The notes below the pieces were generated by a model. It was not told where the DNA came from, did not search any database, and worked only from the letters and a program-made list of their open reading frames with translations. Shown piece by piece: positions 1 through 64,000 of a stretch of DNA of 64,000 bases (its first letter is position 1; every line of letters begins with the position of its first letter). The stretch is from assembly GCA_009917695.1 (NCBI GenBank), contig JAACJG010000004.1, forward strand, positions 62,001-126,000, read 5' to 3'. Source of the stretch: Candidatus Rifleibacterium amylolyticum (GTDB taxonomy: Bacteria; Muiribacteriota; Ozemobacteria; Ozemobacterales; Ozemobacteraceae). The position numbers and the translations under genes were made by a program.

Positions 1-1
1 G

Positions 2-352
2 GGCATCGAGCGCGGTATTAAAAATGTCGCCGGTATCAAGCTGCCGGTCGTCGCCAATGTCGAATACGAAGTCAGTGACTACAGCCGTCTCAGTACGCCA
101 CTCTGGGTCGATGCCGGACTCGAATTTCTCAAACAACTTCTCGAACTGCGCGAACAGATGAAAGTGCTCTATGAGCAGGAAGCCGTGCTGCAGAAAGAAC
201 TGCGCAAGGTTACGCAGCGCGTGAACCTGTTCGAAAAGGTCATGATTCCTCAGTCAAAAGAGAATATCAGACTTATTCGCATTTCTCTGGCCGAAGAACA
301 GACGTCTGCCGTTGGCCGCTCGAAGATCGCCAAAGGCAAGTCAGCAGGATAA
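2..352 (+). CDS. ntpD: V-type ATP synthase subunit D, 3' part
   Basis: This is the C-terminal 116 residues of the central-stalk rotor subunit D of a V/A-type ATPase; the start lies before the window. The segment carries the typical subunit D ending: a long charged helix (LKQLLELREQMKVL), then RVNLFEKVMIP and a helix ending in IRLIRISLAEEQ. Subunit D couples the catalytic A3B3 head to the membrane ring. It is followed 12 bases later by subunit I and then K, so the D-I-K order marks the end of a V-ATPase operon. The family call is firm; the missing N-terminus cannot be judged. Confidence 0.9.
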   Translation, partial: GIERGIKNVAGIKLPVVANVEYEVSDYSRLSTPLWVDAGLEFLKQLLELREQMKVLYEQEAVLQKELRKVTQRVNLFEKVMIPQSKENIRLIRISLAEEQTSAVGRSKIAKGKSAG

Positions 353-364
353 GGAGCAACAGCA

Positions 365-2125
365 ATGATTCATCCGATGAAAAAACTTCTGCTGGCAGCT
401 CGAACCAGCGACCGACAGGCCGTTCTCGAAGTTCTGCGCGAGGCTGAACTGGTGCATGTCGATCCGGTTCAGACCGTTGTGATTCCGGCAACTCTCAATG
501 AATCGATCGAGAATACCCGCAAGGTGATCGGACTTCTGCAGCAGCTAAATCCTGACCTCAAGGGCAAGCTGGCAACCCCGGGAACTCCGGCGCGCCTGGT
601 TGAAGAGGCTCTCGTTCACGAGAAAGCCATTCCCGAACAGCGCGACAAAATTGCTGCTCTGCGTCAGGAACTCGAAGAAACTGCGGCTTGGGGCAACCTT
701 GGCCTCAAAGACCTCGTCTGGCTCGAAGAAAATGGTCTGAATATCGGCTTCTTCCGTGGTCCGGCCGACGCCGTTGCCGAGATTAACGCTGAATATACCG
801 TAGAAATAGCTCAGGCAGCTGGCAGCTCTTTGTTTATGGCAGCTTCGCGGCAGCCTCTGAGCGCCTCTGACCGGTTTGCAGCGGTTGAACGCCCGGCCCG
901 CGATGTCGAAGAGATCACCGCCGAGATCAATATCTGCCAGAAAATCATTTCTGAACAGGAGCATTCGCTGGCCTGCATCGCCATGCGCCTGACCGATATC
1001 GAACATTACTACACGAAGTTGCAGAATCGCCGCCGCTTTACCGAAGTTGAAAATGGTGTGCATGGCGAAGAAGAGATCTTCGTTCTCACCGGCTGGTGCC
1101 CGGAAGACCGGGTAAGCGAACTGACAACTGCTTTTGCCGAAGCCGAACTGCCGGTTGCTGTCGATGTCAGCTCGCCGGCTGAAGAAGACATACCGCCCAC
1201 CAGCCTCAAGAACGCATCCTGGGCCAACAGCATTCAACCGCTTTATGACTTTATGGGCATGGTGCCGAGCTACAACGAGCCCGATACCAGCGGCCTGTTT
1301 TTGTCGATGCTCACCGTGTTTGCAGCCTTTCTGGTAGCTGATGCCGGCTATGGTCTGATCGTGGTGCTCGCCTTGCTGGCGGCCTACAAGCCCTTGCTCA
1401 AGCGCGGCGCCGACCGAAATTTTCTTCACCTTGGCCTGTTTTTGTTCGGTGGCACAGCGCTTTACGGTCTGCTGACCAATACCTGGTTCGGCGAAACCTG
1501 GCATCTGTTTTCGGGCTACAAATTTGACCCGAACGGCGACGCTGGTATGAAAACCCTTCAGGGCTTGTGTTTCCTGATGGGCGTCTGTCATCTGACGCTG
1601 GCACATATAATGAAAGCCCGCCGCCGCAGACCCGATATTTCGCTGCTGGGCGATGCCGGCTGGATTTTGTTTCTCTGGGCCATGTACGGTGTCATCTGCA
1701 TGCTGATTCTCAAAGAGCCGTTTGTGCTGCCGTTCGAATTCATCATGCCGTTGTTCAAAATCTCGGCTGTGCTGATTCTGCTCTTCACCGAGCCGTCGCT
1801 CAATCCGCTCAAGTCTATTCCGGCAGGGATTGGCGCGGTATTGCAGAACGCCTCGAACTGCTTTTCCGATATCGTCAGCTATATCAGGCTCTGGGCCGTC
1901 GGACTCGCCGGCGGTAAGGTTGCCGGAGCTTTCAATAATATTGCTGAGATGCTGCCGTTCATTCTTGCGATTCCGGTTTATATCGCGGGACACGGCATCA
2001 ACATGATTCTGGGTGTAATTGCCATTCTTGCCCACGGTGTTCGTCTCAATCTGCTTGAGTTTTCGAATCACCTCGAGCTCGAATGGTCTGGCCGCAAATA
2101 CGATCCTTTCAAGGAAATCAAGTAA
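365..2125 (+). CDS. ntpI: V-type ATP synthase subunit I (a-subunit)
   Basis: This 586-residue protein is the stator subunit that forms the ion half-channels. Residues 1-310 are a soluble alpha/beta and coiled-coil arm. From about residue 310 onward there are roughly seven to eight hydrophobic segments. Near residue 505 the stretch SDIVSYIRLWAVGLAGG carries the conserved Arg that faces the rotor ring carboxylate. The start has a GGAG-type ribosome site just upstream. The length is a little short of the ~650 residues common in the family. It lies between subunits D and K in one operon. Confidence 0.93.
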   Translation: MIHPMKKLLLAARTSDRQAVLEVLREAELVHVDPVQTVVIPATLNESIENTRKVIGLLQQLNPDLKGKLATPGTPARLVEEALVHEKAIPEQRDKIAALRQELEETAAWGNLGLKDLVWLEENGLNIGFFRGPADAVAEINAEYTVEIAQAAGSSLFMAASRQPLSASDRFAAVERPARDVEEITAEINICQKIISEQEHSLACIAMRLTDIEHYYTKLQNRRRFTEVENGVHGEEEIFVLTGWCPEDRVSELTTAFAEAELPVAVDVSSPAEEDIPPTSLKNASWANSIQPLYDFMGMVPSYNEPDTSGLFLSMLTVFAAFLVADAGYGLIVVLALLAAYKPLLKRGADRNFLHLGLFLFGGTALYGLLTNTWFGETWHLFSGYKFDPNGDAGMKTLQGLCFLMGVCHLTLAHIMKARRRRPDISLLGDAGWILFLWAMYGVICMLILKEPFVLPFEFIMPLFKISAVLILLFTEPSLNPLKSIPAGIGAVLQNASNCFSDIVSYIRLWAVGLAGGKVAGAFNNIAEMLPFILAIPVYIAGHGINMILGVIAILAHGVRLNLLEFSNHLELEWSGRKYDPFKEIK

Positions 2126-2149
2126 TCAACTCGCTTAAGGAGCAGAAAA

Positions 2150-2638
2150 ATGTTAGCTATGCTGGGTAAACTCTCTCTGGGTCTGATCATGGGTTTTGGT
2201 GGACTGGGCAGCAGCCTGGGAATCAGAGCCGCAGGTACCGCCGCCGCAGCCGGCTGGGCTAAAGAAGGCAAAGAAGGCAAGCCGCTTTCTGGTAAATTCA
2301 GCGGTCTCGTTGGTATGCCGGTCAGCCAGACCCTTTATTGCATGATTCTTTACTTCCTCATGGAACCATTCGCAAGTGTGCCAGAAAATGGTGGCGTTCT
2401 TTTTGGTATCGCCGTAGGTGTTGGCATGTGCGAACTGATTTCGGCTTACGTTCAGGGCATGATCGGTGGCGCTGGTATCAGAGCACTTGTAGACAACGGT
2501 GGCAAGGGCTTCGGTAACATCATCGTCGCCATGGGTATCGCTGAATCCGTCGGTCTTTTCGCGATGGTCGTCGGTATTCTCATTCTCAACTCCAATGTCA
2601 TGATCAAAGCTGTCGAAGTAGCGGCAACTGCCCCCTGA
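2150..2638 (+). CDS. ntpK: V-type ATP synthase proteolipid subunit K
   Basis: This is a 162-residue duplicated proteolipid (two hairpins, four transmembrane helices) forming the rotor c-ring. The second hairpin holds the ion-binding Glu in GIAESVGLF. The first hairpin has PVSQTLY, and helix 3 has YVQGMIGG. The Ser-Gln pair, the Gln of YVQG and the Glu match the ligand pattern of Na+-translocating V-ATPase K subunits such as Enterococcus NtpK. Na+ specificity is an inference from these residues. It is the last gene of the operon and is followed by a hairpin terminator. Confidence 0.92.
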   Translation: MLAMLGKLSLGLIMGFGGLGSSLGIRAAGTAAAAGWAKEGKEGKPLSGKFSGLVGMPVSQTLYCMILYFLMEPFASVPENGGVLFGIAVGVGMCELISAYVQGMIGGAGIRALVDNGGKGFGNIIVAMGIAESVGLFAMVVGILILNSNVMIKAVEVAATAP

Positions 2639-2668
2639 CAAAATAATACGTATTCTGAGTGCTTGTTT

Positions 2669-2700
2669 CAGGCCGGCTTTCATAGCCGGCCTGTTTGATT
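2669..2700 (+). terminator. Terminator after V-ATPase operon
   Basis: A perfect 10-bp stem (CAGGCCGGCT / AGCCGGCCTG) with a 5-base loop is followed by TTTGATT, about 30 bases after the ntpK stop. The T-run is short, but position and stem strength fit an intrinsic terminator. Confidence 0.7.
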
Positions 2701-2795
2701 ATCGGCAGTTCAGGCGGTCACAAAATTTGCCGCGCGAATCCCGATGTGCTGTGGTATACTTTTATAAACCGCTTACTTTTCAGGAGTGCTAAACA

Positions 2796-4145
2796 ATGGC
2801 CCGACTTTTTGGAACCGATGGCGTTAGAGGCCTGGCAAACAAATTTCCGCTCGACGGCAACACCGTTTTTCGTATAGCTCAACTGGCAACCCGCCAGCTT
2901 ATGCTCAATCACAAAAAGCAGGGTCGCCCCGTCTTTATCGCCAAAGATACCCGTCGCTCCGGCGACATGATCGAACATGCCGTAGCAGCTGGAGTCGCTT
3001 CGATGGGAGCTGAGGCCCGTCTGCTCGGTGTACTGCCGACTCCGGCCGTGGCTTTTGTTACACGCGAACTCCAGGGAATGGGTGGCATCATGATCAGCGC
3101 TTCGCACAACCCATTCGCCGACAATGGTATAAAGATTTTCGGGCCTGATGGCTACAAGATTTCCGACGATGTCGAAGAGGCAATCGAAAAAGAACTGGTG
3201 GCTGGCGGAAAAGCCGATCTGCCAACTGGTCGTGAAATTGGCTTTGTCAGCCATGACGATTCGTCGGCGAGTTTCTGGCTGAGTAATCTGGCGCGGGTTG
3301 CTGGCGAAAACGTCGGCTCGCGTCGCCTTAAAATAGCGCTTGACTGCGCAAATGGAGCGCTTTCTAAATGGGCTCCCAAGTTCTTTGCCGATCTTGGTTA
3401 CAGCGTTGACGCCATTGGCGTAAATCCTGATGGTATAAATATCAATGATGGCTGTGGCTCGACTTGCATTTCAGCGATTCTCAACGTCATGAAAAAAGAG
3501 CATTTCGATATTGGCTTCTCGTTTGACGGCGATGCTGACAGGGTTATCGCCATATCCAGCGATGGCGATATCATCGATGGTGATTTTATTCTGGCTATCA
3601 CTGCCAAATATCTCAAAGACCGTGAAAAACTGCCGGGCAATGCTCTGGTAACCACGGTCATGGCCAACCTCGGCCTCGACCTGGCGATGCGCAATAATGA
3701 TATCAAAGTGTTCAAGACCAGAGTCGGCGACCGCTATGTTCTTGAAGAAATGCAGAAGAACCAGGCGGTAGTCGGCGGCGAACAGAGTGGCCACATCATT
3801 CTGGCCGATCATGCCACCACTGGTGACGGCCTGCTGACTGCCTGCAACCTGCTCAGAATTATGCGTGAAACCGGCGCTACCCTCAAGGAACTCAGTGGTG
3901 TGATGAGCAAACTGCCGCAGGTTCTGGTCAATATTCGAGTTAAAACCAAAGACTACGAGCATGTTCCCGAAATCGTCGAAGCAATTCGTGACACCGAAAA
4001 GCGCCTTTCAGGGCGTGGTCGCGTGCTCGTCCGTCCTTCCGGCACCGAAAATCTGGTGCGGGTCATGGCCGAAGGCCCGGATGAAGGCGAAATAAAGGGA
4101 CTGGTCGAAGGTATCGCCAGAACAATCTCAAACCACCTCTGCTGA
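2796..4145 (+). CDS. glmM: Phosphoglucosamine mutase
   Basis: GlmM interconverts glucosamine-6-phosphate and glucosamine-1-phosphate on the way to UDP-GlcNAc for peptidoglycan and LPS. The protein has 449 residues, close to the family norm. The start MARLFGTDGVRG is diagnostic. Ser103 in SASHNP is the phosphorylated catalytic serine; the Mg-binding loop DGDADR and the C-terminal phosphate loop RPSGTE are both present. AGGAG lies 8 bases before the ATG. A TATACT box at 2755-2760 could be a -10 element, but no clear -35 was seen. Confidence 0.96.
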   Translation: MARLFGTDGVRGLANKFPLDGNTVFRIAQLATRQLMLNHKKQGRPVFIAKDTRRSGDMIEHAVAAGVASMGAEARLLGVLPTPAVAFVTRELQGMGGIMISASHNPFADNGIKIFGPDGYKISDDVEEAIEKELVAGGKADLPTGREIGFVSHDDSSASFWLSNLARVAGENVGSRRLKIALDCANGALSKWAPKFFADLGYSVDAIGVNPDGININDGCGSTCISAILNVMKKEHFDIGFSFDGDADRVIAISSDGDIIDGDFILAITAKYLKDREKLPGNALVTTVMANLGLDLAMRNNDIKVFKTRVGDRYVLEEMQKNQAVVGGEQSGHIILADHATTGDGLLTACNLLRIMRETGATLKELSGVMSKLPQVLVNIRVKTKDYEHVPEIVEAIRDTEKRLSGRGRVLVRPSGTENLVRVMAEGPDEGEIKGLVEGIARTISNHLC

Positions 4146-4149
4146 GGCT

Positions 4150-4740
4150 ATGCAAAAAGTTTGTTACAGCCTGCTGATCTTGTCTGTATGCCTGCTCTGG
4201 CAGCTTACCGGTTGCTGCGGGCAAAAGACGCTGCCGCCGCCAGGTCGCTCAGAGAGTGCTTCGAAGCAACCAGTAACAACTATTGCTTCTGGCAGCGCAG
4301 ATTCTTCAACTGTCGAGCGGCCTCTTGAAATGCTCGATAAAACCGGCCTGAATTATTCAATTGACCAGGCCGGCCAGACTCCTGGCGACAAGAAAAAATC
4401 CGCAGCTGGTTCCTTTTTTGAAAAGCAGTATATGCAGGGCGTCGAGCTCATGGAAAAAGGCGAGTACTCTGAGGCGATCACCCTTTTCGACGAACTGGTT
4501 AAACGTTATCCCAATACCGAAGAAGCCAGTATTGCCGAGTTGTGTATTGCTGAACTCTATTTTCGCAACAAATCGAATGACATGGCGCTGCAGATCTATC
4601 AGCGCATCGTTGAAAAATACCCGCATTCGCACGCCGCCGAAAACGCCCGTGCCGGTATCGAGTATCTGCAGTCATTCGACCGTTTTGCCGATGAGCATGT
4701 GTCGCCCGAGATCGAGGCACGCAAAAGGAGAGGCCACTGA
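4150..4740 (+). CDS. TPR lipoprotein, BamD/YbgF-like
   Basis: This 196-residue lipoprotein has a signal peptide with lipobox LTGC (Cys at about residue 23) and a low-complexity linker. From about residue 95 tetratricopeptide-like helices follow (YMQGVELMEKGEYSEAITLF, then EASIAELCIAELYF and ALQIYQRIVEKYP). This architecture resembles the scaffold lipoproteins BamD and CpoB/YbgF. It begins 4 bases after glmM and its stop codon overlaps the start of the first pseudopilin gene, so it probably supports that envelope assembly. The exact role is not visible. Confidence 0.8.
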   Translation: MQKVCYSLLILSVCLLWQLTGCCGQKTLPPPGRSESASKQPVTTIASGSADSSTVERPLEMLDKTGLNYSIDQAGQTPGDKKKSAAGSFFEKQYMQGVELMEKGEYSEAITLFDELVKRYPNTEEASIAELCIAELYFRNKSNDMALQIYQRIVEKYPHSHAAENARAGIEYLQSFDRFADEHVSPEIEARKRRGH

Positions 4741-5204
4741 TGCAGAAACGTGCCTTTTCGTTGATCGAAGTGTTGCTCGCCGTTTTTATCATCGGCGTCG
4801 GGGTCGTGCCGGTTCTGATGATGTTCGTTCAAGGCACGCGCACGGTCGAGAAAGGCGGAGTTATTCTCGAGGCGTCGATTGCCGCCCAGAACATACTCGA
4901 CCGCGCCCGCAGCGATTCTTTTATCTGGCAGACCGTTCCGGTAACCATAAATATTCCCGATAAGAATTACCCGGAATTCACCTTGCCCGAGACTTTCCGC
5001 GAAAAGTACCAGGCTTCTGGAACTCTGGTAATCGAAGAGGCACCCGGTCATACCGTTATCGGCACCGGTGCCAAAGAGCAGAATCTGTTGCAGCTCACGG
5101 TAATTCTCAACTGGCTCGAAAATGGAGTTCCCAAAGAATTTCGTCTGCTCAATTACCGGGCTAATACCAATACTGTCAATCTTAAGACATCTTCTACATT
5201 CTGA
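4740..5204 (+). CDS. Pseudopilin, GspI-like
   Basis: A 154-residue type IV prepilin-like protein. The N-terminus MQKRA|FSLIEVLLAVFI is a short basic leader, a prepilin-peptidase cleavage site before Phe and Glu at mature position +5, followed by a hydrophobic helix. Two further prepilin-type genes follow in the order I-J-K, with start and stop codons overlapping, as in type II secretion operons. It probably belongs to the tip complex of a pseudopilus. The I assignment rests on order and length, not on alignment. Confidence 0.75.
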   Translation: MQKRAFSLIEVLLAVFIIGVGVVPVLMMFVQGTRTVEKGGVILEASIAAQNILDRARSDSFIWQTVPVTINIPDKNYPEFTLPETFREKYQASGTLVIEEAPGHTVIGTGAKEQNLLQLTVILNWLENGVPKEFRLLNYRANTNTVNLKTSSTF

Positions 5205-5833
5205 TGAGCACAATTCAACACAATAAAAAAGGTTTCACGCTGATCGAAATGAGTATTTCGGTTCTCATCATCGCGCTCATCATTCTGGTGCTGATCATGG
5301 TTTTTCGCAGTAATCTCGCCACTTTCAAGTGGGGCCAGCAGCACATGGAATTCAACCAGAAAATTCAGCTGGTCATGAAGCAGATTTTTACTGATTTCAA
5401 ACAGATCAACCCGATTCTCAGCCAGGATGAAGACGGGCACATATTTTTGCAGGGCGAAAAAATAGGCGATCTATTTCCCAACCTCGTAACAATTTTCGAT
5501 AAGGACAAAAATCCCGAAAACGGCGGGGAAGAGGTGGCATTTTTTCTTACCTCTTTTACCAGCATCAATCAACGTGATCACGTTAAATACTTTATCGATA
5601 AAGACGAACTGATCAGGCAGAAGACCGACCATGACGGCAACGTCAAGCGCTCTGTGATTGCCGAAAAAGCTTCTGAGCTCTTTTTTGCAGAAGATCCTGG
5701 CGATATCAGGCAGATCAAAATCAAGGTCACTCTGGCAGACCCGAAAAAGCCGGAAAGATCAGAAAAGATCGACTTTGCTGTCCGACTCGAAACTGATCTT
5801 GTCTGTGTCAAAACGGTGAGAGAATATGACTGA
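5204..5833 (+). CDS. Pseudopilin, GspJ-like
   Basis: A 209-residue prepilin-like protein with N-terminus ending KKG|FTLIEMSISVLII: Gly before the cleavage point, Glu at +5 and a long hydrophobic helix. It is the longest of the soluble-domain pseudopilins here, as is usual for GspJ. Its start overlaps the stop of the preceding gene and its end overlaps the next gene by 8 bases, so the three genes are probably translationally coupled. Confidence 0.75.
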   Translation: MSTIQHNKKGFTLIEMSISVLIIALIILVLIMVFRSNLATFKWGQQHMEFNQKIQLVMKQIFTDFKQINPILSQDEDGHIFLQGEKIGDLFPNLVTIFDKDKNPENGGEEVAFFLTSFTSINQRDHVKYFIDKDELIRQKTDHDGNVKRSVIAEKASELFFAEDPGDIRQIKIKVTLADPKKPERSEKIDFAVRLETDLVCVKTVREYD

Positions 5834-6329
5834 AGCGAAAAAAAATATCAGTTGTCGGCGCCAAGGCTTTGTCGCTATGGTTTCACTCATTCTGCTTGTG
5901 ATTTTCGGAATCCTCGGGGTTGCTTACTGGCTGAGTTCGCGTCTGACCACCGACATGATTTTTGCCGAATCGCAACGTATCAAAGCGCGAAATTTTGCCC
6001 AGGCTGCGCTCGAAAAAGTTAAAATTAATATAGTGAACCAGTACAACATGAACAACCATGACCTTGAATTCCCGCCAAAATTCACCAACGATCGCGTCAG
6101 CGCTGAATACAACATGGAATTCGCCGATGGCGAGTATAAAGTGGTCAGTGTTCGTCCTTATGAAGAGGGTGGGCGGCGTTTCTACAACGTCGGGCATCAC
6201 AGTAAAGGCGTAAAGATCGGCAACTACGACATCTGGGAGGTAACCACCCGGGGTGTCGCCAGGGCTACTGGCATTACCGCCGAGTTGCGTGCTCTGGTCA
6301 AGATTTATCGTGACTTCGTCGTCTACTGA
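5826..6329 (+). CDS. Pseudopilin lacking Glu+5, GspK/PilX-like
   Basis: A 167-residue protein whose N-terminus RRQG|FVAMVSLILLVIFG looks like a prepilin leader and helix but has Val instead of Glu at mature position +5. Loss of Glu+5 is the hallmark of GspK, the pseudopilin at the very tip. It is shorter than typical GspK (about 300 residues), so PilX-like is an alternative. It is the third gene of the I-J-K-like trio. Confidence 0.68.
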   Translation: MTEAKKNISCRRQGFVAMVSLILLVIFGILGVAYWLSSRLTTDMIFAESQRIKARNFAQAALEKVKINIVNQYNMNNHDLEFPPKFTNDRVSAEYNMEFADGEYKVVSVRPYEEGGRRFYNVGHHSKGVKIGNYDIWEVTTRGVARATGITAELRALVKIYRDFVVY

Positions 6330-6347
6330 CGGTCTTAGGAGGCTGCC

Positions 6348-7661
6348 ATGAAAAAACTGATGCTGAATATGGCTCAAATAGCCGGATTCCTGCTTCTGCT
6401 CGCCTGTCAGCCACTTGTGGCGCAATCTTCAAATGATGCTCCGGCTGATTCCGATCTTATGATTTCAGCTCAGGTGCATGGCGATATCTATGGCCAGCCC
6501 AAGGTCATCGATGATTTCGATGGCGACGGTATCAAAGATATTATTTTCGGAGCCACTGATGGAAAAGTGCATATTTTTTCGACGACCGGCCGCGAGGTTT
6601 TCAGGCCGCCATATTGGCCAAAGCAGACCGGAGGCCCGATTCTTGCCGATGTGCAGCTGACCGACCTGACTAATGACGGGTCGACCGAGATTATAGTCGC
6701 TTCACAGGATGGCAAGGTCTATTGCCTGAACGCCCTTGGCCGCGAAAAATGGGTCGTTAATACGCGCGGCAAGATTCTCATTTCAGCTCCTGAAATCGCT
6801 GACGTTGATGGCAGTGGTATTCATCATCTGTTTATCGGCTCGAAATCGGGAATGGTCAGTCGCATAGACGACAGCGGTCGCCTGATCTGGGAAGTCCGCA
6901 TGAATACATCGGTTTCGGCTGCCGTTGTCGCCCGTGATCTCGATGGCTCTGGTATCAAGGAAATTATCGCCAAGGATGACGGTGGCAAGGTCATGGTTTT
7001 TGGTACGAACGGTGTTCCTAAACCGGGCTGGCCACAGGAAACAGCTGCCAACCTGACCTGGCCGTTCAATGTTGATGCCGGTGATATCAATGGCGATGGC
7101 ATCAAGGAAATTTACACCACAACCCCCGATAAAAAGTTCGTCATGTGGAACACTGAAGGAAACAAGCTGAATGAGTTTCCTCTCAGTGATGGTGCACATA
7201 CAGCCCCACGACTGGCTGACCTCGATGGTGATGGCCGCGACGAGTTTATCATAGCTCAGGCTGACGGCACCATAACCGTATGTGATCGCAATGGCAGGTC
7301 TTTGTCGGGCTGGCCATTCAAAACCGGGCACGCCATATATCACGCCCCACGTATTATAGATATCGACGGCGATGGCCGTCCTGACCTGGTATTTACCGCC
7401 TGGAACCCGGAAGGGGTCGGGGTTAAAGCCGGTTACATCATGGCGCTTTCGCGCAACGGCACTCCATTGGCGGGTTATCCGAAGTATATCGGTAAGACGG
7501 TTGCGCCTCTTACCTTTGCCGATCTCAACAATAATGGTTACCTCGAAATGATAGCTGCCGGTGGCATCAATTACACCGGTAAGCAGTTGCACGTATTCAA
7601 GACCCGTGCCCGCAACCACATCAAAATTGCGGTTCTTGGCCAGGAAGTGTTTTTTCAATGA
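6348..7661 (+). CDS. Secreted FG-GAP/VCBS repeat protein
   Basis: This 437-residue protein has a signal peptide (positive start, hydrophobic core to about residue 26). It contains several repeats of the form DxDGDGxxD, for example DFDGDGIKDIIFG, DINGDGIKEIY, DLDGDGRDEFI and DIDGDGRPDLVF. These are the Ca2+-binding loops of an FG-GAP (integrin-type) beta-propeller; seven or so blades fill the protein. A GGAGG site precedes the start. It directly follows the pseudopilin trio and could be its secreted substrate or a tip-exposed adhesin; that link is inference from position. Confidence 0.82.
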   Translation: MKKLMLNMAQIAGFLLLLACQPLVAQSSNDAPADSDLMISAQVHGDIYGQPKVIDDFDGDGIKDIIFGATDGKVHIFSTTGREVFRPPYWPKQTGGPILADVQLTDLTNDGSTEIIVASQDGKVYCLNALGREKWVVNTRGKILISAPEIADVDGSGIHHLFIGSKSGMVSRIDDSGRLIWEVRMNTSVSAAVVARDLDGSGIKEIIAKDDGGKVMVFGTNGVPKPGWPQETAANLTWPFNVDAGDINGDGIKEIYTTTPDKKFVMWNTEGNKLNEFPLSDGAHTAPRLADLDGDGRDEFIIAQADGTITVCDRNGRSLSGWPFKTGHAIYHAPRIIDIDGDGRPDLVFTAWNPEGVGVKAGYIMALSRNGTPLAGYPKYIGKTVAPLTFADLNNNGYLEMIAAGGINYTGKQLHVFKTRARNHIKIAVLGQEVFFQ

Positions 7662-9016
7662 TGCGGCGACTGTTAAAAATCTTCTCTCTGCTTGCCGTTA
7701 TAATGCTTTTCCATTCGAGCCTGCAGCTTGTCAAAGCCCAGACTCAGGAAGACATCAGCGGTTTTTTACAGCAGGGGCAGGACTGCTACAATCGCGGCGA
7801 TCTCACCGGTGCCGCTCTTGAATTTGAGAACATTCTGATGATAGACCGCCAGAATTTTGCGGCGCGCGTCTGGTTGGCTCAGGTTTACATCGATCTAAAG
7901 GCGCTTGACAAGGCCCGGCATATTTTGCGCGAGGCAGCATTACAGGCCCCGGATCACCCGCGTGTCATTCAGCTCCAGAAGATGCTGGGCGAGATTAAAA
8001 CTCCGGTTTCTCTGCTGAACATCGATCCGGTAAAAACTGAGGCTATTGCTCTTTTGGGTTCAGGCACTCGCTTGCGCCGATACGGCCTTGTTATTCCAGA
8101 GTCTAAAGTTGCTTCTGATACCAGTGAACGCGATCTGCTGGTTTTCGACGATATCGAAATAATTGACGAAAAGCCGAAAGAACCAGATCTTCAACTTGAA
8201 GACTACTTCGGCGAACAGAGTGGCCCACTTGCCGACGTTTTTAAAGTTCTCGAACGCGAAGGGCTTAACCCGGCGCTGGACATGTATTTTACCAGAGTTT
8301 TCGCTGATCCGAAGCTTGGCGCCGCCGACGACAAAGGTTTGCTGGCGCGCGCCGAAAATCTGTATTCACCAAGGTTCAAAGCAGACCAGAAAGACCGCGA
8401 AGCGCTTTACTATTTTGCCGCTCTGCAATACATGAATGGTATGTACCCCTATGCCGAAGAATTGTTTGCCCCACTGAGAAAAGATCCCGGCGAATATGCA
8501 GAGCGCATGAAGCCATTTCTGGCCGGCATTGACCGCTGGCGGGAACAGGAGAATCTGCGTGTCGCCATGATCAAACAGGCAGAAGAAGAGCGCCTTGCCC
8601 GTGAAGCTGCCGAAAAAGAAGAAGAAGAGCGTTTTCGCCTGGCTGAAGAAGCCCGCAGTCAGCGTCGACGTCGCCCTGTCGATGTCGCCAGCGGCGCCGC
8701 TCAACCGACAACGCCCGAAGGTGTAGCAAAAGGCCTGCACTCTGAGGGTTATGATTTGTATAAACGTGGCAAGCTTGATGAAGCCCTGGAAAAATACCAG
8801 GCTGCGCTCGAGCAGCATGGAGAAAACGCAGAACTCAATTATCACATGGGCCTGGCCTGGACCGACAAAGGTCTTGCCGGCGATTCAGCGGCTTTTGACC
8901 GTGCCGTCATTTCTTTTCAGCGCGTGATCAGTCTGGTGCCCGACAGTAAGCTGGCGAAAGACGCTCAGGCAATGATCAGAGACATAGATTCGGCAAAAAA
9001 AACACTTGGCGAGTAG
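7658..9016 (+). CDS. Secreted TPR-repeat protein
   Basis: A 452-residue exported protein with a signal peptide, N-terminal TPR helices (about residues 30-105), a middle region of unknown fold, and a charged coiled coil near residues 300-345 rich in Glu, Arg and Ala (EEERLAREAAEKEEEERFRLA). C-terminal TPRs (YDLYKRGKLDEALEKYQAAL and beyond) complete it. The start overlaps the stop of the FG-GAP gene by 4 bases, so it belongs to the same operon. It is likely a periplasmic scaffold; no enzymatic motif is visible. Confidence 0.75.
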   Translation: MMRRLLKIFSLLAVIMLFHSSLQLVKAQTQEDISGFLQQGQDCYNRGDLTGAALEFENILMIDRQNFAARVWLAQVYIDLKALDKARHILREAALQAPDHPRVIQLQKMLGEIKTPVSLLNIDPVKTEAIALLGSGTRLRRYGLVIPESKVASDTSERDLLVFDDIEIIDEKPKEPDLQLEDYFGEQSGPLADVFKVLEREGLNPALDMYFTRVFADPKLGAADDKGLLARAENLYSPRFKADQKDREALYYFAALQYMNGMYPYAEELFAPLRKDPGEYAERMKPFLAGIDRWREQENLRVAMIKQAEEERLAREAAEKEEEERFRLAEEARSQRRRRPVDVASGAAQPTTPEGVAKGLHSEGYDLYKRGKLDEALEKYQAALEQHGENAELNYHMGLAWTDKGLAGDSAAFDRAVISFQRVISLVPDSKLAKDAQAMIRDIDSAKKTLGE

Positions 9017-9083
9017 ATGACCTTTATAAATAGGCGATTATTGTGATATACTTTCATAGCGCCAAATTTCAGGAAGCGAATTA

Positions 9084-9839
9084 ATGAAAACACAACCAGC
9101 AGCACTTGCCCGCGAAAAGGACCCCGAATCAGCTCAAAGCAAAACCGGTATTTCTGATGGTATCGCGCTCGAAGTTCCTGCTACCCTTCCTTTTGAAGGG
9201 TTTACCTACCTTAAAAAAGAATGGATCGATCAGGAAGACGATATCGAATCGGTAACTTTCGGCATGGCGCTTGGCCATCTCAACAGCCCGGTCAACTGGG
9301 AAAACACCGAGACCTTCGTCATGATGCCAGAATGGGGAACCTCACCCCTGCGGCGTTCATGGGTTGTGCGAATTCCGACGCATTTTGAAGGAGCAGAACG
9401 CTATCTTTTTCACTACTTTTTTCAAATTCGCTATACCAACGGGAGTGAGAAGGTCAGCGACAACTTTACTCAGCTGATCATGCCTAAAACAGTTGAATAT
9501 ATCGATCACTCAGGTAGCTGCGTTCATATCCGCCTGCACTGGAGCCTCGGCAACTGGTCTTATCCACAGGATACCGAGCTTGAAGTCGATGGCATCGAGT
9601 GGGGCAGCGAATTTTCCGTGAGCCATACCGCCTACCGATCTGGTGATCGACTTTACGAACATGGCCGCCTGGCGGCTGTTAAAAAAATCGAAATGCCCAG
9701 AGTTTTCAGAGCACAGATCTGGGCTCCACGTGGCGAAGAAATAAATTATTGTTTCAACATGCTGTCGATCGACCATGAGGGTAATCTGCAGCAGAAATGG
9801 GACAATAACGGTGGCGAAAACTTTAAGATGACTATATAA
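9084..9839 (+). CDS. Conserved-looking protein of unknown function
   Basis: A 251-residue soluble protein without signal peptide or membrane segment. It is rich in aromatic residues and beta-strand-like stretches (RRSWVVRIPTHF, YLFHYFFQIRYTNG), which suggests one or two beta-sandwich domains, perhaps of carbohydrate-binding or Ig type. I do not recognise a family. AGGAAG lies 12 bases before the ATG, and an A+T-rich TATACT box about 35 bases upstream may serve as -10. The next two genes follow closely on the same strand. Confidence 0.6.
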   Translation: MKTQPAALAREKDPESAQSKTGISDGIALEVPATLPFEGFTYLKKEWIDQEDDIESVTFGMALGHLNSPVNWENTETFVMMPEWGTSPLRRSWVVRIPTHFEGAERYLFHYFFQIRYTNGSEKVSDNFTQLIMPKTVEYIDHSGSCVHIRLHWSLGNWSYPQDTELEVDGIEWGSEFSVSHTAYRSGDRLYEHGRLAAVKKIEMPRVFRAQIWAPRGEEINYCFNMLSIDHEGNLQQKWDNNGGENFKMTI

Positions 9840-9858
9840 GCCAGGAGATAATCAAACA

Positions 9859-10428
9859 ATGAGACATCCCGACATCCTTTCTCGTGAAGGCAGCATCCTG
9901 CTCATCTGTGACGTTCAGAAGAAGTGCATCAAACCGATTTACAAAAAAGAAGCGATGATCAACAACGTGAAATCGCTTGTGGCTTTCGCCGGTATGATCG
10001 GGTTGCCGATCCTCCTGACCGAACTGTCGCCGCAGAAATTCGGTGGCACCATCGAAGAAATCAAAAAACTGGTGCCGAGGCTCGAGCCGATCAAGCGCAG
10101 TCGCTACAGCTGCTTCGGCAGCGAAGACCTCACTCTTCGCCTTGAAGCCATGAATACCAATACCCTGATCGTAGCGGGTATGGAAACCCACATCTCAATC
10201 TGCCCGACCGTTCTCGATGCGCTCAGCCGCGGTTATCGGGTACATGTCGTTCTCAACGCCACCAGCTCAACCAAAAAAGTTAACTGGCATGTCGCACTCG
10301 ACAAGATGCGTCGTGCCGGCGCTGTCATCACCACCATGGAAATCGTAATGCACGAAATGATTGGTCGCGTCGATGACCCGAATTACGACAAATTCATGGA
10401 ACTGGCAAGGCGGGAACTCGACCTCTGA
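9859..10428 (+). CDS. Isochorismatase-family protein, altered nucleophile
   Basis: A 189-residue cysteine-hydrolase-fold protein. The acid residue is in LLICDVQ and the catalytic Lys in IKRSRYSCFGS. The nucleophile region reads GMETHISICPT, whereas active relatives read GMETHxCVxxT. Ser therefore sits where Cys is expected, with a Cys two positions later. Activity on isochorismate, nicotinamide or other substrates cannot be assumed. It overlaps the P-loop gene that follows and probably shares an operon with it. Confidence 0.82.
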   Translation: MRHPDILSREGSILLICDVQKKCIKPIYKKEAMINNVKSLVAFAGMIGLPILLTELSPQKFGGTIEEIKKLVPRLEPIKRSRYSCFGSEDLTLRLEAMNTNTLIVAGMETHISICPTVLDALSRGYRVHVVLNATSSTKKVNWHVALDKMRRAGAVITTMEIVMHEMIGRVDDPNYDKFMELARRELDL

Positions 10429-11165
10429 TGAATCTGCCCTTTGCCGACAATCCGGCACCGGCCACTTTTCTTATCGGTGGTACCGGTGCCGGTAAAACAG
10501 AACTGGCGCTCAACCTTTCGCTCTATAAAGCCCGGCGTTACCAGAATGCAACCCTCATCGACTTCGACATAGTCAATCCGTTCTTTCGCGTACGCAAGCT
10601 GCGCGACGAAGTCGAAAAGCACAATGTCTCGGTCATCTGTCCGATGAGTCGGGTAGTATCCGGTGATATTCCGGCACTGCCAGCCGCGGCCTGGGGAGCT
10701 GTCGAAGATCTTACGCTGCCTATCGTCTGTGATATCGGCGGCGGTGAACCCGGTCTGCGCCCGCTGGCGCGCATGAGCGAACTGGCCGCTGCCCGTGGTG
10801 CCAATGTTTTTTTCGTCATCAATCCTTTTCGACCCGGATTTGCGCGCCCCGCTGAAATGGCCGAGAATTTCCGGCACATGTGCGGCCTCTGCGCGATGAC
10901 GGTTACGCACATTGTCGCCAATCCCAATATTGGCAGCGAGACCACCGTCGAACTGTTCAACGATGGATTGCAGCGCATACATGAATTTGCCAATGCTGCC
11001 GGCGTGCCGATCGCATTTGCCGTTGCCGCCGAAGGCCTCGCCCGCGATCTCGGCGCCAGCTGCGCCGATCTGCCCGGGTTCGCCGAGCTGGCCGATCTGC
11101 CTCTGTTCGTTCTCGAACGATACTGGAGCGTTCCCTGGCATTTCGGCACAACGCATGACGAATAA
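10428..11165 (+). CDS. P-loop ATPase, MinD/CobQ-like
   Basis: This 245-residue cytosolic NTPase has Walker A FLIGGTGAGKTEL at residues 14-26, a switch-like TLIDFDIVNPFF near residue 43 and Walker B-like LPIVCDIGGGEPG near residue 98. The layout matches the SIMIBI class (MinD, CobQ/CobB, CooC-like) rather than AAA+ proteins. It lies just upstream of the 2-oxoacid:ferredoxin oxidoreductase operon, so a role in loading a cofactor or metal cluster is possible, but nothing in the sequence proves this. Confidence 0.72.
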   Translation: MNLPFADNPAPATFLIGGTGAGKTELALNLSLYKARRYQNATLIDFDIVNPFFRVRKLRDEVEKHNVSVICPMSRVVSGDIPALPAAAWGAVEDLTLPIVCDIGGGEPGLRPLARMSELAAARGANVFFVINPFRPGFARPAEMAENFRHMCGLCAMTVTHIVANPNIGSETTVELFNDGLQRIHEFANAAGVPIAFAVAAEGLARDLGASCADLPGFAELADLPLFVLERYWSVPWHFGTTHDE

Positions 11166-11176
11166 TCAGGGCATTG

Positions 11177-11251
11177 TCATTCTGCGCGAAGCCGCTCGTC
11201 GCCCTGCGAAGCTCCAGCGCAGCAGGGTCTGGCGTAGTCGCAGAATCCATG
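11177..11251. repeat. Interspersed inverted repeat, family B
   Basis: The ends carry GTCATTCTGCGCGAAG and, inverted, CGCAGAATCCATGC, enclosing a short spacer. A shorter copy in the opposite orientation lies at 42608-42649. It fills the 230-base gap before the oxidoreductase operon and is likely a MITE- or REP-like element. Confidence 0.65.
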
Positions 11252-11406
11252 CAAGAGTAAAGGCATGATGAATTTTGAAGGTGAATTGCTGTTTTTTGCA
11301 GCTTTATAATTGAAAAATTTACCGTTAAGTTGTATCTATATGTAAAACAGGTCGATGCGGCTTCTCTGCTGAATTTCGGCCTACCTGCAAGGAGATGGTA
11401 AAAGAC

Positions 11407-11961
11407 ATGGGAAAGGAAACGGAAGAGATCATCATGGCCGGCTTTGGCGGCCAGGGCATACTTTTCTTAGGAAAAGTTCTGGCTGAAACTGGCATGATGA
11501 CAGGGCAGAATGTCTCGTGGATTCCGGCTTACGGCCCCGAAATGCGCGGCGGCACTGCTAACTGCTCGGTGGTCATTTCTAAACACGAGATCGCTTCGCC
11601 GATAGTTACTGAACCCGATACGCTGATTGCGATGAATATTCCGTCGGTCGCCAAATTCATCGACAAGATCAGACCGGGCGGCACCCTGATCTACAACTCA
11701 TCACTGATCGATCAGAAAGAATTTCGTTCTGATATCAAAGTTTGCGCTGTTCCTGCCAACCAGCTTGCAGCCGAAGCTGGCAGCGATAAAACGGCAAATG
11801 TAGTTATGGCTGGCGCTTATGCCCGGTTCAGTGATATGATGAATTTCGACGCCTTTCTCAAGGCATTTCCGAGTCTGGTGCCCGCCAAAAAGCAAGATTT
11901 GCTCGAAATCAATCTGGCAGCACTTAAAAAAGGTTATGACTGCGCGAACAGCGCGCATTGA
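11407..11961 (+). CDS. 2-oxoacid:ferredoxin oxidoreductase gamma subunit (copy 1)
   Basis: A gamma subunit of the KorC/PorG/VorC type, about 184 residues. It begins MGKETEEIIMAGFGGQG with the family glycine-rich motif, and continues with SWIPxYGPEMRGGTANC. An ATG at 11395 directly abuts the GGAG site, so the ATG at 11407 is the better start and matches the paralogue at 14093. The gene opens a gamma-delta-alpha-beta-gamma operon. The complex oxidatively decarboxylates a 2-oxoacid to an acyl-CoA and reduces ferredoxin; the substrate cannot be told from the sequence. Confidence 0.88.
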   Translation: MGKETEEIIMAGFGGQGILFLGKVLAETGMMTGQNVSWIPAYGPEMRGGTANCSVVISKHEIASPIVTEPDTLIAMNIPSVAKFIDKIRPGGTLIYNSSLIDQKEFRSDIKVCAVPANQLAAEAGSDKTANVVMAGAYARFSDMMNFDAFLKAFPSLVPAKKQDLLEINLAALKKGYDCANSAH

Positions 11962-11984
11962 CCATATTCCGGAGGGAAGACAAA

Positions 11985-12197
11985 ATGTCAAAATGGGTTA
12001 TCAATGAAAATCTCTGCAAGGGTTGCGGAATCTGCATTTCGCGCTGCCCTCTCAAGATTCTTGCTTTTGCCGATCATCTTACGGCCAAGGGCGTGCATCC
12101 CGCTGCCATCACTGATGAAGCCAAATGCACCAGCTGTGCCATCTGCGCCAGAAGCTGCCCCGATGTCGCAATCGAAATTTTTAAAGAAGAAAAATAA
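11985..12197 (+). CDS. 2-oxoacid:ferredoxin oxidoreductase delta subunit, 2[4Fe-4S] ferredoxin
   Basis: A 70-residue ferredoxin-type subunit with two cluster motifs: CKGCGICISRCP and CTSCAICARSCP. These carry electrons from the catalytic centre to external ferredoxin. I chose the ATG at 11985 because GGAGGG lies 9 bases before it; an upstream TTG would overlap the previous gene without a ribosome site. Typical of the small KorD/VorD subunit of four-subunit enzymes. Confidence 0.9.
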   Translation: MSKWVINENLCKGCGICISRCPLKILAFADHLTAKGVHPAAITDEAKCTSCAICARSCPDVAIEIFKEEK

Positions 12198-12208
12198 GGA
12201 GTTGAGCA

Positions 12209-13294
12209 ATGGCTGAAAAGGTACTGATGAAAGGGAATGAAGCTATCGGCGAAGCAGCTGTGCGTGCCGGTTGCAGATACTATTTCGGTTATCCGATTAC
12301 TCCGCAGTCTGAGCTGCCGGCCTATCTGTCAAAGCGCCTGCCCGAAGTTGAAGGCGTTTTTGTGCAGGCCGAAAGCGAAGTCGCTGCAATAAATATGGTT
12401 TATGGCGCAGGCAGCGCCGGTGCCAGAGTTATGACCTCAAGCTCGAGCCCGGGCGTCAGCCTCAAGCAGGAAGGCATCTCTTATATCGCCGGTGCCGAAA
12501 TTCCCTGTCTGCTGGTTAATGTCGTGCGTGGCGGTCCCGGTCTTGGTAACATTGCGCCGGCCCAGTCAGACTACTGGCAGGCAACCCGCGGCGGTGGCCA
12601 TGGCGATTATCGCACCCTCGTACTCGCACCCAACTCCGTTCAGGAAATGGCCGACATGACCGTTGCCGGTTTTGAATTCGCCGACCGTTTCAGAAACCCG
12701 GTTCTGCTGCTCTCTGACGGCGTTCTCGGCCAGATGATGGAGCCGGTAACTCTGCCAGACCCTGTTGATTACGATGTCAATTCTAAAAAATGGGCACTTG
12801 GCTACAGCGGCAAGGAAAAGTCTGAAAGAAATCTCTGCACTTCGATTTTCCTCGATGTCGATGAACTCGAAGAACACAACTGGCACCTCTACCAGAAATA
12901 TCAGGTAATGACAGACCTGTTCAGCAAGGGCGAATACAAAGATTTCGCCGTTGAAGAACATCTCTGCGATGACGCCGAGATTATTCTCGTCGGCTATGGC
13001 ATCATCTCGCGCATTCTCAAGACCGTCGTCGAAAAATGCCGCAAACGCGGTATCAAGGCCGGTCTGATTCGCCCGAAAGTGCTCTGGCCCTTCCCCTCTC
13101 AGGTATTCGAAAGACTTCAGCAGACTACCAACAACTTCCTGGTTGTCGAAATGTCATGCGGTCAGATGGTTGAAGATGTCAAACTTGCAGTCAATGGCAA
13201 GAAACCGGTATATTTCTTTGGCAGAACCGGCGGCACCATCCCCTCTGATTTCGAAATCCTCAACGAAGTCGACAAGATTGTCAGACCCGACTGA
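12209..13294 (+). CDS. 2-oxoacid:ferredoxin oxidoreductase alpha subunit
   Basis: This 361-residue subunit has the pyrimidine-binding (PYR) domain followed by domain II. Family signatures visible are MKGNEAIGEAAVRAGCRYYFGYPITPQSE, cut here to its key part YFGYPITPQSE near residue 27, and VMTSSSSPGVSLKQEG near residue 74. It pairs with the beta subunit to form the thiamine diphosphate site. The length matches VorB/KorA proteins. AAGGAG precedes the start. Confidence 0.92.
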   Translation: MAEKVLMKGNEAIGEAAVRAGCRYYFGYPITPQSELPAYLSKRLPEVEGVFVQAESEVAAINMVYGAGSAGARVMTSSSSPGVSLKQEGISYIAGAEIPCLLVNVVRGGPGLGNIAPAQSDYWQATRGGGHGDYRTLVLAPNSVQEMADMTVAGFEFADRFRNPVLLLSDGVLGQMMEPVTLPDPVDYDVNSKKWALGYSGKEKSERNLCTSIFLDVDELEEHNWHLYQKYQVMTDLFSKGEYKDFAVEEHLCDDAEIILVGYGIISRILKTVVEKCRKRGIKAGLIRPKVLWPFPSQVFERLQQTTNNFLVVEMSCGQMVEDVKLAVNGKKPVYFFGRTGGTIPSDFEILNEVDKIVRPD

Positions 13295-13309
13295 AAGGAG
13301 CCAGGATAA

Positions 13310-14062
<753 letters not shown>

Positions 14063-14092
14063 CAGCTAGCAATAACACCCTAGGAGGCGTAT

Positions 14093-14689
14093 ATGTCGTC
14101 AAAAGTTGAAAGAATTATTCTGGCAGGCTTCGGGGGCCAGGGCATACTATTTCTGGGAAAGGTGCTGGCTGAAACCGGTATGCATGCCGGCAAGCACGTA
14201 TCCTGGATTCCGTCATACGGCCCCGAAATGCGTGGTGGCACGGCAAACTGCACGATAATTCTTTCCGAAAATGAAATTGCCTCGCCCATGGTTACCGTTC
14301 CTGATACGGTCATAGCCATGAACAGGCCTTCGGTTGCCAAGTTCAACCTCAAGATCAAGGCCGGCGGCATGCTCATGTATAACTCTTCTCTGATCGAACG
14401 CCAGGAATTCCGCGATGACATCAGACTCGTCGAAATCCCGGCCAGCGAAATCGCCGAAGAACTAGGCAACACGCGCGTTGCCAATCTGGTAATGGCCGGC
14501 GCCTATTCGAAGTTCAGTAAGCTCATCACCTATGAAGATCTCGTTGCTGCTCTGCCCGGTCTTATGCCCGGCAGCAAGAAGGAAATGCTCGAGATCAATC
14601 AGGCCGCCTTCAAAAAAGGCTTCGATTACGTCGAAGAAAAGAAATACATGTTCGGTCGCTACGTTTATTCGGTGTTCAAAGGCATCTGA
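14093..14689 (+). CDS. 2-oxoacid:ferredoxin oxidoreductase gamma subunit (copy 2)
   Basis: A 198-residue second gamma subunit, closely similar to the copy at 11407-11961 across its whole length (shared AGFGGQGILFLGKVLAETGM, GPEMRGGTANC, VMAGAYxxFS). It carries an extra tail of about 20 residues (VEEKKYMFGRYVYSVFKGI). AGGAGG precedes the ATG. Two gamma genes flank one set of delta, alpha and beta genes and may give alternative complexes or substrate specificities. Confidence 0.88.
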   Translation: MSSKVERIILAGFGGQGILFLGKVLAETGMHAGKHVSWIPSYGPEMRGGTANCTIILSENEIASPMVTVPDTVIAMNRPSVAKFNLKIKAGGMLMYNSSLIERQEFRDDIRLVEIPASEIAEELGNTRVANLVMAGAYSKFSKLITYEDLVAALPGLMPGSKKEMLEINQAAFKKGFDYVEEKKYMFGRYVYSVFKGI

Positions 14690-14722
14690 AAATTGTCTGC
14701 CGACTGTCAGTAGAAAGATTGC

Positions 14723-14754
14723 GAGGGGGCGCAGCTTCTGCGCTCCCTCTTGTT
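14723..14754 (+). terminator. Intrinsic terminator after the oxidoreductase operon
   Basis: A 12-bp G+C-rich stem (GAGGGGGCGCAG pairing with CTGCGCTCCCTC, one imperfect pair) with a 3-base loop is followed by TTGTT. It lies 34 bases after the last oxidoreductase gene and immediately before rsfS. Confidence 0.78.
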
Positions 14755-14770
14755 AACTCCGGAGGTTGCA

Positions 14771-15121
14771 TTGTCAAAGTCCAAAGCTGTTCCTGAATCA
14801 ATCAAAATCATCATCGATGCGCTCAAAGACAAAAAAGTCGAAGATCTTGTCGTTCTCGATCTCACCGGTCTGGTGCCTTATACCGATTACTTCATAATTG
14901 GCTCCGGTAACAGCAGCACGCATGTACAGACACTTGCTGATACGGTGGCAAAACTCATCAAGATTCCACATGTTGGCGGTGTCAGGCTTGAATCCGATCA
15001 GGCCGCGAATTGGATACTGATCGACGGTGGCGATTTCGTGTTGCATATCTTTCAGCCCAAAGCCCGCAAATTCTACAATCTCGAAGATCTCTGGGAAGAC
15101 GCCCCACAGATCGAGGTGTGA
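14771..15121 (+). CDS. rsfS: Ribosome silencing factor
   Basis: RsfS binds ribosomal protein L14 and blocks subunit joining under starvation. The protein is about 116 residues with the family core: VVLDLTGLVPYTDYFIIGSG, then HVQTLADTV and a C-terminal WILIDGGDFVLHIFQPKARKFY. The start is TTG at 14771 because GGAGG lies 5 bases upstream; the in-frame TTG at 14750 lies inside the terminator tail. rsmE follows after 3 bases. Confidence 0.9.
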   Translation: MSKSKAVPESIKIIIDALKDKKVEDLVVLDLTGLVPYTDYFIIGSGNSSTHVQTLADTVAKLIKIPHVGGVRLESDQAANWILIDGGDFVLHIFQPKARKFYNLEDLWEDAPQIEV

Positions 15122-15124
15122 TCA

Positions 15125-15829
15125 ATGGTTCCGCATGCCCGTGTAATCGAGCCTTCACTCGAAGGCACTCTCGACGCTGACAACCGTCATCGTCTCGAGC
15201 GAGTTCTGCGCCTGCGTGAAGGCGATGAATTCGTTATCACCGATGGCTGTGGCCATGAAGCGACTGCGGTCCTCGGCCGCAACGGCTCATATCGCGCCAG
15301 CGAGTGGCAATCGCCAGGTCGCGAACCGGCGCTTAAGGTAACCGTTTTTGCCGCAATCTCGAAAGGCGAACGCTTTGAATGGCTCATCGAAAAAGCGGTC
15401 GAAATGGGCGTCGTCAAAGTCGTGCCATTGCTCGCCGAGCGCTGCATTGTCAAAAGCCCCGGCGCCGCCAAAGTAGAGCGCTGGCGCAAGATCGCTGCCA
15501 CTGCCATGATACAGTGTGGCGGCTGTCTACTGCCTGAAGTCGCAGATCCGGTGTCACTAGCAGACTTGCCGGCTCCAGACGCCGATACCACGCCGATTCT
15601 ACTGCACGAAGAAGCCCTCTCGGTTTCACTGCACGAGTTGCCGGTGCATCCAGGCAGCAGCTCGATCTGGCTCGCTTCCGGTCCCGAAGGCGGCTTTTCT
15701 GAACGTGAAGTAAATCTGTTGCTCGACAAGGGCTGGCAGCCAGTCTGGCTCGGCCGCCGTCTTTTCAAAACCGACACCGCGCCGACCATAGCCCTTGCCA
15801 ACCTGCTGTCACGCAGCTGGTTCGGCTGA
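15125..15829 (+). CDS. rsmE: 16S rRNA (m3U1498) methyltransferase
   Basis: A 234-residue SPOUT-class methyltransferase. RsmE signatures include the N-terminal HRLERVLRLREGDEFVITDG, KGERFEWLIEKAVEMGV, and the knot loop GPEGGFSEREV with LGRRLFKTDTAPTIAL that binds S-adenosylmethionine. Pairing with rsfS groups two ribosome-related genes. Confidence 0.93.
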   Translation: MVPHARVIEPSLEGTLDADNRHRLERVLRLREGDEFVITDGCGHEATAVLGRNGSYRASEWQSPGREPALKVTVFAAISKGERFEWLIEKAVEMGVVKVVPLLAERCIVKSPGAAKVERWRKIAATAMIQCGGCLLPEVADPVSLADLPAPDADTTPILLHEEALSVSLHELPVHPGSSSIWLASGPEGGFSEREVNLLLDKGWQPVWLGRRLFKTDTAPTIALANLLSRSWFG

Positions 15830-15878
15830 TTTTTTCAAAAAATGTGTCTGCTGCTTCTGCGGCTGAAAGGATCTGAAC

Positions 15879-15986
15879 ATGGGAAAATGCAAATGCGGCA
15901 AAAGTAAAAAAGACAAGTGCGACGGCAGCTGCAAAAAAGACAAAAAGAAAGAAAAAAAGAAAGAAAAAAAGGACAAGAAAAAGTAG
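15879..15986 (+). CDS. Lys-rich, Cys-containing microprotein (35 aa)
   Basis: A short open frame of 35 codons starting MGKCKCGKSKKDKCDGSC and ending in a run of Lys/Asp/Glu. Cys at positions 4, 6, 14 and 18 could bind a metal; the tail is almost entirely Lys with some Glu and Asp. GAAAGG lies about 9 bases before the ATG, a good ribosome site. No family recognised; similar Lys-rich tails occur on small metal- or nucleic-acid-binding proteins. A real but unknown gene seems more likely than chance because start, ribosome site and patterned Cys agree. Confidence 0.5.
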   Translation: MGKCKCGKSKKDKCDGSCKKDKKKEKKKEKKDKKK

Positions 15987-16517
15987 TCTGTAACCCTCGC
16001 ACAAAGCCACCAAGCCACAAAGAAGAACTGATAAAAATCCATCCACAGATTTCGCAGATTAAACCGACTTTTTCTGAGCATCCTGCAAAATTAACTTTCA
16101 GTGGGATTGCTTCGTCACTATTCCTCTGTCACACTTGAGTTTTTGGGTAGAGTGGTAGAATTCAAGCCTGGTAAAAAATCATACAAGGGCGCAGGCGGGT
16201 TTCTCAGGCGCGGAAACTTCGAGCCAGGCAACTTTGACGCAGAGCTATAGCTATACAACATTACTCACGTCTGGTGAGAGTTGTAGCGAATGAGATTCCG
16301 CCGAGAGCCCGGCATAAGCGGAGACTCTAAGATTTAATTCTTAAACTCTTATGTGACAGAGGACTATGTTCCTCGCAATGACTTTAACAGAGCCTCTTGG
16401 TCATTGTGACTGCGAGACGCCGCCGGAGCAGTATGCTCGTGCTCGTGCTCGCCGGCTCAATCTGCGCTGATCGGCCTGCTTAATCTGCGGATAAAATTCT
16501 CTCTCTTCGTCCTGCGA
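15987..16517. other. Gene-free stretch with repeat copy
   Basis: About 530 bases with no convincing open frame. It holds repeat family A copy 1 (16185-16310), AATCTGCG-type short repeats around 16040-16060 and 16465-16495, and a TCATTGTGACTGCGAGAC segment near 16400 resembling repeat family C. It separates the rsmE strand from the convergent polyphosphate gene. Confidence 0.6.
16185..16310 (+). repeat. Interspersed repeat family A, copy 1
   Basis: About 126 bp starting AAGGGCGCAGGCGGGTTTCTC and ending GAGATTCCGCCGAGAGCCC. Near-identical outer blocks occur at 45247-45373 and 54231-54357, while the central 40 bases vary. The left block (GCGGGTTTCTC...CCAGGC) and the right block (CTGGTGAGAG...GATTCCGC) are imperfect inverted complements, so the element can fold into one long hairpin. 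Confidence 0.85.
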
Positions 16518-16552
16518 TAAAAAACGCGCCTCTCGATTTTCGAAAGGCGCGC
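16518..16552 (-). terminator. Intrinsic terminator of the polyphosphate phosphotransferase gene
   Basis: On the minus strand a 7-bp CGCGCCT/AGGCGCG stem with flanking pairs is followed by six to seven T residues, 16 bases after the stop codon of the gene at 16568-18052. A textbook intrinsic terminator. Confidence 0.85.
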
Positions 16553-16567
16553 TCTGTTGCTTTGCGG

Positions 16568-18052
16568 TCAGGCTTTTTTGAGAGCCTTTTCGAGCGCTTT
16601 GACTACAGTCTTGAGTGCTTTGATGCGGGCAAAATACTTGTCGTTGGCTTCGATGATCGTCCAGGGAGCGTAACTGGTCGAGCAGTTGGCGAGCATGTCA
16701 TTGATCGCAGACTCGTATTTCGGCCATTTTTCGCGGTTACGCCAGTCTTCTTCGGTGATCTTCCAGGTTTTCCATGGCGTGTTTTCTCGCTCTTTGAAGC
16801 GCTTCAGCTGCTCATCCTGATCGATGTGCAGCCAGAATTTGACTACAACCGCCCCGAAGTCAGCAAGGTGCGCTTCGAATTCGTTGATCTCTCGATAGGC
16901 GCGTCGCCACTCAGTTTCGCTGCAGAAACCTTCGACGCGCTCGACCAGAATGCGGCCATACCAGCTGCGGTCGAAAATGGTAATATGCCCGGCTTTGGGC
17001 ATTTCTCTGGCAAACCGCCACAGATAATGCCTTGCCAGTTCTTCTTTGGTCGGTGCTGCAATCGGAATAACCTCATAGCCGCGTGGGTCAAGGTTTTCGG
17101 TGAGGCGCTTGATGTTGCCGCCTTTGCCGGCCGCATCCATGCCTTCGTAGGCAATAACGCAGGGTATGCGGTGAATGTAAATCTCGTGTTCGAGGTCACG
17201 TATTCGCTTCTGATAGGTTTCAAGCTCTTTGCGGTAGGTTTTTTCGTCGAGTGTCTGCGACAGATCAAGCGCTGATAAAACGGTGACGTTTCTGGGAGTA
17301 AGTTTGGTTGCTTTGGTTGAGGCTTTTTTGGTCGTTGCCTGATGCTGTTTTATCGCGTTTTCCCAGGCTTCAGCCAAGGCTTCGAAAACCTTGGTCGTAG
17401 CATAGCGCCGGTCGTGTGCTTCGATTATTATCCATGGGGCCTGGCTGGTGTTGGTCTTTTCCAGCATTTCTTCGGCAGCTTCTATATATTCGTTATAGGC
17501 ACGATGCTGCTTGAGCTCGTCTTTGCCGATTTTCCATGACAGCGACGGGTTCTTTCTGATTTCTTTGAACCTTTTGGCCTGCTCTTTCTTGGAGATATGA
17601 AACCAGAATTTGATCAGTACAACGCCAGCATCGACCTGCTGTCGCTCAAAAGCGAGAATTTCGTTAAACGCCTGCTGGCAGTCCTTTTTTGAAACCTTTT
17701 CGGTGACGCGGTCAGTCAGCACCCGGTCATACCAGCTCTTATCAAAAATGCCGAGGCGGCCTTTTTCTGGCAGTTTCTTCCAGAACCTGATAAGAAAGGG
17801 AAACATCGATTCTTCAAGTGTTGGCGGTTGAATCGGGTGAACCTTGAATCCGCGCGGGTCAAGCGGCAGCATCAGCTTGTTGATGATCGTACCCTTGCCG
17901 GCCGCCTCAAGTCCTTCAAAAACCAGTGCCGTTGCGATGCCGAGTTCGCGCGTTTTTTGCTGTAACTCGGTCAGCCGCCGCTCAAGGTCGTCCATGAGTT
18001 TTTTGTATTCTTCTTTTTCAAGCTTTTTACCAAGATCCACCATTTCAAGCAT
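16568..18052 (-). CDS. pap: Polyphosphate:AMP phosphotransferase, two PPK2 domains
   Basis: This 494-residue enzyme has two tandem PPK2 domains. Domain 1 has Walker A-like EGLEAAGKGT near residue 46 and the lid region FDKSWYDRVL; domain 2 has EGMDAAGKGGNIKRL near residue 304 and FDRSWYGRILVERVEGFC. Two-domain PPK2 proteins phosphorylate AMP to ADP with polyphosphate. It faces away from the ppx-ppk1 cluster that starts about 500 bases upstream, so synthesis, hydrolysis and use of polyphosphate are coded side by side. Confidence 0.9.
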   Translation of the reverse strand: MLEMVDLGKKLEKEEYKKLMDDLERRLTELQQKTRELGIATALVFEGLEAAGKGTIINKLMLPLDPRGFKVHPIQPPTLEESMFPFLIRFWKKLPEKGRLGIFDKSWYDRVLTDRVTEKVSKKDCQQAFNEILAFERQQVDAGVVLIKFWFHISKKEQAKRFKEIRKNPSLSWKIGKDELKQHRAYNEYIEAAEEMLEKTNTSQAPWIIIEAHDRRYATTKVFEALAEAWENAIKQHQATTKKASTKATKLTPRNVTVLSALDLSQTLDEKTYRKELETYQKRIRDLEHEIYIHRIPCVIAYEGMDAAGKGGNIKRLTENLDPRGYEVIPIAAPTKEELARHYLWRFAREMPKAGHITIFDRSWYGRILVERVEGFCSETEWRRAYREINEFEAHLADFGAVVVKFWLHIDQDEQLKRFKERENTPWKTWKITEEDWRNREKWPKYESAINDMLANCSTSYAPWTIIEANDKYFARIKALKTVVKALEKALKKA

Positions 18053-18585
18053 GTTGTTTCTCCTGTGTCAGATCCAATTTTCAGGGCGAATACGGTATTT
18101 CTGTACTTTGTGCTATTTATCCGGTCGCCCGATACATCATTACGACAACTATACCACAAAGCCGATTGTGTAAATAATTTCTTCTGTTCAGTGCAAAGCC
18201 ATCTGCATTTCTAACGGCTGAAGCCGTAAGAGTTGCCTGATCCCACAGAGAGCACGGGTAAGAAGATTAAGCATGGTCCTCAGTCACATTAGAATTATGA
18301 GTTAAAATGGTCATTGCGAGGAGCGCAGCGACGAAGCGGTATGCCGAAGGCATAAGCCAGCTCTGAGCTAATCTCGCTGACCATGAGATTGCTTCGCTTC
18401 GCTCGCAATGACAGATAACACCCAGATTCAATGTTTACAGAGGGCCAGGGGTTCTATATGTAAATGCATTAACATTCGAATTTGTAATGCGATAGCTCAG
18501 ACTGTTTCTGGGCGGTTTGACAATTGTTGGTTAAGATAGTAGATTGAGGCTGTTCCTCTGCATACCGGTTCTGGTGGAGCAGTCG
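18053..18585. other. Intergenic region between divergent polyphosphate genes
   Basis: About 530 bases between divergent genes with no convincing open frame. It must hold the promoters of both directions, but no strong -35/-10 pair stands out. It contains the family C inverted repeat at 18310-18412. Confidence 0.55.
18310..18412. repeat. Interspersed inverted repeat, family C
   Basis: The left end GTCATTGCGAGGAGCGCAGC is mirrored by GCTTCGCTTCGCTCGCAATGAC at the right end, giving a ~22-bp imperfect terminal inverted repeat around a 55-base centre. A lone left-end fragment lies at 24898-24920 (GTCATTGCGAGGAGTGTAGTGAC). Elements of this look are common non-autonomous intergenic repeats in bacteria. 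Confidence 0.7.
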
Positions 18586-19251
18586 ATGGCGAATGCGAAT
18601 TCACAGCAACTTTCAGATGCCCGTGCGGGCGATGCTGCGCTAAACAGCTTCGCTGAAAAATTTTCCCATCTCAACGTGCAGACTGCCTTGATCAGAAGCG
18701 CTCTGTTCATCGGCCGCGGTTTCGGCTTTGACGAAAAACATGCGCTTCAGGTTACGATGCTGGCCCAGATCATCTTTGATGCGACAGCCACATTGCATGG
18801 CCTGGCGTCCGGTGATCGCCAGATTCTGGTCATTGCTGCCATGTTGCATGATATTGGCACCTGCGCCGGAATGCGCGGACATCATAAGAATTCATGCAGT
18901 CTCATCATGAAATCTGCTATTCCTGGCATATCGCACGAAGACATGCTGCTTGCGGCTCTTGTTGCCAGATACCACCGCAAAAGCGAGCCGAAGCTGAAAC
19001 ATGAATTTTATTCGCATCTGTCAGACTGTGATCAGAACCGTGTTGCAGCTTTGGCGGCAATACTTCGTCTCGCCGATGTGCTCGATCGCGACCATTTACA
19101 GCAGATTGGCGAATTTAATCTGAGTTCTGACATCGAGTCGGTAACTCTGCTGCTTCCAGTTTCAATAAGATCAGGTATTGACCGGCAGGCATTCGAAAAG
19201 AAGTCCCGCCTTTTTCAAAAGGTATTCGGATGCATTGTGAAAATATGCTGA
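18586..19251 (+). CDS. Stand-alone HD-domain protein, Ppx C-domain-like
   Basis: A 221-residue protein made of one HD phosphohydrolase-type domain. The metal motif is AAMLHDIG (His-Asp) near residue 85, with VARYHRK and AAILRLADVLDR further on. These segments match the C-terminal domain of the Ppx/GppA protein encoded at 20230-21753 (AATLHDIG, VVRYHRS, ASLLRIADSLE), so it looks like a detached copy. I prefer the ATG at 18586 with GGTGGAG upstream over an earlier in-frame start. Probably acts on polyphosphate or (p)ppGpp signalling; unproven. Confidence 0.75.
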   Translation: MANANSQQLSDARAGDAALNSFAEKFSHLNVQTALIRSALFIGRGFGFDEKHALQVTMLAQIIFDATATLHGLASGDRQILVIAAMLHDIGTCAGMRGHHKNSCSLIMKSAIPGISHEDMLLAALVARYHRKSEPKLKHEFYSHLSDCDQNRVAALAAILRLADVLDRDHLQQIGEFNLSSDIESVTLLLPVSIRSGIDRQAFEKKSRLFQKVFGCIVKIC

Positions 19252-19264
19252 AAGAGGGTGTCTT

Positions 19265-20224
19265 ATGAGTTATTACTGCGGTATCGATCTTGGTGGTACC
19301 AAGATATACTCGATTCTCTGCGACAGCAACGGTAAAATTGTTGCGCGAAAAAAAGTCAAAACTCAGGCTGCGTCTGGTTTCGACGCGGTATTTGAGAACA
19401 TCGTCAGCTGCTACGCCGAGTTGCTCAAAAAAGCAGAGATTGTTGATGATGCAGTCGAAAAGATCGGGCTTGCCGTTCCTTCAGCTGTTAATACTGATTC
19501 CGGGATGCTTCTTGATGCCTGTAATCTAGGCTGGAAAAAAGTTCCTCTGGCAAAAATGTTGTCAGAGCGTCTGAAAAAGCCGGTTTTTATGGATAATGAT
19601 GTTAATCTGGGCGTTTTTGGTGAGTATTCTTTTGGAAAAGCCAGCAGATTTAAAAATGTCTACGGTATATTTGCCGGAACCGGTGTTGGTGGCGGGCATA
19701 TCTGTAATGGCAGTATTAACCGTGGTAAAAACTTCACTGCCGGCGAAGTCGGGCACATGATTGTAAAGATCGACGGACCTGAATGCAATTGTGGCAGAAA
19801 AGGCTGTCTCGAAGCCATAGCCGGCAAGGCTGGCATGATCAAATACATGAAAAAACAGGAAGAGAAGAGCGGTCTGACAACAATGTTGTCGGAGATTTCG
19901 CCGGAGTGGCGCACCATGGTCGGCTCAGCCGCTCTTAAGGAGTGCTATAAAAAGAAGGATGCTCTTGTAGTCAAAGCGATAAACCGTGCGTCAGAGGCAA
20001 TCGGTATTGCTGCCGCCAACATCATCAACCTGATCGGCGTCGAGGCGTTGATTCTCGGCGGTGGCGTGATCGAAGAAATGGGTTCGGTCATGTTACCGGT
20101 TATTGAAGAAAACACCAGAAAATACGCGATAGCTGGCGGAGCTGAGGGCGTAGACATCATTGTTTCAGAGCTTGGCGACGATGCGGTAGCGCTTGGCGCT
20201 GCCTGGCATGCCGCGAAAGCATAA
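19265..20224 (+). CDS. ROK-family sugar kinase (glucokinase-like)
   Basis: This 319-residue ROK protein has the phosphate-binding GIDLGGTKIY at residue 6, catalytic Asp in FMDNDVNLGVFGE, GTGVGGGHICNG, and the zinc motif ECNCGRKGCLEAIAG. No DNA-binding N-terminus is present, so it is a kinase and not a ROK repressor. Lying between the HD protein and ppx-ppk1 (gaps of 13 and 5 bases) raises the possibility of polyphosphate as phosphate donor, but ATP use is the default. Confidence 0.88.
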   Translation: MSYYCGIDLGGTKIYSILCDSNGKIVARKKVKTQAASGFDAVFENIVSCYAELLKKAEIVDDAVEKIGLAVPSAVNTDSGMLLDACNLGWKKVPLAKMLSERLKKPVFMDNDVNLGVFGEYSFGKASRFKNVYGIFAGTGVGGGHICNGSINRGKNFTAGEVGHMIVKIDGPECNCGRKGCLEAIAGKAGMIKYMKKQEEKSGLTTMLSEISPEWRTMVGSAALKECYKKKDALVVKAINRASEAIGIAAANIINLIGVEALILGGGVIEEMGSVMLPVIEENTRKYAIAGGAEGVDIIVSELGDDAVALGAAWHAAKA

Positions 20225-20229
20225 GCCGT

Positions 20230-21753
20230 ATGAGCGAGATCATTACAGTAATCGACATTGGTTCTAGTGCGATACGAATGTGTATTGCCGAGCACATTGG
20301 CAAAAAGATCAACCTGCTCGAAAATCTCAGCCACCCGGTTCCTCTTGGCAAAGATACCTTTCGCAACGGCCGGCTGGCACGAGAGACCATCAACAGTTGC
20401 ATCGAGATTCTGCTCGATTACCGTCGAGTCATGCAGATGTTCAGATCACGCAGCGTCACAGCCTGTGCCACCACAGCGATTCGCGAGGCTGCTAATCGCG
20501 ATATCTTTATCGATAATGTCCGCAGCCAGACCGGTATCGAAGTAGAAGTCTACTCGCCGGCTCAGACTGCCTTTCTTCTTTCCGAACAGCTGAAAAAGAA
20601 GATCAAGACAAATCAGTGTTCGGCTGGTTTCAGTCTCGGTGCCGGGCGCTCTGAGCTCATGGTGTTTTCGAAAGACGGTCTGCTCTACAACGCCTCTCTT
20701 GATATCGGTTTTATGAAGATGAATCAGGAATTTCGCCGTAATCGTTATACCGAAGAATACTACCCGGCGTTTCTTGAATCCACAGTTGGCAACGAATTGA
20801 GACCATTATTGCCCGAGTTTGCCAAGTATCCGATTCAGTCGCTTTATGGTACTGGTCAGGAACTGGATGAGATTCTGTTTGTGCTCAATCGTCGATTTGG
20901 CGGTGAGCCGCGCAAAAGCCTGGTGTTGAAAGAGCTGGCTAAGCTTTATGGCGAGATCAAGAGTTTTTCAACCGAGGAGTTGTTTCACAAACTGCAGATT
21001 TCTTACGACAAGGCTGAGGGTATCATAGCCGCTCTGGTAACGGCAGTGCAGCTGATGCGCATGTTCAAGGCTTCTGAACTCAAGCTTTTCAGTCTGCCGC
21101 TCGGCGAGTGTCTGTTAAGCAATCTGATTGCCAAAAAGAGCGAGCATTATACCGCCGGACTGGCGACTGGTATCAGCAGCTATGTTGAAAATATCGGCAA
21201 TGCATTGTCGTTTGACTCGGTGCATGCTCAACACGTTGCTTCGCTGGCTCTGCAGATATTTGATGCAACCCGGCAGATACACCTCATGGGGCATAACGAG
21301 CGTAACTATCTGCTGGCCGCAGCAACCCTTCATGACATCGGCAATGTCATTGCAACCCGCGCCAGACACAAACACTCTCAATACATAGTCAACGCTCAGG
21401 ATTTTCCCTTCTTTAACGAAGAAGAGAAGGGGATAATCGCCAACGTTGTGCGCTACCACCGTAGCAGCCTGCCAAAAAAGACGCACCCCGAATTTATGGC
21501 GCTGTCACATCCGGCCCGCATGACTGTTATGAAGCTTGCTTCTCTGCTGCGAATCGCCGACAGTCTCGAGAATTCGCAGCGGCAGAATATCAGAAAAATT
21601 CGCTTCGACTGCGATGAGAGCGGTATCATCATCATTGTCGATTGCCTTGAAGAGCCTTTTTCCATCGAAAACTCATTTAACTCCCGCAAAGATCTTTTTG
21701 AGGACTTTTTTGGCATCAAGCTGAAACTGGCGGTTGAACGGACAAGAACATGA
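20230..21753 (+). CDS. ppx: Exopolyphosphatase / pppGpp phosphatase (Ppx/GppA)
   Basis: This 507-residue member of the ASKHA fold starts TVIDIGSSAIRMCIAEH with phosphate-1 loop and later has FSLGAGRSELMVF (phosphate-2). The second half (from about residue 310) is an HD-type domain with AATLHDIGNV and VVRYHRSS. It releases terminal phosphate from polyphosphate. The stop overlaps the ppk1 start by 4 bases, so synthesis and breakdown enzymes are co-translated. Confidence 0.9.
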   Translation: MSEIITVIDIGSSAIRMCIAEHIGKKINLLENLSHPVPLGKDTFRNGRLARETINSCIEILLDYRRVMQMFRSRSVTACATTAIREAANRDIFIDNVRSQTGIEVEVYSPAQTAFLLSEQLKKKIKTNQCSAGFSLGAGRSELMVFSKDGLLYNASLDIGFMKMNQEFRRNRYTEEYYPAFLESTVGNELRPLLPEFAKYPIQSLYGTGQELDEILFVLNRRFGGEPRKSLVLKELAKLYGEIKSFSTEELFHKLQISYDKAEGIIAALVTAVQLMRMFKASELKLFSLPLGECLLSNLIAKKSEHYTAGLATGISSYVENIGNALSFDSVHAQHVASLALQIFDATRQIHLMGHNERNYLLAAATLHDIGNVIATRARHKHSQYIVNAQDFPFFNEEEKGIIANVVRYHRSSLPKKTHPEFMALSHPARMTVMKLASLLRIADSLENSQRQNIRKIRFDCDESGIIIIVDCLEEPFSIENSFNSRKDLFEDFFGIKLKLAVERTRT

Positions 21754-23867
21754 AAGTAAAAAGATATTTAAATCGCGAACTTAGCTGGCTCGAATTTAAT
21801 TCACGTGTTCTCGAACAGGCGGCATACAAAGAAACTCCGCTGTTGGAGCGTCTGAAGTTTATAGCAATATTTGCTTCAAACCTCGATGAATTTTTTATGG
21901 TGCGGGTCTCCGGGGTAATGTCGCAGATCAGGTTGGGCTACCGTGAGCGCTATATTTCAGGGCATCGACCTGAAGAGGTTTTTGAGTTGATGAGCCGGCG
22001 CATTGAAAAACTGGTAGACCACGAATACAAGCTTCTCAACAAAGAAGTATTACCGGCTCTGGAAAAGGAAGGCGTATTTTTTTATACGGCGGCAACTTTG
22101 CCTGAAGACATGCTGCTCGAAGTGCGCGAGAAGTTTCTTAAAAAGTTTCTGATGATTCTGACGCCGATGGCTGTCGATCAGGCCCGGCCATTTCCCTTTA
22201 TTCCTGGAAAAACCCTGAATATGCTGGTTAAACTGGCAGCCAACAAGGGCAAGTCGCAACCTCTGTATGCTGTGGTTCCGGTGCCCGGTCGCGAGAGATT
22301 TTTCGAAATAGCCGCCGGCAGCTATATTTATTGCGAAGAACTTGTGCGTCTGTTTCTCAAAGATCTCTTCGAGGGTTACAAACTTGAAAAGGTCTGTGTG
22401 TTCAGGATTATTCGCGATGCCGAGCTTTCATTCGACGAAGAAGAAGCACGCGATCTGCTTTCTACAATAGAGAGCGAGCTTAAAACCAGAGAACGTGGTT
22501 ACCCGGTTCGTCTGGAGGTGGAAAAGAGTGCTGCCGAAGAAATGGTCGCCTTTCTGCATGAGCGTTTCAGTATTGGTGCGGAACTCACCAGTTTCATCGA
22601 CGGACCTCTGAATACAGCGTCTTATATGGAGTTTTTCGGATCTTACGACAATGCTAAGCTGCGTGATGAAAAGATCGTGCCGGTCATGCCCATTGAATTC
22701 ACCGGAAATCAAAGCACTTTTTCGGTTATTGCAGCGGGTGATCGCCTGTTGAACCTGCCTTATGAATCGTTCGGACCGGTCGAAAAATTCGTCGAAGAGG
22801 CCAGCAAAGACCCATCGGTGCTGGCGATAAAGCAGACTCTCTATCGCACTTCTGGCAATTCTCCGATCATCAGATCTTTAAAGCGCGCTGCCAACAATGG
22901 GAAGCAGGTTACCGTCGTCGTCGAGCTCAAGGCAAGATTTGACGAAGCCCAGAACATTTCGTGGGCGCGGCAGCTGGAAGACGCCGGCTGTCATGTTTCT
23001 TACGGACTGGTCGGTCTCAAGACGCACTGTAAGATGACTCTGGTGGTTCGCGAAGAAACTCGCGGAATCAAACGTTACGTGCATCTCTCGACTGGTAATT
23101 ACAATGACAAGACGGCGCGACTCTATACGGATGTCGGCTATTTTTCATGTCGAAACTCTTTTGCTGCAGATATAGCGGGGGTCTTCAATTATCTCACCGG
23201 TTATTGCGAGCCGCCGCGACGCAAGAAGATTATTTCGGCTCCATTCGATCTTCGCCAGTTCCTGCTTGATAAGATCGCTCAGGAAACCAGCAATGCGCGT
23301 TCGGGTTTGCGGGCCGAGATCGTTGCCAAAATGAATTCACTCGTTGATCAGGCGATGATTGACGCTTTGTATGAGGCGTCGGCCGCCGGCGTCAAGATCA
23401 TACTTATCGTCAGGGGCATCTGCTGCCTGAACCCGGGAGTGAGCCGCCTCAGCGAGAATATCAAGGTATTCAGTATCATCGACCGTTTTCTCGAACACTC
23501 GCGCATTTTCTACTTTTACAACAACAAGAACCATGAGCTTTATATGTCCAGCGCCGACTGGATGATTCGCAACCTTGACCGTCGGGTCGAAATTCTTTTT
23601 CCTGTCGAAGAAGAGGCGCTTAAAAAGGAAATCATACAGCAGCTCGATATTCAGAGGTCAGATAACACAACGCTTTGGGAAATGCAGTCAGATGGCGATT
23701 ATCGGCGACGCAAGTCCGGCAAAAACCCGGCCGTTCGCGCGCAGCTTGCTATTGCCGAATATGAGGCAGAGAAAAACCGGGTCGAGCGCGTGCCAAAAAC
23801 TGTTCTGAAAAAACGCAAATCACCATTTAAAAAGCGCCAGAAAGACCTCGGCAAATCGCGCAAATGA
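21750..23867 (+). CDS. ppk1: Polyphosphate kinase 1
   Basis: A 705-residue Ppk1, near the usual ~690. The N-terminus KRYLNRELSWLEFNSRVLEQA is typical. The two catalytic histidine regions are visible in GLKTHCKMTLVVR and KRYVHLSTGNYND, and the D/R region SSADWMIRNLDRRVE near the C-terminus. The last 45 residues form a basic Lys/Arg-rich tail not needed in the core fold. It reversibly makes polyphosphate from ATP. Confidence 0.95.
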   Translation: MKVKRYLNRELSWLEFNSRVLEQAAYKETPLLERLKFIAIFASNLDEFFMVRVSGVMSQIRLGYRERYISGHRPEEVFELMSRRIEKLVDHEYKLLNKEVLPALEKEGVFFYTAATLPEDMLLEVREKFLKKFLMILTPMAVDQARPFPFIPGKTLNMLVKLAANKGKSQPLYAVVPVPGRERFFEIAAGSYIYCEELVRLFLKDLFEGYKLEKVCVFRIIRDAELSFDEEEARDLLSTIESELKTRERGYPVRLEVEKSAAEEMVAFLHERFSIGAELTSFIDGPLNTASYMEFFGSYDNAKLRDEKIVPVMPIEFTGNQSTFSVIAAGDRLLNLPYESFGPVEKFVEEASKDPSVLAIKQTLYRTSGNSPIIRSLKRAANNGKQVTVVVELKARFDEAQNISWARQLEDAGCHVSYGLVGLKTHCKMTLVVREETRGIKRYVHLSTGNYNDKTARLYTDVGYFSCRNSFAADIAGVFNYLTGYCEPPRRKKIISAPFDLRQFLLDKIAQETSNARSGLRAEIVAKMNSLVDQAMIDALYEASAAGVKIILIVRGICCLNPGVSRLSENIKVFSIIDRFLEHSRIFYFYNNKNHELYMSSADWMIRNLDRRVEILFPVEEEALKKEIIQQLDIQRSDNTTLWEMQSDGDYRRRKSGKNPAVRAQLAIAEYEAEKNRVERVPKTVLKKRKSPFKKRQKDLGKSRK

Positions 23868-23944
23868 TTTTGAACCGTCTTGTAAATTTTTGGTAATTAA
23901 GAGTAGGTTAATGTTGGCACTATTTAAAATCAGGAGAGGTTGCC

Positions 23945-24880
23945 ATGTTTAAGAAAATTCTGTACACGGTTCTTGTCTTTGTCGTTCTGTCCTATATACC
24001 GGCTCAGGCTGTTGACCTTGAGCCCATTCCGGCTGGTGCCGATCTCGTTGTTTTCGTGAATAATCATTCGGCGCTTCCGCTTGGAGATCTGCTCAAGGCG
24101 GCGCCGATTCCGCCAATCGCCCAGGAAAAGATCGACGAATTTTTTGCAGCAACAGCTTTCAATCCGCTCAAAGATATTTCTCGGGCCCAGCTGATGCTGA
24201 AAAAAGGTGCCAGCAAACGCGAAGACCATGCTTCGATAGTTCTTAGCGGCTCTTTCAACAAAGACAAGATTATGGGCTTCATTAAAGACAAGATAGGGTC
24301 TGAAGTATTTGGTGAAGAGAATGTCGGCAGACTTACCATTTACAAATCCAAAGATGAAAAAGGCGGACTCTGCTTCATCGATGGCAGTCGGCTGGCTTTT
24401 GGTACTTTGCCGGCGTTGCGTGCCTATATCGATGCGCTCGATGGCAAAGAGCTCAGCAATGAATTCAATGAGCTTAAGCCGCATCTGAGCGACAAAGCCT
24501 ATGCTGCTGTTATGATCGGCGGCCGCGAATTTCTCAAGCAAGAAATGGATAAAAACAAAAACCGCCGCCGCGAGCGCATGGAGAAGATGGGACGCGGCCC
24601 TAACCCGGCAGCTGAGTGGCTCTCTGAATATATCACCGAAGGTGTCGAACCTCAGGGCGTTTTTATTCAGCTGCTCGACAGCAAGCTTGAAGCTAAGCTC
24701 ATGTACAGCCGTGGCGATGCCAAAAACAACTCGGTTCAGGCTATGATTGAAGTCAATGACCCCAAAATCGCCATTTCAAGAATGTTCGGCGAATTCGTAA
24801 AGATTCTGCCGCAGCTGCCGGCTCCAGAACCCAGAAAGAAACCCCAGCCCGAAAAAGCTCCCACCCAGAACCGTTGGTAA
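23945..24880 (+). CDS. Exported protein of unknown function
   Basis: A 311-residue protein with signal peptide (cut about residue 22, AQA|V). The body alternates strands and helices (VVFVNNHSALPLGDLLKAAP; GGLCFIDGSRLAFGTLPALRAYIDAL), and the C-terminal 20 residues are Pro/Lys-rich (PAPEPRKKPQPEKAP). It recalls DUF3352-type exported proteins that score a small domain twice, but I cannot confirm that. GGAGAGG precedes the ATG. Confidence 0.6.
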   Translation: MFKKILYTVLVFVVLSYIPAQAVDLEPIPAGADLVVFVNNHSALPLGDLLKAAPIPPIAQEKIDEFFAATAFNPLKDISRAQLMLKKGASKREDHASIVLSGSFNKDKIMGFIKDKIGSEVFGEENVGRLTIYKSKDEKGGLCFIDGSRLAFGTLPALRAYIDALDGKELSNEFNELKPHLSDKAYAAVMIGGREFLKQEMDKNKNRRRERMEKMGRGPNPAAEWLSEYITEGVEPQGVFIQLLDSKLEAKLMYSRGDAKNNSVQAMIEVNDPKIAISRMFGEFVKILPQLPAPEPRKKPQPEKAPTQNRW

Positions 24881-24981
24881 ACTTATCATCGTTTGAGTCA
24901 TTGCGAGGAGTGTAGTGACCAGGTTTTACCATGCAATTCAAATGTGGCAGCACACCCGCATAGATTCAATATTGTTTCAAT

Positions 24982-25179
24982 TCATCTTAAAGTGCCGATG
25001 CCGACGATCAGCAGAAAAAAGCCGAGCACGAAGTAGAAGGCGCGGGTTCCGTTGCGACCGAACAGATTTATGAAGAATCTGGCTTTGTGGTTGTTCATGA
25101 AAAAGTCGAAGTCCATGTAAGAGCAGACCATTGCGAACAGACCGACAATAATCCCAATCAAACTTTCTGGGTTATTCAT
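24982..25179 (-). CDS. Small two-helix membrane protein, Imm17-like
   Basis: A 65-residue protein with two transmembrane helices (LIGIIVGLFAMVCSYMDF and AFYFVLGFFLLIVGIG) joined by a loop FFMNNHKARFFINLFGRNGTR. The loop pattern is that of the immunity-protein-17 family as I recall it. It is the last gene of the ABC transporter cluster, its start overlapping the ATPase stop by 4 bases. No toxin gene is adjacent, so an immunity function is uncertain. Confidence 0.55.
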   Translation of the reverse strand: MNNPESLIGIIVGLFAMVCSYMDFDFFMNNHKARFFINLFGRNGTRAFYFVLGFFLLIVGIGTLR

Positions 25180-26291
25180 AAATTGATTCTTGCTCCCTGT
25201 TCGTCGAATAGATGCAGATGTCCGGCGTCGAGCGAAAGATCGAGGCGGTCTCCTGTCGGTTCGTCTGGCGTTCTGACAACGATCTGACCCTGCTGGTGAA
25301 ATGAATAAACCAGATATTCAGGCCCGACGTTCTCGATCACATTAACCGGGAGAGCCAGATCTGGCTCTCCTTCTGATTTTACATAAAGCCTTTCTGGGCG
25401 CACACCCAGAGTTACCTTTTTCAGATTTCTGGCTTTGAGTCTGCCGGCAGTCTCAGCCGGAAGCCTGATTTTTAGCGCATCTGCCTGCAGGTAGAGGTTG
25501 CCGGCTTCTTCGTTGAGTTCGCCACTGAGCATGTTCATGGTCGGTGAGCCGATAAATCTGGCAACGAACTGGTTGACCGGCGCCCGGTAAATCTCGACTG
25601 GAGTGCCGACCTGCTGCAGCACGCCGTTGTTCATGATGGCTATTCTGTGTCCGAGCGTCATGGCTTCGAGCTGATCATGCGTTACGTAGACAGTTGTTAC
25701 GCCGAGTCTTTTCTGGAGATCCTTGAGATGCGCGCGCATTTCGTTGCGCAGTTTGGCGTCGAGATTGCTCAGTGGCTCGTCCATCAGGCAGACCTTTGGG
25801 TTGCGCACTATGGCGCGGCCGATGGCCACTCTCTGGCGCTGCCCGCCAGAGAGTTCGGCCGGTTTGCGGTCGAGCAGGTGGTCAATCTGCAGCAGAGTTG
25901 CCGCCTCTTTGACTTTTGTTCTCATGACATCTGACGTTGGTACCTGTGGCAGGTTGGTCAGCGGAAAAGCGATGTTCTCTTCGACGGTCATGTGCGGATA
26001 GAGAGCATAACTTTGAAACACCATCGAAATGTCGCGTTCAAAAGGGCCGCTGAACTTGCCGACAGCATCGGCGACCAGTTCCTGATCGAAGTAAAGCTCG
26101 CCGCCACTGGGCTTTTCCAGGCCGGCCAGCAGGTTGAGTAAAGTGCTTTTGCCGCAACCGGAAGGCCCGAGCAGCACAAAAAATTCGCCGGGTTCGATTG
26201 TGAGATCTATGCTTTTGAGCACATCGACCTTGCCGCGAAAGGTGATAAAGCTTTTTGCCAGACTCTTTATCGTGATTTTTGTAGCTTGCAT
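25176..26291 (-). CDS. Sugar ABC transporter ATPase (MsmK/UgpC-like)
   Basis: A 371-residue carbohydrate-uptake type ATPase. Walker A is GPSGCGKSTL near residue 38, the signature is LSGGQRQRVAIGRAI, Walker B is VCLMDEPLSNLDA, and the H-loop is VYVTHDQLEAMTLG. A C-terminal TOBE/OB-fold regulatory domain follows from about residue 240, as in MalK and UgpC. It energises the two permeases upstream. The order is binding protein, permease, permease, ATPase. Confidence 0.93.
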   Translation of the reverse strand: MQATKITIKSLAKSFITFRGKVDVLKSIDLTIEPGEFFVLLGPSGCGKSTLLNLLAGLEKPSGGELYFDQELVADAVGKFSGPFERDISMVFQSYALYPHMTVEENIAFPLTNLPQVPTSDVMRTKVKEAATLLQIDHLLDRKPAELSGGQRQRVAIGRAIVRNPKVCLMDEPLSNLDAKLRNEMRAHLKDLQKRLGVTTVYVTHDQLEAMTLGHRIAIMNNGVLQQVGTPVEIYRAPVNQFVARFIGSPTMNMLSGELNEEAGNLYLQADALKIRLPAETAGRLKARNLKKVTLGVRPERLYVKSEGEPDLALPVNVIENVGPEYLVYSFHQQGQIVVRTPDEPTGDRLDLSLDAGHLHLFDEQGARINL

Positions 26292-26306
26292 GGTGAGACC
26301 TCCGGG

Positions 26307-27137
26307 TTATCCCTTTACTGCGCCGCCCATCAGGCCGGCTACTATATAACGCTGGAAAATGAGTGTCAGAATTACCAGCGGCACCGAAGCGATTGCTGAC
26401 GCGGCCATCAGGTTGCCCCACGGAATTTCACCGTGCAGGCCCTGAAAGAGTGCGATTCCGACCGGCAGTGTCTGCGCGGTATAATCTATAGTCAGCATTA
26501 TCGCAAAGAGAAATTCGTTGAAACAGGCGATGAACACAAGCAGCGCCGATGAGAAGATGCCGGGCAGTGCCAGCGGAAAGATGATTTTATACAGTACTTT
26601 CATGCGGCCAGCGCCATCGACCAGAGCTGCTTTGTCGAGATCGAGCGGAATCTGAGTGAAGTAGCTCATGTTGATCCATAGAGCAATTGGAATTGTCCAG
26701 GCGATGTAGGGAAGTATCAGAGCCATATGTGAGTTGATCAGGCCTGCTTTCGAGAACATTTCGAACAGGTAGCCGACTATGCTGATCTGCGGAAACATCG
26801 ACATGGCGAGAATCAGCAGAGGCACCACTGAGCGGCCGGGAAAGCGCATGCGCGAAACCGCATAAGCAGCCATGCTCGAAAACAGGGTCACGATAATGGC
26901 AGTTATAGTTGATATCCACAGACTGTTCGACAGGTAATCGAGAAAATGCAGTGAATGAGCGGTCAGCACCTGGCGGTAGTTGCTCAGCGAATATTCGACC
27001 TGGCCGGTCACCAGAAAATCGGCGCGATCAGCCAGTGATATCCAGATCATCCAGATAAACGGGCCGAGTGTGAATGCCATTAAAAACAGGCCGGTAGCGA
27101 AGATAAGGCAGCTTTTGATGATTTCTTCTCTGGTCAT
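26307..27137 (-). CDS. ABC sugar transporter permease, MalG-like
   Basis: A 276-residue inner-membrane permease with six hydrophobic helices and the EAA-loop DKAALVDGAGRMKVLYKIIFPLALPG (key part AALVDGAG...FPLALPG near residue 180), which docks on the ATPase. Its start overlaps the stop of the preceding permease by 4 bases. MalG/UgpE type. Confidence 0.92.
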   Translation of the reverse strand: MTREEIIKSCLIFATGLFLMAFTLGPFIWMIWISLADRADFLVTGQVEYSLSNYRQVLTAHSLHFLDYLSNSLWISTITAIIVTLFSSMAAYAVSRMRFPGRSVVPLLILAMSMFPQISIVGYLFEMFSKAGLINSHMALILPYIAWTIPIALWINMSYFTQIPLDLDKAALVDGAGRMKVLYKIIFPLALPGIFSSALLVFIACFNEFLFAIMLTIDYTAQTLPVGIALFQGLHGEIPWGNLMAASAIASVPLVILTLIFQRYIVAGLMGGAVKG

Positions 27138-28033
27138 TTGAGCTGCTCCGAAAACTTGCCGGCCCGCAGGTAGACCAGGGTTATGAAGAAAGCGACAATA
27201 AATGTGACCACTGATATTGTCGAGCCCATGCCGAAATTGTCGTTGGCAAAGGCTTCGAAACCAAGATATGATAGCGTTCTGGTTGAACCGCCAGGCCCGC
27301 CGCCGGTCAGCACGTAGACAAGATCAAACATGCGCAGTGAATCGATGGTTCTGAAAATCAGGGAAATTACGAGAACCGGCATCAGCAGCGGCAGGGTGAT
27401 CTTGTAAAAGCGCCTGAACAGACCAGCGCCATCGACCTTAGCCTGCTGGTAGATGTCTTCGGGAATCGCCTGTAGACCGGCAAGCAGTATCAGCACAACG
27501 AATGGCGTAGTTTTCCAGACATCGGCAAAAACCAGAGCCCAGAATGCGCCAAACTCTGTGCCCATCCAGTTTATACGCTCAGACACCAGACCACTGTTAA
27601 CTACCAGATAGTTCATGACACCGTAGGTATACTCGTAGATCAGTTGCCAGGTTCGCGCCGAGACTATCGTGGGGATTGCCCACGGAATCAATATCACAAC
27701 TCTGAGCATGCCACGTCCGGGAAATGCTTCATTGAGCAGCAGAGCAAACATTACGCCAAAAAATGCTTCGAGAGTGACTGCTGCTACGGTATAGGCCAGA
27801 GTAAAGCGTAGAGCCTGCCAGAAGTCGGGTGAACTCAGCAGGTCGATGTAATTGCGCAACCCGACAAACTGCTCAGGCAGATATGAAACATCGAGAAACA
27901 GGCTGGTATAAAAGGTGCCGAGAACCGGCAACAGCACGAACACGCCGACTACCAGCAGCAGGGGTGCGATAAATATCCAGGCGGTGCGCGCTTCGCCTTT
28001 TTCGTATTGCTGCAGAAAATTACCTGATGCCAT
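27134..28033 (-). CDS. ABC sugar transporter permease, MalF/UgpA-like
   Basis: A 299-residue permease with six transmembrane segments and the EAA-type loop QQAKVDGAGLFRRFYKITLPLLMP near residue 205. Its start codon lies 9 bases inside the end of the full-length binding-protein frame, so the four transport genes form one operon. Confidence 0.92.
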   Translation of the reverse strand: MASGNFLQQYEKGEARTAWIFIAPLLLVVGVFVLLPVLGTFYTSLFLDVSYLPEQFVGLRNYIDLLSSPDFWQALRFTLAYTVAAVTLEAFFGVMFALLLNEAFPGRGMLRVVILIPWAIPTIVSARTWQLIYEYTYGVMNYLVVNSGLVSERINWMGTEFGAFWALVFADVWKTTPFVVLILLAGLQAIPEDIYQQAKVDGAGLFRRFYKITLPLLMPVLVISLIFRTIDSLRMFDLVYVLTGGGPGGSTRTLSYLGFEAFANDNFGMGSTISVVTFIVAFFITLVYLRAGKFSEQLK

Positions 28034-29303
28034 AACTTTTTATCATCTCCTGCACTTCGCTTTGTGCGTTTTTCAGCGATTCTTCGGCGGTGGCGCGATT
28101 GGCCAGGGTTGCACTGACGTGCTTTTGCAGAATTTGCGAAACATTCGAGTAATAAGGAATGATCGGTCTTGGCACAGCGTTGTTGAAAACCTGTTTGAGA
28201 TCTTTGAGAGCCGGATTAGCAGCAAGAACCTCTTCATCTTCGTAAACATCGACCCGGCCAGGGTTTCAGCCGAGTTTCAGCGACAGCTTCTTTTGCACGG
28301 GGGATGAAGTGAGATACTTGATCAGGCTGGCTGCCTCTTGCTTCTTGTCTGAGAATTTTGACATGACGATGTGCCAGCCGCCGAGTGTTGATGCACTTTT
28401 GCCGGCAACAAAACCGGGCAGTGGTGCGATTCCGACTCTGCCCTGAACCGGAGAATCGGCGGCATTGTGCAGGCCCCAGGCATAGGGCCAGTTGCGTTCA
28501 AACAGTGCGTTGCCGTTATGAAAGTGCATTCTGACCTCTTCTTCTTTCATGTCGGTAAAGGTGTTTGGTGGTGATATCGGCTGTTTATGAATGAGTTCGT
28601 TCATGAAGCGCAGCGCTTCGATATTGGCCGGCTGATCGAGAACCGGTGTTGCGGTGCCGTTAAAAAAACCACCACCGGCTGAAGTGAAAAATTCAAGAGC
28701 GTTGCAGATCAATCCTTCATATTGCGCTCCCTGCCAGACATGACCCCAGAAATTCGGGTTCTGCTCGCGTTCAACCGGCACAACTTTTTCGGCCATCTGT
28801 CTCAATTCAGCCCATGTCTCAGGCGGACCGGCGAAGCCGTGTTTCTGCAAAAGATCGCGGCGATAGTAGAGCAGTCCGCCGTCTATGTACAGAGGCAGTC
28901 CGATCAGTCTGGTTTCGTAAGTGTCGGCCAGATCGATAATGCTGGCAAAATAATCCTGTTTATTGATGTTGTAACTCTCAAGTGGCTCAAGCCAGTTTGA
29001 GGCCGCAATCTGGCCGATCCAGGCAACGTCGAGCAACATCACGTCGGGGTCGGGACGATGCCCGCGAAGTGCCAGCAATATGCCCTGTTTGCGCTGAGTC
29101 GAGTCGGTAGATTGCCTGATCATGGCGACTTCGATTCCTGTTTCGGCAGTAAACGAAGTCAGCAGTTCCTCAAAAAAAGCGAGTTCATTCGGGGCGCCGC
29201 CAACCATGAAGGTCAGTCTTGGCTGCGGCTGACAGCCGGGGATCAGCAGACCAGCCACGAAAAGCATTATTCCACTCAACAAGAACAGCATTCTCTGTTT
29301 CAT
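28020..29303 (-). pseudogene. ABC solute-binding lipoprotein interrupted by in-frame TGA
   Basis: The reading frame encodes a 427-codon extracellular sugar-binding lipoprotein (signal peptide with lipobox LIPGC, Cys at about residue 24), the usual length of this family. Codon 346 (28266-28268) is TGA. Translation in the same frame continues after it for 81 codons with family-like sequence (NPGRVDVYEDEEV, then IPYYSNVSQILQ) to a TAA at 28020-28022 overlapping the permease start. Relatives usually have Trp here, so TGG to TGA is the simplest change. The product would be a 345-residue protein lacking the C-terminal helices. It is either a nonsense mutant, a read-through gene, or a sequence error. 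Confidence 0.85.
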
Positions 29304-29353
29304 ACTGTCATGTTAACGCATTTTTATCTGTATATAAAGCAGTCAGATAAAGG

Positions 29354-29800
29354 TCAAGCAAAAACTGTTGCCAGCCAGTTGATGATGAGGATGACGATGA
29401 CAAAAGGAACTGGTCGGTATAGTATCGTTTCGATTCGCTTTGTATAGCCTTTCGATCCGGTTTTCAGCAGGTATAGCCGAAATGGTATCTGTAGCGCAAT
29501 AATCAGAAAAAGCGGAATTCCGAGGCGGTGATAGAAATAAGACTCACTGAACTGACCATGTGTCAGGGCGGTGAAGCTGCGAATCAGGCCACAACCTGGG
29601 CAGCTGTGCATAAAGAGAACCCGGTGCGGGCAAACCGGCGGTATGCGCCAGTTCCCAAGCGCTACCCGATCTTCGCCAGGATAAGCGGGTGCAAGAAAAA
29701 ACGGCAAAACCACCATGACAGTAGCGAACAGCAGCTGAACCCACTGATGTGCGCGAAAGCGTTTTTCGAGATCGATGATGTTGTCAGCCGGTTCGCTCAC
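29354..29800 (-). CDS. DUF2752 membrane protein
   Basis: A 148-residue integral membrane protein with three predicted helices. The family motif is CPHRVLFMHSCPGCGLIRSF (Cys residues near 57, 67 and 70). DUF2752 function is unknown. It is the last gene of the ubiquitin-like operon and overlaps the preceding zinc protein by 4 bases (ATGA), so it is expressed with it. Confidence 0.85.
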   Translation of the reverse strand: MSEPADNIIDLEKRFRAHQWVQLLFATVMVVLPFFLAPAYPGEDRVALGNWRIPPVCPHRVLFMHSCPGCGLIRSFTALTHGQFSESYFYHRLGIPLFLIIALQIPFRLYLLKTGSKGYTKRIETILYRPVPFVIVILIINWLATVFA

Positions 29801-30582
29801 CTTGAGCCGGCGTTGGCCAGAGCGCCGATGAACATTGAAATCGCGCTGTACATCATAAGCTTTTTACCTTTGGGGTTGCCCTGAGCCGAATAGATTATGC
29901 CTTGAATAAAGGCGATGATGGGGCAGCACAGAACTCCTATCCAGTCAGTCGTAGAAAGCTCGACATTTTCATCGAGGGCCTTGGTATTGGTTTCGCGGTC
30001 TTCATCACGCTGAAACTCATTGCAATGTTTGCACTTGCGGGCGCCGCGCATGATGGGTTCTTTGCACCAGCGGCAGGGAACCATGTTGGCGCCGCCTGGA
30101 GCTGCTGGCTTTGACATGGCGCCTTCCATGTCGTCAAATCCTCCACCGGAGAGACTTCGACTGGGTGCAGCATGCGCCGACGGTCGCGAACTGGAACAGG
30201 CCGGGCAACCTCCGCTTTGTTTCCAGCAGCCATCATGGTTGATAGACTGACAGGTCGGGCAGTTATGAATGGGCTCGCCAAGATTGATGATTCTTGCACA
30301 TATTGCGCAGGGCTGACCAGCCACCCGCTTGTTTGCCTTCATCAGTTCGGGAAGTGGTTCACCGCCAGGTGCCGGTGCGGCAGGAGCGGCGGGGCGAACA
30401 GCTGCTGGCGGTCTTGCCGGTGGTGCCGAAGGCGGCATCCCAGCTGGTCTGCTGCTTGCCGGTGCTCCTTGCGAAGAGATCGGCACTGCGCTTTTGCATT
30501 GTGGACAGGTTATGAACTGCGATCGTCTTCCTTCGGGTATTTCAATTTCCTCACCGCATTTTTTGCAGAAAACACTGGCCAT
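29797..30582 (-). CDS. Prok-RING/zinc-ribbon membrane protein
   Basis: A 261-residue protein. An N-terminal zinc ribbon (CKKCGEEI...CPQCKS) is followed by a Pro/Ala-rich linker (residues 40-75). The Prok-RING-type finger CAIC-x11-C-x2-C-x4-H-x2-CW...CPAC lies at about 95-130. A second ribbon (CRWCKEP...CKHC) is at 168-185, and two C-terminal hydrophobic segments follow (WIGVLCCPIIAFIQGIIY, LMMYSAISMFIGAL). Such treble-clef RING domains are candidate E3-like adaptors. It lies 60 bases after the E2 gene. Confidence 0.8.
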   Translation of the reverse strand: MASVFCKKCGEEIEIPEGRRSQFITCPQCKSAVPISSQGAPASSRPAGMPPSAPPARPPAAVRPAAPAAPAPGGEPLPELMKANKRVAGQPCAICARIINLGEPIHNCPTCQSINHDGCWKQSGGCPACSSSRPSAHAAPSRSLSGGGFDDMEGAMSKPAAPGGANMVPCRWCKEPIMRGARKCKHCNEFQRDEDRETNTKALDENVELSTTDWIGVLCCPIIAFIQGIIYSAQGNPKGKKLMMYSAISMFIGALANAGSR

Positions 30583-30642
30583 TTCTCTCTCCGCCTTTCC
30601 GTGAACTTACAACCTTTTATTATGAGCAAAAGAACAGAAAAA

Positions 30643-31530
30643 TCAAGTGAAACATTTCGAACATCTGTAATCATTGGTTTCAGCAACAGGCTTGATATGT
30701 TCGAGACAGGTTGCTTGCCCGCATACAGCGCAATCTACACTGCAATCATAACAGCTGGAAGTGCCGCACACATGGCATTTTATCGCGTGCGCCGGGCATA
30801 GGTCAACTTTGCATGACTGACATTTTGTGTGGCAATGTACGCAGATTATCTGCTTGCAGGCTGAGCAAATGCTGGTGACGCACTTAAGACATATCTGCTG
30901 ACCGCAGGCAGAGCACTTCATGGCACAGCTGGCGCAGACCGGATGCTTGGAAGAACAGACAATAATCTGTGAGCCCTGAACCTGAGTGCCACAGTTGGCA
31001 CAGTTCATCATGCTGTTTTCATCGATCTGGCTGGCTTGGGACTCAGACAACACCTTTTCGCCGGCCTCGTAATAGCCAGAAAAGTCCATTTTGTCTACTG
31101 GAAACCTGTTGGCATTCTTGCTGGCCCACTTGGCTGCTTCGCCGTTGAGTGGGCTTTTCAGATTGTAACTTTGAAATGCCAGCATCTCGCCAATTCGCAC
31201 GATAAGATGCGGCAGCGATTCGCCGGCGGCCCAGTGGTCGCCGATGCAGATCGCGTGCGGCGCTATATTAGGGTGAAATACCGGGGTCAGCATGCGGCAT
31301 TGAGGGGGCTGGCGAGGATACGAAGCGGTCAGATAGATCTCGGCGATATGATTGTTTTTTACCGTAACTGAACCATCTGGCTTCATGACCAGGCTGTTGA
31401 CCAGAAACTCAATCTGGTACTTTTCAGGCGGATTGCCGTTGGCAGCTTTGATCTGTATGCGGCCGCCTTCCTTGAAGGTATCAACGATTTTTGCGTAGTC
31501 TGATTGCAGGCGTCTGTGTCTGATGCTCAT
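30643..31530 (-). CDS. E2-like ubiquitin-conjugating enzyme fused to zinc fingers
   Basis: A 295-residue protein. Residues 1-160 form a UBC fold: the strand AEIYLTASYPRQPP (63-76), then the HPN motif (86-88) and ICIGDHW with catalytic Cys95, seven residues after Asn88, close to the eukaryotic spacing of eight. A Cys/His-rich tail (about 175-293, 24 or more Cys) repeats CxxC units, such as CANC, CSAC, CQSC, CHVC and CAVC. It would take ubiquitin-like protein from the E1 and pass it to substrates, the tail acting as a built-in E3-like module. The ATG at 31530 overlaps the previous stop as ATGA; the first 20 codons of a longer frame are excluded. Confidence 0.88.
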   Translation of the reverse strand: MSIRHRRLQSDYAKIVDTFKEGGRIQIKAANGNPPEKYQIEFLVNSLVMKPDGSVTVKNNHIAEIYLTASYPRQPPQCRMLTPVFHPNIAPHAICIGDHWAAGESLPHLIVRIGEMLAFQSYNLKSPLNGEAAKWASKNANRFPVDKMDFSGYYEAGEKVLSESQASQIDENSMMNCANCGTQVQGSQIIVCSSKHPVCASCAMKCSACGQQICLKCVTSICSACKQIICVHCHTKCQSCKVDLCPAHAIKCHVCGTSSCYDCSVDCAVCGQATCLEHIKPVAETNDYRCSKCFT

Positions 31531-32870
31531 TCCTGATTTTCCTTCTCGGCAGGTAAGGTTAAGCCGGGTAAAGCCAGGACTTCTGCCCATTCCGGCTCTA
31601 ATAACTGAAAGAATTCATCGATTGCAATTGAAAAATTAAGGCCTTCAGTGACGGTTTTGGCATAAATCCAGGTGTTCACGCCAATAAGATAGCCGTCGAG
31701 ATCGTAAAGGCCGCCACCAGAGTTGCCGTGATTGAGAGGAGTCTGAATCTGAACGACGGTAAGGTCTCTCGTTCCAAAACTGTTCTTGCGCAATGCCGAA
31801 ATAACTCCTTCGGTGTATGTCCAGTTGAGTCCTACCGGGTTGCCGATGGCGAAAACTCGCTGGCCCATGGTGAGTGGCCTTCCTCGCTGATACTTTAGAG
31901 TCGGCACAAAACCTGCCGGGGTAGTCACTCGTAACAATACCAGGTCTATTTTGTCGGGAGCGAGCCAGATCGGTGTGCCCTTTACCGTTTCACCAGAATA
32001 AAAAGTTACCTCGATGTCGCGGGCTATTCTTTCGAGTGCCGAAAGGCTGGAAACGCTGGCGCCGAGAGATAGGACATGAGCGTTGGTGAGAATATATGTG
32101 AAATTGTCACGGTTGCACAGAGTGATACCAGAACCGGTTCCAGCTCTCAAGCCAGAGCCTGACTTGATGTGAACGTTGGCCATAAGCGGCCCTCTGATGC
32201 CCGGCGAAGCGGTTCGTATGGTTTCGGCAACCTGTTTCATGTCGAGTTTGAAGCTCTCACCCGGGCCCTCTGGTGAGTTGATAAGAGGATACACGGTAAG
32301 GATCATGGCGAGAATGCCGCCGCCCATACCGACAAAAGAGAACAGCAGTCCTTTTTTTCCGCTATTGTTATGAAATGTAGCGGCCGAAAGGGCACCCAGC
32401 AGAATTGACAGCACGCAGCCGCCGGCTGCGATGAGAAAATAACCCATCTGACCTTCAGAAGACGAATCTGTCGTCAGATTTATGAGACTCACACCAAGTG
32501 CGCCCATGCCGAACACCAGGGCAACGATGGAAAGAGGTGCCCAGCCGGTTTCCTGACGCTTCGCCATTTCGTGCGCAATGGCGGCGGTGCCGTGTCTGGC
32601 GTTTCTGGGAAGCTCTTTGAGAGATTCAAGATCGTTTTTAGTAATGACAATATCTACCGCATCACTCGAAAATGTTCTTGAATTGCCGGTCTGGCAGTGA
32701 TAACTACCACAGCCCTGGCGTTGCCAGCAAATTTCATGGTTCAGAGAGCCGCATTTATTGCAGATCATTGCGACTTCGCCTTCCTCTATCTGCTTGAGAC
32801 AGGCTGGGCAGGTTGTGCCAGCTCTGAGGCTGTCAACGGTTATGAGCTCTCCACTGTTGTTTGTGTTCAT
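31527..32870 (-). CDS. Membrane-anchored RING plus trypsin-like serine protease
   Basis: A 447-residue fusion. Residues 21-60 form a Prok-RING finger (CPAC-x11-C-x2-C-x4-H-x2-CW). Three hydrophobic segments lie at about 112-130, 142-162 and 176-198. Residues 230-425 are an HtrA/trypsin-type protease with His265 (TNAHV), Asp309 (DLVLL) and Ser384 (GNSGGG). A short segment VDIVITK (72-78) recurs in the FHA protein of the same operon. The start forms TAATG with the stop of the previous gene. It could degrade or process tagged membrane proteins. Confidence 0.88.
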   Translation of the reverse strand: MNTNNSGELITVDSLRAGTTCPACLKQIEEGEVAMICNKCGSLNHEICWQRQGCGSYHCQTGNSRTFSSDAVDIVITKNDLESLKELPRNARHGTAAIAHEMAKRQETGWAPLSIVALVFGMGALGVSLINLTTDSSSEGQMGYFLIAAGGCVLSILLGALSAATFHNNSGKKGLLFSFVGMGGGILAMILTVYPLINSPEGPGESFKLDMKQVAETIRTASPGIRGPLMANVHIKSGSGLRAGTGSGITLCNRDNFTYILTNAHVLSLGASVSSLSALERIARDIEVTFYSGETVKGTPIWLAPDKIDLVLLRVTTPAGFVPTLKYQRGRPLTMGQRVFAIGNPVGLNWTYTEGVISALRKNSFGTRDLTVVQIQTPLNHGNSGGGLYDLDGYLIGVNTWIYAKTVTEGLNFSIAIDEFFQLLEPEWAEVLALPGLTLPAEKENQE

Positions 32871-33538
32871 TAAAATACCATCGAGTATAGTATAAATACT
32901 GCGGCAATTGCTGCCCACAGCGCAGAAATAGCAAAAGAGGCGTAAAACAGAACTTTGAGTGTGGGTGGCAGCCTTTTTACGCGAAAAATCCAGCTGTCGG
33001 TAAAAGCGGCCAGGGCGTTTATCGGTAACATGATGAAAAACAGGCAGCCCAGGGTGCTGAGAATGAACTGAATTATGACATTGGTTTTTATCTTGTTCAG
33101 TTCTTTTTCGTCGTATTCACGGTCGCGCCACTCTTCTTTGGTCATCGGACGCTCGGTTGGAAAAGTGGAACGGCATACCTTGCAGACAAGCGCGTTGGCA
33201 ATAATGCTCGAACCGCATTCCGGGCATTTCTTTTCGGCTGTCCAGCCCGGGGTAAAAACATCTTCGGGTACATCTTCTTTCAGTGTTGCGACAGGCGCCG
33301 CAGTGCAGCCATAGGTGCCGCAGCCGCCGATTTCTTTCCAGCAGTCATGGTGATAAGGTTGCGAGCAGACCGGGCAGACCACTATGGTGTCGCTGCTCAA
33401 AATAGCAGTTCCACAGGTCGAACACAGCTTGCCAAGGTGCTCTTCTGCCGGAGCGACTGGCGTAACCTGAACCCTGGCATTCTGAGAGGGCGATTTGCCT
33501 GGAGTACGTGCCCGAGAAGCCGGCGAAATGTTATTCAT
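32870..33538 (-). CDS. Prok-RING and zinc-ribbon membrane protein
   Basis: A 222-residue protein with a disordered N-terminus, a Prok-RING finger (CSTC-x11-C-x2-C-x4-H-x2-CW...CGTYGC, residues 39-78), a zinc ribbon (CPECGSS...CKVC, near 104-122) and two C-terminal transmembrane helices (about 152-178 and 195-220). It is coupled to its neighbours: ATGA at its start, TAATG at its end. Probable membrane-bound E3-like adaptor, by analogy with RING ligases. Confidence 0.83.
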   Translation of the reverse strand: MNNISPASRARTPGKSPSQNARVQVTPVAPAEEHLGKLCSTCGTAILSSDTIVVCPVCSQPYHHDCWKEIGGCGTYGCTAAPVATLKEDVPEDVFTPGWTAEKKCPECGSSIIANALVCKVCRSTFPTERPMTKEEWRDREYDEKELNKIKTNVIIQFILSTLGCLFFIMLPINALAAFTDSWIFRVKRLPPTLKVLFYASFAISALWAAIAAVFILYSMVF

Positions 33539-34629
33539 GATCTGTCCTTCTGTTGAAATTCGAGAAGACTTTCGCCAATGATGATTATATCGCCCTTCTC
33601 GAGTATCTTCTTTTTAACCCGTTGCGAATTAACAAAAACCCCCTGTGGACTGCCTTTGTCTACTATTTCGAACTTGCTGCCGATTTGGCGCAGTTCTGCG
33701 TGATGCGGTTCGACAGCCGGATCCTTGAAGATGTAGACATCGCATTTGGGTGAACTTCCAATAACCGTGGGGTTGTGGTAGACAACGAACTGTTTGCCTC
33801 TGAGCGGGCCGGTTTTCATGATCAACCAGGCGTCTTTGGTCAGATTTTCGATGAGGCCGATAAAAATACCGACCATCATACCGATGGTGCAGAAGCCGAT
33901 CATGCGGCTTGCCCCGCCGGAATCTTCAAACCCGAGTTTGGTAAGCGAAAATCCGATCGGGTCGAAGACCAGGCCTCCGAGAAATCCGCCAAGAAGGCCG
34001 CCGACCAGGCCATTGAGCAGTAATTTTTTTGATTTCAGCGCAACGCCAGGGCCGACACCCATGCCGGCTCCGACGATTGTCCAGGCGATAGCGCGCGAGC
34101 TGATCAGAATAAAGACAATGCCGGGTGTGAGAAAGCCAAGAGGATCAGCCGGGTCAATTTTAGGAGCTTCTGACATAAAAAACGGCAGGCCAAACGCCTT
34201 TACCATATTCATGACAAAGCCGCCAATCATGGTGCCGAATATGCCCCAGAGAAAGCCGATGCCAATGCCGATGCCACCGCAGCGCATCGCTTTTGAAAAA
34301 TTTCTCGACATTATGCCTTCGATAAGTCCGACAAAAAGACCGATCATCGAAGGAACTGCGACGAGCATTACCAGCAGAACAATCCCGCGTTCTTCTCTTT
34401 CTCCGGCAGCAGTTACGAAAGGCTCGATGCCGGCCCAGGCCAGAAATGCTCCGACAAAGCCTGCTGCAGCGGTATAGAAAACCGGATTCATCCAGAGCGA
34501 GGTCTCTACAGGCGCACGTTCGGCTGGCGACAACTGGCGTTTGGCAGCCTGTTGCGCCATCAGCATGTCTTCTATCTGCGGGTTTCGCAGTTCGGTCTTG
34601 GTAATAACTATGTTAACTTCGTCGGCCAT
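33535..34629 (-). CDS. Membrane protein with C-terminal FHA domain
   Basis: A 364-residue protein. The N-terminus DEVNIVITKTEL resembles the VDIVITK segment of the neighbouring RING-protease. About seven glycine-rich transmembrane segments cover residues 45-265. The C-terminal 90 residues form a forkhead-associated domain (FVVYHNPTVIGSSPKCDVYI, then HHAELRQ and GVFVNSQRV), which binds phosphothreonine peptides. It could recruit phosphorylated targets to the ubiquitin-like machinery at the membrane; no kinase is visible in this locus. Confidence 0.85.
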   Translation of the reverse strand: MADEVNIVITKTELRNPQIEDMLMAQQAAKRQLSPAERAPVETSLWMNPVFYTAAAGFVGAFLAWAGIEPFVTAAGEREERGIVLLVMLVAVPSMIGLFVGLIEGIMSRNFSKAMRCGGIGIGIGFLWGIFGTMIGGFVMNMVKAFGLPFFMSEAPKIDPADPLGFLTPGIVFILISSRAIAWTIVGAGMGVGPGVALKSKKLLLNGLVGGLLGGFLGGLVFDPIGFSLTKLGFEDSGGASRMIGFCTIGMMVGIFIGLIENLTKDAWLIMKTGPLRGKQFVVYHNPTVIGSSPKCDVYIFKDPAVEPHHAELRQIGSKFEIVDKGSPQGVFVNSQRVKKKILEKGDIIIIGESLLEFQQKDRS

Positions 34630-34662
34630 TTTTCCCTCCCTGTTGCTCTCGAGCGTTTTTCG

Positions 34663-35952
34663 TCAGAAAAACAGCCAGGGCAGCTTCTCTCTTAATCCGG
34701 GTTCAAGTCTCGGGTCGAGTTGAATAATGTGTTTTACCAGCGGTTGTGCTTCGCGAATGCGATTCATGTCGAGTGGCTGCGAAGACAGCGAAACCAGATA
34801 TGGCATTATCTGGATCAGAATACTTTCGGCCATGACTTCTCGAAGCTGACTGATTACCTGTTTTGATTGCTCCAGACTGGTGACGGTCTGGCCAGAAACA
34901 GATGCAAGTGCTTTGTGAACACGGTTTCGGCGATTCGCTGTCGCAGTGGCTATTTCACTCATACGGGCGACAAGGTCGTTTATGTCTTCACTAAAGCTTG
35001 CGTTAAGTGCGGCAAGTTCGGGTGAGCCAACGAATTGGCCCTCGTATTTTTTCGCCAGAGCGGCAACTTTTCCGTGCAGAAGCTGAAACTCTTCAGCCGC
35101 CGCCGTATCAGCCGACCAGGCCCCGAGAAGTTCGCGGGTTTCCGCTCGTGCGGCAGTTAATGCGGCATGATAAAAAGTGCTGCGCAGAGTTAAAAGCGAG
35201 AGCGAAATACCCACAAAAAACGCCAGCGCAATCATCAGAAGGGGGGGGCGGCCGAGGCCAGACGAATCACTTTTTTCGATTCTTACAACGGTCGTCGCCG
35301 CATTCTCTCCTTGCTGTGCAGGTGGCTCAACCATAGGCATTTTCTCGAAATTCTTTTCGGTGCCGACCGGCCCCTGCGTAAGTTTGCGCATTTCATCGCC
35401 AACCCAGCAGCGCGACAGGGCGCAGGTTTTGCCGTTGATCCAGGCAAAAAGTCCTTCTTTTGATGAGGTCGGATCGATGACCAGCGCTACCTGAAATGGC
35501 TGATTGAAAAAATAGTCCTGAATGAATTTATCCATGTCCGAAAGGAAGATGCCGAAGCCGGGGTGGGTGTGATACCAGCCAACTATTGCGCGTCCCTTGA
35601 AGTTTGCTTCCATTTGAGAATGAATGTAATCCCAGGTCTCGTGGGTGAAAACAACCTGAGCGCCTTCGTTACGCGCATGTTTGCCTCTTATGCTGCCATT
35701 GATAATCAGATATTTTCCGACGTCGTCCTGGCAGGTGTTGCCGACAAGTATTCCGCACTGTTCGACAGCGACTGTTTCTTCGGCATGTTTCTTAATTTCG
35801 GCATATACATCCGGGTCTATCATCACTCGTGGTTCAACCACGCTGCGACCAGGAAATGGTTTGCGCTTGGTCTGATTAACTGCATAATCACCGTGAAAAT
35901 CAAGGCCCTCTACCGCCGGCTGATTGTTGGTCTGGTTATTTTCTTTAGTCAT
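34663..35952 (-). CDS. Membrane-anchored JAMM/MPN+ deubiquitinase-like protease
   Basis: A 429-residue protein. The JAB/MPN domain (about 40-190) has the full JAMM set: Glu64 (VEQCGIL), His128 and His130, Ser138 and Asp141 in WYHTHPGFGIFLSDMD, very close to eukaryotic Rpn11. A single transmembrane helix lies at 238-257, followed by about 170 residues of helical, probably coiled-coil region. The first 200 residues lie before the helix, so they are probably cytosolic. Likely roles are trimming the ubiquitin-like precursor or removing conjugates. ATGA overlap with the E1 gene. Confidence 0.9.
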   Translation of the reverse strand: MTKENNQTNNQPAVEGLDFHGDYAVNQTKRKPFPGRSVVEPRVMIDPDVYAEIKKHAEETVAVEQCGILVGNTCQDDVGKYLIINGSIRGKHARNEGAQVVFTHETWDYIHSQMEANFKGRAIVGWYHTHPGFGIFLSDMDKFIQDYFFNQPFQVALVIDPTSSKEGLFAWINGKTCALSRCWVGDEMRKLTQGPVGTEKNFEKMPMVEPPAQQGENAATTVVRIEKSDSSGLGRPPLLMIALAFFVGISLSLLTLRSTFYHAALTAARAETRELLGAWSADTAAAEEFQLLHGKVAALAKKYEGQFVGSPELAALNASFSEDINDLVARMSEIATATANRRNRVHKALASVSGQTVTSLEQSKQVISQLREVMAESILIQIMPYLVSLSSQPLDMNRIREAQPLVKHIIQLDPRLEPGLREKLPWLFF

Positions 35953-37169
35953 GGCATCATCCTGTTGGCGAGAGGCCCGAGAACTCTCTCGCGATCGCCG
36001 TTCAAAAGATAATAAATCTGGCGTTCACCATCGCTGCCGATGAACACGTCAAAATCGGGGATTCCAAGTTTTGCCAGAGTCATGTCCTGCCATTCTGAGC
36101 TGGCGTCAAACTGATGTGACATGATCGGAAAGCGTTGCCTGCCGCATTTCGGGCATACTGCGTCTGCTTCGCTGACACGGCCGAGTGACGAGTGATATTC
36201 GACGTCTGCGCTACAGTCTGAGCAGGAAAAGCCGGTCAGCACCTCGTGCCGCAGTTCCATCACTGCATTCTCACCAAGATCCTTGTGGATAATCTTGAGA
36301 GCTTCACCCAGTGTCAGTTTACGAGCTTCGGCGTCGAGCTCGACAACCGGTTTATAAGTCTCATGCGAGAAACACTCAGCTTTGCGTTTATAAGTAATGA
36401 TATCCTGATAAAAGCTCAGGCCTTCAAAAAAGAAGCCTCTACCGGTTATTACTTCGAGCCCGTGCAGCAGTTTGATCGCTTCCTGGCACTGTACAGCTGC
36501 AATCAGACTGGCAATTGTCGGCGTCGTCGGGGTTTTGCCAGACATCATTTCTTCTCTTGTCAGCAAAGTGCAGGATTTTCGGGCATTCAGCACCTTCCAG
36601 TCGACTTCACTCATGGTGCATTCGTAACATGGACCATCCGGGCCAAACACTCTTGCTATACCGCTCAAGCCTTCTATTGCACCATCGATCCAGGTTTTTC
36701 CGCATCTAAGCGAGTTCTGGTTGATGGCAAGACGCGCTTCGCGGTTGTCCAGGCCGCCCAATATGACGTCAGCCCAGAAAAAAGCTCCGATACCAAGATC
36801 GGTGACTACGTTTACACTCAAAGATCTGATATTGATGTCGGGAAAAATCTCGCGGGCACGCTCTGCCGCTACGTCGGCCTTGTAACGCCCGCGGTCCGAT
36901 TCCCTGAATAAAATCGATCGCGACAGGTTAGAAGGCTCGATCTGATCGAAATCGACCAGCAGAATATTGCCTATTCCCGTCAGGGCAAGGTTTTTGATAA
37001 TTTCATTGCCGAGTGCGCCGGCGCCAATAACTAATATATTGGCGCTTTGCAGGCGCTTTTGATCCCACCAGCGAATCAGTTCGAAACGCGAAAACCGGTT
37101 TTCTTCCTTTTTTGTGTCGATAATCAACACATCGGAGTCGGGATCAGCTTTGAACTGATCTGCGCTCAT
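35949..37169 (-). CDS. E1-like ubiquitin-activating enzyme (ThiF/UBA fold)
   Basis: A 406-residue E1. It has a Rossmann GAGALGN (49-55) with LVDFDQIEPSNLSR (71-84) giving the ATP-contacting Asp and Arg, Lys98, Asp141 (GGLDNR), and candidate catalytic Cys200 (KSCTLLTREE). Helix TPTTPTIASLIAAVQCQEA follows, as in eukaryotic UBA3/UBA2. C-terminal Cys pairs (316/319 and 339/342) add a zinc ribbon. It would adenylate the C-terminus of the ubiquitin-like protein and hold it as thioester. The start overlaps the ubiquitin-like gene as ATGA. Confidence 0.9.
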   Translation of the reverse strand: MSADQFKADPDSDVLIIDTKKEENRFSRFELIRWWDQKRLQSANILVIGAGALGNEIIKNLALTGIGNILLVDFDQIEPSNLSRSILFRESDRGRYKADVAAERAREIFPDINIRSLSVNVVTDLGIGAFFWADVILGGLDNREARLAINQNSLRCGKTWIDGAIEGLSGIARVFGPDGPCYECTMSEVDWKVLNARKSCTLLTREEMMSGKTPTTPTIASLIAAVQCQEAIKLLHGLEVITGRGFFFEGLSFYQDIITYKRKAECFSHETYKPVVELDAEARKLTLGEALKIIHKDLGENAVMELRHEVLTGFSCSDCSADVEYHSSLGRVSEADAVCPKCGRQRFPIMSHQFDASSEWQDMTLAKLGIPDFDVFIGSDGERQIYYLLNGDRERVLGPLANRMMP

Positions 37170-37444
37170 GGTGTTTTTCCGGCTGTGATTTCGGGCTGGA
37201 TTCTCAGAACATCACCTGATTGTACGCCAGCCTGATAAAATGTTTCGTCGTCGAGCAGCTGTCGGCCTGACGCCTTGTGATGGAATTTATAACTCATCAA
37301 CTGCCCGTCAGGGGTAAATCTGGGCAGATTCATCTTGTCGATCAAAAGTATGATTATGCGGTTCAATGCTTCGTCATCTGGTAACTCGGCCTTTACCTTT
37401 TTATTGCCGGTAGCATCCCAGATCTCTACCAATATGGACCCCAT
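37166..37444 (-). CDS. Ubiquitin-like beta-grasp protein
   Basis: A 92-residue protein with the beta-grasp order: strand ILVEIWDATG, strand KVKAELPDDE, helix NRIIILLIDKMNL, then FHHKASGRQLLDDETFYQAGVQSGD (key match to ubiquitin around GRQLLDDxTxxxxGVxxGD), ending VLRIQPEITAGKTP. It resembles YukD-type ubiquitin-like proteins. There is no terminal Gly-Gly; the tail after the last strand has one Gly (Ala-Gly-Lys-Thr-Pro), so any activation would need trimming after Gly89 or a different end. AGGAG precedes the start. First gene of the nine-gene operon. Confidence 0.85.
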   Translation of the reverse strand: MGSILVEIWDATGNKKVKAELPDDEALNRIIILLIDKMNLPRFTPDGQLMSYKFHHKASGRQLLDDETFYQAGVQSGDVLRIQPEITAGKTP

Positions 37445-37649
37445 TGTGATTATCTCCTTTGCAGTGTCACAGGTACTTTAACAGCCGATGATCCTCAAAT
37501 CAAGACAGACCAAACGCATGCACTTTACCGGAATTATAATTCTCACATGCCAATAATGCAACAAAGCACTTTTCAGAAAAGCAAAATTGCTTTCAGCGGT
37601 GTTGTGGGGGGTTGTGGTTTGAAAATTTACTGAGTATCATTGATGTACC

Positions 37650-38675
37650 ATGTCTGCATACGGTAAATATTTTTTAGCACTGCTTGCGCTGCTGCTCGTT
37701 TTGTCGGGTAGCGATCGCTTGCTGGCTCAGGAACCGGAAGCAGACAGGTTATACCGACAGCTTATGGAGCTCCGCAGCTTTGAGCAGCTGCAGAATCCTT
37801 CAAACAATGCTGCAGACAGCTCATCAACTACAATTGCCAGCTTTTTTGCCAGCCTGCAAGCTTCTGATGAATTTAATGAAAATACCGCTGAAGTCTGGGC
37901 GGGCTTCTTTGACCTGACTTTTGCACGCGACGATGACGGGAACTTTTCGCGGCGTCTTGAAATATTGAGCAATGAAGGTCGCCGGCAATCTGCCGCAATA
38001 CCGCCAGAATGCAATGATCATGAACAAAAGCCATTTACCGGGCATGTCAGAGAAGCGATAGAAGTAAACAAGGCCAGGCAGAAGTATTATGCCGGCATAT
38101 CCAAAGGTGCTACCAGCAAGGTTTCTTTGCTTTACACTTCGCTTGAATACAGCCTGCTTCCCATTACTTTCGTTTTTGACCGCTGGGCGCAGAAGTTTCG
38201 CAAAGACGGAATTCCGGTTCTGGCAGAAGATTTTGTTGCGATGAGCGGCATCTCTACTGCCGATAAACCGCTTTTGCGACGTGGAATGCTCGATCGTGCC
38301 GGTCGCCGAGATCTTCGGAAAATGCTGCGGGCCTGGCAATGGAAAAGCGGTCTGGCTGCTGCCCGCAAAGATTTTGTTAAAGTCCAGATTCTGGCGTTGA
38401 GCGCTTTGCATGACCTGCGCCAGCTGGAACTCCGATACCAGTGCAATCTGGCCTTGACCATACATTTTGTCGAATCGGTCGGTCTGGCCGCCCGTAATGC
38501 TGACCGGCTCAGTCACCGGTATGCAAAGCGCACCGATGATTTTTATCGCGCTTTCATCGCCATTCAGATCAGCGGAGTCAGACTTTTTTCAAAGGTCGAT
38601 TTACAGGCGCAGCCTTTTCATCGCGCCGGCATCGGCATAATAGTAAACGACCTCCCCGCCATCCCTTTCCCCTGA
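37650..38675 (+). CDS. Exported protein of unknown function
   Basis: A 341-residue protein with signal peptide (positive start, hydrophobic core, cleavage near LLAQ|EP at residue 27). The rest is mostly helical and rich in Arg, Lys and Glu, with no recognisable domain. It diverges from the ubiquitin-like operon across a 205-base gap in which I see no strong promoter. A TATCAT box lies 9 bases before the ATG and no ribosome site is obvious, so the true start may differ. Confidence 0.55.
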   Translation: MSAYGKYFLALLALLLVLSGSDRLLAQEPEADRLYRQLMELRSFEQLQNPSNNAADSSSTTIASFFASLQASDEFNENTAEVWAGFFDLTFARDDDGNFSRRLEILSNEGRRQSAAIPPECNDHEQKPFTGHVREAIEVNKARQKYYAGISKGATSKVSLLYTSLEYSLLPITFVFDRWAQKFRKDGIPVLAEDFVAMSGISTADKPLLRRGMLDRAGRRDLRKMLRAWQWKSGLAAARKDFVKVQILALSALHDLRQLELRYQCNLALTIHFVESVGLAARNADRLSHRYAKRTDDFYRAFIAIQISGVRLFSKVDLQAQPFHRAGIGIIVNDLPAIPFP

Positions 38676-38858
38676 CCATTCATTCGTGCTCGTAATCGTA
38701 ATCGAACTCGTAATCGATTTGCTATTACGACCAAAACCGATTCCATAAATTCAGGCTCATCACATGCAAGCGCAATTAGTTGGTTGCATGCATTTTTTTA
38801 GATTTGCATGTTTTTTTGAACCGGTTGGGAATTTTTTTGTATTAGCATATGAAAGCAC

Positions 38859-39428
38859 ATGAAAAGAACTGACGAACAACTTCTGCTGGATGTAGCCAGA
38901 GCCGATAAAAGCGCCTTCAGGGAGCTTTATCACAACTGGTCGCCGGCGATCTATCGCCTGGTAAAGCGAATGATCGCAGGTAAGGGCGATGATTGCGACG
39001 AAGTTTTTCAGGAGGCGATGCTGAAAATCTGGAAAAATGCGCCTCTGTTCGATCCGGCAAAAGGACGGGCAAAGAGCTGGATATATCTGGTGGCGACGCG
39101 ACACTGTCTTAACTGGCTCGAAGCCAGAAGCACCAGAAACAAAGCGAAGGAGACTGTTCTCGATGACTCGGCACCAGATGCCGGATGCGGACCGGAAGAG
39201 CAGGCCGCGCGTAACGAAGAGGCCCGGCGCGCGGTTGCCTTACTCGATCGTCTTCCTGATGATCTGCGGCAGGTTGTAACCCTGCGTCATCTCGAAGATT
39301 TAAGTATAGATGAGATTGCTGAAATTACTCAGGTTCCGGCCGGAACAGTTAAAAGCAGAATATTCTATGGCCTGAAGAAGCTGCGAGGCTTCTTCTTCAA
39401 GGAGAACTCCGATGAAAAGAAAAACTGA
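38859..39428 (+). CDS. ECF sigma factor
   Basis: A 189-residue extracytoplasmic-function sigma factor. Region 2 covers RELYHNWSPAIYRLVKRM to WIYLVATRHCLNW (residues 20-88), and region 4 covers LPDDLRQVVTLRHLEDLSI to TVKSRIFYGLKKLR (about 130-177), the helix-turn-helix that reads the -35 box. The overlapping next gene is its anti-sigma factor. The 180 bases upstream hold AATCG-type short repeats and A/T runs but no recognised ECF promoter. Confidence 0.92.
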   Translation: MKRTDEQLLLDVARADKSAFRELYHNWSPAIYRLVKRMIAGKGDDCDEVFQEAMLKIWKNAPLFDPAKGRAKSWIYLVATRHCLNWLEARSTRNKAKETVLDDSAPDAGCGPEEQAARNEEARRAVALLDRLPDDLRQVVTLRHLEDLSIDEIAEITQVPAGTVKSRIFYGLKKLRGFFFKENSDEKKN

Positions 39429-39984
39429 ATGCGTTGAACTGCAGTCACGCATGGTCGAGTATTTCGCTGACCCGCCGCAGCAGTTGCCAGCCGATATCGC
39501 TGCTCATCTGAAAAATTGCGAAACCTGTCAGCTTGAGTTTGCGCAGATGCAGCAGGTTCTGACCCAGCTCGAAGCTGGTGCTGGTGATTACGAAGCGGTA
39601 CCGGAACATCTGCTTGCCGGTATCGAGAATCGACTGGACTCCGTTCAGCAGCTGAAGCCGGCTGTTCGCAGTGTCGGCCGTACCAGAAACCTGCTGATTC
39701 TGCAATATTCATTTCTTTCAGCGATGGCTGTGATTATCTGGCTTGCACTGATGCTTGTGCAGCCGATGCTTACCGGCTGGCTGGCTGAAAATGAGTTGAT
39801 CTCTTCACTCGCGTTTCTTAATGAATATGGCTTGTTTCTGATATTTTTCGCTGCCGGCGGCCTGTTTGCCATGGTCAGTTCGCCGTTAATAATAAAAACC
39901 GCATTGCGCCAGCCCGATGGCGAAAAGAAATTCAATCTGCTGCGCCGACTGTTCTCTTTTGGCATGCGCACATTCGCCTGCTGA
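39412..39984 (+). CDS. Anti-sigma factor with zf-HC2 domain
   Basis: A 190-residue membrane anti-sigma factor. The N-terminal HC2 zinc motif is HLKNCETC near residue 38 (HxxxCxxC). Two transmembrane helices lie at about 96-115 and 138-158, with a short end on the far side. It overlaps the sigma gene by 17 bases, the standard arrangement for a co-regulated sigma/anti-sigma pair. The sensed signal cannot be told. Confidence 0.85.
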   Translation: MKRKTECVELQSRMVEYFADPPQQLPADIAAHLKNCETCQLEFAQMQQVLTQLEAGAGDYEAVPEHLLAGIENRLDSVQQLKPAVRSVGRTRNLLILQYSFLSAMAVIIWLALMLVQPMLTGWLAENELISSLAFLNEYGLFLIFFAAGGLFAMVSSPLIIKTALRQPDGEKKFNLLRRLFSFGMRTFAC

Positions 39985-40013
39985 GGCAGGATTATCAACC
40001 GGAGGTAATAAAA

Positions 40014-40496
40014 ATGAACTTGCCAGACAAAAAAGACCTTACTCCCAAGACCGTTCTGTTCTATATCTGTGTAGCTCTGCTGAGTCTGTTAGCATTGCAG
40101 ATCGTTCTGCGGATGCTGCCACCGGCGATATTCCTGTTTCTCATGCTGGCTCCGCCGATTTTCGTTCTTTCTGATGCGCAGGAACGCCGCCTGAGCCGCC
40201 CGGTTCTCTGGGCTACCTTCACTCTGTTCACCAATGTCTTCGGTCTTCTTGTCTACCTGCTGGTGCGCCCGGAAGCTCCGGCGGTCAACAGCTGTAAAAG
40301 CTGCGGCGGTATACTCGAAGATAAGTTTGCCAATTGCCCCTGGTGCGGCGAAAAGGTCGAACGTCCGCTGGCCAAGTGCCCCGGCTGCAGCGAAGAAGTA
40401 AAGCCCGGCTGGAAGTTCTGCCCGAACTGTAACTGTAGTCTTAGCAGAGAAACGACGGTAAAAGATCACACTGACAATTCAACCGCATCTGCCTGA
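40014..40496 (+). CDS. Membrane protein with two zinc ribbons
   Basis: A 160-residue protein with two hydrophobic helices (VLFYICVALLSLLALQ and the stretch near residue 70) and then two zinc ribbons, CKSCGG...CPWCGE and CPGCSE...CPNCN. GGAGG precedes the ATG and it follows the anti-sigma gene by 29 bases, so it is probably in the sigma operon. Function unknown; it resembles the ribbon-bearing membrane proteins of the ubiquitin-like locus only in outline. Confidence 0.75.
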   Translation: MNLPDKKDLTPKTVLFYICVALLSLLALQIVLRMLPPAIFLFLMLAPPIFVLSDAQERRLSRPVLWATFTLFTNVFGLLVYLLVRPEAPAVNSCKSCGGILEDKFANCPWCGEKVERPLAKCPGCSEEVKPGWKFCPNCNCSLSRETTVKDHTDNSTASA

Positions 40497-40511
40497 TCTA
40501 TAGCTGTATAT

Positions 40512-40546
40512 AAAAAGACTGCCGGCGTCTGTCGGCAGTCTTTTTT
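40512..40546. terminator. Bidirectional intrinsic terminator
   Basis: AAAAAGACTGCCG and CGGCAGTCTTTTTT form a stem of about 13 bp with an 8-base loop, with A-run before and T-run after. It can end transcription from the sigma operon on the plus strand and from the peptidase gene on the minus strand. Confidence 0.9.
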
Positions 40547-40576
40547 GCTGAACATTAACGGGATGCAGTAAAATTT

Positions 40577-42415
40577 TTATTGTTGTAGCTGATGGAAGGT
40601 TTTTTGCGCGAGCAGGTCGCGCTGTAGAGCTGCGAGATGCTTCGTGTCTTCGCAGGCGGCGATGCGGTCGAGATATTCATCGGCAAGCTCATTGTTGCCA
40701 GAGGCGAAGGCTGTATTGACATCGTTGAGAATCTCTTTATGCAGAGCTTCAAGATGCCCGATGCCTGCTGCAGAATAGTCTGAGCCAAGGTCGATGTACT
40801 GTGTCAGCAGATTGGCGCTGAAACCTGCTCCAGTCGCTGGAGCTGCCGCTGCAGCTGCTTCGATTGTTTTTATGTCGATGCGGTAGTTAGCTTTGCCTGA
40901 CCAGGCCAGCATCGAATCGGGCACATCAGCGGGCGCTTTCCCGACGACCATCAGATACATCATGCCGGCATTCTCTGGTACTGCAATTTCGATATGGCCC
41001 ATCTGGGTTCTGACTGTCGGCGTCGGAAAATCGTAATCGCCGTTGTTGTGGCCGGGCAGCATGACGCGCGAGATGCCGGTGCGGCGTGGCGTAGTCGCCT
41101 TGATGTTGGTGATGTGGTGGCGGCCGGTGACTTTTTTATCGACTTCGTTGACGAAGAGAAGTATTACTTCGAACTGGTTGTCAAGATTGGTCAGATCTCC
41201 GGCGAAGTCGACCCTGATCTGACTGCCGGCGGCAGCCAGGTTTACTTTGAACATGTCGGCGCCCCAGATGCTGACGCTGTCGCGAAACATGGCCGGGAAG
41301 CTGGTGAAGTAGCCACTCGCCGGCAGCGAATAGTCAGGCAGGAGTTTGCCGAATGTGTAGGCTGACGGCTTCAGTTCGGGCTGATTGAGAAAACTGGTTA
41401 TGTAAAAGTTGGCGAAAGCGTCAGAAAAATTAGTTTTGAACTGACTCAGCGCGTGGTTGAATCCATCTATTCCGGCCTTTTTGCTGCTGACCAGGCTGTT
41501 GTAGAACTTCTGGCGTTCATCAGCGGTCTTGAGGAAACGGTTAACCAGATAGATGTTCCAGAGGTAGGTCTGGCCGTAGTTGGCTACCTGGTTCCAGGCG
41601 CTCCAGGCGACGAGGCTGTTGTCGGGTGTTTTCTGAAAGGCGCTGATCTGGCGCGGGTGACCGTAGCCGCAAAACCAGGTATTGATCTGGGCGCAGCCTT
41701 CGTCAACCCAGTCATATTCGTCAGCGTCGTGATGAAAATGAATCAGGTGCTGCAGTTCATGCGCTATGGTGGCGAAGAATTCAGGAGTGTTGACTTCGGA
41801 AGGGTCGGTGTCGATATAGAGCATTTCGCGCTGGTTGCTCTTGAGATTACTGCCGGCCGGAATCTCGTCGGGCCGGTAACAGTCACCGCGATTGAAATAA
41901 CCGCTGGTATAGGTTTTACCCTGCGCTGCGTTATCTTTGATATCCATCAGCAGAATGGTGATGCGCTCTTCGCTATCGATGCCCGGCCGATTTTCGCGGC
42001 CAAAATAGCGGGTCGTGGTCGGGTAAATGTTTTTCTCGAGCTCATCGATCAGCCTGGCGATATCAATTTCGCGACAGCGCTGGTTGCCTTCTTCGAGATA
42101 GATCAAAAAATTGTCGCTGGTTGCAACCAGACTGGCTTCTGTCTGCTCCCAGGTGTTGTTGCCGAAATTGAATGTTGCGAAGGTCTCTTTGTCGCCGACC
42201 TGTGCTCGAAGCAGTTTTTCGGCTGCGCTGAGGGTGTTGCACAGTGTCCGCGAGCTGCCTGATGTGCGCTGCCAGGCCGGAGCCTTCATGCCTTTTGCCT
42301 GTGCGGAAAAATAGTGCGTGCCGCCAGCTGCCGGCGGATTAGCCGCCATGGCGCCGGAGCTGAAAATACCTGATATAAGCGCGGTTAAAGCCAGTAACCG
42401 GAATTTTTTCTGCAT
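40577..42415 (-). CDS. Secreted zinc metallopeptidase, HExxH type (M30-like)
   Basis: A 612-residue exported protein with signal peptide ending AMA|AN. The zinc motif is AHELQHLIHF (His219, Glu220, His223 with the chosen start) and the third ligand is probably Glu239 in WVDEGCAQ. The pattern fits hyicolysin-type (M30) or related M6-like families. The C-terminal half lacks known domains. I take the ATG at 42415 because GGAGG lies 6 bases before it. Likely secreted or periplasmic. Confidence 0.78.
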   Translation of the reverse strand: MQKKFRLLALTALISGIFSSGAMAANPPAAGGTHYFSAQAKGMKAPAWQRTSGSSRTLCNTLSAAEKLLRAQVGDKETFATFNFGNNTWEQTEASLVATSDNFLIYLEEGNQRCREIDIARLIDELEKNIYPTTTRYFGRENRPGIDSEERITILLMDIKDNAAQGKTYTSGYFNRGDCYRPDEIPAGSNLKSNQREMLYIDTDPSEVNTPEFFATIAHELQHLIHFHHDADEYDWVDEGCAQINTWFCGYGHPRQISAFQKTPDNSLVAWSAWNQVANYGQTYLWNIYLVNRFLKTADERQKFYNSLVSSKKAGIDGFNHALSQFKTNFSDAFANFYITSFLNQPELKPSAYTFGKLLPDYSLPASGYFTSFPAMFRDSVSIWGADMFKVNLAAAGSQIRVDFAGDLTNLDNQFEVILLFVNEVDKKVTGRHHITNIKATTPRRTGISRVMLPGHNNGDYDFPTPTVRTQMGHIEIAVPENAGMMYLMVVGKAPADVPDSMLAWSGKANYRIDIKTIEAAAAAAPATGAGFSANLLTQYIDLGSDYSAAGIGHLEALHKEILNDVNTAFASGNNELADEYLDRIAACEDTKHLAALQRDLLAQKTFHQLQQ

Positions 42416-42753
42416 TGCACCCTCCTGCAAGTGTACGCACTAAGTGCGTGGGCAATATTGAGCAAAAAACATGCCATGCTTCTGGTCTCTGTAGAGTAGC
42501 TTCTATGCCTGCTATGTAAATTTCTGTCGATTGCAGTTGCCGGTTTTTCATCGCCACCCTGCAGTTTTTTTGTTTTGGCAATCAAAACGAAAGCCTGTTC
42601 CATTAAGATGGATTCTGCGACTTCGCCTGAAGGCTCGCGCAGAATGACAAAAAAGGAGACACCCGTCTTCCTGCGCGAAGTAGCAGGATCTCATGCTAAT
42701 TAGAATTTTCCGGGCTTGAATAATTGCTTTAATAGTGATAAATAAAGCCTCCT
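42416..42753. other. Intergenic region with repeat copy
   Basis: About 340 bases between divergent genes without a convincing open frame. It contains the family B inverted repeat (42608-42649) and the ribosome-site-bearing leaders of both genes. Confidence 0.6.
42608..42649. repeat. Interspersed inverted repeat, family B, short copy
   Basis: GATGGATTCTGCGACTTCGCC and an inverted CGCGCAGAATGACA flank a short centre. Reverse complement matches both ends of the element at 11177-11251, so the two copies lie in opposite orientation. Confidence 0.65.
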
Positions 42754-43992
42754 ATGACAACTTTTCTGATTAAATCACTGGGCTGCAAGGTCAGCCAGTA
42801 TGACGGCGAGCGTCTCGCCGAAAAGCTACGCAATCTCGGCCTGAAGCAGGTTGAGGATGTGCCTGACGTTTACATTCTCAACGGCTGTTCGGTAACCGGC
42901 CGCGCTTCGCAGAAGGTGCGCCAGACTCTGCGTGCGGCGCGACGACGTTGGCCGGCGGTGAAACTGGTTCTGGCCGGATGCGAAGCTCGCCTGTTGACGC
43001 AGCGGCAAGAGGAAATGGCTGAACTCGACTGGCTGCTCAAAGATGCCGAGCCGGCATCTATAGAGGCAATGCTTTCGGCACTCGCTCTCGATGTGCTGGC
43101 AGAACCCGGAAGTATTTCGTCACAGCCGGTTACGGCGCGCACCCGAGCCTTTCTGAAGGTGCAGGACGGCTGCAGCCAGTTCTGCTCTTACTGCATTGTC
43201 GCGCATCTGCGCGGCCCGGAATGGTCGCGCCCGATACCAGATGCTGTTGATGAGGCGCGGCGGCTTGTGGCTGAAGGGCATCGCGAGCTGGTGCTGACCG
43301 GTATTCATCTCGGCCACTATCAACCTTCGTTATTGCCTCTGTTGAAAGAACTCGAAAAGATCGAAGGACTCGACCGTATCAGACTCAGCTCGATCGAATC
43401 AATTGAAGTAACAGATGAGCTGCTGGACTGGGTCGCAGAATCGCCTAAGGCCTGCGCTCACCTGCATCTGCCACTACAGTCGGGCAGTGATACTATTCTT
43501 CGCGCCATGCGCCGGCCCTATAACTCGACGGAATTCGCTGCCGTCGTTGCGCGAATTCGCACCCGCATGCCTTTCGCAGGCATAACCACTGATCTGATTG
43601 TCGGTTTTCCAGGTGAGACCGAACAACTCTTTGCCGAAACTCTTCAGTTTCTTGAAAAAATACAGTTTTCACGGATACATATTTTCAAGTTCTCGCCGCG
43701 AGATGGCACCCCGGCTGCAACCATGGGCGGTCAGATTGACAACGCTGCTAAAAATCGCCGTTCTGATGAAGTCGAAGCGGTCTGGCAACGTTCAGCGCAG
43801 AATTTTTACCGGCAATTCGTTGGCCGCGAACTCGAAGTTCTTTGGGAAACCAGCGAATCCGGTATCGTTCAAGGCTTTTCACGCGAATACATTCCCTGCT
43901 TCATTGCCGCCAACGACAGTCTGCTGAACCAGATCACCCATGTCCGCGGCCTCAGCGTCACCCCGCAAGGCCTCCAGGTCACAGAAATTTAA
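42754..43992 (+). CDS. mtaB: tRNA t6A37 methylthiotransferase
   Basis: A 412-residue radical-SAM methylthiotransferase. The N-terminal UPF0004 domain has Cys11, Cys45 and Cys76 (SLGCKVSQ, NGCSVTG, AGCEARL) binding one [4Fe-4S] cluster. The radical SAM motif is CSQFCSYC (Cys140, 144, 147). The sequence SLGCKVSQYD is typical of MtaB rather than MiaB or RimO. It converts t6A37 to ms2t6A37 in tRNAs decoding ANN codons. The C-terminal TRAM domain is not obvious. Confidence 0.9.
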   Translation: MTTFLIKSLGCKVSQYDGERLAEKLRNLGLKQVEDVPDVYILNGCSVTGRASQKVRQTLRAARRRWPAVKLVLAGCEARLLTQRQEEMAELDWLLKDAEPASIEAMLSALALDVLAEPGSISSQPVTARTRAFLKVQDGCSQFCSYCIVAHLRGPEWSRPIPDAVDEARRLVAEGHRELVLTGIHLGHYQPSLLPLLKELEKIEGLDRIRLSSIESIEVTDELLDWVAESPKACAHLHLPLQSGSDTILRAMRRPYNSTEFAAVVARIRTRMPFAGITTDLIVGFPGETEQLFAETLQFLEKIQFSRIHIFKFSPRDGTPAATMGGQIDNAAKNRRSDEVEAVWQRSAQNFYRQFVGRELEVLWETSESGIVQGFSREYIPCFIAANDSLLNQITHVRGLSVTPQGLQVTEI

Positions 43993-44010
43993 CCAGCCGC
44001 ATCCGCAGAT

Positions 44011-44057
44011 TTCGCCGAGAGTCCGGCAAAGGCGGGGTTCTCAGATTGAATTCTTGT
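44011..44057 (+). repeat. Repeat family A, right-end fragment
   Basis: TTCGCCGAGAGTCCGGCAAAGG and TCAGATTGAATTCTT match the right end of family A copy 1 (CCGCCGAGAGCCCGGC and AAGATTTAATTCTT) with a few changes. The left part of the element is missing. Confidence 0.55.
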
Positions 44058-44098
44058 GTCTGAGGACTGCCTGGCTGCAATGGTGAGAAATTGGGGGG

Positions 44099-44127
44099 TT
44101 GTACTATTGGCAGGCTGGCGATATAAT
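44099..44127 (+). promoter_or_regulatory. Promoter for a probably leaderless lipoprotein gene
   Basis: TATAAT at 44122-44127 matches the -10 consensus fully; TTGTAC lies 17 bases upstream. The ATG at 44134 is only 6 bases after the -10, so transcription would begin at or next to the start codon. No ribosome site precedes it. Confidence 0.5.
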
Positions 44128-44133
44128 CGGGGC

Positions 44134-45192
44134 ATGCTAATACCAAGATCATTATTCAGTGTGCTGGTTGTGTTGTTTTGTGGGATGCTGGCCGGGTGTT
44201 CGGTGCCGGGCTCTGGTAATCCACCGGTGATCGATGATTCGGTTACCATTACCGGCGCCGTATCAGCGCCGGCTGTTGCTAATTCCGGCTTGCTGGCGGC
44301 AGCCGGGCAGAATAACGATGCCACTGCATTTGCCAGATTTCTGGCGAGTTCGACGCTGAAAGTGAATGGCCGGACGGTTGAATTTTCGCTCAACGAGACG
44401 AGCCGCGAACTGAAAGTCGAAAAGCTGCCACCAGCTGCTTCCTACGAACTCGAACTGCGTTGCGGCGATTTCAGCCTGATTGCGTTTGCCCCCAACAGCG
44501 GTCGTCAGATCAGTCTGCCTTATGGTATTTCGCTTCGCAGCACGGCTGAATGGTATCTCAGAGCTGCTTTCGGCTCTTCAAACAATTTTGCGATCGATCA
44601 CTTTGCCGATTATCAGGTGTCTTCTACTCTTATCGATACTCTTGTATCCGGTTTGCAGGCGGAACTGAACAAGGCCGGACTGGATTCGTCAGCCTGGCGG
44701 CTGGCAGCCAGCAGTGGTGCTTCGACTCTGGTAAAAGATCGCGAAATGACTGAAGTCATGCAGCGAACCGGCAGCGCATTCAGCTATAATGGCACTTTTT
44801 CAGGCACGGTTTATTACTGGCGCCTCAATGGATCTGGCATACCGGTAATGGAAGTTCAGGCGACGGCCATGTTGACCTGCATCAGCAGCGGCAACACCGT
44901 AAATGGCTCGCTCAAGCTCGAACCACAGGCTGTCAGGCCGATCGAGAATTATACTGTTACTTCGCAGCCTTCAACCGTTGCCTTCTCATTTACCGGCGCT
45001 CTCAACGGCTCTTATCTGCGTTTTACTCGGCGCGCCGCCAACGATGGCTCGCCACTTTCCGGCAAAGATCTCGACAGCTGGTTCATCTTCCCGGTCAATG
45101 GCGGCCTGGCAGTGCAGGCCGAAAATCTCGACCTCGCCTATCGCACCGGAATCCAGACCCGTGCCGGCGACTTCATTCTTCGCAAAAAGTAG
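44134..45192 (+). CDS. Lipoprotein of unknown function
   Basis: A 352-residue lipoprotein. With the ATG at 44134 the signal peptide MLIPRSLFSVLVVLFCGMLAGC ends in a clean lipobox LAGC; the longer upstream frame spoils this. The body is rich in Ser, Gly and Asn and beta-strand-like, with no recognised domain (residues near 95: NGRTVEFSLNETSRELKV; C-terminus ending FILRKK). Probably an outer-membrane or periplasmic lipoprotein. No operon partner on this strand. Confidence 0.72.
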   Translation: MLIPRSLFSVLVVLFCGMLAGCSVPGSGNPPVIDDSVTITGAVSAPAVANSGLLAAAGQNNDATAFARFLASSTLKVNGRTVEFSLNETSRELKVEKLPPAASYELELRCGDFSLIAFAPNSGRQISLPYGISLRSTAEWYLRAAFGSSNNFAIDHFADYQVSSTLIDTLVSGLQAELNKAGLDSSAWRLAASSGASTLVKDREMTEVMQRTGSAFSYNGTFSGTVYYWRLNGSGIPVMEVQATAMLTCISSGNTVNGSLKLEPQAVRPIENYTVTSQPSTVAFSFTGALNGSYLRFTRRAANDGSPLSGKDLDSWFIFPVNGGLAVQAENLDLAYRTGIQTRAGDFILRKK

Positions 45193-45500
45193 AGTTCATT
45201 GCTCCGTTGCTGGTGAAATACCTTTTTTTGTGTCTGGAAATAAGGTAAGGGCGCAGGCGGGTTTCTCATGAGCGAAAACTTCGAGCCAGGCGCTTTTGAC
45301 ACAAGGCCATAGCTTTACACAATAAGTCTTCGTCTGGGGAGAGTTGTAGCGAATGAGATTCCGCCGAGAGCCCGAATATACAATGCAAAGTTAGTATTAA
45401 ATTCTCATTTGCTGGACTCATAAGTAATTTTCCTCGGTTTAATACTTTTGCCCGATTATTCCGATAAAAGGAATGTGTAATATAAAATCGGGAAACGATC
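45193..45500. other. Intergenic region with repeat copy
   Basis: About 310 bases without a gene; it holds family A copy 2 (45247-45373) and an A+T-rich stretch ending in AATATAAAATCGGG upstream of the outer-membrane protein gene. Confidence 0.6.
45247..45373 (+). repeat. Interspersed repeat family A, copy 2
   Basis: 127 bp starting AAGGGCGCAGGCGGGTTTCTC and ending TTCCGCCGAGAGCCC. The outer 45 bases on each side match copies 1 and 3; the centre (GGCCATAGCTTTACAC) varies. Same orientation as the other copies. Confidence 0.88.
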
Positions 45501-46655
45501 ATTAACAGAAGGCAGACAATTCTCTGGTTAGTGCTGCTGGCAGCCTGGCTTTGCCCGGCTGTACGTCCCGTTTTAGCTTCAATCAGGCCGGAGGGAAGCC
45601 TGATGCCGGTGCCGGTGCTTGAGCGTGAAGAGTGCAATACCGACACGCCTTTTGGGCCCTTTCGTGAGAAGTCAGCACAACGCCTCATCTATACCCGCAA
45701 GACTTCGCATCTGGTAAGTGAATTCAATTTCCGCCATGTGCTTTATACCGATTACATGGGTTTTGCTCCCGAACGCAACATGCTTTATCAGGCATCTTTC
45801 AAGGGATATAACCTGTCCAGCCCTCTTGAATTCAAAGTCGGGCGTATAATGACCGGAAACAACACTCTGCAGACAGTCGATGGCGTATCGTGGTTTTACC
45901 CCTGGGGCAACCGACTTAAAACCACGATAGACCTTGGCAGCATCGCTAATGTAGATACCAAAGTAAAGGGTCAGCCATCGTTTGGCGAGGGACGCCTGCA
46001 CTACAGCTTCAATGACAACGCCTTTATGGCGATAAAGGCGGTCAAGCAGTTTGACGAAAGCCTCGGTGGTGTCATGCTCGGTTACAACATTCGCGATTTT
46101 CGTGTGACCGGTGAGTATCTTGGCGGCAGCAGCACTGATACGGTTAATCTGGCCATGCAGTATATCGATCCGCACAACTTCGATCTTACTTCTGATTACC
46201 GACTGATGTTCAACGATGTCAGTGATTCAGGTCAGATGCGCCACTATATTGGTTGCGAGTCTGGCCAGTTGTATTTCGAGGCAGGTGTTGGCAACAGTTT
46301 CTGGTTTAATGGCCCCAAAACCGATGATAACTGGTTTTATGATGGCAGCGTCTCGTGGCAGGCCAGCAACCGCGACAATGCCACCATCGGCTACCTAAAC
46401 GAGACGACGCCGGCTTCAGCCAGTCGCACCCTGTACGGGCGGGCAGAACGCCGAATTTCAGACAAGACGCGCTTCAGCATCGGTGTCGAAGATACCCGTT
46501 TCGAAAACAGCGGTGGTTCGATACAGAATCTCGATGCCCGTCTGAACCGTCGGGTGCAGTGGGGATATATCGAACTTTCTGGCGGAATGATAACCGGCGG
46601 TTCTGATGCCAATCTGCATAAAGACATCAGACTGCGCGCAGGCTACGAGTTTTAG
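45501..46655 (+). CDS. Outer-membrane beta-barrel-like protein
   Basis: The body alternates strands of 8-12 residues with polar/aromatic pattern (HYIGCESGQLYFEAGVGNSF, YIELSGGMITGG) and ends in Phe (RLRAGYEF), the mark of an outer-membrane barrel. The first standard start is GTG at 45531, which gives a signal peptide without a basic N-region. The frame is open to 45486, and ATT at 45501 would give NRRQTILWLVLLAAWLCPAV..., a complete signal peptide; rare ATT initiation is therefore suspected. The 3' end overlaps the convergent gene by 4 bases. Confidence 0.68.
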   Translation: MNRRQTILWLVLLAAWLCPAVRPVLASIRPEGSLMPVPVLEREECNTDTPFGPFREKSAQRLIYTRKTSHLVSEFNFRHVLYTDYMGFAPERNMLYQASFKGYNLSSPLEFKVGRIMTGNNTLQTVDGVSWFYPWGNRLKTTIDLGSIANVDTKVKGQPSFGEGRLHYSFNDNAFMAIKAVKQFDESLGGVMLGYNIRDFRVTGEYLGGSSTDTVNLAMQYIDPHNFDLTSDYRLMFNDVSDSGQMRHYIGCESGQLYFEAGVGNSFWFNGPKTDDNWFYDGSVSWQASNRDNATIGYLNETTPASASRTLYGRAERRISDKTRFSIGVEDTRFENSGGSIQNLDARLNRRVQWGYIELSGGMITGGSDANLHKDIRLRAGYEF

Positions 46656-47419
46656 TTGCCGGCGGCCACTTTGCCAGTGACGTCGAAACGCATGACTGAC
46701 TGCTTATTGTACATGTTGCGGTTCATGCTGCTTAACGTCATTTCGCTGAAAACACCGGTCTTTTCGAAATCACGGCAGAACTGATTGACCATGCGTGGTT
46801 CAATGGCATAGCCGGTAAGCTGCAGGCGGCGGTCAGAGTCGATGCGCAGATTGGTGACCCAGGTTCCATTGCCGTCGCTGGCTGTATCCGTTTTCTGTCC
46901 GGCCGCTTCAGCATTTTTCCCGATCTGGGGCGAAAAGGTCGTTACCTTGGCAAACTCTTCGAATGCGAGCTTAAGAGAGCTGTCGTAGCCTGTCTTTACG
47001 TTGTTGTGAAGAGTTACCAGAACCGTCATGCTCAGCAGCGGTTTGCCGTCTGGCATACTCTCAGCCGATACAGATAAAGTTATAGCACGCGGCGACGCGA
47101 TCATTTTCCCACCAGAAGACTCTTCAAAAGCGGCAAGAGCAGTAAGAATACGATCTTCGGTCAACATGAAGCCCATTTCTACCGGGACTTCGAAATGAGT
47201 CTCGGTAACGATCATCGGAGAAACCCGCATATCCATCAATCGCAGGGCATTTCTTTCGAAATATGACAGGTGCAGATCAAGCATCAGGCGCGTGAGTTCC
47301 TGTGGAGTGTCGGCAGAGATCTGCTGGAGACTTGCGATGGCCTCGGTCGGGTTCGGGCCGGCAAATGCGGTTGTGGCGGTCAAACAGATCATCAGAAGCA
47401 CGAACATGGACTTTTTCAT
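46652..47419 (-). CDS. Exported protein of unknown function
   Basis: A 255-residue protein with signal peptide MKKSMFVLLMICLTATTAFA|G; the ATG at 47419 is chosen because AGGAG lies 6 bases upstream. The rest has alternating strands and helices with a C-terminal segment MRFDVTGKVAAGN. It has some resemblance to PilO/GspM-type periplasmic proteins (VTNLRIDSDRRLQLTGYA), but that is weak. It is followed convergently by the barrel protein. Confidence 0.6.
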   Translation of the reverse strand: MKKSMFVLLMICLTATTAFAGPNPTEAIASLQQISADTPQELTRLMLDLHLSYFERNALRLMDMRVSPMIVTETHFEVPVEMGFMLTEDRILTALAAFEESSGGKMIASPRAITLSVSAESMPDGKPLLSMTVLVTLHNNVKTGYDSSLKLAFEEFAKVTTFSPQIGKNAEAAGQKTDTASDGNGTWVTNLRIDSDRRLQLTGYAIEPRMVNQFCRDFEKTGVFSEMTLSSMNRNMYNKQSVMRFDVTGKVAAGN

Positions 47420-47464
47420 AAGCTCTCCTGCTGTAGAATTAATATAAGTTCTGGAAATCAAAGC

Positions 47465-48925
47465 TCAGTGATGCGACATTGCGTTGTCGACTTTTATCTG
47501 TTCAAGCATTATGGCTTCTTCAGAGGGTTCTTCTAACAGCGGGAGTTTTTCCATGCTGATGCCGGTATAGCCATAAAAGATCGAAACGAGCGGATTGATC
47601 AGGTTCAAAAAGGCGTAGGGCAGGTAGACAAAGGGGTGAATGCCAAGAGCGGTTGTCATAAAGGCCCCGCAGGTGTTCCAGGGAACCAGTGGCGAGGTGA
47701 TGGTGCCGAAATCTTCAAGGCAGCGCGACAGATTTTTCGGGTGCAGACCGCGGTCGCGGTAGATGTCTTTGTAGATGCGGCCGGGAATGACGATCGACAG
47801 ATACTGATCGCCGGCAGCCAGATTGCAGAAAACGCAGGTTAAGAAGGTCGCAACGACAGTTGAGCCGGTAGTTGTCGCGTAGGTCACGATTTTGCGGGCT
47901 ATGGCATTGAGCATGCCTGAGCTTTCCATGACGCCACCGAGCGAGAGGGCGATTAGAATCAGTGATATCGTGCCCATCATACTTTCGAGACCGCCACGGG
48001 AAAGCAGGCTGTCGATAGTCTCCAGGCCGGTTGAGGCTACGTAACCAGAATGGGCAGACTTGATGATTTCGGTCATGCCGGAACCTTGAAAGAATGCCGC
48101 GAAGCCGGCGCCAAGCAGAATGCCGGCAAACAGACCGGGCAGGGCAGGCACTCTGAGCACGACCATCACAATAACCAGAATTGGCGGAATTATAAGAAGG
48201 GGGGTGATGTAGAAGTTCGTGCTGAGCGTGCTGAGCATGGTGTCGATTGCGGTTGTGTCGAGCTCTTTGCCGGCATAACTCATACCGAGAACTCCGTAGA
48301 TGATGCAGGCGATTATCAGGCTTGGCCCTGTTGTCCAGATCATGTGTCTGATATGTTCGAACAGGTTGGTGCCGGCCATTGCCGGAGCCAGGTTGGTAGT
48401 GTCTGACAGCGGTGACATCTTGTCACCAAAATAGGCGCCCGAAATAATGGCTCCGGCTACCATGTTGACTGGTATGCCCAGGCCAGAGCCCACGCCCAGC
48501 AGAGCAATGCCGACGGTTGCGGCAGTGGTCCAGGAACTGCCGGTTGCCAGTGAGACAATCGCGCAGATTATACAGGTCGCGACAAGAAATACGCCCGGAG
48601 AGATAAGTTTAAGGCCATAATAAATCATGGCGGGCACTATGCCTGAGAGTATCCATACGCCAATAAGACAGCCGATGATCATCAGAATCAGTATTGACTG
48701 CATTCCCATTCCGATTGTCTTGAGTATGCCTTTCTCAACCGCTTCCCATGGCTGCCCGGAGATTATGGCAACCGTTGCAGCAAATGCCGTTGTCACCAGA
48801 ATGGGTATGTGCGGCGAGGCGCCAAACAGCATGAGTCCGCTTATGAGCGTTGCCAGCAGAAATGCTACGACCAGCATGGCGCGGGCAAAAGATATTTCGG
48901 CAGTTACAATATGGCCTTCTTGCAT
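47465..48925 (-). CDS. nhaC: Na+/H+ antiporter NhaC-type
   Basis: A 486-residue membrane protein with about 11-12 helices. Family motifs include VAGAIISGAYFGDKMSPLSDTTNLAP (the GDKMSPLSDTTNLAP part is typical of NhaC) and GTISLILIALSLGGVMESSGML. It exchanges Na+ for H+ and would fit with a Na+-type V-ATPase. It uses the ATG at 48925 with a GGAGAG site upstream; another ATG 4 bases earlier is out of frame. Confidence 0.9.
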   Translation of the reverse strand: MQEGHIVTAEISFARAMLVVAFLLATLISGLMLFGASPHIPILVTTAFAATVAIISGQPWEAVEKGILKTIGMGMQSILILMIIGCLIGVWILSGIVPAMIYYGLKLISPGVFLVATCIICAIVSLATGSSWTTAATVGIALLGVGSGLGIPVNMVAGAIISGAYFGDKMSPLSDTTNLAPAMAGTNLFEHIRHMIWTTGPSLIIACIIYGVLGMSYAGKELDTTAIDTMLSTLSTNFYITPLLIIPPILVIVMVVLRVPALPGLFAGILLGAGFAAFFQGSGMTEIIKSAHSGYVASTGLETIDSLLSRGGLESMMGTISLILIALSLGGVMESSGMLNAIARKIVTYATTTGSTVVATFLTCVFCNLAAGDQYLSIVIPGRIYKDIYRDRGLHPKNLSRCLEDFGTITSPLVPWNTCGAFMTTALGIHPFVYLPYAFLNLINPLVSIFYGYTGISMEKLPLLEEPSEEAIMLEQIKVDNAMSHH

Positions 48926-49064
48926 TCATGACTCTCCGTTGCGAATTTTTCAGGTAATTGTAACCGAAATCAGTCGAAAATTCTGCCAGTTTATTTTGAA
49001 AACCGCATATTACACTTATTGCCGCAGATCAAATCGTAATTGCTTCAATATCTTGTGACAATGA

Positions 49065-49070
49065 TATAAT
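49065..49070 (+). promoter_or_regulatory. -10 box directly before a start codon
   Basis: TATAAT lies 6 bases before the ATG at 49077, with no ribosome site between. A weak TTGCTT at 49040-49045 could be -35. Suggests leaderless transcription of the gene that follows. Confidence 0.45.
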
Positions 49071-49076
49071 GCTTAT

Positions 49077-49595
49077 ATGGCTAACGGTAAATCAGGTGAC
49101 AATCTTATTGCGGTCGGACTGTATCTGCTCTTCGGAGTAGTGCTGTTCCTGGCGATGATGGGTATTAAATATGTTTTGATCGCCTTATGTGTGTATGCCG
49201 GAGTGCAGCTTGTTCTCGATCTTTATTATATGCTGGCCGGAGTGCGCACGAAAGGCACCATTACCGGATATCAACCGTCTGATTCAAAGTTTTACGAAAA
49301 CGACGAATACGGTTTTCGTCGCCACCCCAACGTGGTAGCGCCACCAGAGCCTTATTCTGAGCCAACGTTGACCGGAATTTCGTATCAGGCTCGCGGCCGC
49401 TTCGACAGCGAAGAAAAAAACTATAAACTGCCAGTTCCTTTCTGGTGCGATTCCAGCAAACTGGGGCAGGAAATCACACTTTTCTATCTGTCCCGGGCGC
49501 CTCAGAAAGCCCGTCACATATCGATTGGCTGGTTCCTTTTCCATGCCGTATTGCCTTTGACTGCTGTATTTGTAATGTTGTTCGGGCGCGGCTGA
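49077..49595 (+). CDS. DUF3592-like membrane protein
   Basis: A 172-residue protein. Two N-terminal helices (LIAVGLYLLFGVVLFLAMMG and YVLIALCVYAGVQLVLDL), a soluble middle with GTITGYQPSDS and FYLSRAPQKAR, and a C-terminal helix (WFLFHAVLPLTAVFVMLF). The TM-beta domain-TM outline fits DUF3592 proteins. Function unknown. The next gene follows after 45 bases. Confidence 0.6.
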   Translation: MANGKSGDNLIAVGLYLLFGVVLFLAMMGIKYVLIALCVYAGVQLVLDLYYMLAGVRTKGTITGYQPSDSKFYENDEYGFRRHPNVVAPPEPYSEPTLTGISYQARGRFDSEEKNYKLPVPFWCDSSKLGQEITLFYLSRAPQKARHISIGWFLFHAVLPLTAVFVMLFGRG

Positions 49596-49640
49596 CTAAA
49601 TGGCAGCAATCTCGAAGTATTGCAGAAAAATGGGACAAAA

Positions 49641-50036
49641 ATGGAAGTTACACTTGATCAGGTTCTAATTGGCTGGGCGCTTTTTTTGACGTTTGCCGGT
49701 TCAGGGATATTTAGATGGACCAGTCCGCTTGAATACAAGGATTTTGGCACTGTCGCCGGTATTATGACAACATTTCTGCCGCTCAGCGGCTATTTTGTCT
49801 CTGGCCGTGTTTCTGAAGAGCCGACAGCTCCCCTGCTGGCTTTTGCGGGTCTGCTGATTGCTTGCATTGTTGGCTTTTTCATCGGGGCCAGAGTCCTTGA
49901 CCGACAAAATCAGGACAACCTGGCGGGGCAATGGATGAAGGCTTTAGGTTTGACTGCTCTGTTTGCTGTCTTATCAGTGATCCCGCTGGGTGCAATGCTG
50001 ATGCTGGCCGCTCACAGCGGTTGGACTCGCCCGTAG
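49641..50036 (+). CDS. Small membrane protein
   Basis: A 131-residue protein starting MEVTLDQVLIGWALFLTFAG with four hydrophobic helices and no recognised family. The ATG at 49641 is preferred to a TTG 21 bases earlier. It probably forms a pair with the DUF3592-like protein before it. Confidence 0.55.
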   Translation: MEVTLDQVLIGWALFLTFAGSGIFRWTSPLEYKDFGTVAGIMTTFLPLSGYFVSGRVSEEPTAPLLAFAGLLIACIVGFFIGARVLDRQNQDNLAGQWMKALGLTALFAVLSVIPLGAMLMLAAHSGWTRP

Positions 50037-50056
50037 CAGAGCTGATTATCGATAGC

Positions 50057-50662
50057 TCAGGGCCTGCCCAGAAAATTCTGATGGCTCCAGAAATCATCAG
50101 TGGATATGGGTCTTGAGTAGATAAGCCTGCCTTCCTTATCAAAGCCGTGTTCAATGATATTCTCTGCAGAGGCATCTTTGGATTCGTAATTGCCTTCCTG
50201 TTCGTCTACCTTGTTCATCGCCTCTTCAAACTTTTCAAGATCTTTTATTTCGAATTCGATACGGGCCGCGAATACAGTGTTGCCTCTCATGCTTTTTAAC
50301 TGGCCATTTGCATCATAATAACTGAGCCGTTTTAAAATATTGCGGTCGCTGAGGCCTGTGCAGTGCCTGCAATAATAGGTTTTGTCTTCATGAAATTCAT
50401 ACATCAGATAGGTTATTCCACCGACATAAGAAAGCAAGCTGCCGTCGCTGGCTGCTTGAAAAATGACATGCTGCTCTTTTTTATTGGAAATGCGTATTTC
50501 AGCTTCCCCGTTATGTCTGAAGTCGCGCGTTTCCAGCTCTGGTACCGTTTTGTCAAATTCGGCCATCGGTATCATGCTGGTGTAAGAGGTAAAAGGTTGT
50601 GCTGAAACTGAATTACATAATGCCATGACAATAACCAATACAAGCCAATGATATCTGGTCAC
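50057..50662 (-). CDS. Exported protein of unknown function
   Basis: A 201-residue protein with signal peptide MTRYHWLVLVIVMALCNSVSA|Q. The mature part looks like a beta-rich domain (EIRISNKKEQHVIFQA, GITYLMYEFHEDKTYYCRHC with a CxxC). No family recognised. It is divergent from cvfB, with a palindrome between them. Confidence 0.55.
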   Translation of the reverse strand: MTRYHWLVLVIVMALCNSVSAQPFTSYTSMIPMAEFDKTVPELETRDFRHNGEAEIRISNKKEQHVIFQAASDGSLLSYVGGITYLMYEFHEDKTYYCRHCTGLSDRNILKRLSYYDANGQLKSMRGNTVFAARIEFEIKDLEKFEEAMNKVDEQEGNYESKDASAENIIEHGFDKEGRLIYSRPISTDDFWSHQNFLGRP

Positions 50663-50721
50663 TATGTTTGCGCCTCCAATGTTGTCTTTTATTTTGCTGC
50701 TTTGATAAACCGTTTCAATCA

Positions 50722-50756
50722 GTTATACTGATCAGGCTTTGCAAAGTCAGTATAAC
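50722..50756. promoter_or_regulatory. Palindrome between divergent genes
   Basis: GTTATACTGA and TCAGTATAAC form a perfect 10-bp inverted repeat spaced by 15 bases. It lies 60 bases before the minus-strand gene start and 82 bases before cvfB. It may be an operator or overlapping promoters, since TATACT appears on both strands. Confidence 0.5.
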
Positions 50757-50837
50757 ATACTGTGCAAGACTGTCATATTGCGGCTTGTGTTTACCTTGTG
50801 CAATTTTATCGGCAGTGCCAGAAGGCAGGAGAAAAAT

Positions 50838-51674
50838 ATGGCAACTATTGGCTGTTTTAACAAATTGAAGGTGACCAGATGCATGACTGCCGGCATCTAC
50901 GTCAATGCAGAACAGTTTGGCGAACTGAAGATTCCCGGCTGGGATGTTACCGGCAAGGCTGATAAAGGTGACATCATCGATGTTTTTCTTCAGCTCGACG
51001 GTGATGATAATGTGGTCACAACCATGCGAAAGTCTCTGGTTATGCCCGGAGAAGTAGGCTTGCTGAAAGTTTCTGCCGTCGAGAGTGCGGGTGCGCTGCT
51101 CGACTGGGGCATGCCAAAGCAGCTTTTCGTGCCGACTCACGAACAGCAGCAGAAAATGGTCAGAGGATTTTCCTATGTCGTCTATGCGCATCTCGACCCT
51201 AAAACCGGTCGCATAACCGGTTCTACCAAACTCGAAAAATACCTGAGCCCGACTCCAGGCGGTTTGCGGCTGAAACAGGAAGTGTCGCTGACTGTCTGCG
51301 ATGAGAGCGATCTTGGCTATCGCGCTGTTATCAACAATAGCGGGCTTGGCTTTGTCTACAACAACGACCTGTTTCAGAAGCTTAAAATCGGCCAGAAAGT
51401 TACCGGCTACGTCAAGAACATAAGAGAAGACGGCCGCGTCGATCTCTATCTGCAGAAGCCCGGTTTCGAAAAAATCGGCGATCTCGGTGAGCAGATTCTT
51501 GCCAGATTGCGCGCTGCCGGCGGCTTTCTTGCCATAACCGACAAAAGCCCGGCCGAAGAAATCTATCAGCTGTTCAACACCAGCAAGAAAAATTACAAAA
51601 AAGCCATTGGCGGCCTTTACAAGAAGGGTGTTGTGCTCCTCGAAGAAACCGGCATCCGCCTGGTTAAAAAGTAG
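50838..51674 (+). CDS. CvfB-like S1 RNA-binding protein
   Basis: A 278-residue protein that resembles CvfB, with S1 domains and a C-terminal winged helix (SPAEEIYQLFNTSKKNYKKAIGGLY near the end). S1-like strands are MVRGFSYVVYAHLDPKTGRI and KVTGYVKNIREDGRVDLYLQ. The ATG at 50838 has AGGAG 7 bases before it; the ORF extends 33 codons further without a ribosome site. CvfB proteins bind RNA and affect virulence gene expression in Staphylococcus; the role here is unknown. Confidence 0.82.
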   Translation: MATIGCFNKLKVTRCMTAGIYVNAEQFGELKIPGWDVTGKADKGDIIDVFLQLDGDDNVVTTMRKSLVMPGEVGLLKVSAVESAGALLDWGMPKQLFVPTHEQQQKMVRGFSYVVYAHLDPKTGRITGSTKLEKYLSPTPGGLRLKQEVSLTVCDESDLGYRAVINNSGLGFVYNNDLFQKLKIGQKVTGYVKNIREDGRVDLYLQKPGFEKIGDLGEQILARLRAAGGFLAITDKSPAEEIYQLFNTSKKNYKKAIGGLYKKGVVLLEETGIRLVKK

Positions 51675-51697
51675 AATCGAATTTTGCCGGGAAGACA

Positions 51698-51725
51698 TCT
51701 GCCGGCCTGGTTAAAAGCCGGCAGA
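51698..51725. terminator. Hairpin between convergent genes
   Basis: TCTGCCGGC and GCCGGCAGA form a perfect 9-bp stem with a 10-base loop in the 59-base gap between cvfB and rtcB. T-runs are short, so it may serve either strand as a weak terminator. Confidence 0.55.
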
Positions 51726-51733
51726 TTGTGGTT

Positions 51734-52972
51734 TCAGCCCTTTATTACACCGAGAGGGCGCAGTTTTACCAGAGGCTCGATCAGGTCTAGTTCGCAGCGG
51801 ATGACAGTGTCGATGTCTTTGTAAGCCTGCGGGGCTTCGCCGAAATCATACATCGCGTTTTTGGCCTTTTTGCGGCCGAAGCCGCCGGCTTTGCCCCAGC
51901 GATCGAAGACAATTCCTTCCATGGCGCGGTTGCACTCTTCGAGTGTAAGCTGGCGGCTGGCTTCCATGCGGCCCATCTTACGGCCGGCGCCGTGCGAACA
52001 TGAATTGAACGATTCAGGGTTGCCGAGACCGCGCACTATATAAGAAGACGCACCCATGCTGCCCGGAATGATTCCAAGCTCACCTTTCTGCGCCGAAGTA
52101 GCGCCTTTGCGGTGTACCCAGACGTTGCGCCCGAAATGCCTCTCACAGGCGGCGTAGTTGTGATGAATGTTGATTTCTTCGATGAACTCGATGCCGGCAA
52201 AGTGTTCGGCCATGACCGATTTCGCAGCTGCCATCATGCGCGCGCGGTTTTCGAGGGCATAGCGCAACGCGAAGTTCATATCGCGGATATAGCTTTGCCC
52301 TTCCTTTGAATCGGCCGGCAGAAAGGCAAGATCTTTGCAGGGCAGTTCGGCATGCCACTTGGCGTTAAGTTCGAGCGCCAGCTTGTTATAAAACGAAGCA
52401 ATGCGATAGCCGAGGTTCCGCGAGCCAGAATGCAGCATCAGCCAGACCTGACCGTCTTCGCTCGACTGAATCTCGATAAAGTGGTTGCCGCCACCAAGCG
52501 TGCCGAGATTCTTGCGGTCATGTTCAAAGCGAGAAAGTTCGAACCAGCCCGGTAAATTATGGGTGATCTCTTCTTCATATTCAGCAAAACCAAGCCATGT
52601 CTGCTGTTTTGTATGGCATTTGCCTTCGCCGACCGGAACCAGTTTCTTGATGTCATCGATTATCGCTCTGATATCACGTGCTTCGCCAATCTGCTCTACG
52701 GTAAGGCTGGTCTTAACCGCGCCCATGCCGCAGCCGATATCGACGCCGACAGCATTAGGAATAACACTTTCGCGGCAGGCAATCACGCCGCCGATCGGCA
52801 TGCCGTAACCGACATGGCAGTCGGGCATAAGCGCGACATGCATATCGACGGCCGGGTGCGCGGCCAGGTTGGCAGCCTGCTTGAGGGCGTCGGGCTCGAG
52901 GTCGTTGCACCATGATTTAATCGCTACTTTCGCTGCTGGCGAAATTGATTTTTTATCTTTGATCCATTCCAT
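51734..52972 (-). CDS. rtcB: RNA 3'-5' ligase RtcB
   Basis: This 412-residue ligase joins 2',3'-cyclic-phosphate or 3'-phosphate RNA ends to 5'-OH using GTP and Mn2+. Metal and guanylate sites are visible: VDIGCGMGAVK (Asp78, Cys81), GGNHFIE (His164), HSGSRN (His181), IHHNYA and the guanylated His327 in SCSHGAGRKM. It is the last gene of an RtcR-driven repair operon, downstream of slipin and rtcA. Confidence 0.96.
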   Translation of the reverse strand: MEWIKDKKSISPAAKVAIKSWCNDLEPDALKQAANLAAHPAVDMHVALMPDCHVGYGMPIGGVIACRESVIPNAVGVDIGCGMGAVKTSLTVEQIGEARDIRAIIDDIKKLVPVGEGKCHTKQQTWLGFAEYEEEITHNLPGWFELSRFEHDRKNLGTLGGGNHFIEIQSSEDGQVWLMLHSGSRNLGYRIASFYNKLALELNAKWHAELPCKDLAFLPADSKEGQSYIRDMNFALRYALENRARMMAAAKSVMAEHFAGIEFIEEINIHHNYAACERHFGRNVWVHRKGATSAQKGELGIIPGSMGASSYIVRGLGNPESFNSCSHGAGRKMGRMEASRQLTLEECNRAMEGIVFDRWGKAGGFGRKKAKNAMYDFGEAPQAYKDIDTVIRCELDLIEPLVKLRPLGVIKG

Positions 52973-53081
52973 TCTTTTCCTCCTTCAAAGGCTTTTCAGC
53001 TGCTGCTGACACTATGCGTCAGCGCAAAGATTGTGTACACGTAAAGCTGCAGGCAACAGCACGTTTTAACCCGCCTGTTGA

Positions 53082-54158
53082 TCAGCCAGGACAAGTATCG
53101 AATGTTTCACGCGAAACATTTTTGTCGGCGGCAGATTTTTTTGATCCGATCTGCAGTTTCCAGAGTTTCGCATCTATCTGGTTGATTTCATGTGAAACCG
53201 GCAGAAACATTTCGATGATCTTCATGTTGGTCATGGTATGTTGCGTTGGTTCGGTCGTGGTATAGGCTCCGCCGCCGGCCAGAGCCATCGGCAGCAGCAG
53301 CTGGTCGGCCAGATGCAGATCGACAGCAGCGCCAGACTTGAAGAAACGGTTCGCTTCGCGATAGACTGCTGACGCCACCTTTTTGCGCGACACCCCGAGT
53401 TCACCGAAGCCGCAGAACATTGCCCGACTGTTTTCGTAATCGAGGCGAAGCATGACAACATTGCCCGGGCCCGGAGAATTTACCGTCAACGCCTGCTTGT
53501 GTACAACCTCGAAGTCGGCGGCGTTTACAACCGTTTTGCATTCGTCTTCAGCGATTTCCCAAGGAATTTTTGAGACTGCCGCCAGTACAGATGAGCCGCT
53601 GAATTTGCCAGGAACACACAGATCGGTTTTTTGCAGCCGGTCTGCTGCTGGCAGAATGCTTACTCTGATTCTGCCGCCGCCGGCAGGGTAGAAGCCCCAG
53701 CGTTCGATTTCGCATGAGCAGTTGAAGCCTATCTTTGCGAGTGCCGGAACAAAGACCTCAGCGATGAAGTGAAACGGCGGTGACATGGGATTATGGGTGC
53801 CGCCTTCGAGTATCAGCTGCGACGGCCTGCCGGCCAGAAGCAATGGTGGCAAAACGCTTTGCAGCACCAGCATTGCGCTGCCGGCCGAGTCGACCGCGAA
53901 GTTGTATTCACCCGCATTGACCTGGCCTGGCACGAAGCGCAGCGTCTGCGAAGAGATGGCATCGCCCTCTACTTCAGCCGCGCAGACCTTCTGTACGGCA
54001 TGCACGCAGCTGAGATGCTGGCGCATCAATCCTGGCTTTCTGCGGCCGGCTCTGATGTTTTCGATCGAAAAGTCCTGGCCGGTGCAGGCCGACAACGCCA
54101 GCGCGGTTCTGAGAATCTGACCGCCGCCTTCTCCCTGTGACCCGTCAATTCTGATCAT
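53082..54158 (-). CDS. rtcA: RNA 3'-terminal phosphate cyclase RtcA
   Basis: A 358-residue RtcA that converts 3'-phosphate RNA ends to 2',3'-cyclic phosphates. The N-terminal IRIDGSQGEGGGQILRTAL and the HLADQLLLPMALAG motif are family signatures. The adenylated His is in QHTMTNMK near the C-terminus. I take the ATG at 54158 because GGAG lies 9 bases before it; the longer frame adds 17 unlikely residues. The last 15 codons run through a parS-like sequence. Confidence 0.93.
   Translation of the reverse strand: MIRIDGSQGEGGGQILRTALALSACTGQDFSIENIRAGRRKPGLMRQHLSCVHAVQKVCAAEVEGDAISSQTLRFVPGQVNAGEYNFAVDSAGSAMLVLQSVLPPLLLAGRPSQLILEGGTHNPMSPPFHFIAEVFVPALAKIGFNCSCEIERWGFYPAGGGRIRVSILPAADRLQKTDLCVPGKFSGSSVLAAVSKIPWEIAEDECKTVVNAADFEVVHKQALTVNSPGPGNVVMLRLDYENSRAMFCGFGELGVSRKKVASAVYREANRFFKSGAAVDLHLADQLLLPMALAGGGAYTTTEPTQHTMTNMKIIEMFLPVSHEINQIDAKLWKLQIGSKKSAADKNVSRETFDTCPG
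53103..53118. promoter_or_regulatory. parS-like site
   Basis: TGTTTCACGCGAAACA differs at one position from the variant TGTTTCACGTGAAACA of the chromosomal parS sequence bound by ParB. It lies inside the last codons of rtcA. A weaker partner (GATTTCATGTGAAACC) is at 53184-53199. ParB binding is unproven. Confidence 0.5.
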
Positions 54159-54230
54159 ATACGTTCTCCATTTTCTGCTGTTCTTAGGACTGCAATTAAG
54201 TCGGTTCAACCCGCTTTAGATTAAAATCCT

Positions 54231-54357
54231 AAGGGCGCAGGCGGGTTTCTCATGAGCGAAAACTTCGAGCCAGGCAGTATTGACGCAAAGATATAGCTCT
54301 TAACATTTAATTTTCGCCTGGTGAGAGTTATAGCGAATGAGATTCCGCCGATAGCCC
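54231..54357 (+). repeat. Interspersed repeat family A, copy 3
   Basis: 127 bp with the same outer blocks as copies 1 and 2 (AAGGGCGCAGGCGGGTTTCTC on the left, GATTCCGCCGATAGCCC on the right) and a variable centre. It lies between the slipin and rtcA genes, inside the RNA-repair operon. Confidence 0.88.
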
Positions 54358-54406
54358 GAATGGACAGTATACATTTAGTGTGTCTATTTTAGCTATAAAG
54401 GTCTCG

Positions 54407-55504
54407 TTAAAGCATGTTTACCAGCTTTTCCGCCAGTCCTTTTTCGCCAAGAACCAGGTTGATTTTCGAACGCTCTGCAACCTTCTCGATCAGCTCGAAT
54501 TCGCGCAGGCGCATCAAAGTCGGGTTAGCTTCGAGCATCTTGGCGGTATTGCACTGGCTTCTGGTTGCTGCAGTCTCTTCGCGTCTGATGATCTGGTTCG
54601 CTTCAGCCTCTTTCTGCGCAGCGACGACTTTATTCATGATTTCGCGCATTTTGCCGGGCAGAATGATGTCTTTGATACCGAAGCCGACAATCTCGATGCC
54701 GTAGCTCTCTGCCTGTTTCCGCAGCATCGCAGCGATCTCGGAAGTCAGCTGCTCTTTGCCGGCCAGCATTTCGTCGATCTTGCGGGCGCCGATCACTGCC
54801 CGCATAAGAAGCTGAGCCTCGCGATAAATCGCGGTCTCGGCCGATTCACATACAGACACCGATTTAACTGCGTCGATGATTTTGAAATTCACTACTGCAT
54901 TCAGGCGCAGACTGACCTTATCAGCACTCATGATTTCCTGGCCGGAAAGATCGATTACCTTTTCCTTTTTGCTGACAACAGTGAATTTAAGAGCTGCGAT
55001 GCCTTTCCAGAATGCGTAGAAACCTGGTTCGAGCTCGGCGATGAATTTGCCGTCACGGTGATAAACGCAGGTTTCGCCCTGTTCGACCTGAACGGTTTCG
55101 AGCAGCTCCTTTGCCGCGCCAGACTTGCCAATCTTGTAGAGGTGGCGGTGCTCGAAGCGCGGGTCATCGACGGTCAGTTCTTCGATTCTGATCTCTTTCT
55201 GTGTCGTCCAGATCAGCTGGCGACCACTGCCGAGCAGCGCGTAGAAACGATCATCAACCCAGAGAACGGCGCGCTGATTGTCTTTAAGATCGACGATCCT
55301 GATACGGTCGTTGAGCAGGCCAGTTCTGACGATCTGATCGACTTCCGGGTGCCAGATGAACAGATCTTTTTCGTTAAGCACGTCGACGCGCTCGCCAAGC
55401 AGAGTGCGCACCAGGTGCCAGCCAGGCTGCAGAGCTTCGAGCAGCTTGCCGTTCTTGAACTTAAGGCCAGTTTCAGCGTTTTTGATCTTGATTACTTTGA
55501 ACAT
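54407..55504 (-). CDS. Slipin (SPFH/band 7) of the RNA-repair operon
   Basis: A 365-residue slipin-type SPFH protein. The SPFH region (about 130-265) has DLSGQEIMSADKVSLRLNAVV, ETAIYREAQLLMRAVIG and GFGIKDIILPGKMREIMNKV, then a helical tail EAEANQIIRREETAATRSQ. Slipins of this size occur next to rtcB/rtcR in many bacteria. It is the first gene after the leader, preceded by GGAG. The role in RNA repair is unclear; membrane scaffold or sensor is suggested from family behaviour. Confidence 0.88.
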   Translation of the reverse strand: MFKVIKIKNAETGLKFKNGKLLEALQPGWHLVRTLLGERVDVLNEKDLFIWHPEVDQIVRTGLLNDRIRIVDLKDNQRAVLWVDDRFYALLGSGRQLIWTTQKEIRIEELTVDDPRFEHRHLYKIGKSGAAKELLETVQVEQGETCVYHRDGKFIAELEPGFYAFWKGIAALKFTVVSKKEKVIDLSGQEIMSADKVSLRLNAVVNFKIIDAVKSVSVCESAETAIYREAQLLMRAVIGARKIDEMLAGKEQLTSEIAAMLRKQAESYGIEIVGFGIKDIILPGKMREIMNKVVAAQKEAEANQIIRREETAATRSQCNTAKMLEANPTLMRLREFELIEKVAERSKINLVLGEKGLAEKLVNML

Positions 55505-55825
55505 AACCGTCTCCTTTCGATTCTATGCCTGCGGCCAAAGTTGCTCCGGCCGGGAATTTCTGGGCCATCGGAATGTCCGTTTTGTCTGCCAGCTGCGCTC
55601 CTGCTGGAGCCTGCTTGAGCAAACCCCGCCGCTGTCGGTTTCTGCTTTCAGATCGCCGGAGCCTCCGGTCTTCGGAAAACAGCCCGCACAACTTTGCGGT
55701 CTGCGGTATCTGCCGTCTGCGAGCGGTTGCGCCGCTACCTTTTTCCGACCCTGCATGCACTTCGGAAATCAGCCCGTCAGACTCCACGGACACTCTTCAG
55801 GCGGAAAACTGTTGGTAAACAGTTG
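55505..55825 (-). other. Leader of the rtc operon downstream of the tRNA-like element
   Basis: About 320 untranslated bases between the tRNA-like element and slipin. On the minus strand CGGGCTGATTTCCGAAG (55760-55776) and CGGGCTGTTTTCCGAAG (55670-55686) are 16/17 identical and 90 bases apart; a related GTTTTCCGCCTGAAG lies near 55795. Many short G+C-rich stems are possible. I see no convincing gene. Confidence 0.55.
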
Positions 55826-55898
55826 AGGCTGGAGCAGGGATCGAACCTGCTACTCATGGCTTATGAGGCCATTGCTCTACCCGATGAGCTATCCAGAG
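55826..55898 (-). tRNA. tRNA-like element, anticodon CAU, in rtc leader
   Basis: On the minus strand a full cloverleaf is formed: D arm GCTC-ATCGGGTA-GAGC, anticodon arm ATGGC-CTCATAA-GCCAT with anticodon CAT (55863-55865), a 5-base variable loop and T arm GCAGG-TTCGATC-CCTGC. The acceptor stem has 5 pairs only: positions 1-72 and 2-71 are mismatched (C-C and T-C). CCA is not encoded. It begins about 80 bases after the predicted sigma-54 start site, so it is part of the rtc transcript. It may be a sensor, decoy or a true but degenerate tRNA-Met/Ile. Confidence 0.75.
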
Positions 55899-55987
55899 TG
55901 TCGATCTCGTCTTCCAACCGCCACCGGCATACACTTACCCAGAGGGCGGGCACCAGGGCGGACGAATCAACCGACGTTTTGTTAGTT

Positions 55988-56002
55988 GCAACCGCCGTGC
56001 CA
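55988..56002 (-). promoter_or_regulatory. Sigma-54 promoter of the rtc operon
   Basis: On the minus strand TGGCACGGCGGTTGC, followed by A, matches the sigma-54 -24/-12 consensus TGGCACG-N4-TTGCW perfectly at the GG and GC cores. Transcription would start near 55976 and run through the tRNA-like element into slipin, rtcA and rtcB. RtcR, encoded divergently, is a sigma-54 activator. Confidence 0.9.
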
Positions 56003-56079
56003 GTTTTGCCAATTTGCTTGTAATCCTTTTGGAAAGCTTGTTTGAGGCATTTATGGCCTTCTCTCGCCACTACTATTTA

Positions 56080-56113
56080 TATAATTAAATATAGTATGTT
56101 ATAATTAAATATA
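56080..56113 (+). promoter_or_regulatory. Direct A+T repeats at rtcR start
   Basis: TATAATTAAATATA occurs twice, at 56080-56093 and 56100-56113, 20 bases apart (two helical turns). The second TATAAT is 7 bases before the rtcR ATG and no ribosome site is present, so rtcR may be leaderless. The repeats might also be activator sites of RtcR. Confidence 0.5.
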
Positions 56114-57711
56114 TGAAAAAAGTGGTAATTGGTTTTCTGGGTACGGTTCTTGACCGGCGCGGCAAAGACAAACGCTGGGAGAGCTGGCGACCTTCGGTTG
56201 CGGTCTGTCAGCACGAAGATCTGCTGGTCGATCGCTTTCATCTGCTTTGTAGCAAACGCGATGAGAGCCTGGCGTGGCAGGTCGCGGCCGATATCGAAAT
56301 GATCTCGCCTGAAACCGAAGTGCTGGTCGAGTATCTTGAGTTCAAGAATCCATGGGACTTTGAAGAGGTATTCTCAGGTCTGCTCAGCTATTCGCAGAAT
56401 TTCGATTTTCGCGAGGACGAAGAGTATCTGATGCATATCACAACTGGCACGCATGTTACCCAGATCTGCGTGTTTCTGCTGACCGAGGCCGGGTTCTTCC
56501 CGGCGCGATTGCTGCAGACCGGGCCGGGTCGGCATAATCAGCCGCCGGGCAGCTATGAGGTCATTGATCTCGATCTTTCTCGCTACGACAGCATTGCGCG
56601 CCGCTTTGCCATACAGACTAAAGATGACATTTCATTTCTCAAATCCGGCATAAATACGCGCAATGCTGAATTCAACAAACTTATTGCTGAAGTGGAAAGG
56701 GTCGCCCTGCGCAGCGATGCGCCGATTCTGCTGGCCGGGCCGACCGGTGCCGGCAAGTCGCGTCTGGCCAGGCAGATCTATGAGCTGCGCCGGCAGCGCG
56801 GCCGGGTGAGGGGGCGGTTTGTTGAGGTCAACTGCGCTACCTTGCGTGGCGATATGGCGATGTCTGTGCTTTTCGGTCACAAAAAGGGCGCTTATACTGG
56901 TGCTACCGAGAGTCGCGAGGGCTTGCTCAAGGCTGCTGACAAAGGAATTCTCTTTCTCGATGAAATCGGTGAGCTGGGTCTGGATGAGCAGGCCATGCTG
57001 CTGCGCGCGATTGAAGAGAAGCTCTATCTGCCGGTTGGCGCTGACAAAGAAATGCGCAGCGACTTTCAGCTGATCACTGGGACCAACCGCAACCTCAAAC
57101 AGGAATGCCAGCGCGGCCGCTTCCGCCAGGATCTGCTGGCCCGCATCAAGTTCTGGGAATTTACGTTGCCTGGCCTGAAAGAGCGCCCTCAGGACATCGA
57201 ACCTAATATCGACTACGAACTGCAGCTGCATTCACAGACTCTTGGCAAGCCGGTCAGTTTCAGCAGTGAAGCGCGCAAGGCCTATGTTAAATTCGCTCTG
57301 TCACCAGAAGCTCTGTGGGTAGCCAATTTTCGCGATCTGAACAGTTCTTTGTCTCGTATGATGGCTCTGTGCGAAGGAAACCGTATCGGTGTCGCCGACG
57401 TCGAAAATGAAATGGCACGGCTCCGCAACGAATGGCGCTCTGAGTCTGCAGACAGCGATTTTTCGTTGCTCGAATCAATTCTCGACCGCCAGCAGCTGGC
57501 AGAAATCGATCTGTTCGACCGTCTGCAGCTCGCTGCTGTTATAAAAGTCTGTCGCAATTCATCCAGTCTGGCCGAAGCCGGGCGAAAACTCTTCGCTGGT
57601 TCCCTGCAGAAAAAGCGCTCGACCAACGATTCCGACCGCCTGCGCAAATACCTGCAACGCTTCGGCATCAGCTGGAAAGACATTGCCAGTCACTCTATCA
57701 CTTCCCAGTGA
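56113..57711 (+). CDS. rtcR: Transcriptional activator RtcR
   Basis: A 532-residue sigma-54 activator. Residues 1-180 form the CARF-type regulatory domain (VVIGFLGTVLDRRG, WRPSVAVCQHEDLLVDR, HITTGTHVTQI). The AAA+ domain has Walker A GPTGAGKS (209-216), GAYTGA loop (259-264; GAFTGA in most activators) and Walker B ILFLDE (279-284). The C-terminus has a DNA-binding helix-turn-helix. In Salmonella and E. coli, RtcR responds to RNA ends with cyclic phosphate, such as tRNA fragments. Here it faces the sigma-54 promoter of the slipin-rtcA-rtcB operon. Confidence 0.95.
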   Translation: MKKVVIGFLGTVLDRRGKDKRWESWRPSVAVCQHEDLLVDRFHLLCSKRDESLAWQVAADIEMISPETEVLVEYLEFKNPWDFEEVFSGLLSYSQNFDFREDEEYLMHITTGTHVTQICVFLLTEAGFFPARLLQTGPGRHNQPPGSYEVIDLDLSRYDSIARRFAIQTKDDISFLKSGINTRNAEFNKLIAEVERVALRSDAPILLAGPTGAGKSRLARQIYELRRQRGRVRGRFVEVNCATLRGDMAMSVLFGHKKGAYTGATESREGLLKAADKGILFLDEIGELGLDEQAMLLRAIEEKLYLPVGADKEMRSDFQLITGTNRNLKQECQRGRFRQDLLARIKFWEFTLPGLKERPQDIEPNIDYELQLHSQTLGKPVSFSSEARKAYVKFALSPEALWVANFRDLNSSLSRMMALCEGNRIGVADVENEMARLRNEWRSESADSDFSLLESILDRQQLAEIDLFDRLQLAAVIKVCRNSSSLAEAGRKLFAGSLQKKRSTNDSDRLRKYLQRFGISWKDIASHSITSQ

Positions 57712-57950
57712 CCACCCTTTTGCGGGCCGACATGTTTCAGCTTTCCTTGCTCACCAAGCTTCTTGGCAGCACGTTCTACGGCACTTGCCGATTTCCCGAT
57801 AAGAACTGCAATTTCTGCAAGAGTCAATGTTGGTTGTTCGCTGAGCAATGCGAGAATGGCGTCTGGCGTTTTGCTGACTATTTTCTGTCTTTCAGCAGAC
57901 TGTCTAAAAAGTTCAACCAGAATGCCGCCTGAAAGCTCACAGAACCTTGG
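57690..57950 (-). pseudogene. 3' remnant of a COG2865-type regulator
   Basis: The minus strand encodes 86 codons open from a TAG at 57951-57953 to TGA at 57690-57692, with no start codon at the beginning. Its product reads like the end of a COG2865/AlbA_2-type regulator: PRFCELSGGILVELF and then a winged helix ILALLSEQPTLTLAEIAVLIG...VERAAKKL, ending HVGPQKGGHWEVIE. The rest of the gene is missing. It overlaps the rtcR 3' end by 22 bases. Confidence 0.7.
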
Positions 57951-57979
57951 CTATAATCAGGTAGCTAAAACATCATTCT

Positions 57980-58008
57980 TTGACATTTCTTAAAGTTTTT
58001 GCTAAACT
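57980..58008 (+). promoter_or_regulatory. Sigma-70-type promoter of the XRE-ImmA gene
   Basis: TTGACA (57980-57985) and TAAACT (58003-58008) are separated by exactly 17 bases. The likely start site is near 58015, with GGAGG and ATG 10-25 bases further on. Confidence 0.8.
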
Positions 58009-58037
58009 GTAAAAGTTAGAAGATGGAGGTGTTTACT

Positions 58038-59078
58038 ATGGGCGGCAATAAGGTTTTTGGTGACCGATTGAAAGCGTTGCGCATATCTATGGGTTTGTCT
58101 TTGAGAAACCTTGGTGAAAAATTGAACATAACCGCGCAGACTCTCTCGAACTATGAGAGAGGTCTTACCATGCCTGCGTCACCGATTGTGATTGCTTTGG
58201 CAAATGAGTTCAAGGTTAAGGTCGAGTATTTTTTCAGGCCTGTAACAGTTTCAATAGAAGGTCTGGATTTTAGAAAGAAGAACAGCTTTCTGGTCAAGGA
58301 GCAGAACTCTTTAGTGGCCGAGATGCAAGATTGGCTCGAGCGTTATAAACAAGTCGAGTCATTGTTTAATGAGCATATGTCTGTTGTTTTGCCAAGAATT
58401 GAACCTGCTGCTACAGTTGATCAGATAGAACAAATCGCTGTGAATTTGAGGCAGGAATGGAATTTAGGACAAGCCCCAATCGAAAGCATGACTTCTCTTC
58501 TGGAAGAAAATAATATACGTGTTTGTTTAATTGATGCGGCTGATTCTTTTGACGCATGTACTTTCTGGTCTGATGGCCGGCCATGTATTGTCGCAAGGAA
58601 CAACCTGCCGGGGGACCGGTTGCGGTTTAATCTTGCACATGAGCTTGGTCATCTGGTTATTAAATGCCCGGAAGAAGGTGACAAGCGCACAAGGGAAAAG
58701 CCTGCGATGCGTTTTGCTTCTGCATTTTTGGCACCGTCTGCCGTAGTAAAGCGTGAATTAGGCCTGTCTCGAAAGAAACTCGGATTGAACGAACTTCATA
58801 TTTTAAAGATGAAATATGGGCTCAGCATGTCTGCCTGGGTTTTTAGAGCAAAGGATCTTGGCATAATTTCGGAAACTGCCGCCAGAGGTTTGTTTTTTGT
58901 TCTAAAAAGGTATGGAAAGCAGGAACCAGGAGAGCCATATCCGCCGGAGGTTCCGCCAACACGAATGAAGCAACTTGTGTTTCGTGCGTATGCCGAGGCT
59001 ATGATTTCTGAAGCTAAGGCTGCAGAGCTTCTTGCCTTATCTATTTACGAATTCAGGCGGGAGTTTTTTCAGCCGTGA
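58038..59078 (+). CDS. XRE regulator fused to ImmA/IrrE metallopeptidase
   Basis: A 346-residue protein. An N-terminal Cro/CI helix-turn-helix (RLKALRISMGLSLRNLGEKL to TLSNYERGL) is followed by a domain with zinc peptidase motif HELGHLV near residue 207 (RFNLAHELGH). Proteins of this COG2856 type act as antitoxins or regulators that cleave a repressor. I prefer the ATG at 58038 because GGAGG lies 8 bases before it. Its last bases overlap the PIN gene start, which marks a two-gene module. Confidence 0.87.
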   Translation: MGGNKVFGDRLKALRISMGLSLRNLGEKLNITAQTLSNYERGLTMPASPIVIALANEFKVKVEYFFRPVTVSIEGLDFRKKNSFLVKEQNSLVAEMQDWLERYKQVESLFNEHMSVVLPRIEPAATVDQIEQIAVNLRQEWNLGQAPIESMTSLLEENNIRVCLIDAADSFDACTFWSDGRPCIVARNNLPGDRLRFNLAHELGHLVIKCPEEGDKRTREKPAMRFASAFLAPSAVVKRELGLSRKKLGLNELHILKMKYGLSMSAWVFRAKDLGIISETAARGLFFVLKRYGKQEPGEPYPPEVPPTRMKQLVFRAYAEAMISEAKAAELLALSIYEFRREFFQP

Positions 59079-59575
59079 AAAAGTCAAATCCTGATTGCGT
59101 AATAGATTCATCTGTAATTCTGGATTTTTACGAAGTCAAAGGTTTGTCTCACCTGATGGGGTTTCCGTATCGGCTTGTTGCGTTGGATTTGATGATTCAT
59201 GATCTGGAGATCCCAACTCCGGCTGAAATTGCTAATGCCGGCATTGTTTCTGTCGAAACTCCTGTAGAGATTATGATGACTATGTGCCAATTGTCTGCCG
59301 CCTATAAAATTTCGACGTTCGATGCTGCTCTGTTGCTTTATGCCAAAACCACCAACTCTATTCTCTTATCTGGCGACAAAGCTCTCAGAAACGCCGCCAA
59401 AAAAGAGGGAGCTGCCGTTAAAGGTACGCTATGGGTTATGGAATCTCTGGTCAACAACAATATTCTAATGTCTGATCAGGCCTGCTTTATTTTGGAGCGT
59501 ATGTTTATGCTGGGCCGCCGCCTGCCTCCCGACGAAGCCAGCAGCAAAATTCTCAAATGGGAACAACAGCGCTGA
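59075..59575 (+). CDS. PIN-like nuclease, probable toxin partner
   Basis: A 166-residue PIN-type protein of the DUF3368 kind. Acidic residues are in VIDSSVILDFY (Asp near 10), DLEIPTPAEI, STFDAALLLYA (Asp near 104) and LLSGDKAL (Asp near 121). The start is GTG, overlapping the ImmA stop (GTGA). The pair resembles known XRE-ImmA/PIN toxin-antitoxin modules. It may cut RNA, which is relevant next to an RNA-repair locus. Confidence 0.75.
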   Translation: MKKSNPDCVIDSSVILDFYEVKGLSHLMGFPYRLVALDLMIHDLEIPTPAEIANAGIVSVETPVEIMMTMCQLSAAYKISTFDAALLLYAKTTNSILLSGDKALRNAAKKEGAAVKGTLWVMESLVNNNILMSDQACFILERMFMLGRRLPPDEASSKILKWEQQR

Positions 59576-59687
59576 AAACCTCTCAACTATTTCCCTGCCT
59601 AAGTGATCGTGAGATTTCAGCAATCATGATTTGCTCAGGAGGAGAAAATTTGTTAGGCTGTATAAAATGAAGCTGAAGGAGTTAACC

Positions 59688-60377
59688 ATGAAGAAAACAA
59701 TTGGTCTGCTGTATCTGATACTGGCTATGCTAGTTGCTGTGCCGGAGCTGATGGCGGTAGAAACAATGGGTCTCTATGTGAACGGCAAGGGAATCGGGAA
59801 TTCCGACACCCGTTTTGATACAATCGCCTGGTCATACACAAAGCGTGGCCATTTCAATGTACAGATCTTTTTTGGCGACAAGGATATAAAGAAAAAGGCA
59901 GATGAAAAATCAGCTGATAATCAGTTTTTTCTTGAAATTACACCTGAGCAGTACAACAGAATATTTGAAGGCAATGTCGATGTCGTTAATATGCCGGTCA
60001 ATGATGGAATCTGGAGTCGCAGCGTTTCTACCAAAGTGATGCGCGGTCGACGAATCGTCAGAATTACCTTTACCAATGCCATAGATGACGAGATTACCGA
60101 AGTTTTCAAGAAGGGCTCTCTCGAAATGTTCGTCGCTGAAAACGAGATTCAGACAATGAAAATGACGATCGAGCGCAAGCGCTTTATGAATATTGGTGGT
60201 TATAAGCCTGTATTTATAGCAGAAGCCAATAGACTTAAAAAAGTTGCCAATGGGCTGAGCCTGGTTGATGAAGGCGAACTGGGCCGCGTAAGCACTGATG
60301 CCGCAATTGCAACCGCTCTTGCAGCTAAGAACAACAACTCATTTATGGCCGCCATTAAGTCTGAGAAGCGCCGATAA
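59688..60377 (+). CDS. Exported protein of unknown function
   Basis: A 229-residue protein with signal peptide MKKTIGLLYLILAMLVAVPELMA|V. The chosen ATG at 59688 has GAAGGAG 8 bases before it. The body is rich in Lys and Asn with VNIGGYKPVF-like strands; no family recognised. The esterase gene follows after 2 bases. Confidence 0.55.
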   Translation: MKKTIGLLYLILAMLVAVPELMAVETMGLYVNGKGIGNSDTRFDTIAWSYTKRGHFNVQIFFGDKDIKKKADEKSADNQFFLEITPEQYNRIFEGNVDVVNMPVNDGIWSRSVSTKVMRGRRIVRITFTNAIDDEITEVFKKGSLEMFVAENEIQTMKMTIERKRFMNIGGYKPVFIAEANRLKKVANGLSLVDEGELGRVSTDAAIATALAAKNNNSFMAAIKSEKRR

Positions 60378-60379
60378 AA

Positions 60380-61405
60380 GTGAAAACGCCAAAAGCCGGC
60401 CTTACGCTCTTAATAATGTTTTCAGCGTTGGTCGGCTTTTTCGTTAAACCAGTCTCAGCGCAGTGGTTGCGTGACAAGATAAAGGGCGCGATCCAGGCCA
60501 GAGTCGATAAAAAGGCGCTTGAACAGGAAGTTGCTTCTGCTTTTTATGAGATCGAGCATGCCGGTCGCAGGCGCACTTATTATCTGTATCTGCCCTCGAA
60601 GTGGGACAAAACTTCGGCTTTGCCGGTAGTGTTTCTGTTTCATGGCGGCGGCGGCGGTGCGCGTGGCGCGCTGTATTATTACGAACTCGAAAAGAAGGCG
60701 GAAGATGCAGGCTTCATGCTGGTTGCACCAAACGGCACCGGCGAGGGGGAGCATGTTCTGCTGACCTGGAACGTCGCTTTTGGTTTCGGCTATGCGCAAA
60801 AGAACAATGTCGATGATGTCGGTTTTGTAAACGCATTGCTCGACGAGCTGGCAGGCAAATACCCGATCGATTCTAAACGCATTTATGCGACCGGCCTCTC
60901 GAATGGCGCGATTTTCTGTCACTTTCTCGCCGCCGCGCCCGGTAACCGGTTCGCTGCCATTGCGCCGGTAGTCGGCACCGCCGGCGGCAAAGACGAGGGC
61001 GAGAAAGACTGGCGCCGGCCTCCCGAGCCGCAGGTTCCGGTTTCGGTCTGCATCGTTCAAGGCCTGATCGATGAGCATGTACCTATCGAGGGCGGGCTGC
61101 AGAAAGAGTCGCTTGGCGCGCCAAAAGAGATGTGGTCAGCATCGCAAACTATAGACCTCTGGGTTTCAGCCAACGATTGCGACAAGACACCCATTACCAG
61201 CGTCGATAACAAGATGAATACAACGATTCATTATTATAAAAATGGTCGCAACAACACTGAGGTCATCGCCTACGTCATTCACGACATGGGCCACGCCTGG
61301 CCGGGTTCGACGCGAGTGCCCCGCGCCGGCTCAGATAAGCCGTCTCACACTTTTCCCGGCAACGACATCATCTGGGAGTTTTTCCGCACACACCCGCGCC
61401 CCTGA
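60380..61405 (+). CDS. Exported esterase, LpqC/PHB depolymerase-like
   Basis: A 341-residue alpha/beta hydrolase with signal peptide. The oxyanion loop is HGGGGGARG (residues 88-96), the nucleophile Ser174 in GLSNG, the acid Asp231 and the His305 in MGHAWPG. These fit the poly(3-hydroxybutyrate)-depolymerase-like esterase group (CE1-like). Start is GTG. Likely periplasmic or secreted and active on short-chain or feruloyl-like esters; substrate unknown. Confidence 0.85.
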   Translation: MKTPKAGLTLLIMFSALVGFFVKPVSAQWLRDKIKGAIQARVDKKALEQEVASAFYEIEHAGRRRTYYLYLPSKWDKTSALPVVFLFHGGGGGARGALYYYELEKKAEDAGFMLVAPNGTGEGEHVLLTWNVAFGFGYAQKNNVDDVGFVNALLDELAGKYPIDSKRIYATGLSNGAIFCHFLAAAPGNRFAAIAPVVGTAGGKDEGEKDWRRPPEPQVPVSVCIVQGLIDEHVPIEGGLQKESLGAPKEMWSASQTIDLWVSANDCDKTPITSVDNKMNTTIHYYKNGRNNTEVIAYVIHDMGHAWPGSTRVPRAGSDKPSHTFPGNDIIWEFFRTHPRP

Positions 61406-61490
61406 TTAACGGTCGCTAAATTACACTTTAACCTTGGCGCGGTTTGTAATATGCTGATATGAGTTAATCCTGATGCCTAAGGAGTACCCG

Positions 61491-64000
61491 ATGTTTTGTG
61501 ATACCCTCAAGATATCGCCTGTGAGCGAATTTGCCGGCAAAGATGCTATTATTCATGACGATGGTCGTGGCAGCAGCGATAAACTCACTTACGAGCAACT
61601 CTGGCATGAAATTGCCGACGTATCGCAGATGGTGCGCGATTCCGGAGTGGGCAAAGGTGATCGGGTGCTTTTCGTCAGCGAAAATCATCTGCACTGGCTT
61701 CCGATTTTCCTTGGGATCGCTGGATCAGGCGCTATAGTCGTTCCGGTCGATGGCAATATCGCCGTCTCGCGTTTTAAAGCGATAATAGAAGACTGCCAGC
61801 CATCTCTGGTCATTGTCTCAAGGCTTTTCGAAAAGCGGCTTGGTGAATTCGAGCTTACCGATAAAGAGATTGTCACTACCCTTAATCTGCATTTCGACGT
61901 GTTCGGCCTTGGCAAAGAACTTTGCCCGCAGGCCAGCGAACCTGAACTCAAACCGCACGACATCGCGGCCATTATTTATACTTCAGGAACTACCGGCAAG
62001 CCCAAGGGCATAATGCTCAGCCATAAGGCATTCATTGCATCGATAGAACTTGGTCTGAAGATTTCAGATTACCATCGCGATGACCGCATGCTGACTCTGC
62101 TGCCCTTTACCCACGTTTTTTCACTCGTCGATGCCGGCCTGGTCATGCTTGGCTGTCATTCGACGCTGGTCGTCTGCAACAGTTTCAATCCGGCAGAGAT
62201 CATTCCGGTAATGATGAAGTATCGAATTACTTATGTCATGGCAGTGCCTCGCCTCGCCGATCTTTTCGCTTTCGGGCTCATGCAGAAGCCTGAGCTCAAG
62301 TTTGCTGGCATTACCATGATCATTGGCGGCGCGGCGCCGCGCGCCCAGGTCATGCAACTGCTTAATTCTCGTGGAATAAGAACTTTTCAGGGATTCGGCA
62401 TGACCGAAACCGCGGCCGGCGTGTTGATTGGCCATAACTGTCCTCTTGAAGCCGTCGGAAAGGCCCAGCATGGCGTGAAGGTTATGATCGACAAGCCGGT
62501 TAATGGAGTCGGCGAGCTGTTGATAGCGACTCCGACAATTTTTTCAGGCGTTTTCGGGCAGCCGGAGCTAGATCAGGAAATGTTTACCGGTGAATTCTTC
62601 AAGACCGGCGATATCGCCCAGATCGACAAAGAGGGTTTTGTTTACATTCGCGGCCGCGCCAAAGAGGTGATCATCTCGGCTTCTGGTTTGAACGTTTATC
62701 CTGATGAGCTTGAACTGAGACTGGGAACTCTTCCATATGCCGAAGAATTTGTAGTATTCGGTCTCTGCGAAGCCGGTCTTGAGATTCCAGCCCTCGCCAT
62801 GCTTGGGCGAAACGAGTTTTTTAAGGATTACAGCGTCGGCAAAGAACAGGAATACGTAGAAGACGACATTCGCAAACGAGTTGCCGAATGGCCGGAAGCC
62901 GAACGTATTCGAAAGGTGTTCATTGTTGATAAACCGCTGCCCCGTTCAGCCAGCGCCAAAATCAAGCGCTTCGAAGTAGCGGCGATGTTCAGCCCGGAAG
63001 CTGCCACGAAGAACCGGCAGGCCGAGCGCTCTACGCCAGCGGCTAAAGCTGCTGATAACAGGGAAACCATCGATGCCTTCGTACATGAAGTTGCTGCATT
63101 TCTTAATGTAGATCCTGATAAATTCGAGCTTACCAGTCGTCTCGACTCTTTTATGCAGCTTGATTCGCTGGGCGTGATCGCGATGCTGATCAAGCTTGAA
63201 CAGCGTTTCAGTGTGTCGTTTCGCGAGTTGATCGGCACTTCGATCGAAACTTTCGAAGAGCTTTATAAGTTTTTTGCCGACCAGGCAAGCCCTGAGAATA
63301 TCGAAAAAGCTGCAAATGGCACTTCTCCGGTTCCGGGTTTGCCGCCGCTGCTCGACTTTTCACCGGTTGCTCTTGAACAACGCCAGAAATTCGTGCGCGA
63401 ACAGTCCGGGTTTAACGATTTTAACCTGCCGGTACCGCAAGATCCGGCAGCGTTCACAGGCAATATCGAGGGGTTTACCGGCTTTGTTCAGGTGCCGGTC
63501 GGTCTCTGTGGTCCGCTCAAGGTTCTCGGTACCTACGCCGAGGGCGAATTCTTCGTGCCGATGGCGACGACTGAAGGCGCGCTGGTTTCTTCAGTATCGC
63601 GTGGTTGCCAGGTAATCACACTGTCAGGTGGCGCTCAGGTGCGCATGGTCGATGAAGGCGTTGTTCGCACGCCGGTGTTTGTGCTCAAAGACCTCGAACA
63701 GCTAGAAAAATTCAGCACCTGGGTCAGCGATAACTTTGCCAAAATCGCGCGCTCGGCCGAGAGCACCACCAGTCACGGCAAACTCAAGGCGATCGAGCCC
63801 TTTCCGATCGGCAGCACGATGGTTTTACGCTTCAACTACTCGACAGGCGATGCGTCCGGTCAGAACATGACCACTATCGCTACACGCAACGCTGTCGATT
63901 ATATTCTCGAAAATTACCCTGGCAAGATCAGAGAGTGGTTTCTTGAATCGAATCTGTCGGGAGACAAAAAGATCAATGCGGTCAACTTTACCCGCACTCG
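61491..64000 (+). CDS. AMP-ligase / acyl-carrier / HMG-CoA reductase fusion, 3' end cut
   Basis: An open frame from ATG 61491 (AAGGAG 9 bases upstream) to the window end, 836 codons with no stop. Residues 1-505: AMP-forming acyl ligase with YTSGTTGKPKG (163-173), GMTETAAG, TGDIAQID and C-terminal Lys490 in SASAKIKR. Residues 525-600: carrier domain with Ser559 in QLDSLG as phosphopantetheine site. Residues from about 640: HMG-CoA reductase with VPVGLCGPL (668-676), MATTEGALV (691-699, catalytic Glu695), TGDASGQNM (Asp787) and GDKK (near 825). Known HMG-CoA reductases are not fused to these domains. Confidence 0.9.
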   Translation, partial: MFCDTLKISPVSEFAGKDAIIHDDGRGSSDKLTYEQLWHEIADVSQMVRDSGVGKGDRVLFVSENHLHWLPIFLGIAGSGAIVVPVDGNIAVSRFKAIIEDCQPSLVIVSRLFEKRLGEFELTDKEIVTTLNLHFDVFGLGKELCPQASEPELKPHDIAAIIYTSGTTGKPKGIMLSHKAFIASIELGLKISDYHRDDRMLTLLPFTHVFSLVDAGLVMLGCHSTLVVCNSFNPAEIIPVMMKYRITYVMAVPRLADLFAFGLMQKPELKFAGITMIIGGAAPRAQVMQLLNSRGIRTFQGFGMTETAAGVLIGHNCPLEAVGKAQHGVKVMIDKPVNGVGELLIATPTIFSGVFGQPELDQEMFTGEFFKTGDIAQIDKEGFVYIRGRAKEVIISASGLNVYPDELELRLGTLPYAEEFVVFGLCEAGLEIPALAMLGRNEFFKDYSVGKEQEYVEDDIRKRVAEWPEAERIRKVFIVDKPLPRSASAKIKRFEVAAMFSPEAATKNRQAERSTPAAKAADNRETIDAFVHEVAAFLNVDPDKFELTSRLDSFMQLDSLGVIAMLIKLEQRFSVSFRELIGTSIETFEELYKFFADQASPENIEKAANGTSPVPGLPPLLDFSPVALEQRQKFVREQSGFNDFNLPVPQDPAAFTGNIEGFTGFVQVPVGLCGPLKVLGTYAEGEFFVPMATTEGALVSSVSRGCQVITLSGGAQVRMVDEGVVRTPVFVLKDLEQLEKFSTWVSDNFAKIARSAESTTSHGKLKAIEPFPIGSTMVLRFNYSTGDASGQNMTTIATRNAVDYILENYPGKIREWFLESNLSGDKKINAVNFTRT

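Follow-up and report, generated by a model that had tools for sequence, protein, structure and literature searches.

What would a bacterium do with a full set of enzymes for ubiquitin-like conjugation and deconjugation, several of them predicted to be membrane proteins and one joining a RING to a DegS-like protease? This question is raised by a 64,000-nt stretch of DNA (contig positions 62001-126000, hereafter the window) from a genome of 5.39 Mb. As a whole explanation we favour, at a probability of roughly 0.55, reversible tagging at the inner membrane with a ubiquitin-like protein (Ubl), which would serve envelope quality control or stress signalling.

Nine genes on one strand form the set

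Nine ORFs lie on the minus strand from 37444 down to 29354 in the order Ubl, E1, JAMM-TM, FHA-TM, RING-TM, RING-TM-protease, E2-zinc, RING/zinc-ribbon-TM (RING3) and DUF2752 (Table 1). The first-pass annotation had described a nine-gene Ubl-conjugation set here; all nine ORFs are present, and their Pfam matches agree with that description. The start/stop overlaps that it had claimed for almost all genes are seen at six of the eight junctions and are of the ATGA or TGATG type, with gaps of 33 bp between JAMM and FHA and 60 bp between E2 and RING3. Two starts are best read as ATG at 32870 for the protease gene and ATG at 31530 for E2, the latter being backed by relatives. Transmembrane segments had been noted in at least five proteins; their presence holds, and the predicted count is six instead of five (JAMM 1, FHA 6, RING-TM 2, RING-protease 3, RING3 1-2 and DUF2752 3 helices).

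Table 1. Features of the nine-gene operon in the window
Feature	Positions	Strand	Family match
Ubl, YukD-like beta-grasp, 92 aa	37166..37444	-	Pfam YukD 2e-8
E1, 406 aa, single adenylation domain, Cys200, C-terminal domain with zinc ribbon	35949..37169	-	ThiF 1e-50
JAMM peptidase, 429 aa, one TM at ~238-256, C-terminal tail predicted exoplasmic	34663..35952	-	JAB 1e-10
Six-TM protein, C-terminal FHA-like domain, N-terminal motif IVITKTEL	33535..34629	-	FHA 2e-14
Prok-RING, zinc ribbon and two TM, 222 aa, candidate E3	32870..33538	-	Prok-RING_1 2e-11
RING, three TM and HtrA/DegS-like serine protease without PDZ, 447 aa, juxtamembrane IVITKNDL	31527..32870	-	Trypsin_2 7e-23
E2, 295 aa, UBC domain (HPN...Cys95) and Cys/His-rich zinc-finger tail	30643..31530	-	UQ_con 6e-11
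RING3: zinc ribbon, Prok-RING, zinc ribbon and C-terminal hydrophobic segment(s), 261 aa; equivalents in relatives	29797..30582	-	Prok-RING_1 3e-6, just under cut-off
DUF2752 membrane protein, 148 aa, CPGCGLxR motif	29354..29800	-	DUF2752 5e-14

The C-terminal Ubl motif and the catalytic residues are conserved

The Ubl matches Pfam YukD at 35.3 bits against a cut-off of 27, and a search with its profile against the PDB gave no match. Its C-terminus in the window reads QPEITAG-KTP, and PEI(T/V/I)AG stands near the C-terminus of 45/45 Ubls, some of which end exactly at the Gly while others carry variable tails; because of this invariant motif and these variable tails, we read the Ubl as a protein that is probably conjugated and trimmed. 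The first-pass annotation had named catalytic residues in E1, E2, JAMM and the protease, correctly in each case, and had counted a homologue without the E1 or E2 Cys as evidence against its reading. No such copy was seen: Cys200 of E1 is kept in 47 of 47 readable copies, and HPN together with Cys95 of E2 in 86 of 86. Additionally, Glu64, His128, His130, Ser138 and Asp141 of JAMM and the protease triad (His265, Asp309, Ser384) are invariant in every copy with the column present. The three residues of ubiquitin-type conjugation, namely the C-terminal Gly of the Ubl, the E1 Cys and the E2 Cys, are therewith all found in the sequences.

Among the matches listed, the PDB chains nearest to E2 are canonical UBC enzymes such as UBE2A, the sequences nearest to E1 are UBA7/UBA1, and none is named Bil or Cap2. 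In the AF2 model of E1 (pLDDT 90, pTM 0.88), a core similar to ThiF is followed by a folded C-terminal domain that includes a zinc ribbon, and the nearest folds are ThiF, MoeB, UBA3 and UBA5. The model aligns along the length of UBA3 at an rmsd >10, and no UFD, the E2-binding domain ascribed to E1s of the Prok-RING operons predicted in 2011, is among the Pfam families listed for its C-terminus. The resemblance of the fold to ThiF/MoeB would suit a sulphur-carrier system of the ThiS/MoaD kind, in which E1 and JAMM would be ubiquitin-like only incidentally. This is hardly credible, as the E1 is accompanied by RINGs and by a UBC-type E2 with intact Cys, its nearest listed PDB sequences are ubiquitin-type E1s, and sulphur-transfer genes are absent from the set.

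The YukD match raises another alternative, a machine similar to type VII secretion in which the Ubl would be structural and unconjugated. FHA and membrane proteins do occur in type VII systems, and YukD has been reported as not conjugated (PMC1779556). On the other hand, the genome holds no WXG100 protein, which makes type VII secretion unlikely, an FtsK/EssC-type ATPase is missing from the conserved set and from the operon, and both the intact E1, E2 and JAMM sites and the invariant C-terminal Gly of the Ubl speak for conjugation; we regard this alternative as very improbable. Taken together, the sequences make it highly probable that the operon encodes a ubiquitin-like conjugation pathway, and the parts, the intact residues and the predicted helices support the earlier description of a complete, membrane-tethered set for conjugation and deconjugation.

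The ordered set recurs across phyla

Scanning genomes with an E2 alignment brought up 296 relatives of the E2 in bacteria, and 86 loci were examined (the best 80 of the 296, five from relatives in the window's phylum, and the window). With iterated profiles, all six core classes were found in 39/86 loci, 37 of which have the order Ubl-E1-JAMM-FHA-...-E2, so that the gene order that the first-pass annotation had proposed to seek in related genomes is met with in several phyla; these counts are lower bounds, many loci being cut by contig ends. Eleven of the complete-core loci have both the protease and DUF2752. Of the loci, 38 have DUF2752, mostly on the E2 side of the operon; in a few it is encoded on the other strand. 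The addition of FHA, serine protease and DUF2752, which had looked new to the first-pass annotation, is not peculiar to this genome and recurs widely in other bacteria.

By record title, carriers include Riflebacteria, Planctomycetota (the most), Verrucomicrobia/Victivallales/Kiritimatiellae, Acidobacteria/Holophagaceae, Myxococcales/Deltaproteobacteria, Fibrobacter and others, although single MAG assignments may be wrong. Correlated tree distances were seen for every one of the parts that were compared (Mantel r 0.51-0.88, P = 0.001 each); since these correlations include shared genome ancestry, they indicate co-inheritance and not contact. The recurrence of the ordered set in 37 loci over several phyla, together with the correlated trees of its parts, argues that the gene set is not due to chance. 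When the flanking genes were clustered de novo, no tenth gene proved universal; those that recur, named by eye, are zinc/GYF-type proteins in some Verrucomicrobia and Planctomycetes and, among Phycisphaerae, a Wzz-like protein in some. Several lineages are without the protease.

The set is patchily distributed. In the window's phylum, 8/40 genomes are positive, and among Planctomycetota the E2 was found in 35/394 sampled genomes (~9%), some with only distant forms. Plasmids scanned with the E2 yielded no more than a compact but distant set of ThiF, Ubl, E2 and JAMM on a Crinalium plasmid, and two zinc-finger matches from haloarchaea. The absence of a detectable E2 from the other ~91%, combined with the missing protease of several lineages, argues against a housekeeping function.

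History at the site and the case for phage defence

No E2 match was found in five genomes of the same genus. In three sister species (G023, G024 and G026) the site is empty, a MalE-like gene adjoining the gene that lies at 37650-38675 in the window; the MalE gene of G026 is cut by a contig end. Specifically, the left-flank alignment of G023 reaches window position 29340, 14 bases short of the DUF2752 end. These empty sites indicate that the nine genes were gained or lost as one block. Two other genomes (G010 and G011) carry the set in two parts, one contig holding Ubl-E1-JAMM-FHA-RING3-RINGtm and a second one RING-protease-E2-DUF2752; retention of all nine families without linkage is strong evidence that they work together. 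In G008, a smaller genome, there is no Ubl match and the E2 frame holds a stop, as if this copy were decaying.

Gain or loss as a block and the patchy occurrence, 8/40 and 35/394 genomes as given above, would also suit anti-phage defence, in which Ubl conjugation would disable phage proteins or particles or activate a defence enzyme, and the protease would act as effector. Defence is the role of other E1/E2/JAMM systems in bacteria: Bil has been proposed to disable phage proteins or particles by conjugation, and Cap2 activates bacterial cGAS. Trypsin-like proteases, too, occur in defence systems, and weak PADLOC matches point to these. Against this, among 124 neighbouring proteins the PADLOC matches are a handful, mostly to generic enzymes, and Pfam shows varied metabolic and regulatory neighbours. 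The E2-alignment scan found no E2 relatives in viral contigs, and the Ubl had no match in phage records. The E2, FHA, Ubl, DUF2752 and stand-alone RING parts have no PADLOC match, and resemblance is limited to the adenylation core, JAB and trypsin-like folds, with neither a whole-protein match nor a defence island. Moreover, six of the nine proteins are membrane proteins. The neighbours, the lack of viral E2 and the few PADLOC resemblances make defence less likely than an envelope role, and we consider it a minority prospect that the patchiness keeps alive.

A RING and a DegS-like protease are predicted on opposite sides of the membrane

The RING-TM protein scores above the Prok-RING_1 cut-off (2e-11) and has a conserved C4HC3 signature that ends in YHxxCW...GC..YGC; the other two RINGs reach 27 and 27.5 bits against a cut-off of 29.1. 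In the AF2 model of the RING-TM-protease (pLDDT 86), the RING, which is modelled with confidence, spans residues 8-60, the TM helices 113-134, 142-167 and 176-199, and the protease 224-433; a pTM of 0.65 leaves uncertain how RING and protease lie relative to each other. A search with the model finds DegS, a periplasmic stress sensor, as the best PDB match of the protease domain, which is without PDZ, and its NCBIfam matches are to DegP/HtrA/DegS families.

Among 28 relatives, the mean K+R count per loop is 2.6 before TM1, 0.1 between TM1 and TM2, 3.2 between TM2 and TM3, and 2.1 after TM3, where a mean of 4.1 acidic residues is found as well. Because of these loop charges under the positive-inside rule, and because the RING must meet E2, the RING is predicted to be cytosolic and the protease exoplasmic. 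Counts of two TM helices for planctomycete protease proteins were rejected, as the loop charges and the AF2 model of the window protein favour three.

As most parts are membrane-bound and the Ubl has a single C-terminal Gly, we also weighed whether the Ubl might, in place of quality control, be joined to a lipid of the membrane, or to its proteins so as to remodel it in the manner of Atg8/LC3. Such a role appears improbable, given that the E2 is by search of the UBC type with HPN/Cys and not Atg3-like, that RING proteins are abundant, and that JAMM cleaves isopeptides in known cases.

The FHA-like domain lacks phospho-threonine ligands

In the window protein, the FHA-like domain has GSSP in place of the phospho-threonine-binding GRS. 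Among relatives, the phospho-threonine Arg is absent from every main FHA copy in which the site aligned, and most copies are also without the Ser. Of the Arg of GR and the Ser of SxxH that mark a phospho-threonine reader, the main membrane FHA thus has no Arg and mostly no Ser, and lacking canonical ligands the domain should not be read as a phospho-reader; from its sequence, a scaffold is the probable role. Several Phycisphaerae have, in the RING-TM slot, a second and canonical FHA (GR, SR.H, N) fused to the same RING and TM helices, which resembles eukaryotic FHA-RING ligases such as RNF8 and CHFR; control by phosphorylation is plausible in these.

The FHA and protease proteins have a sequence motif in common. 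Just N-terminal of the first TM, [ILV]x[ILV][polar]xx[DEQ][LVIM] is found in 32/45 protease proteins (expected 0.7) and in 19/50 FHA proteins (expected 2.8), expectations that make it look too good, as the pattern was picked after the sequences had been viewed. The window copies are IVITKNDL (protease protein) and IVITKTEL (FHA protein). In FHA proteins the motif tracks the protease gene, being present in 17/23 with and 2/22 without it (Fisher P ~1e-5, a per-locus count ignoring kinship). Some matches in the Myxococcota/Acidobacteria group may be spurious. A cytosolic partner common to both proteins is a reasonable guess from this motif.

Relation to known systems

To our knowledge, the experimentally studied bacterial E1-E2-JAMM systems lack RINGs and serve phage defence. 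Burroughs, Iyer and Aravind in 2011 (Mol BioSyst 7:2261) reportedly predicted bacterial operons of Prok-RING, E1, E2, JAB and YukD-like Ubl, and are said to have suggested that Prok-RING proteins act as E3s and that YukD-like Ubls are conjugated. PMC4197634, citing that work, calls related operons in Actinobacteria, Planctomycetes and Acidobacteria uncharacterised; the work is also referred to in PMC4029887 and PMC11354881, the latter noting isolated UBC matches in Riflebacteria. The present operon is of the same make, with a YukD-like Ubl, E1, E2, JAB and Prok-RING proteins with membrane helices, and the combination of Ubl, E1, E2, JAB and RING in one operon, an above-cut-off Prok-RING_1 in a TM protein and a YukD-like Ubl are all found in it. 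Compared with the 2011 type as described in citing papers, it seems to add a member in Riflebacteria, the recurring FHA-like membrane protein, the RING-TM-DegS-like protease, the zinc-tailed E2 and DUF2752.

The Caldiarchaeum subterraneum operon of Ub, E1, E2, small RING and Rpn11 (PMC5654768, PMC6043591, PMC4197634) likewise has one of each enzyme class, a RING E3 and JAMM processing of the Ub precursor; by its description in this literature, it differs in being archaeal and in lacking FHA, protease and DUF2752. Bil (BilABCD) also unites Ubl, E1, E2 and JAMM peptidase in a single operon. According to PMC11354881, the Ubl of Bil has two domains, its E1 pairs an inactive with an active adenylation domain, and its E2 bears a CEHH motif; by contrast, the present Ubl is a one-domain protein of 92 aa, the 406-aa E1 has one ThiF match, the E2 has HPN, and RING, FHA and membrane parts are added. 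CBASS Cap2/Cap3 and the other E1-E2 fusions (6A-6E classes) share a ThiF-type E1 and a JAB peptidase; E1 and E2 are fused in these and separate genes here, and the present E1 matches the CBASS and fusion-class models of PADLOC and NCBIfam over the adenylation core only. The protease shares with DegS/HtrA the fold, the triad and a predicted exoplasmic position after a membrane segment, and is distinct in having no PDZ and in carrying a RING, predicted to be cytosolic, and three TM helices on its N-terminal side.

The type has thus been known in outline since the 2011 prediction, and the present form is a widespread variant of it. As far as checked, what is new is the wide occurrence of the nine-part form, the EITAG-like end that never varies, the RING-protease predicted to cross the membrane, the FHA that would be blind to phospho-threonine, and the sites that are empty or split.

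A model of reversible tagging at the inner membrane

From the computed parts, synteny, intact residues, co-inheritance and predicted topology, we infer catalysis, E3 activity, substrates and purpose as follows. JAMM or another peptidase would trim the Ubl tail to -EITAG, after which E1 would adenylate the terminal Gly, take the Ubl on Cys200 and pass it to Cys95 of E2. The membrane RING proteins would bring E2~Ubl to targets in or near the membrane, from which the membrane JAMM could take the tag off again. The RING-TM-protease would join the cytosolic ligase side to the exoplasmic DegS-like protease, and envelope damage and cytosolic tagging may in this way be coupled within one polypeptide, in either direction.

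We prefer an envelope role mainly because the DegS-like domain is joined to a RING, and give envelope protein quality control or stress signalling as the purpose about even odds. Several observations count against the model: the conserved set contains no unfoldase or regulator, the FHA-like domain is without its phospho-ligand residues, and an exoplasmic protease cannot itself degrade cytosolic Ubl conjugates. A proteasome partner is unlikely, the only match to the proteasome family in the genome being one small frame of 192 aa, which we take to be HslV from its size.

A more specific, tentative proposal is a pathway similar to ERAD that acts across the inner membrane, as the bacterial equivalent of the pathways built on membrane ubiquitin ligases. 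The exoplasmic DegS-like protease might sense or cut misfolded envelope proteins and, by means of its own cytosolic RING and the shared juxtamembrane docking motif, steer the Ubl to membrane proteins, with the phospho-blind FHA as scaffold. If true, this would mean an independent and widespread bacterial use of the full E1-E2-RING-JAMM chemistry outside immunity.

The complete set keeps its catalytic residues intact over several phyla, and in it a DegS-like protease and the putative ligase parts share the membrane. Conjugates could be detected directly by the invariant EITAG tail, and the defined proteins of the set allow one to ask what role RING-dependent tagging has in bacteria and whether a RING and a protease are coupled across the membrane.

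Shared motif and genomic neighbourhood of the operon

The motif [ILV]x[ILV][polar]xx[DE][LV] recurs in juxtamembrane position in both the FHA protein (six TM segments with an FHA-like domain) and the RING-protease (RING, three TM segments and an HtrA/DegS-like protease), two distinct membrane proteins that the operon encodes. This motif is also found in many relatives, and its presence goes with that of the protease. The nearby ECF-like sigma-factor gene is kept beside the empty site, the locus of sister species that is devoid of the nine-gene block, and is therefore part of the old neighbourhood, not of the operon.

Features located in the window and in relatives
Feature	Location	Remark
Motif, FHA protein	residues 7-14	window
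Motif, RING-protease	residues about 74-81	window
ECF-like sigma-factor gene	window 38859-39428	near operon; named by eye
Compact E1/Ubl/E2/JAMM set (L136)	4248-7725	Crinalium epipsammum plasmid
FHA-RING-TM fusions	L064, L069, L080, L082, L084, L085, L087, L095, L098, L099	Phycisphaerae

Variation among relatives

Compact cousins (L018, L019 and L136) comprise only E1, Ubl, E2 and JAMM, with no membrane parts seen; the L136 plasmid carries two Ubl-like genes, whose products end in EGGY and EVS, respectively. The copy in G008, a smaller genome within the phylum (L006, L015 and L016), is apparently in decay: its E2 frame is interrupted by a stop, protease and FHA-like membrane stretch lie within one frame, and a search of this genome for a Ubl returned no match.

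Additional Cys/His-rich zinc-finger proteins, one of them GYF-like, recurrently adjoin the operon at L032, L033, L037, L062, L070, L088 and L093, where the E2 lacks the zinc tail. The complete planctomycete chromosome bearing L070 (G040) has two separate loci with an E2 of this family. In the tabulated Phycisphaerae operons, the slot of the RING-TM protein (Prok-RING, zinc ribbon and two TM segments) encodes a canonical FHA domain fused to RING and TM helices, an arrangement resembling that of eukaryotic FHA-RING ligases.
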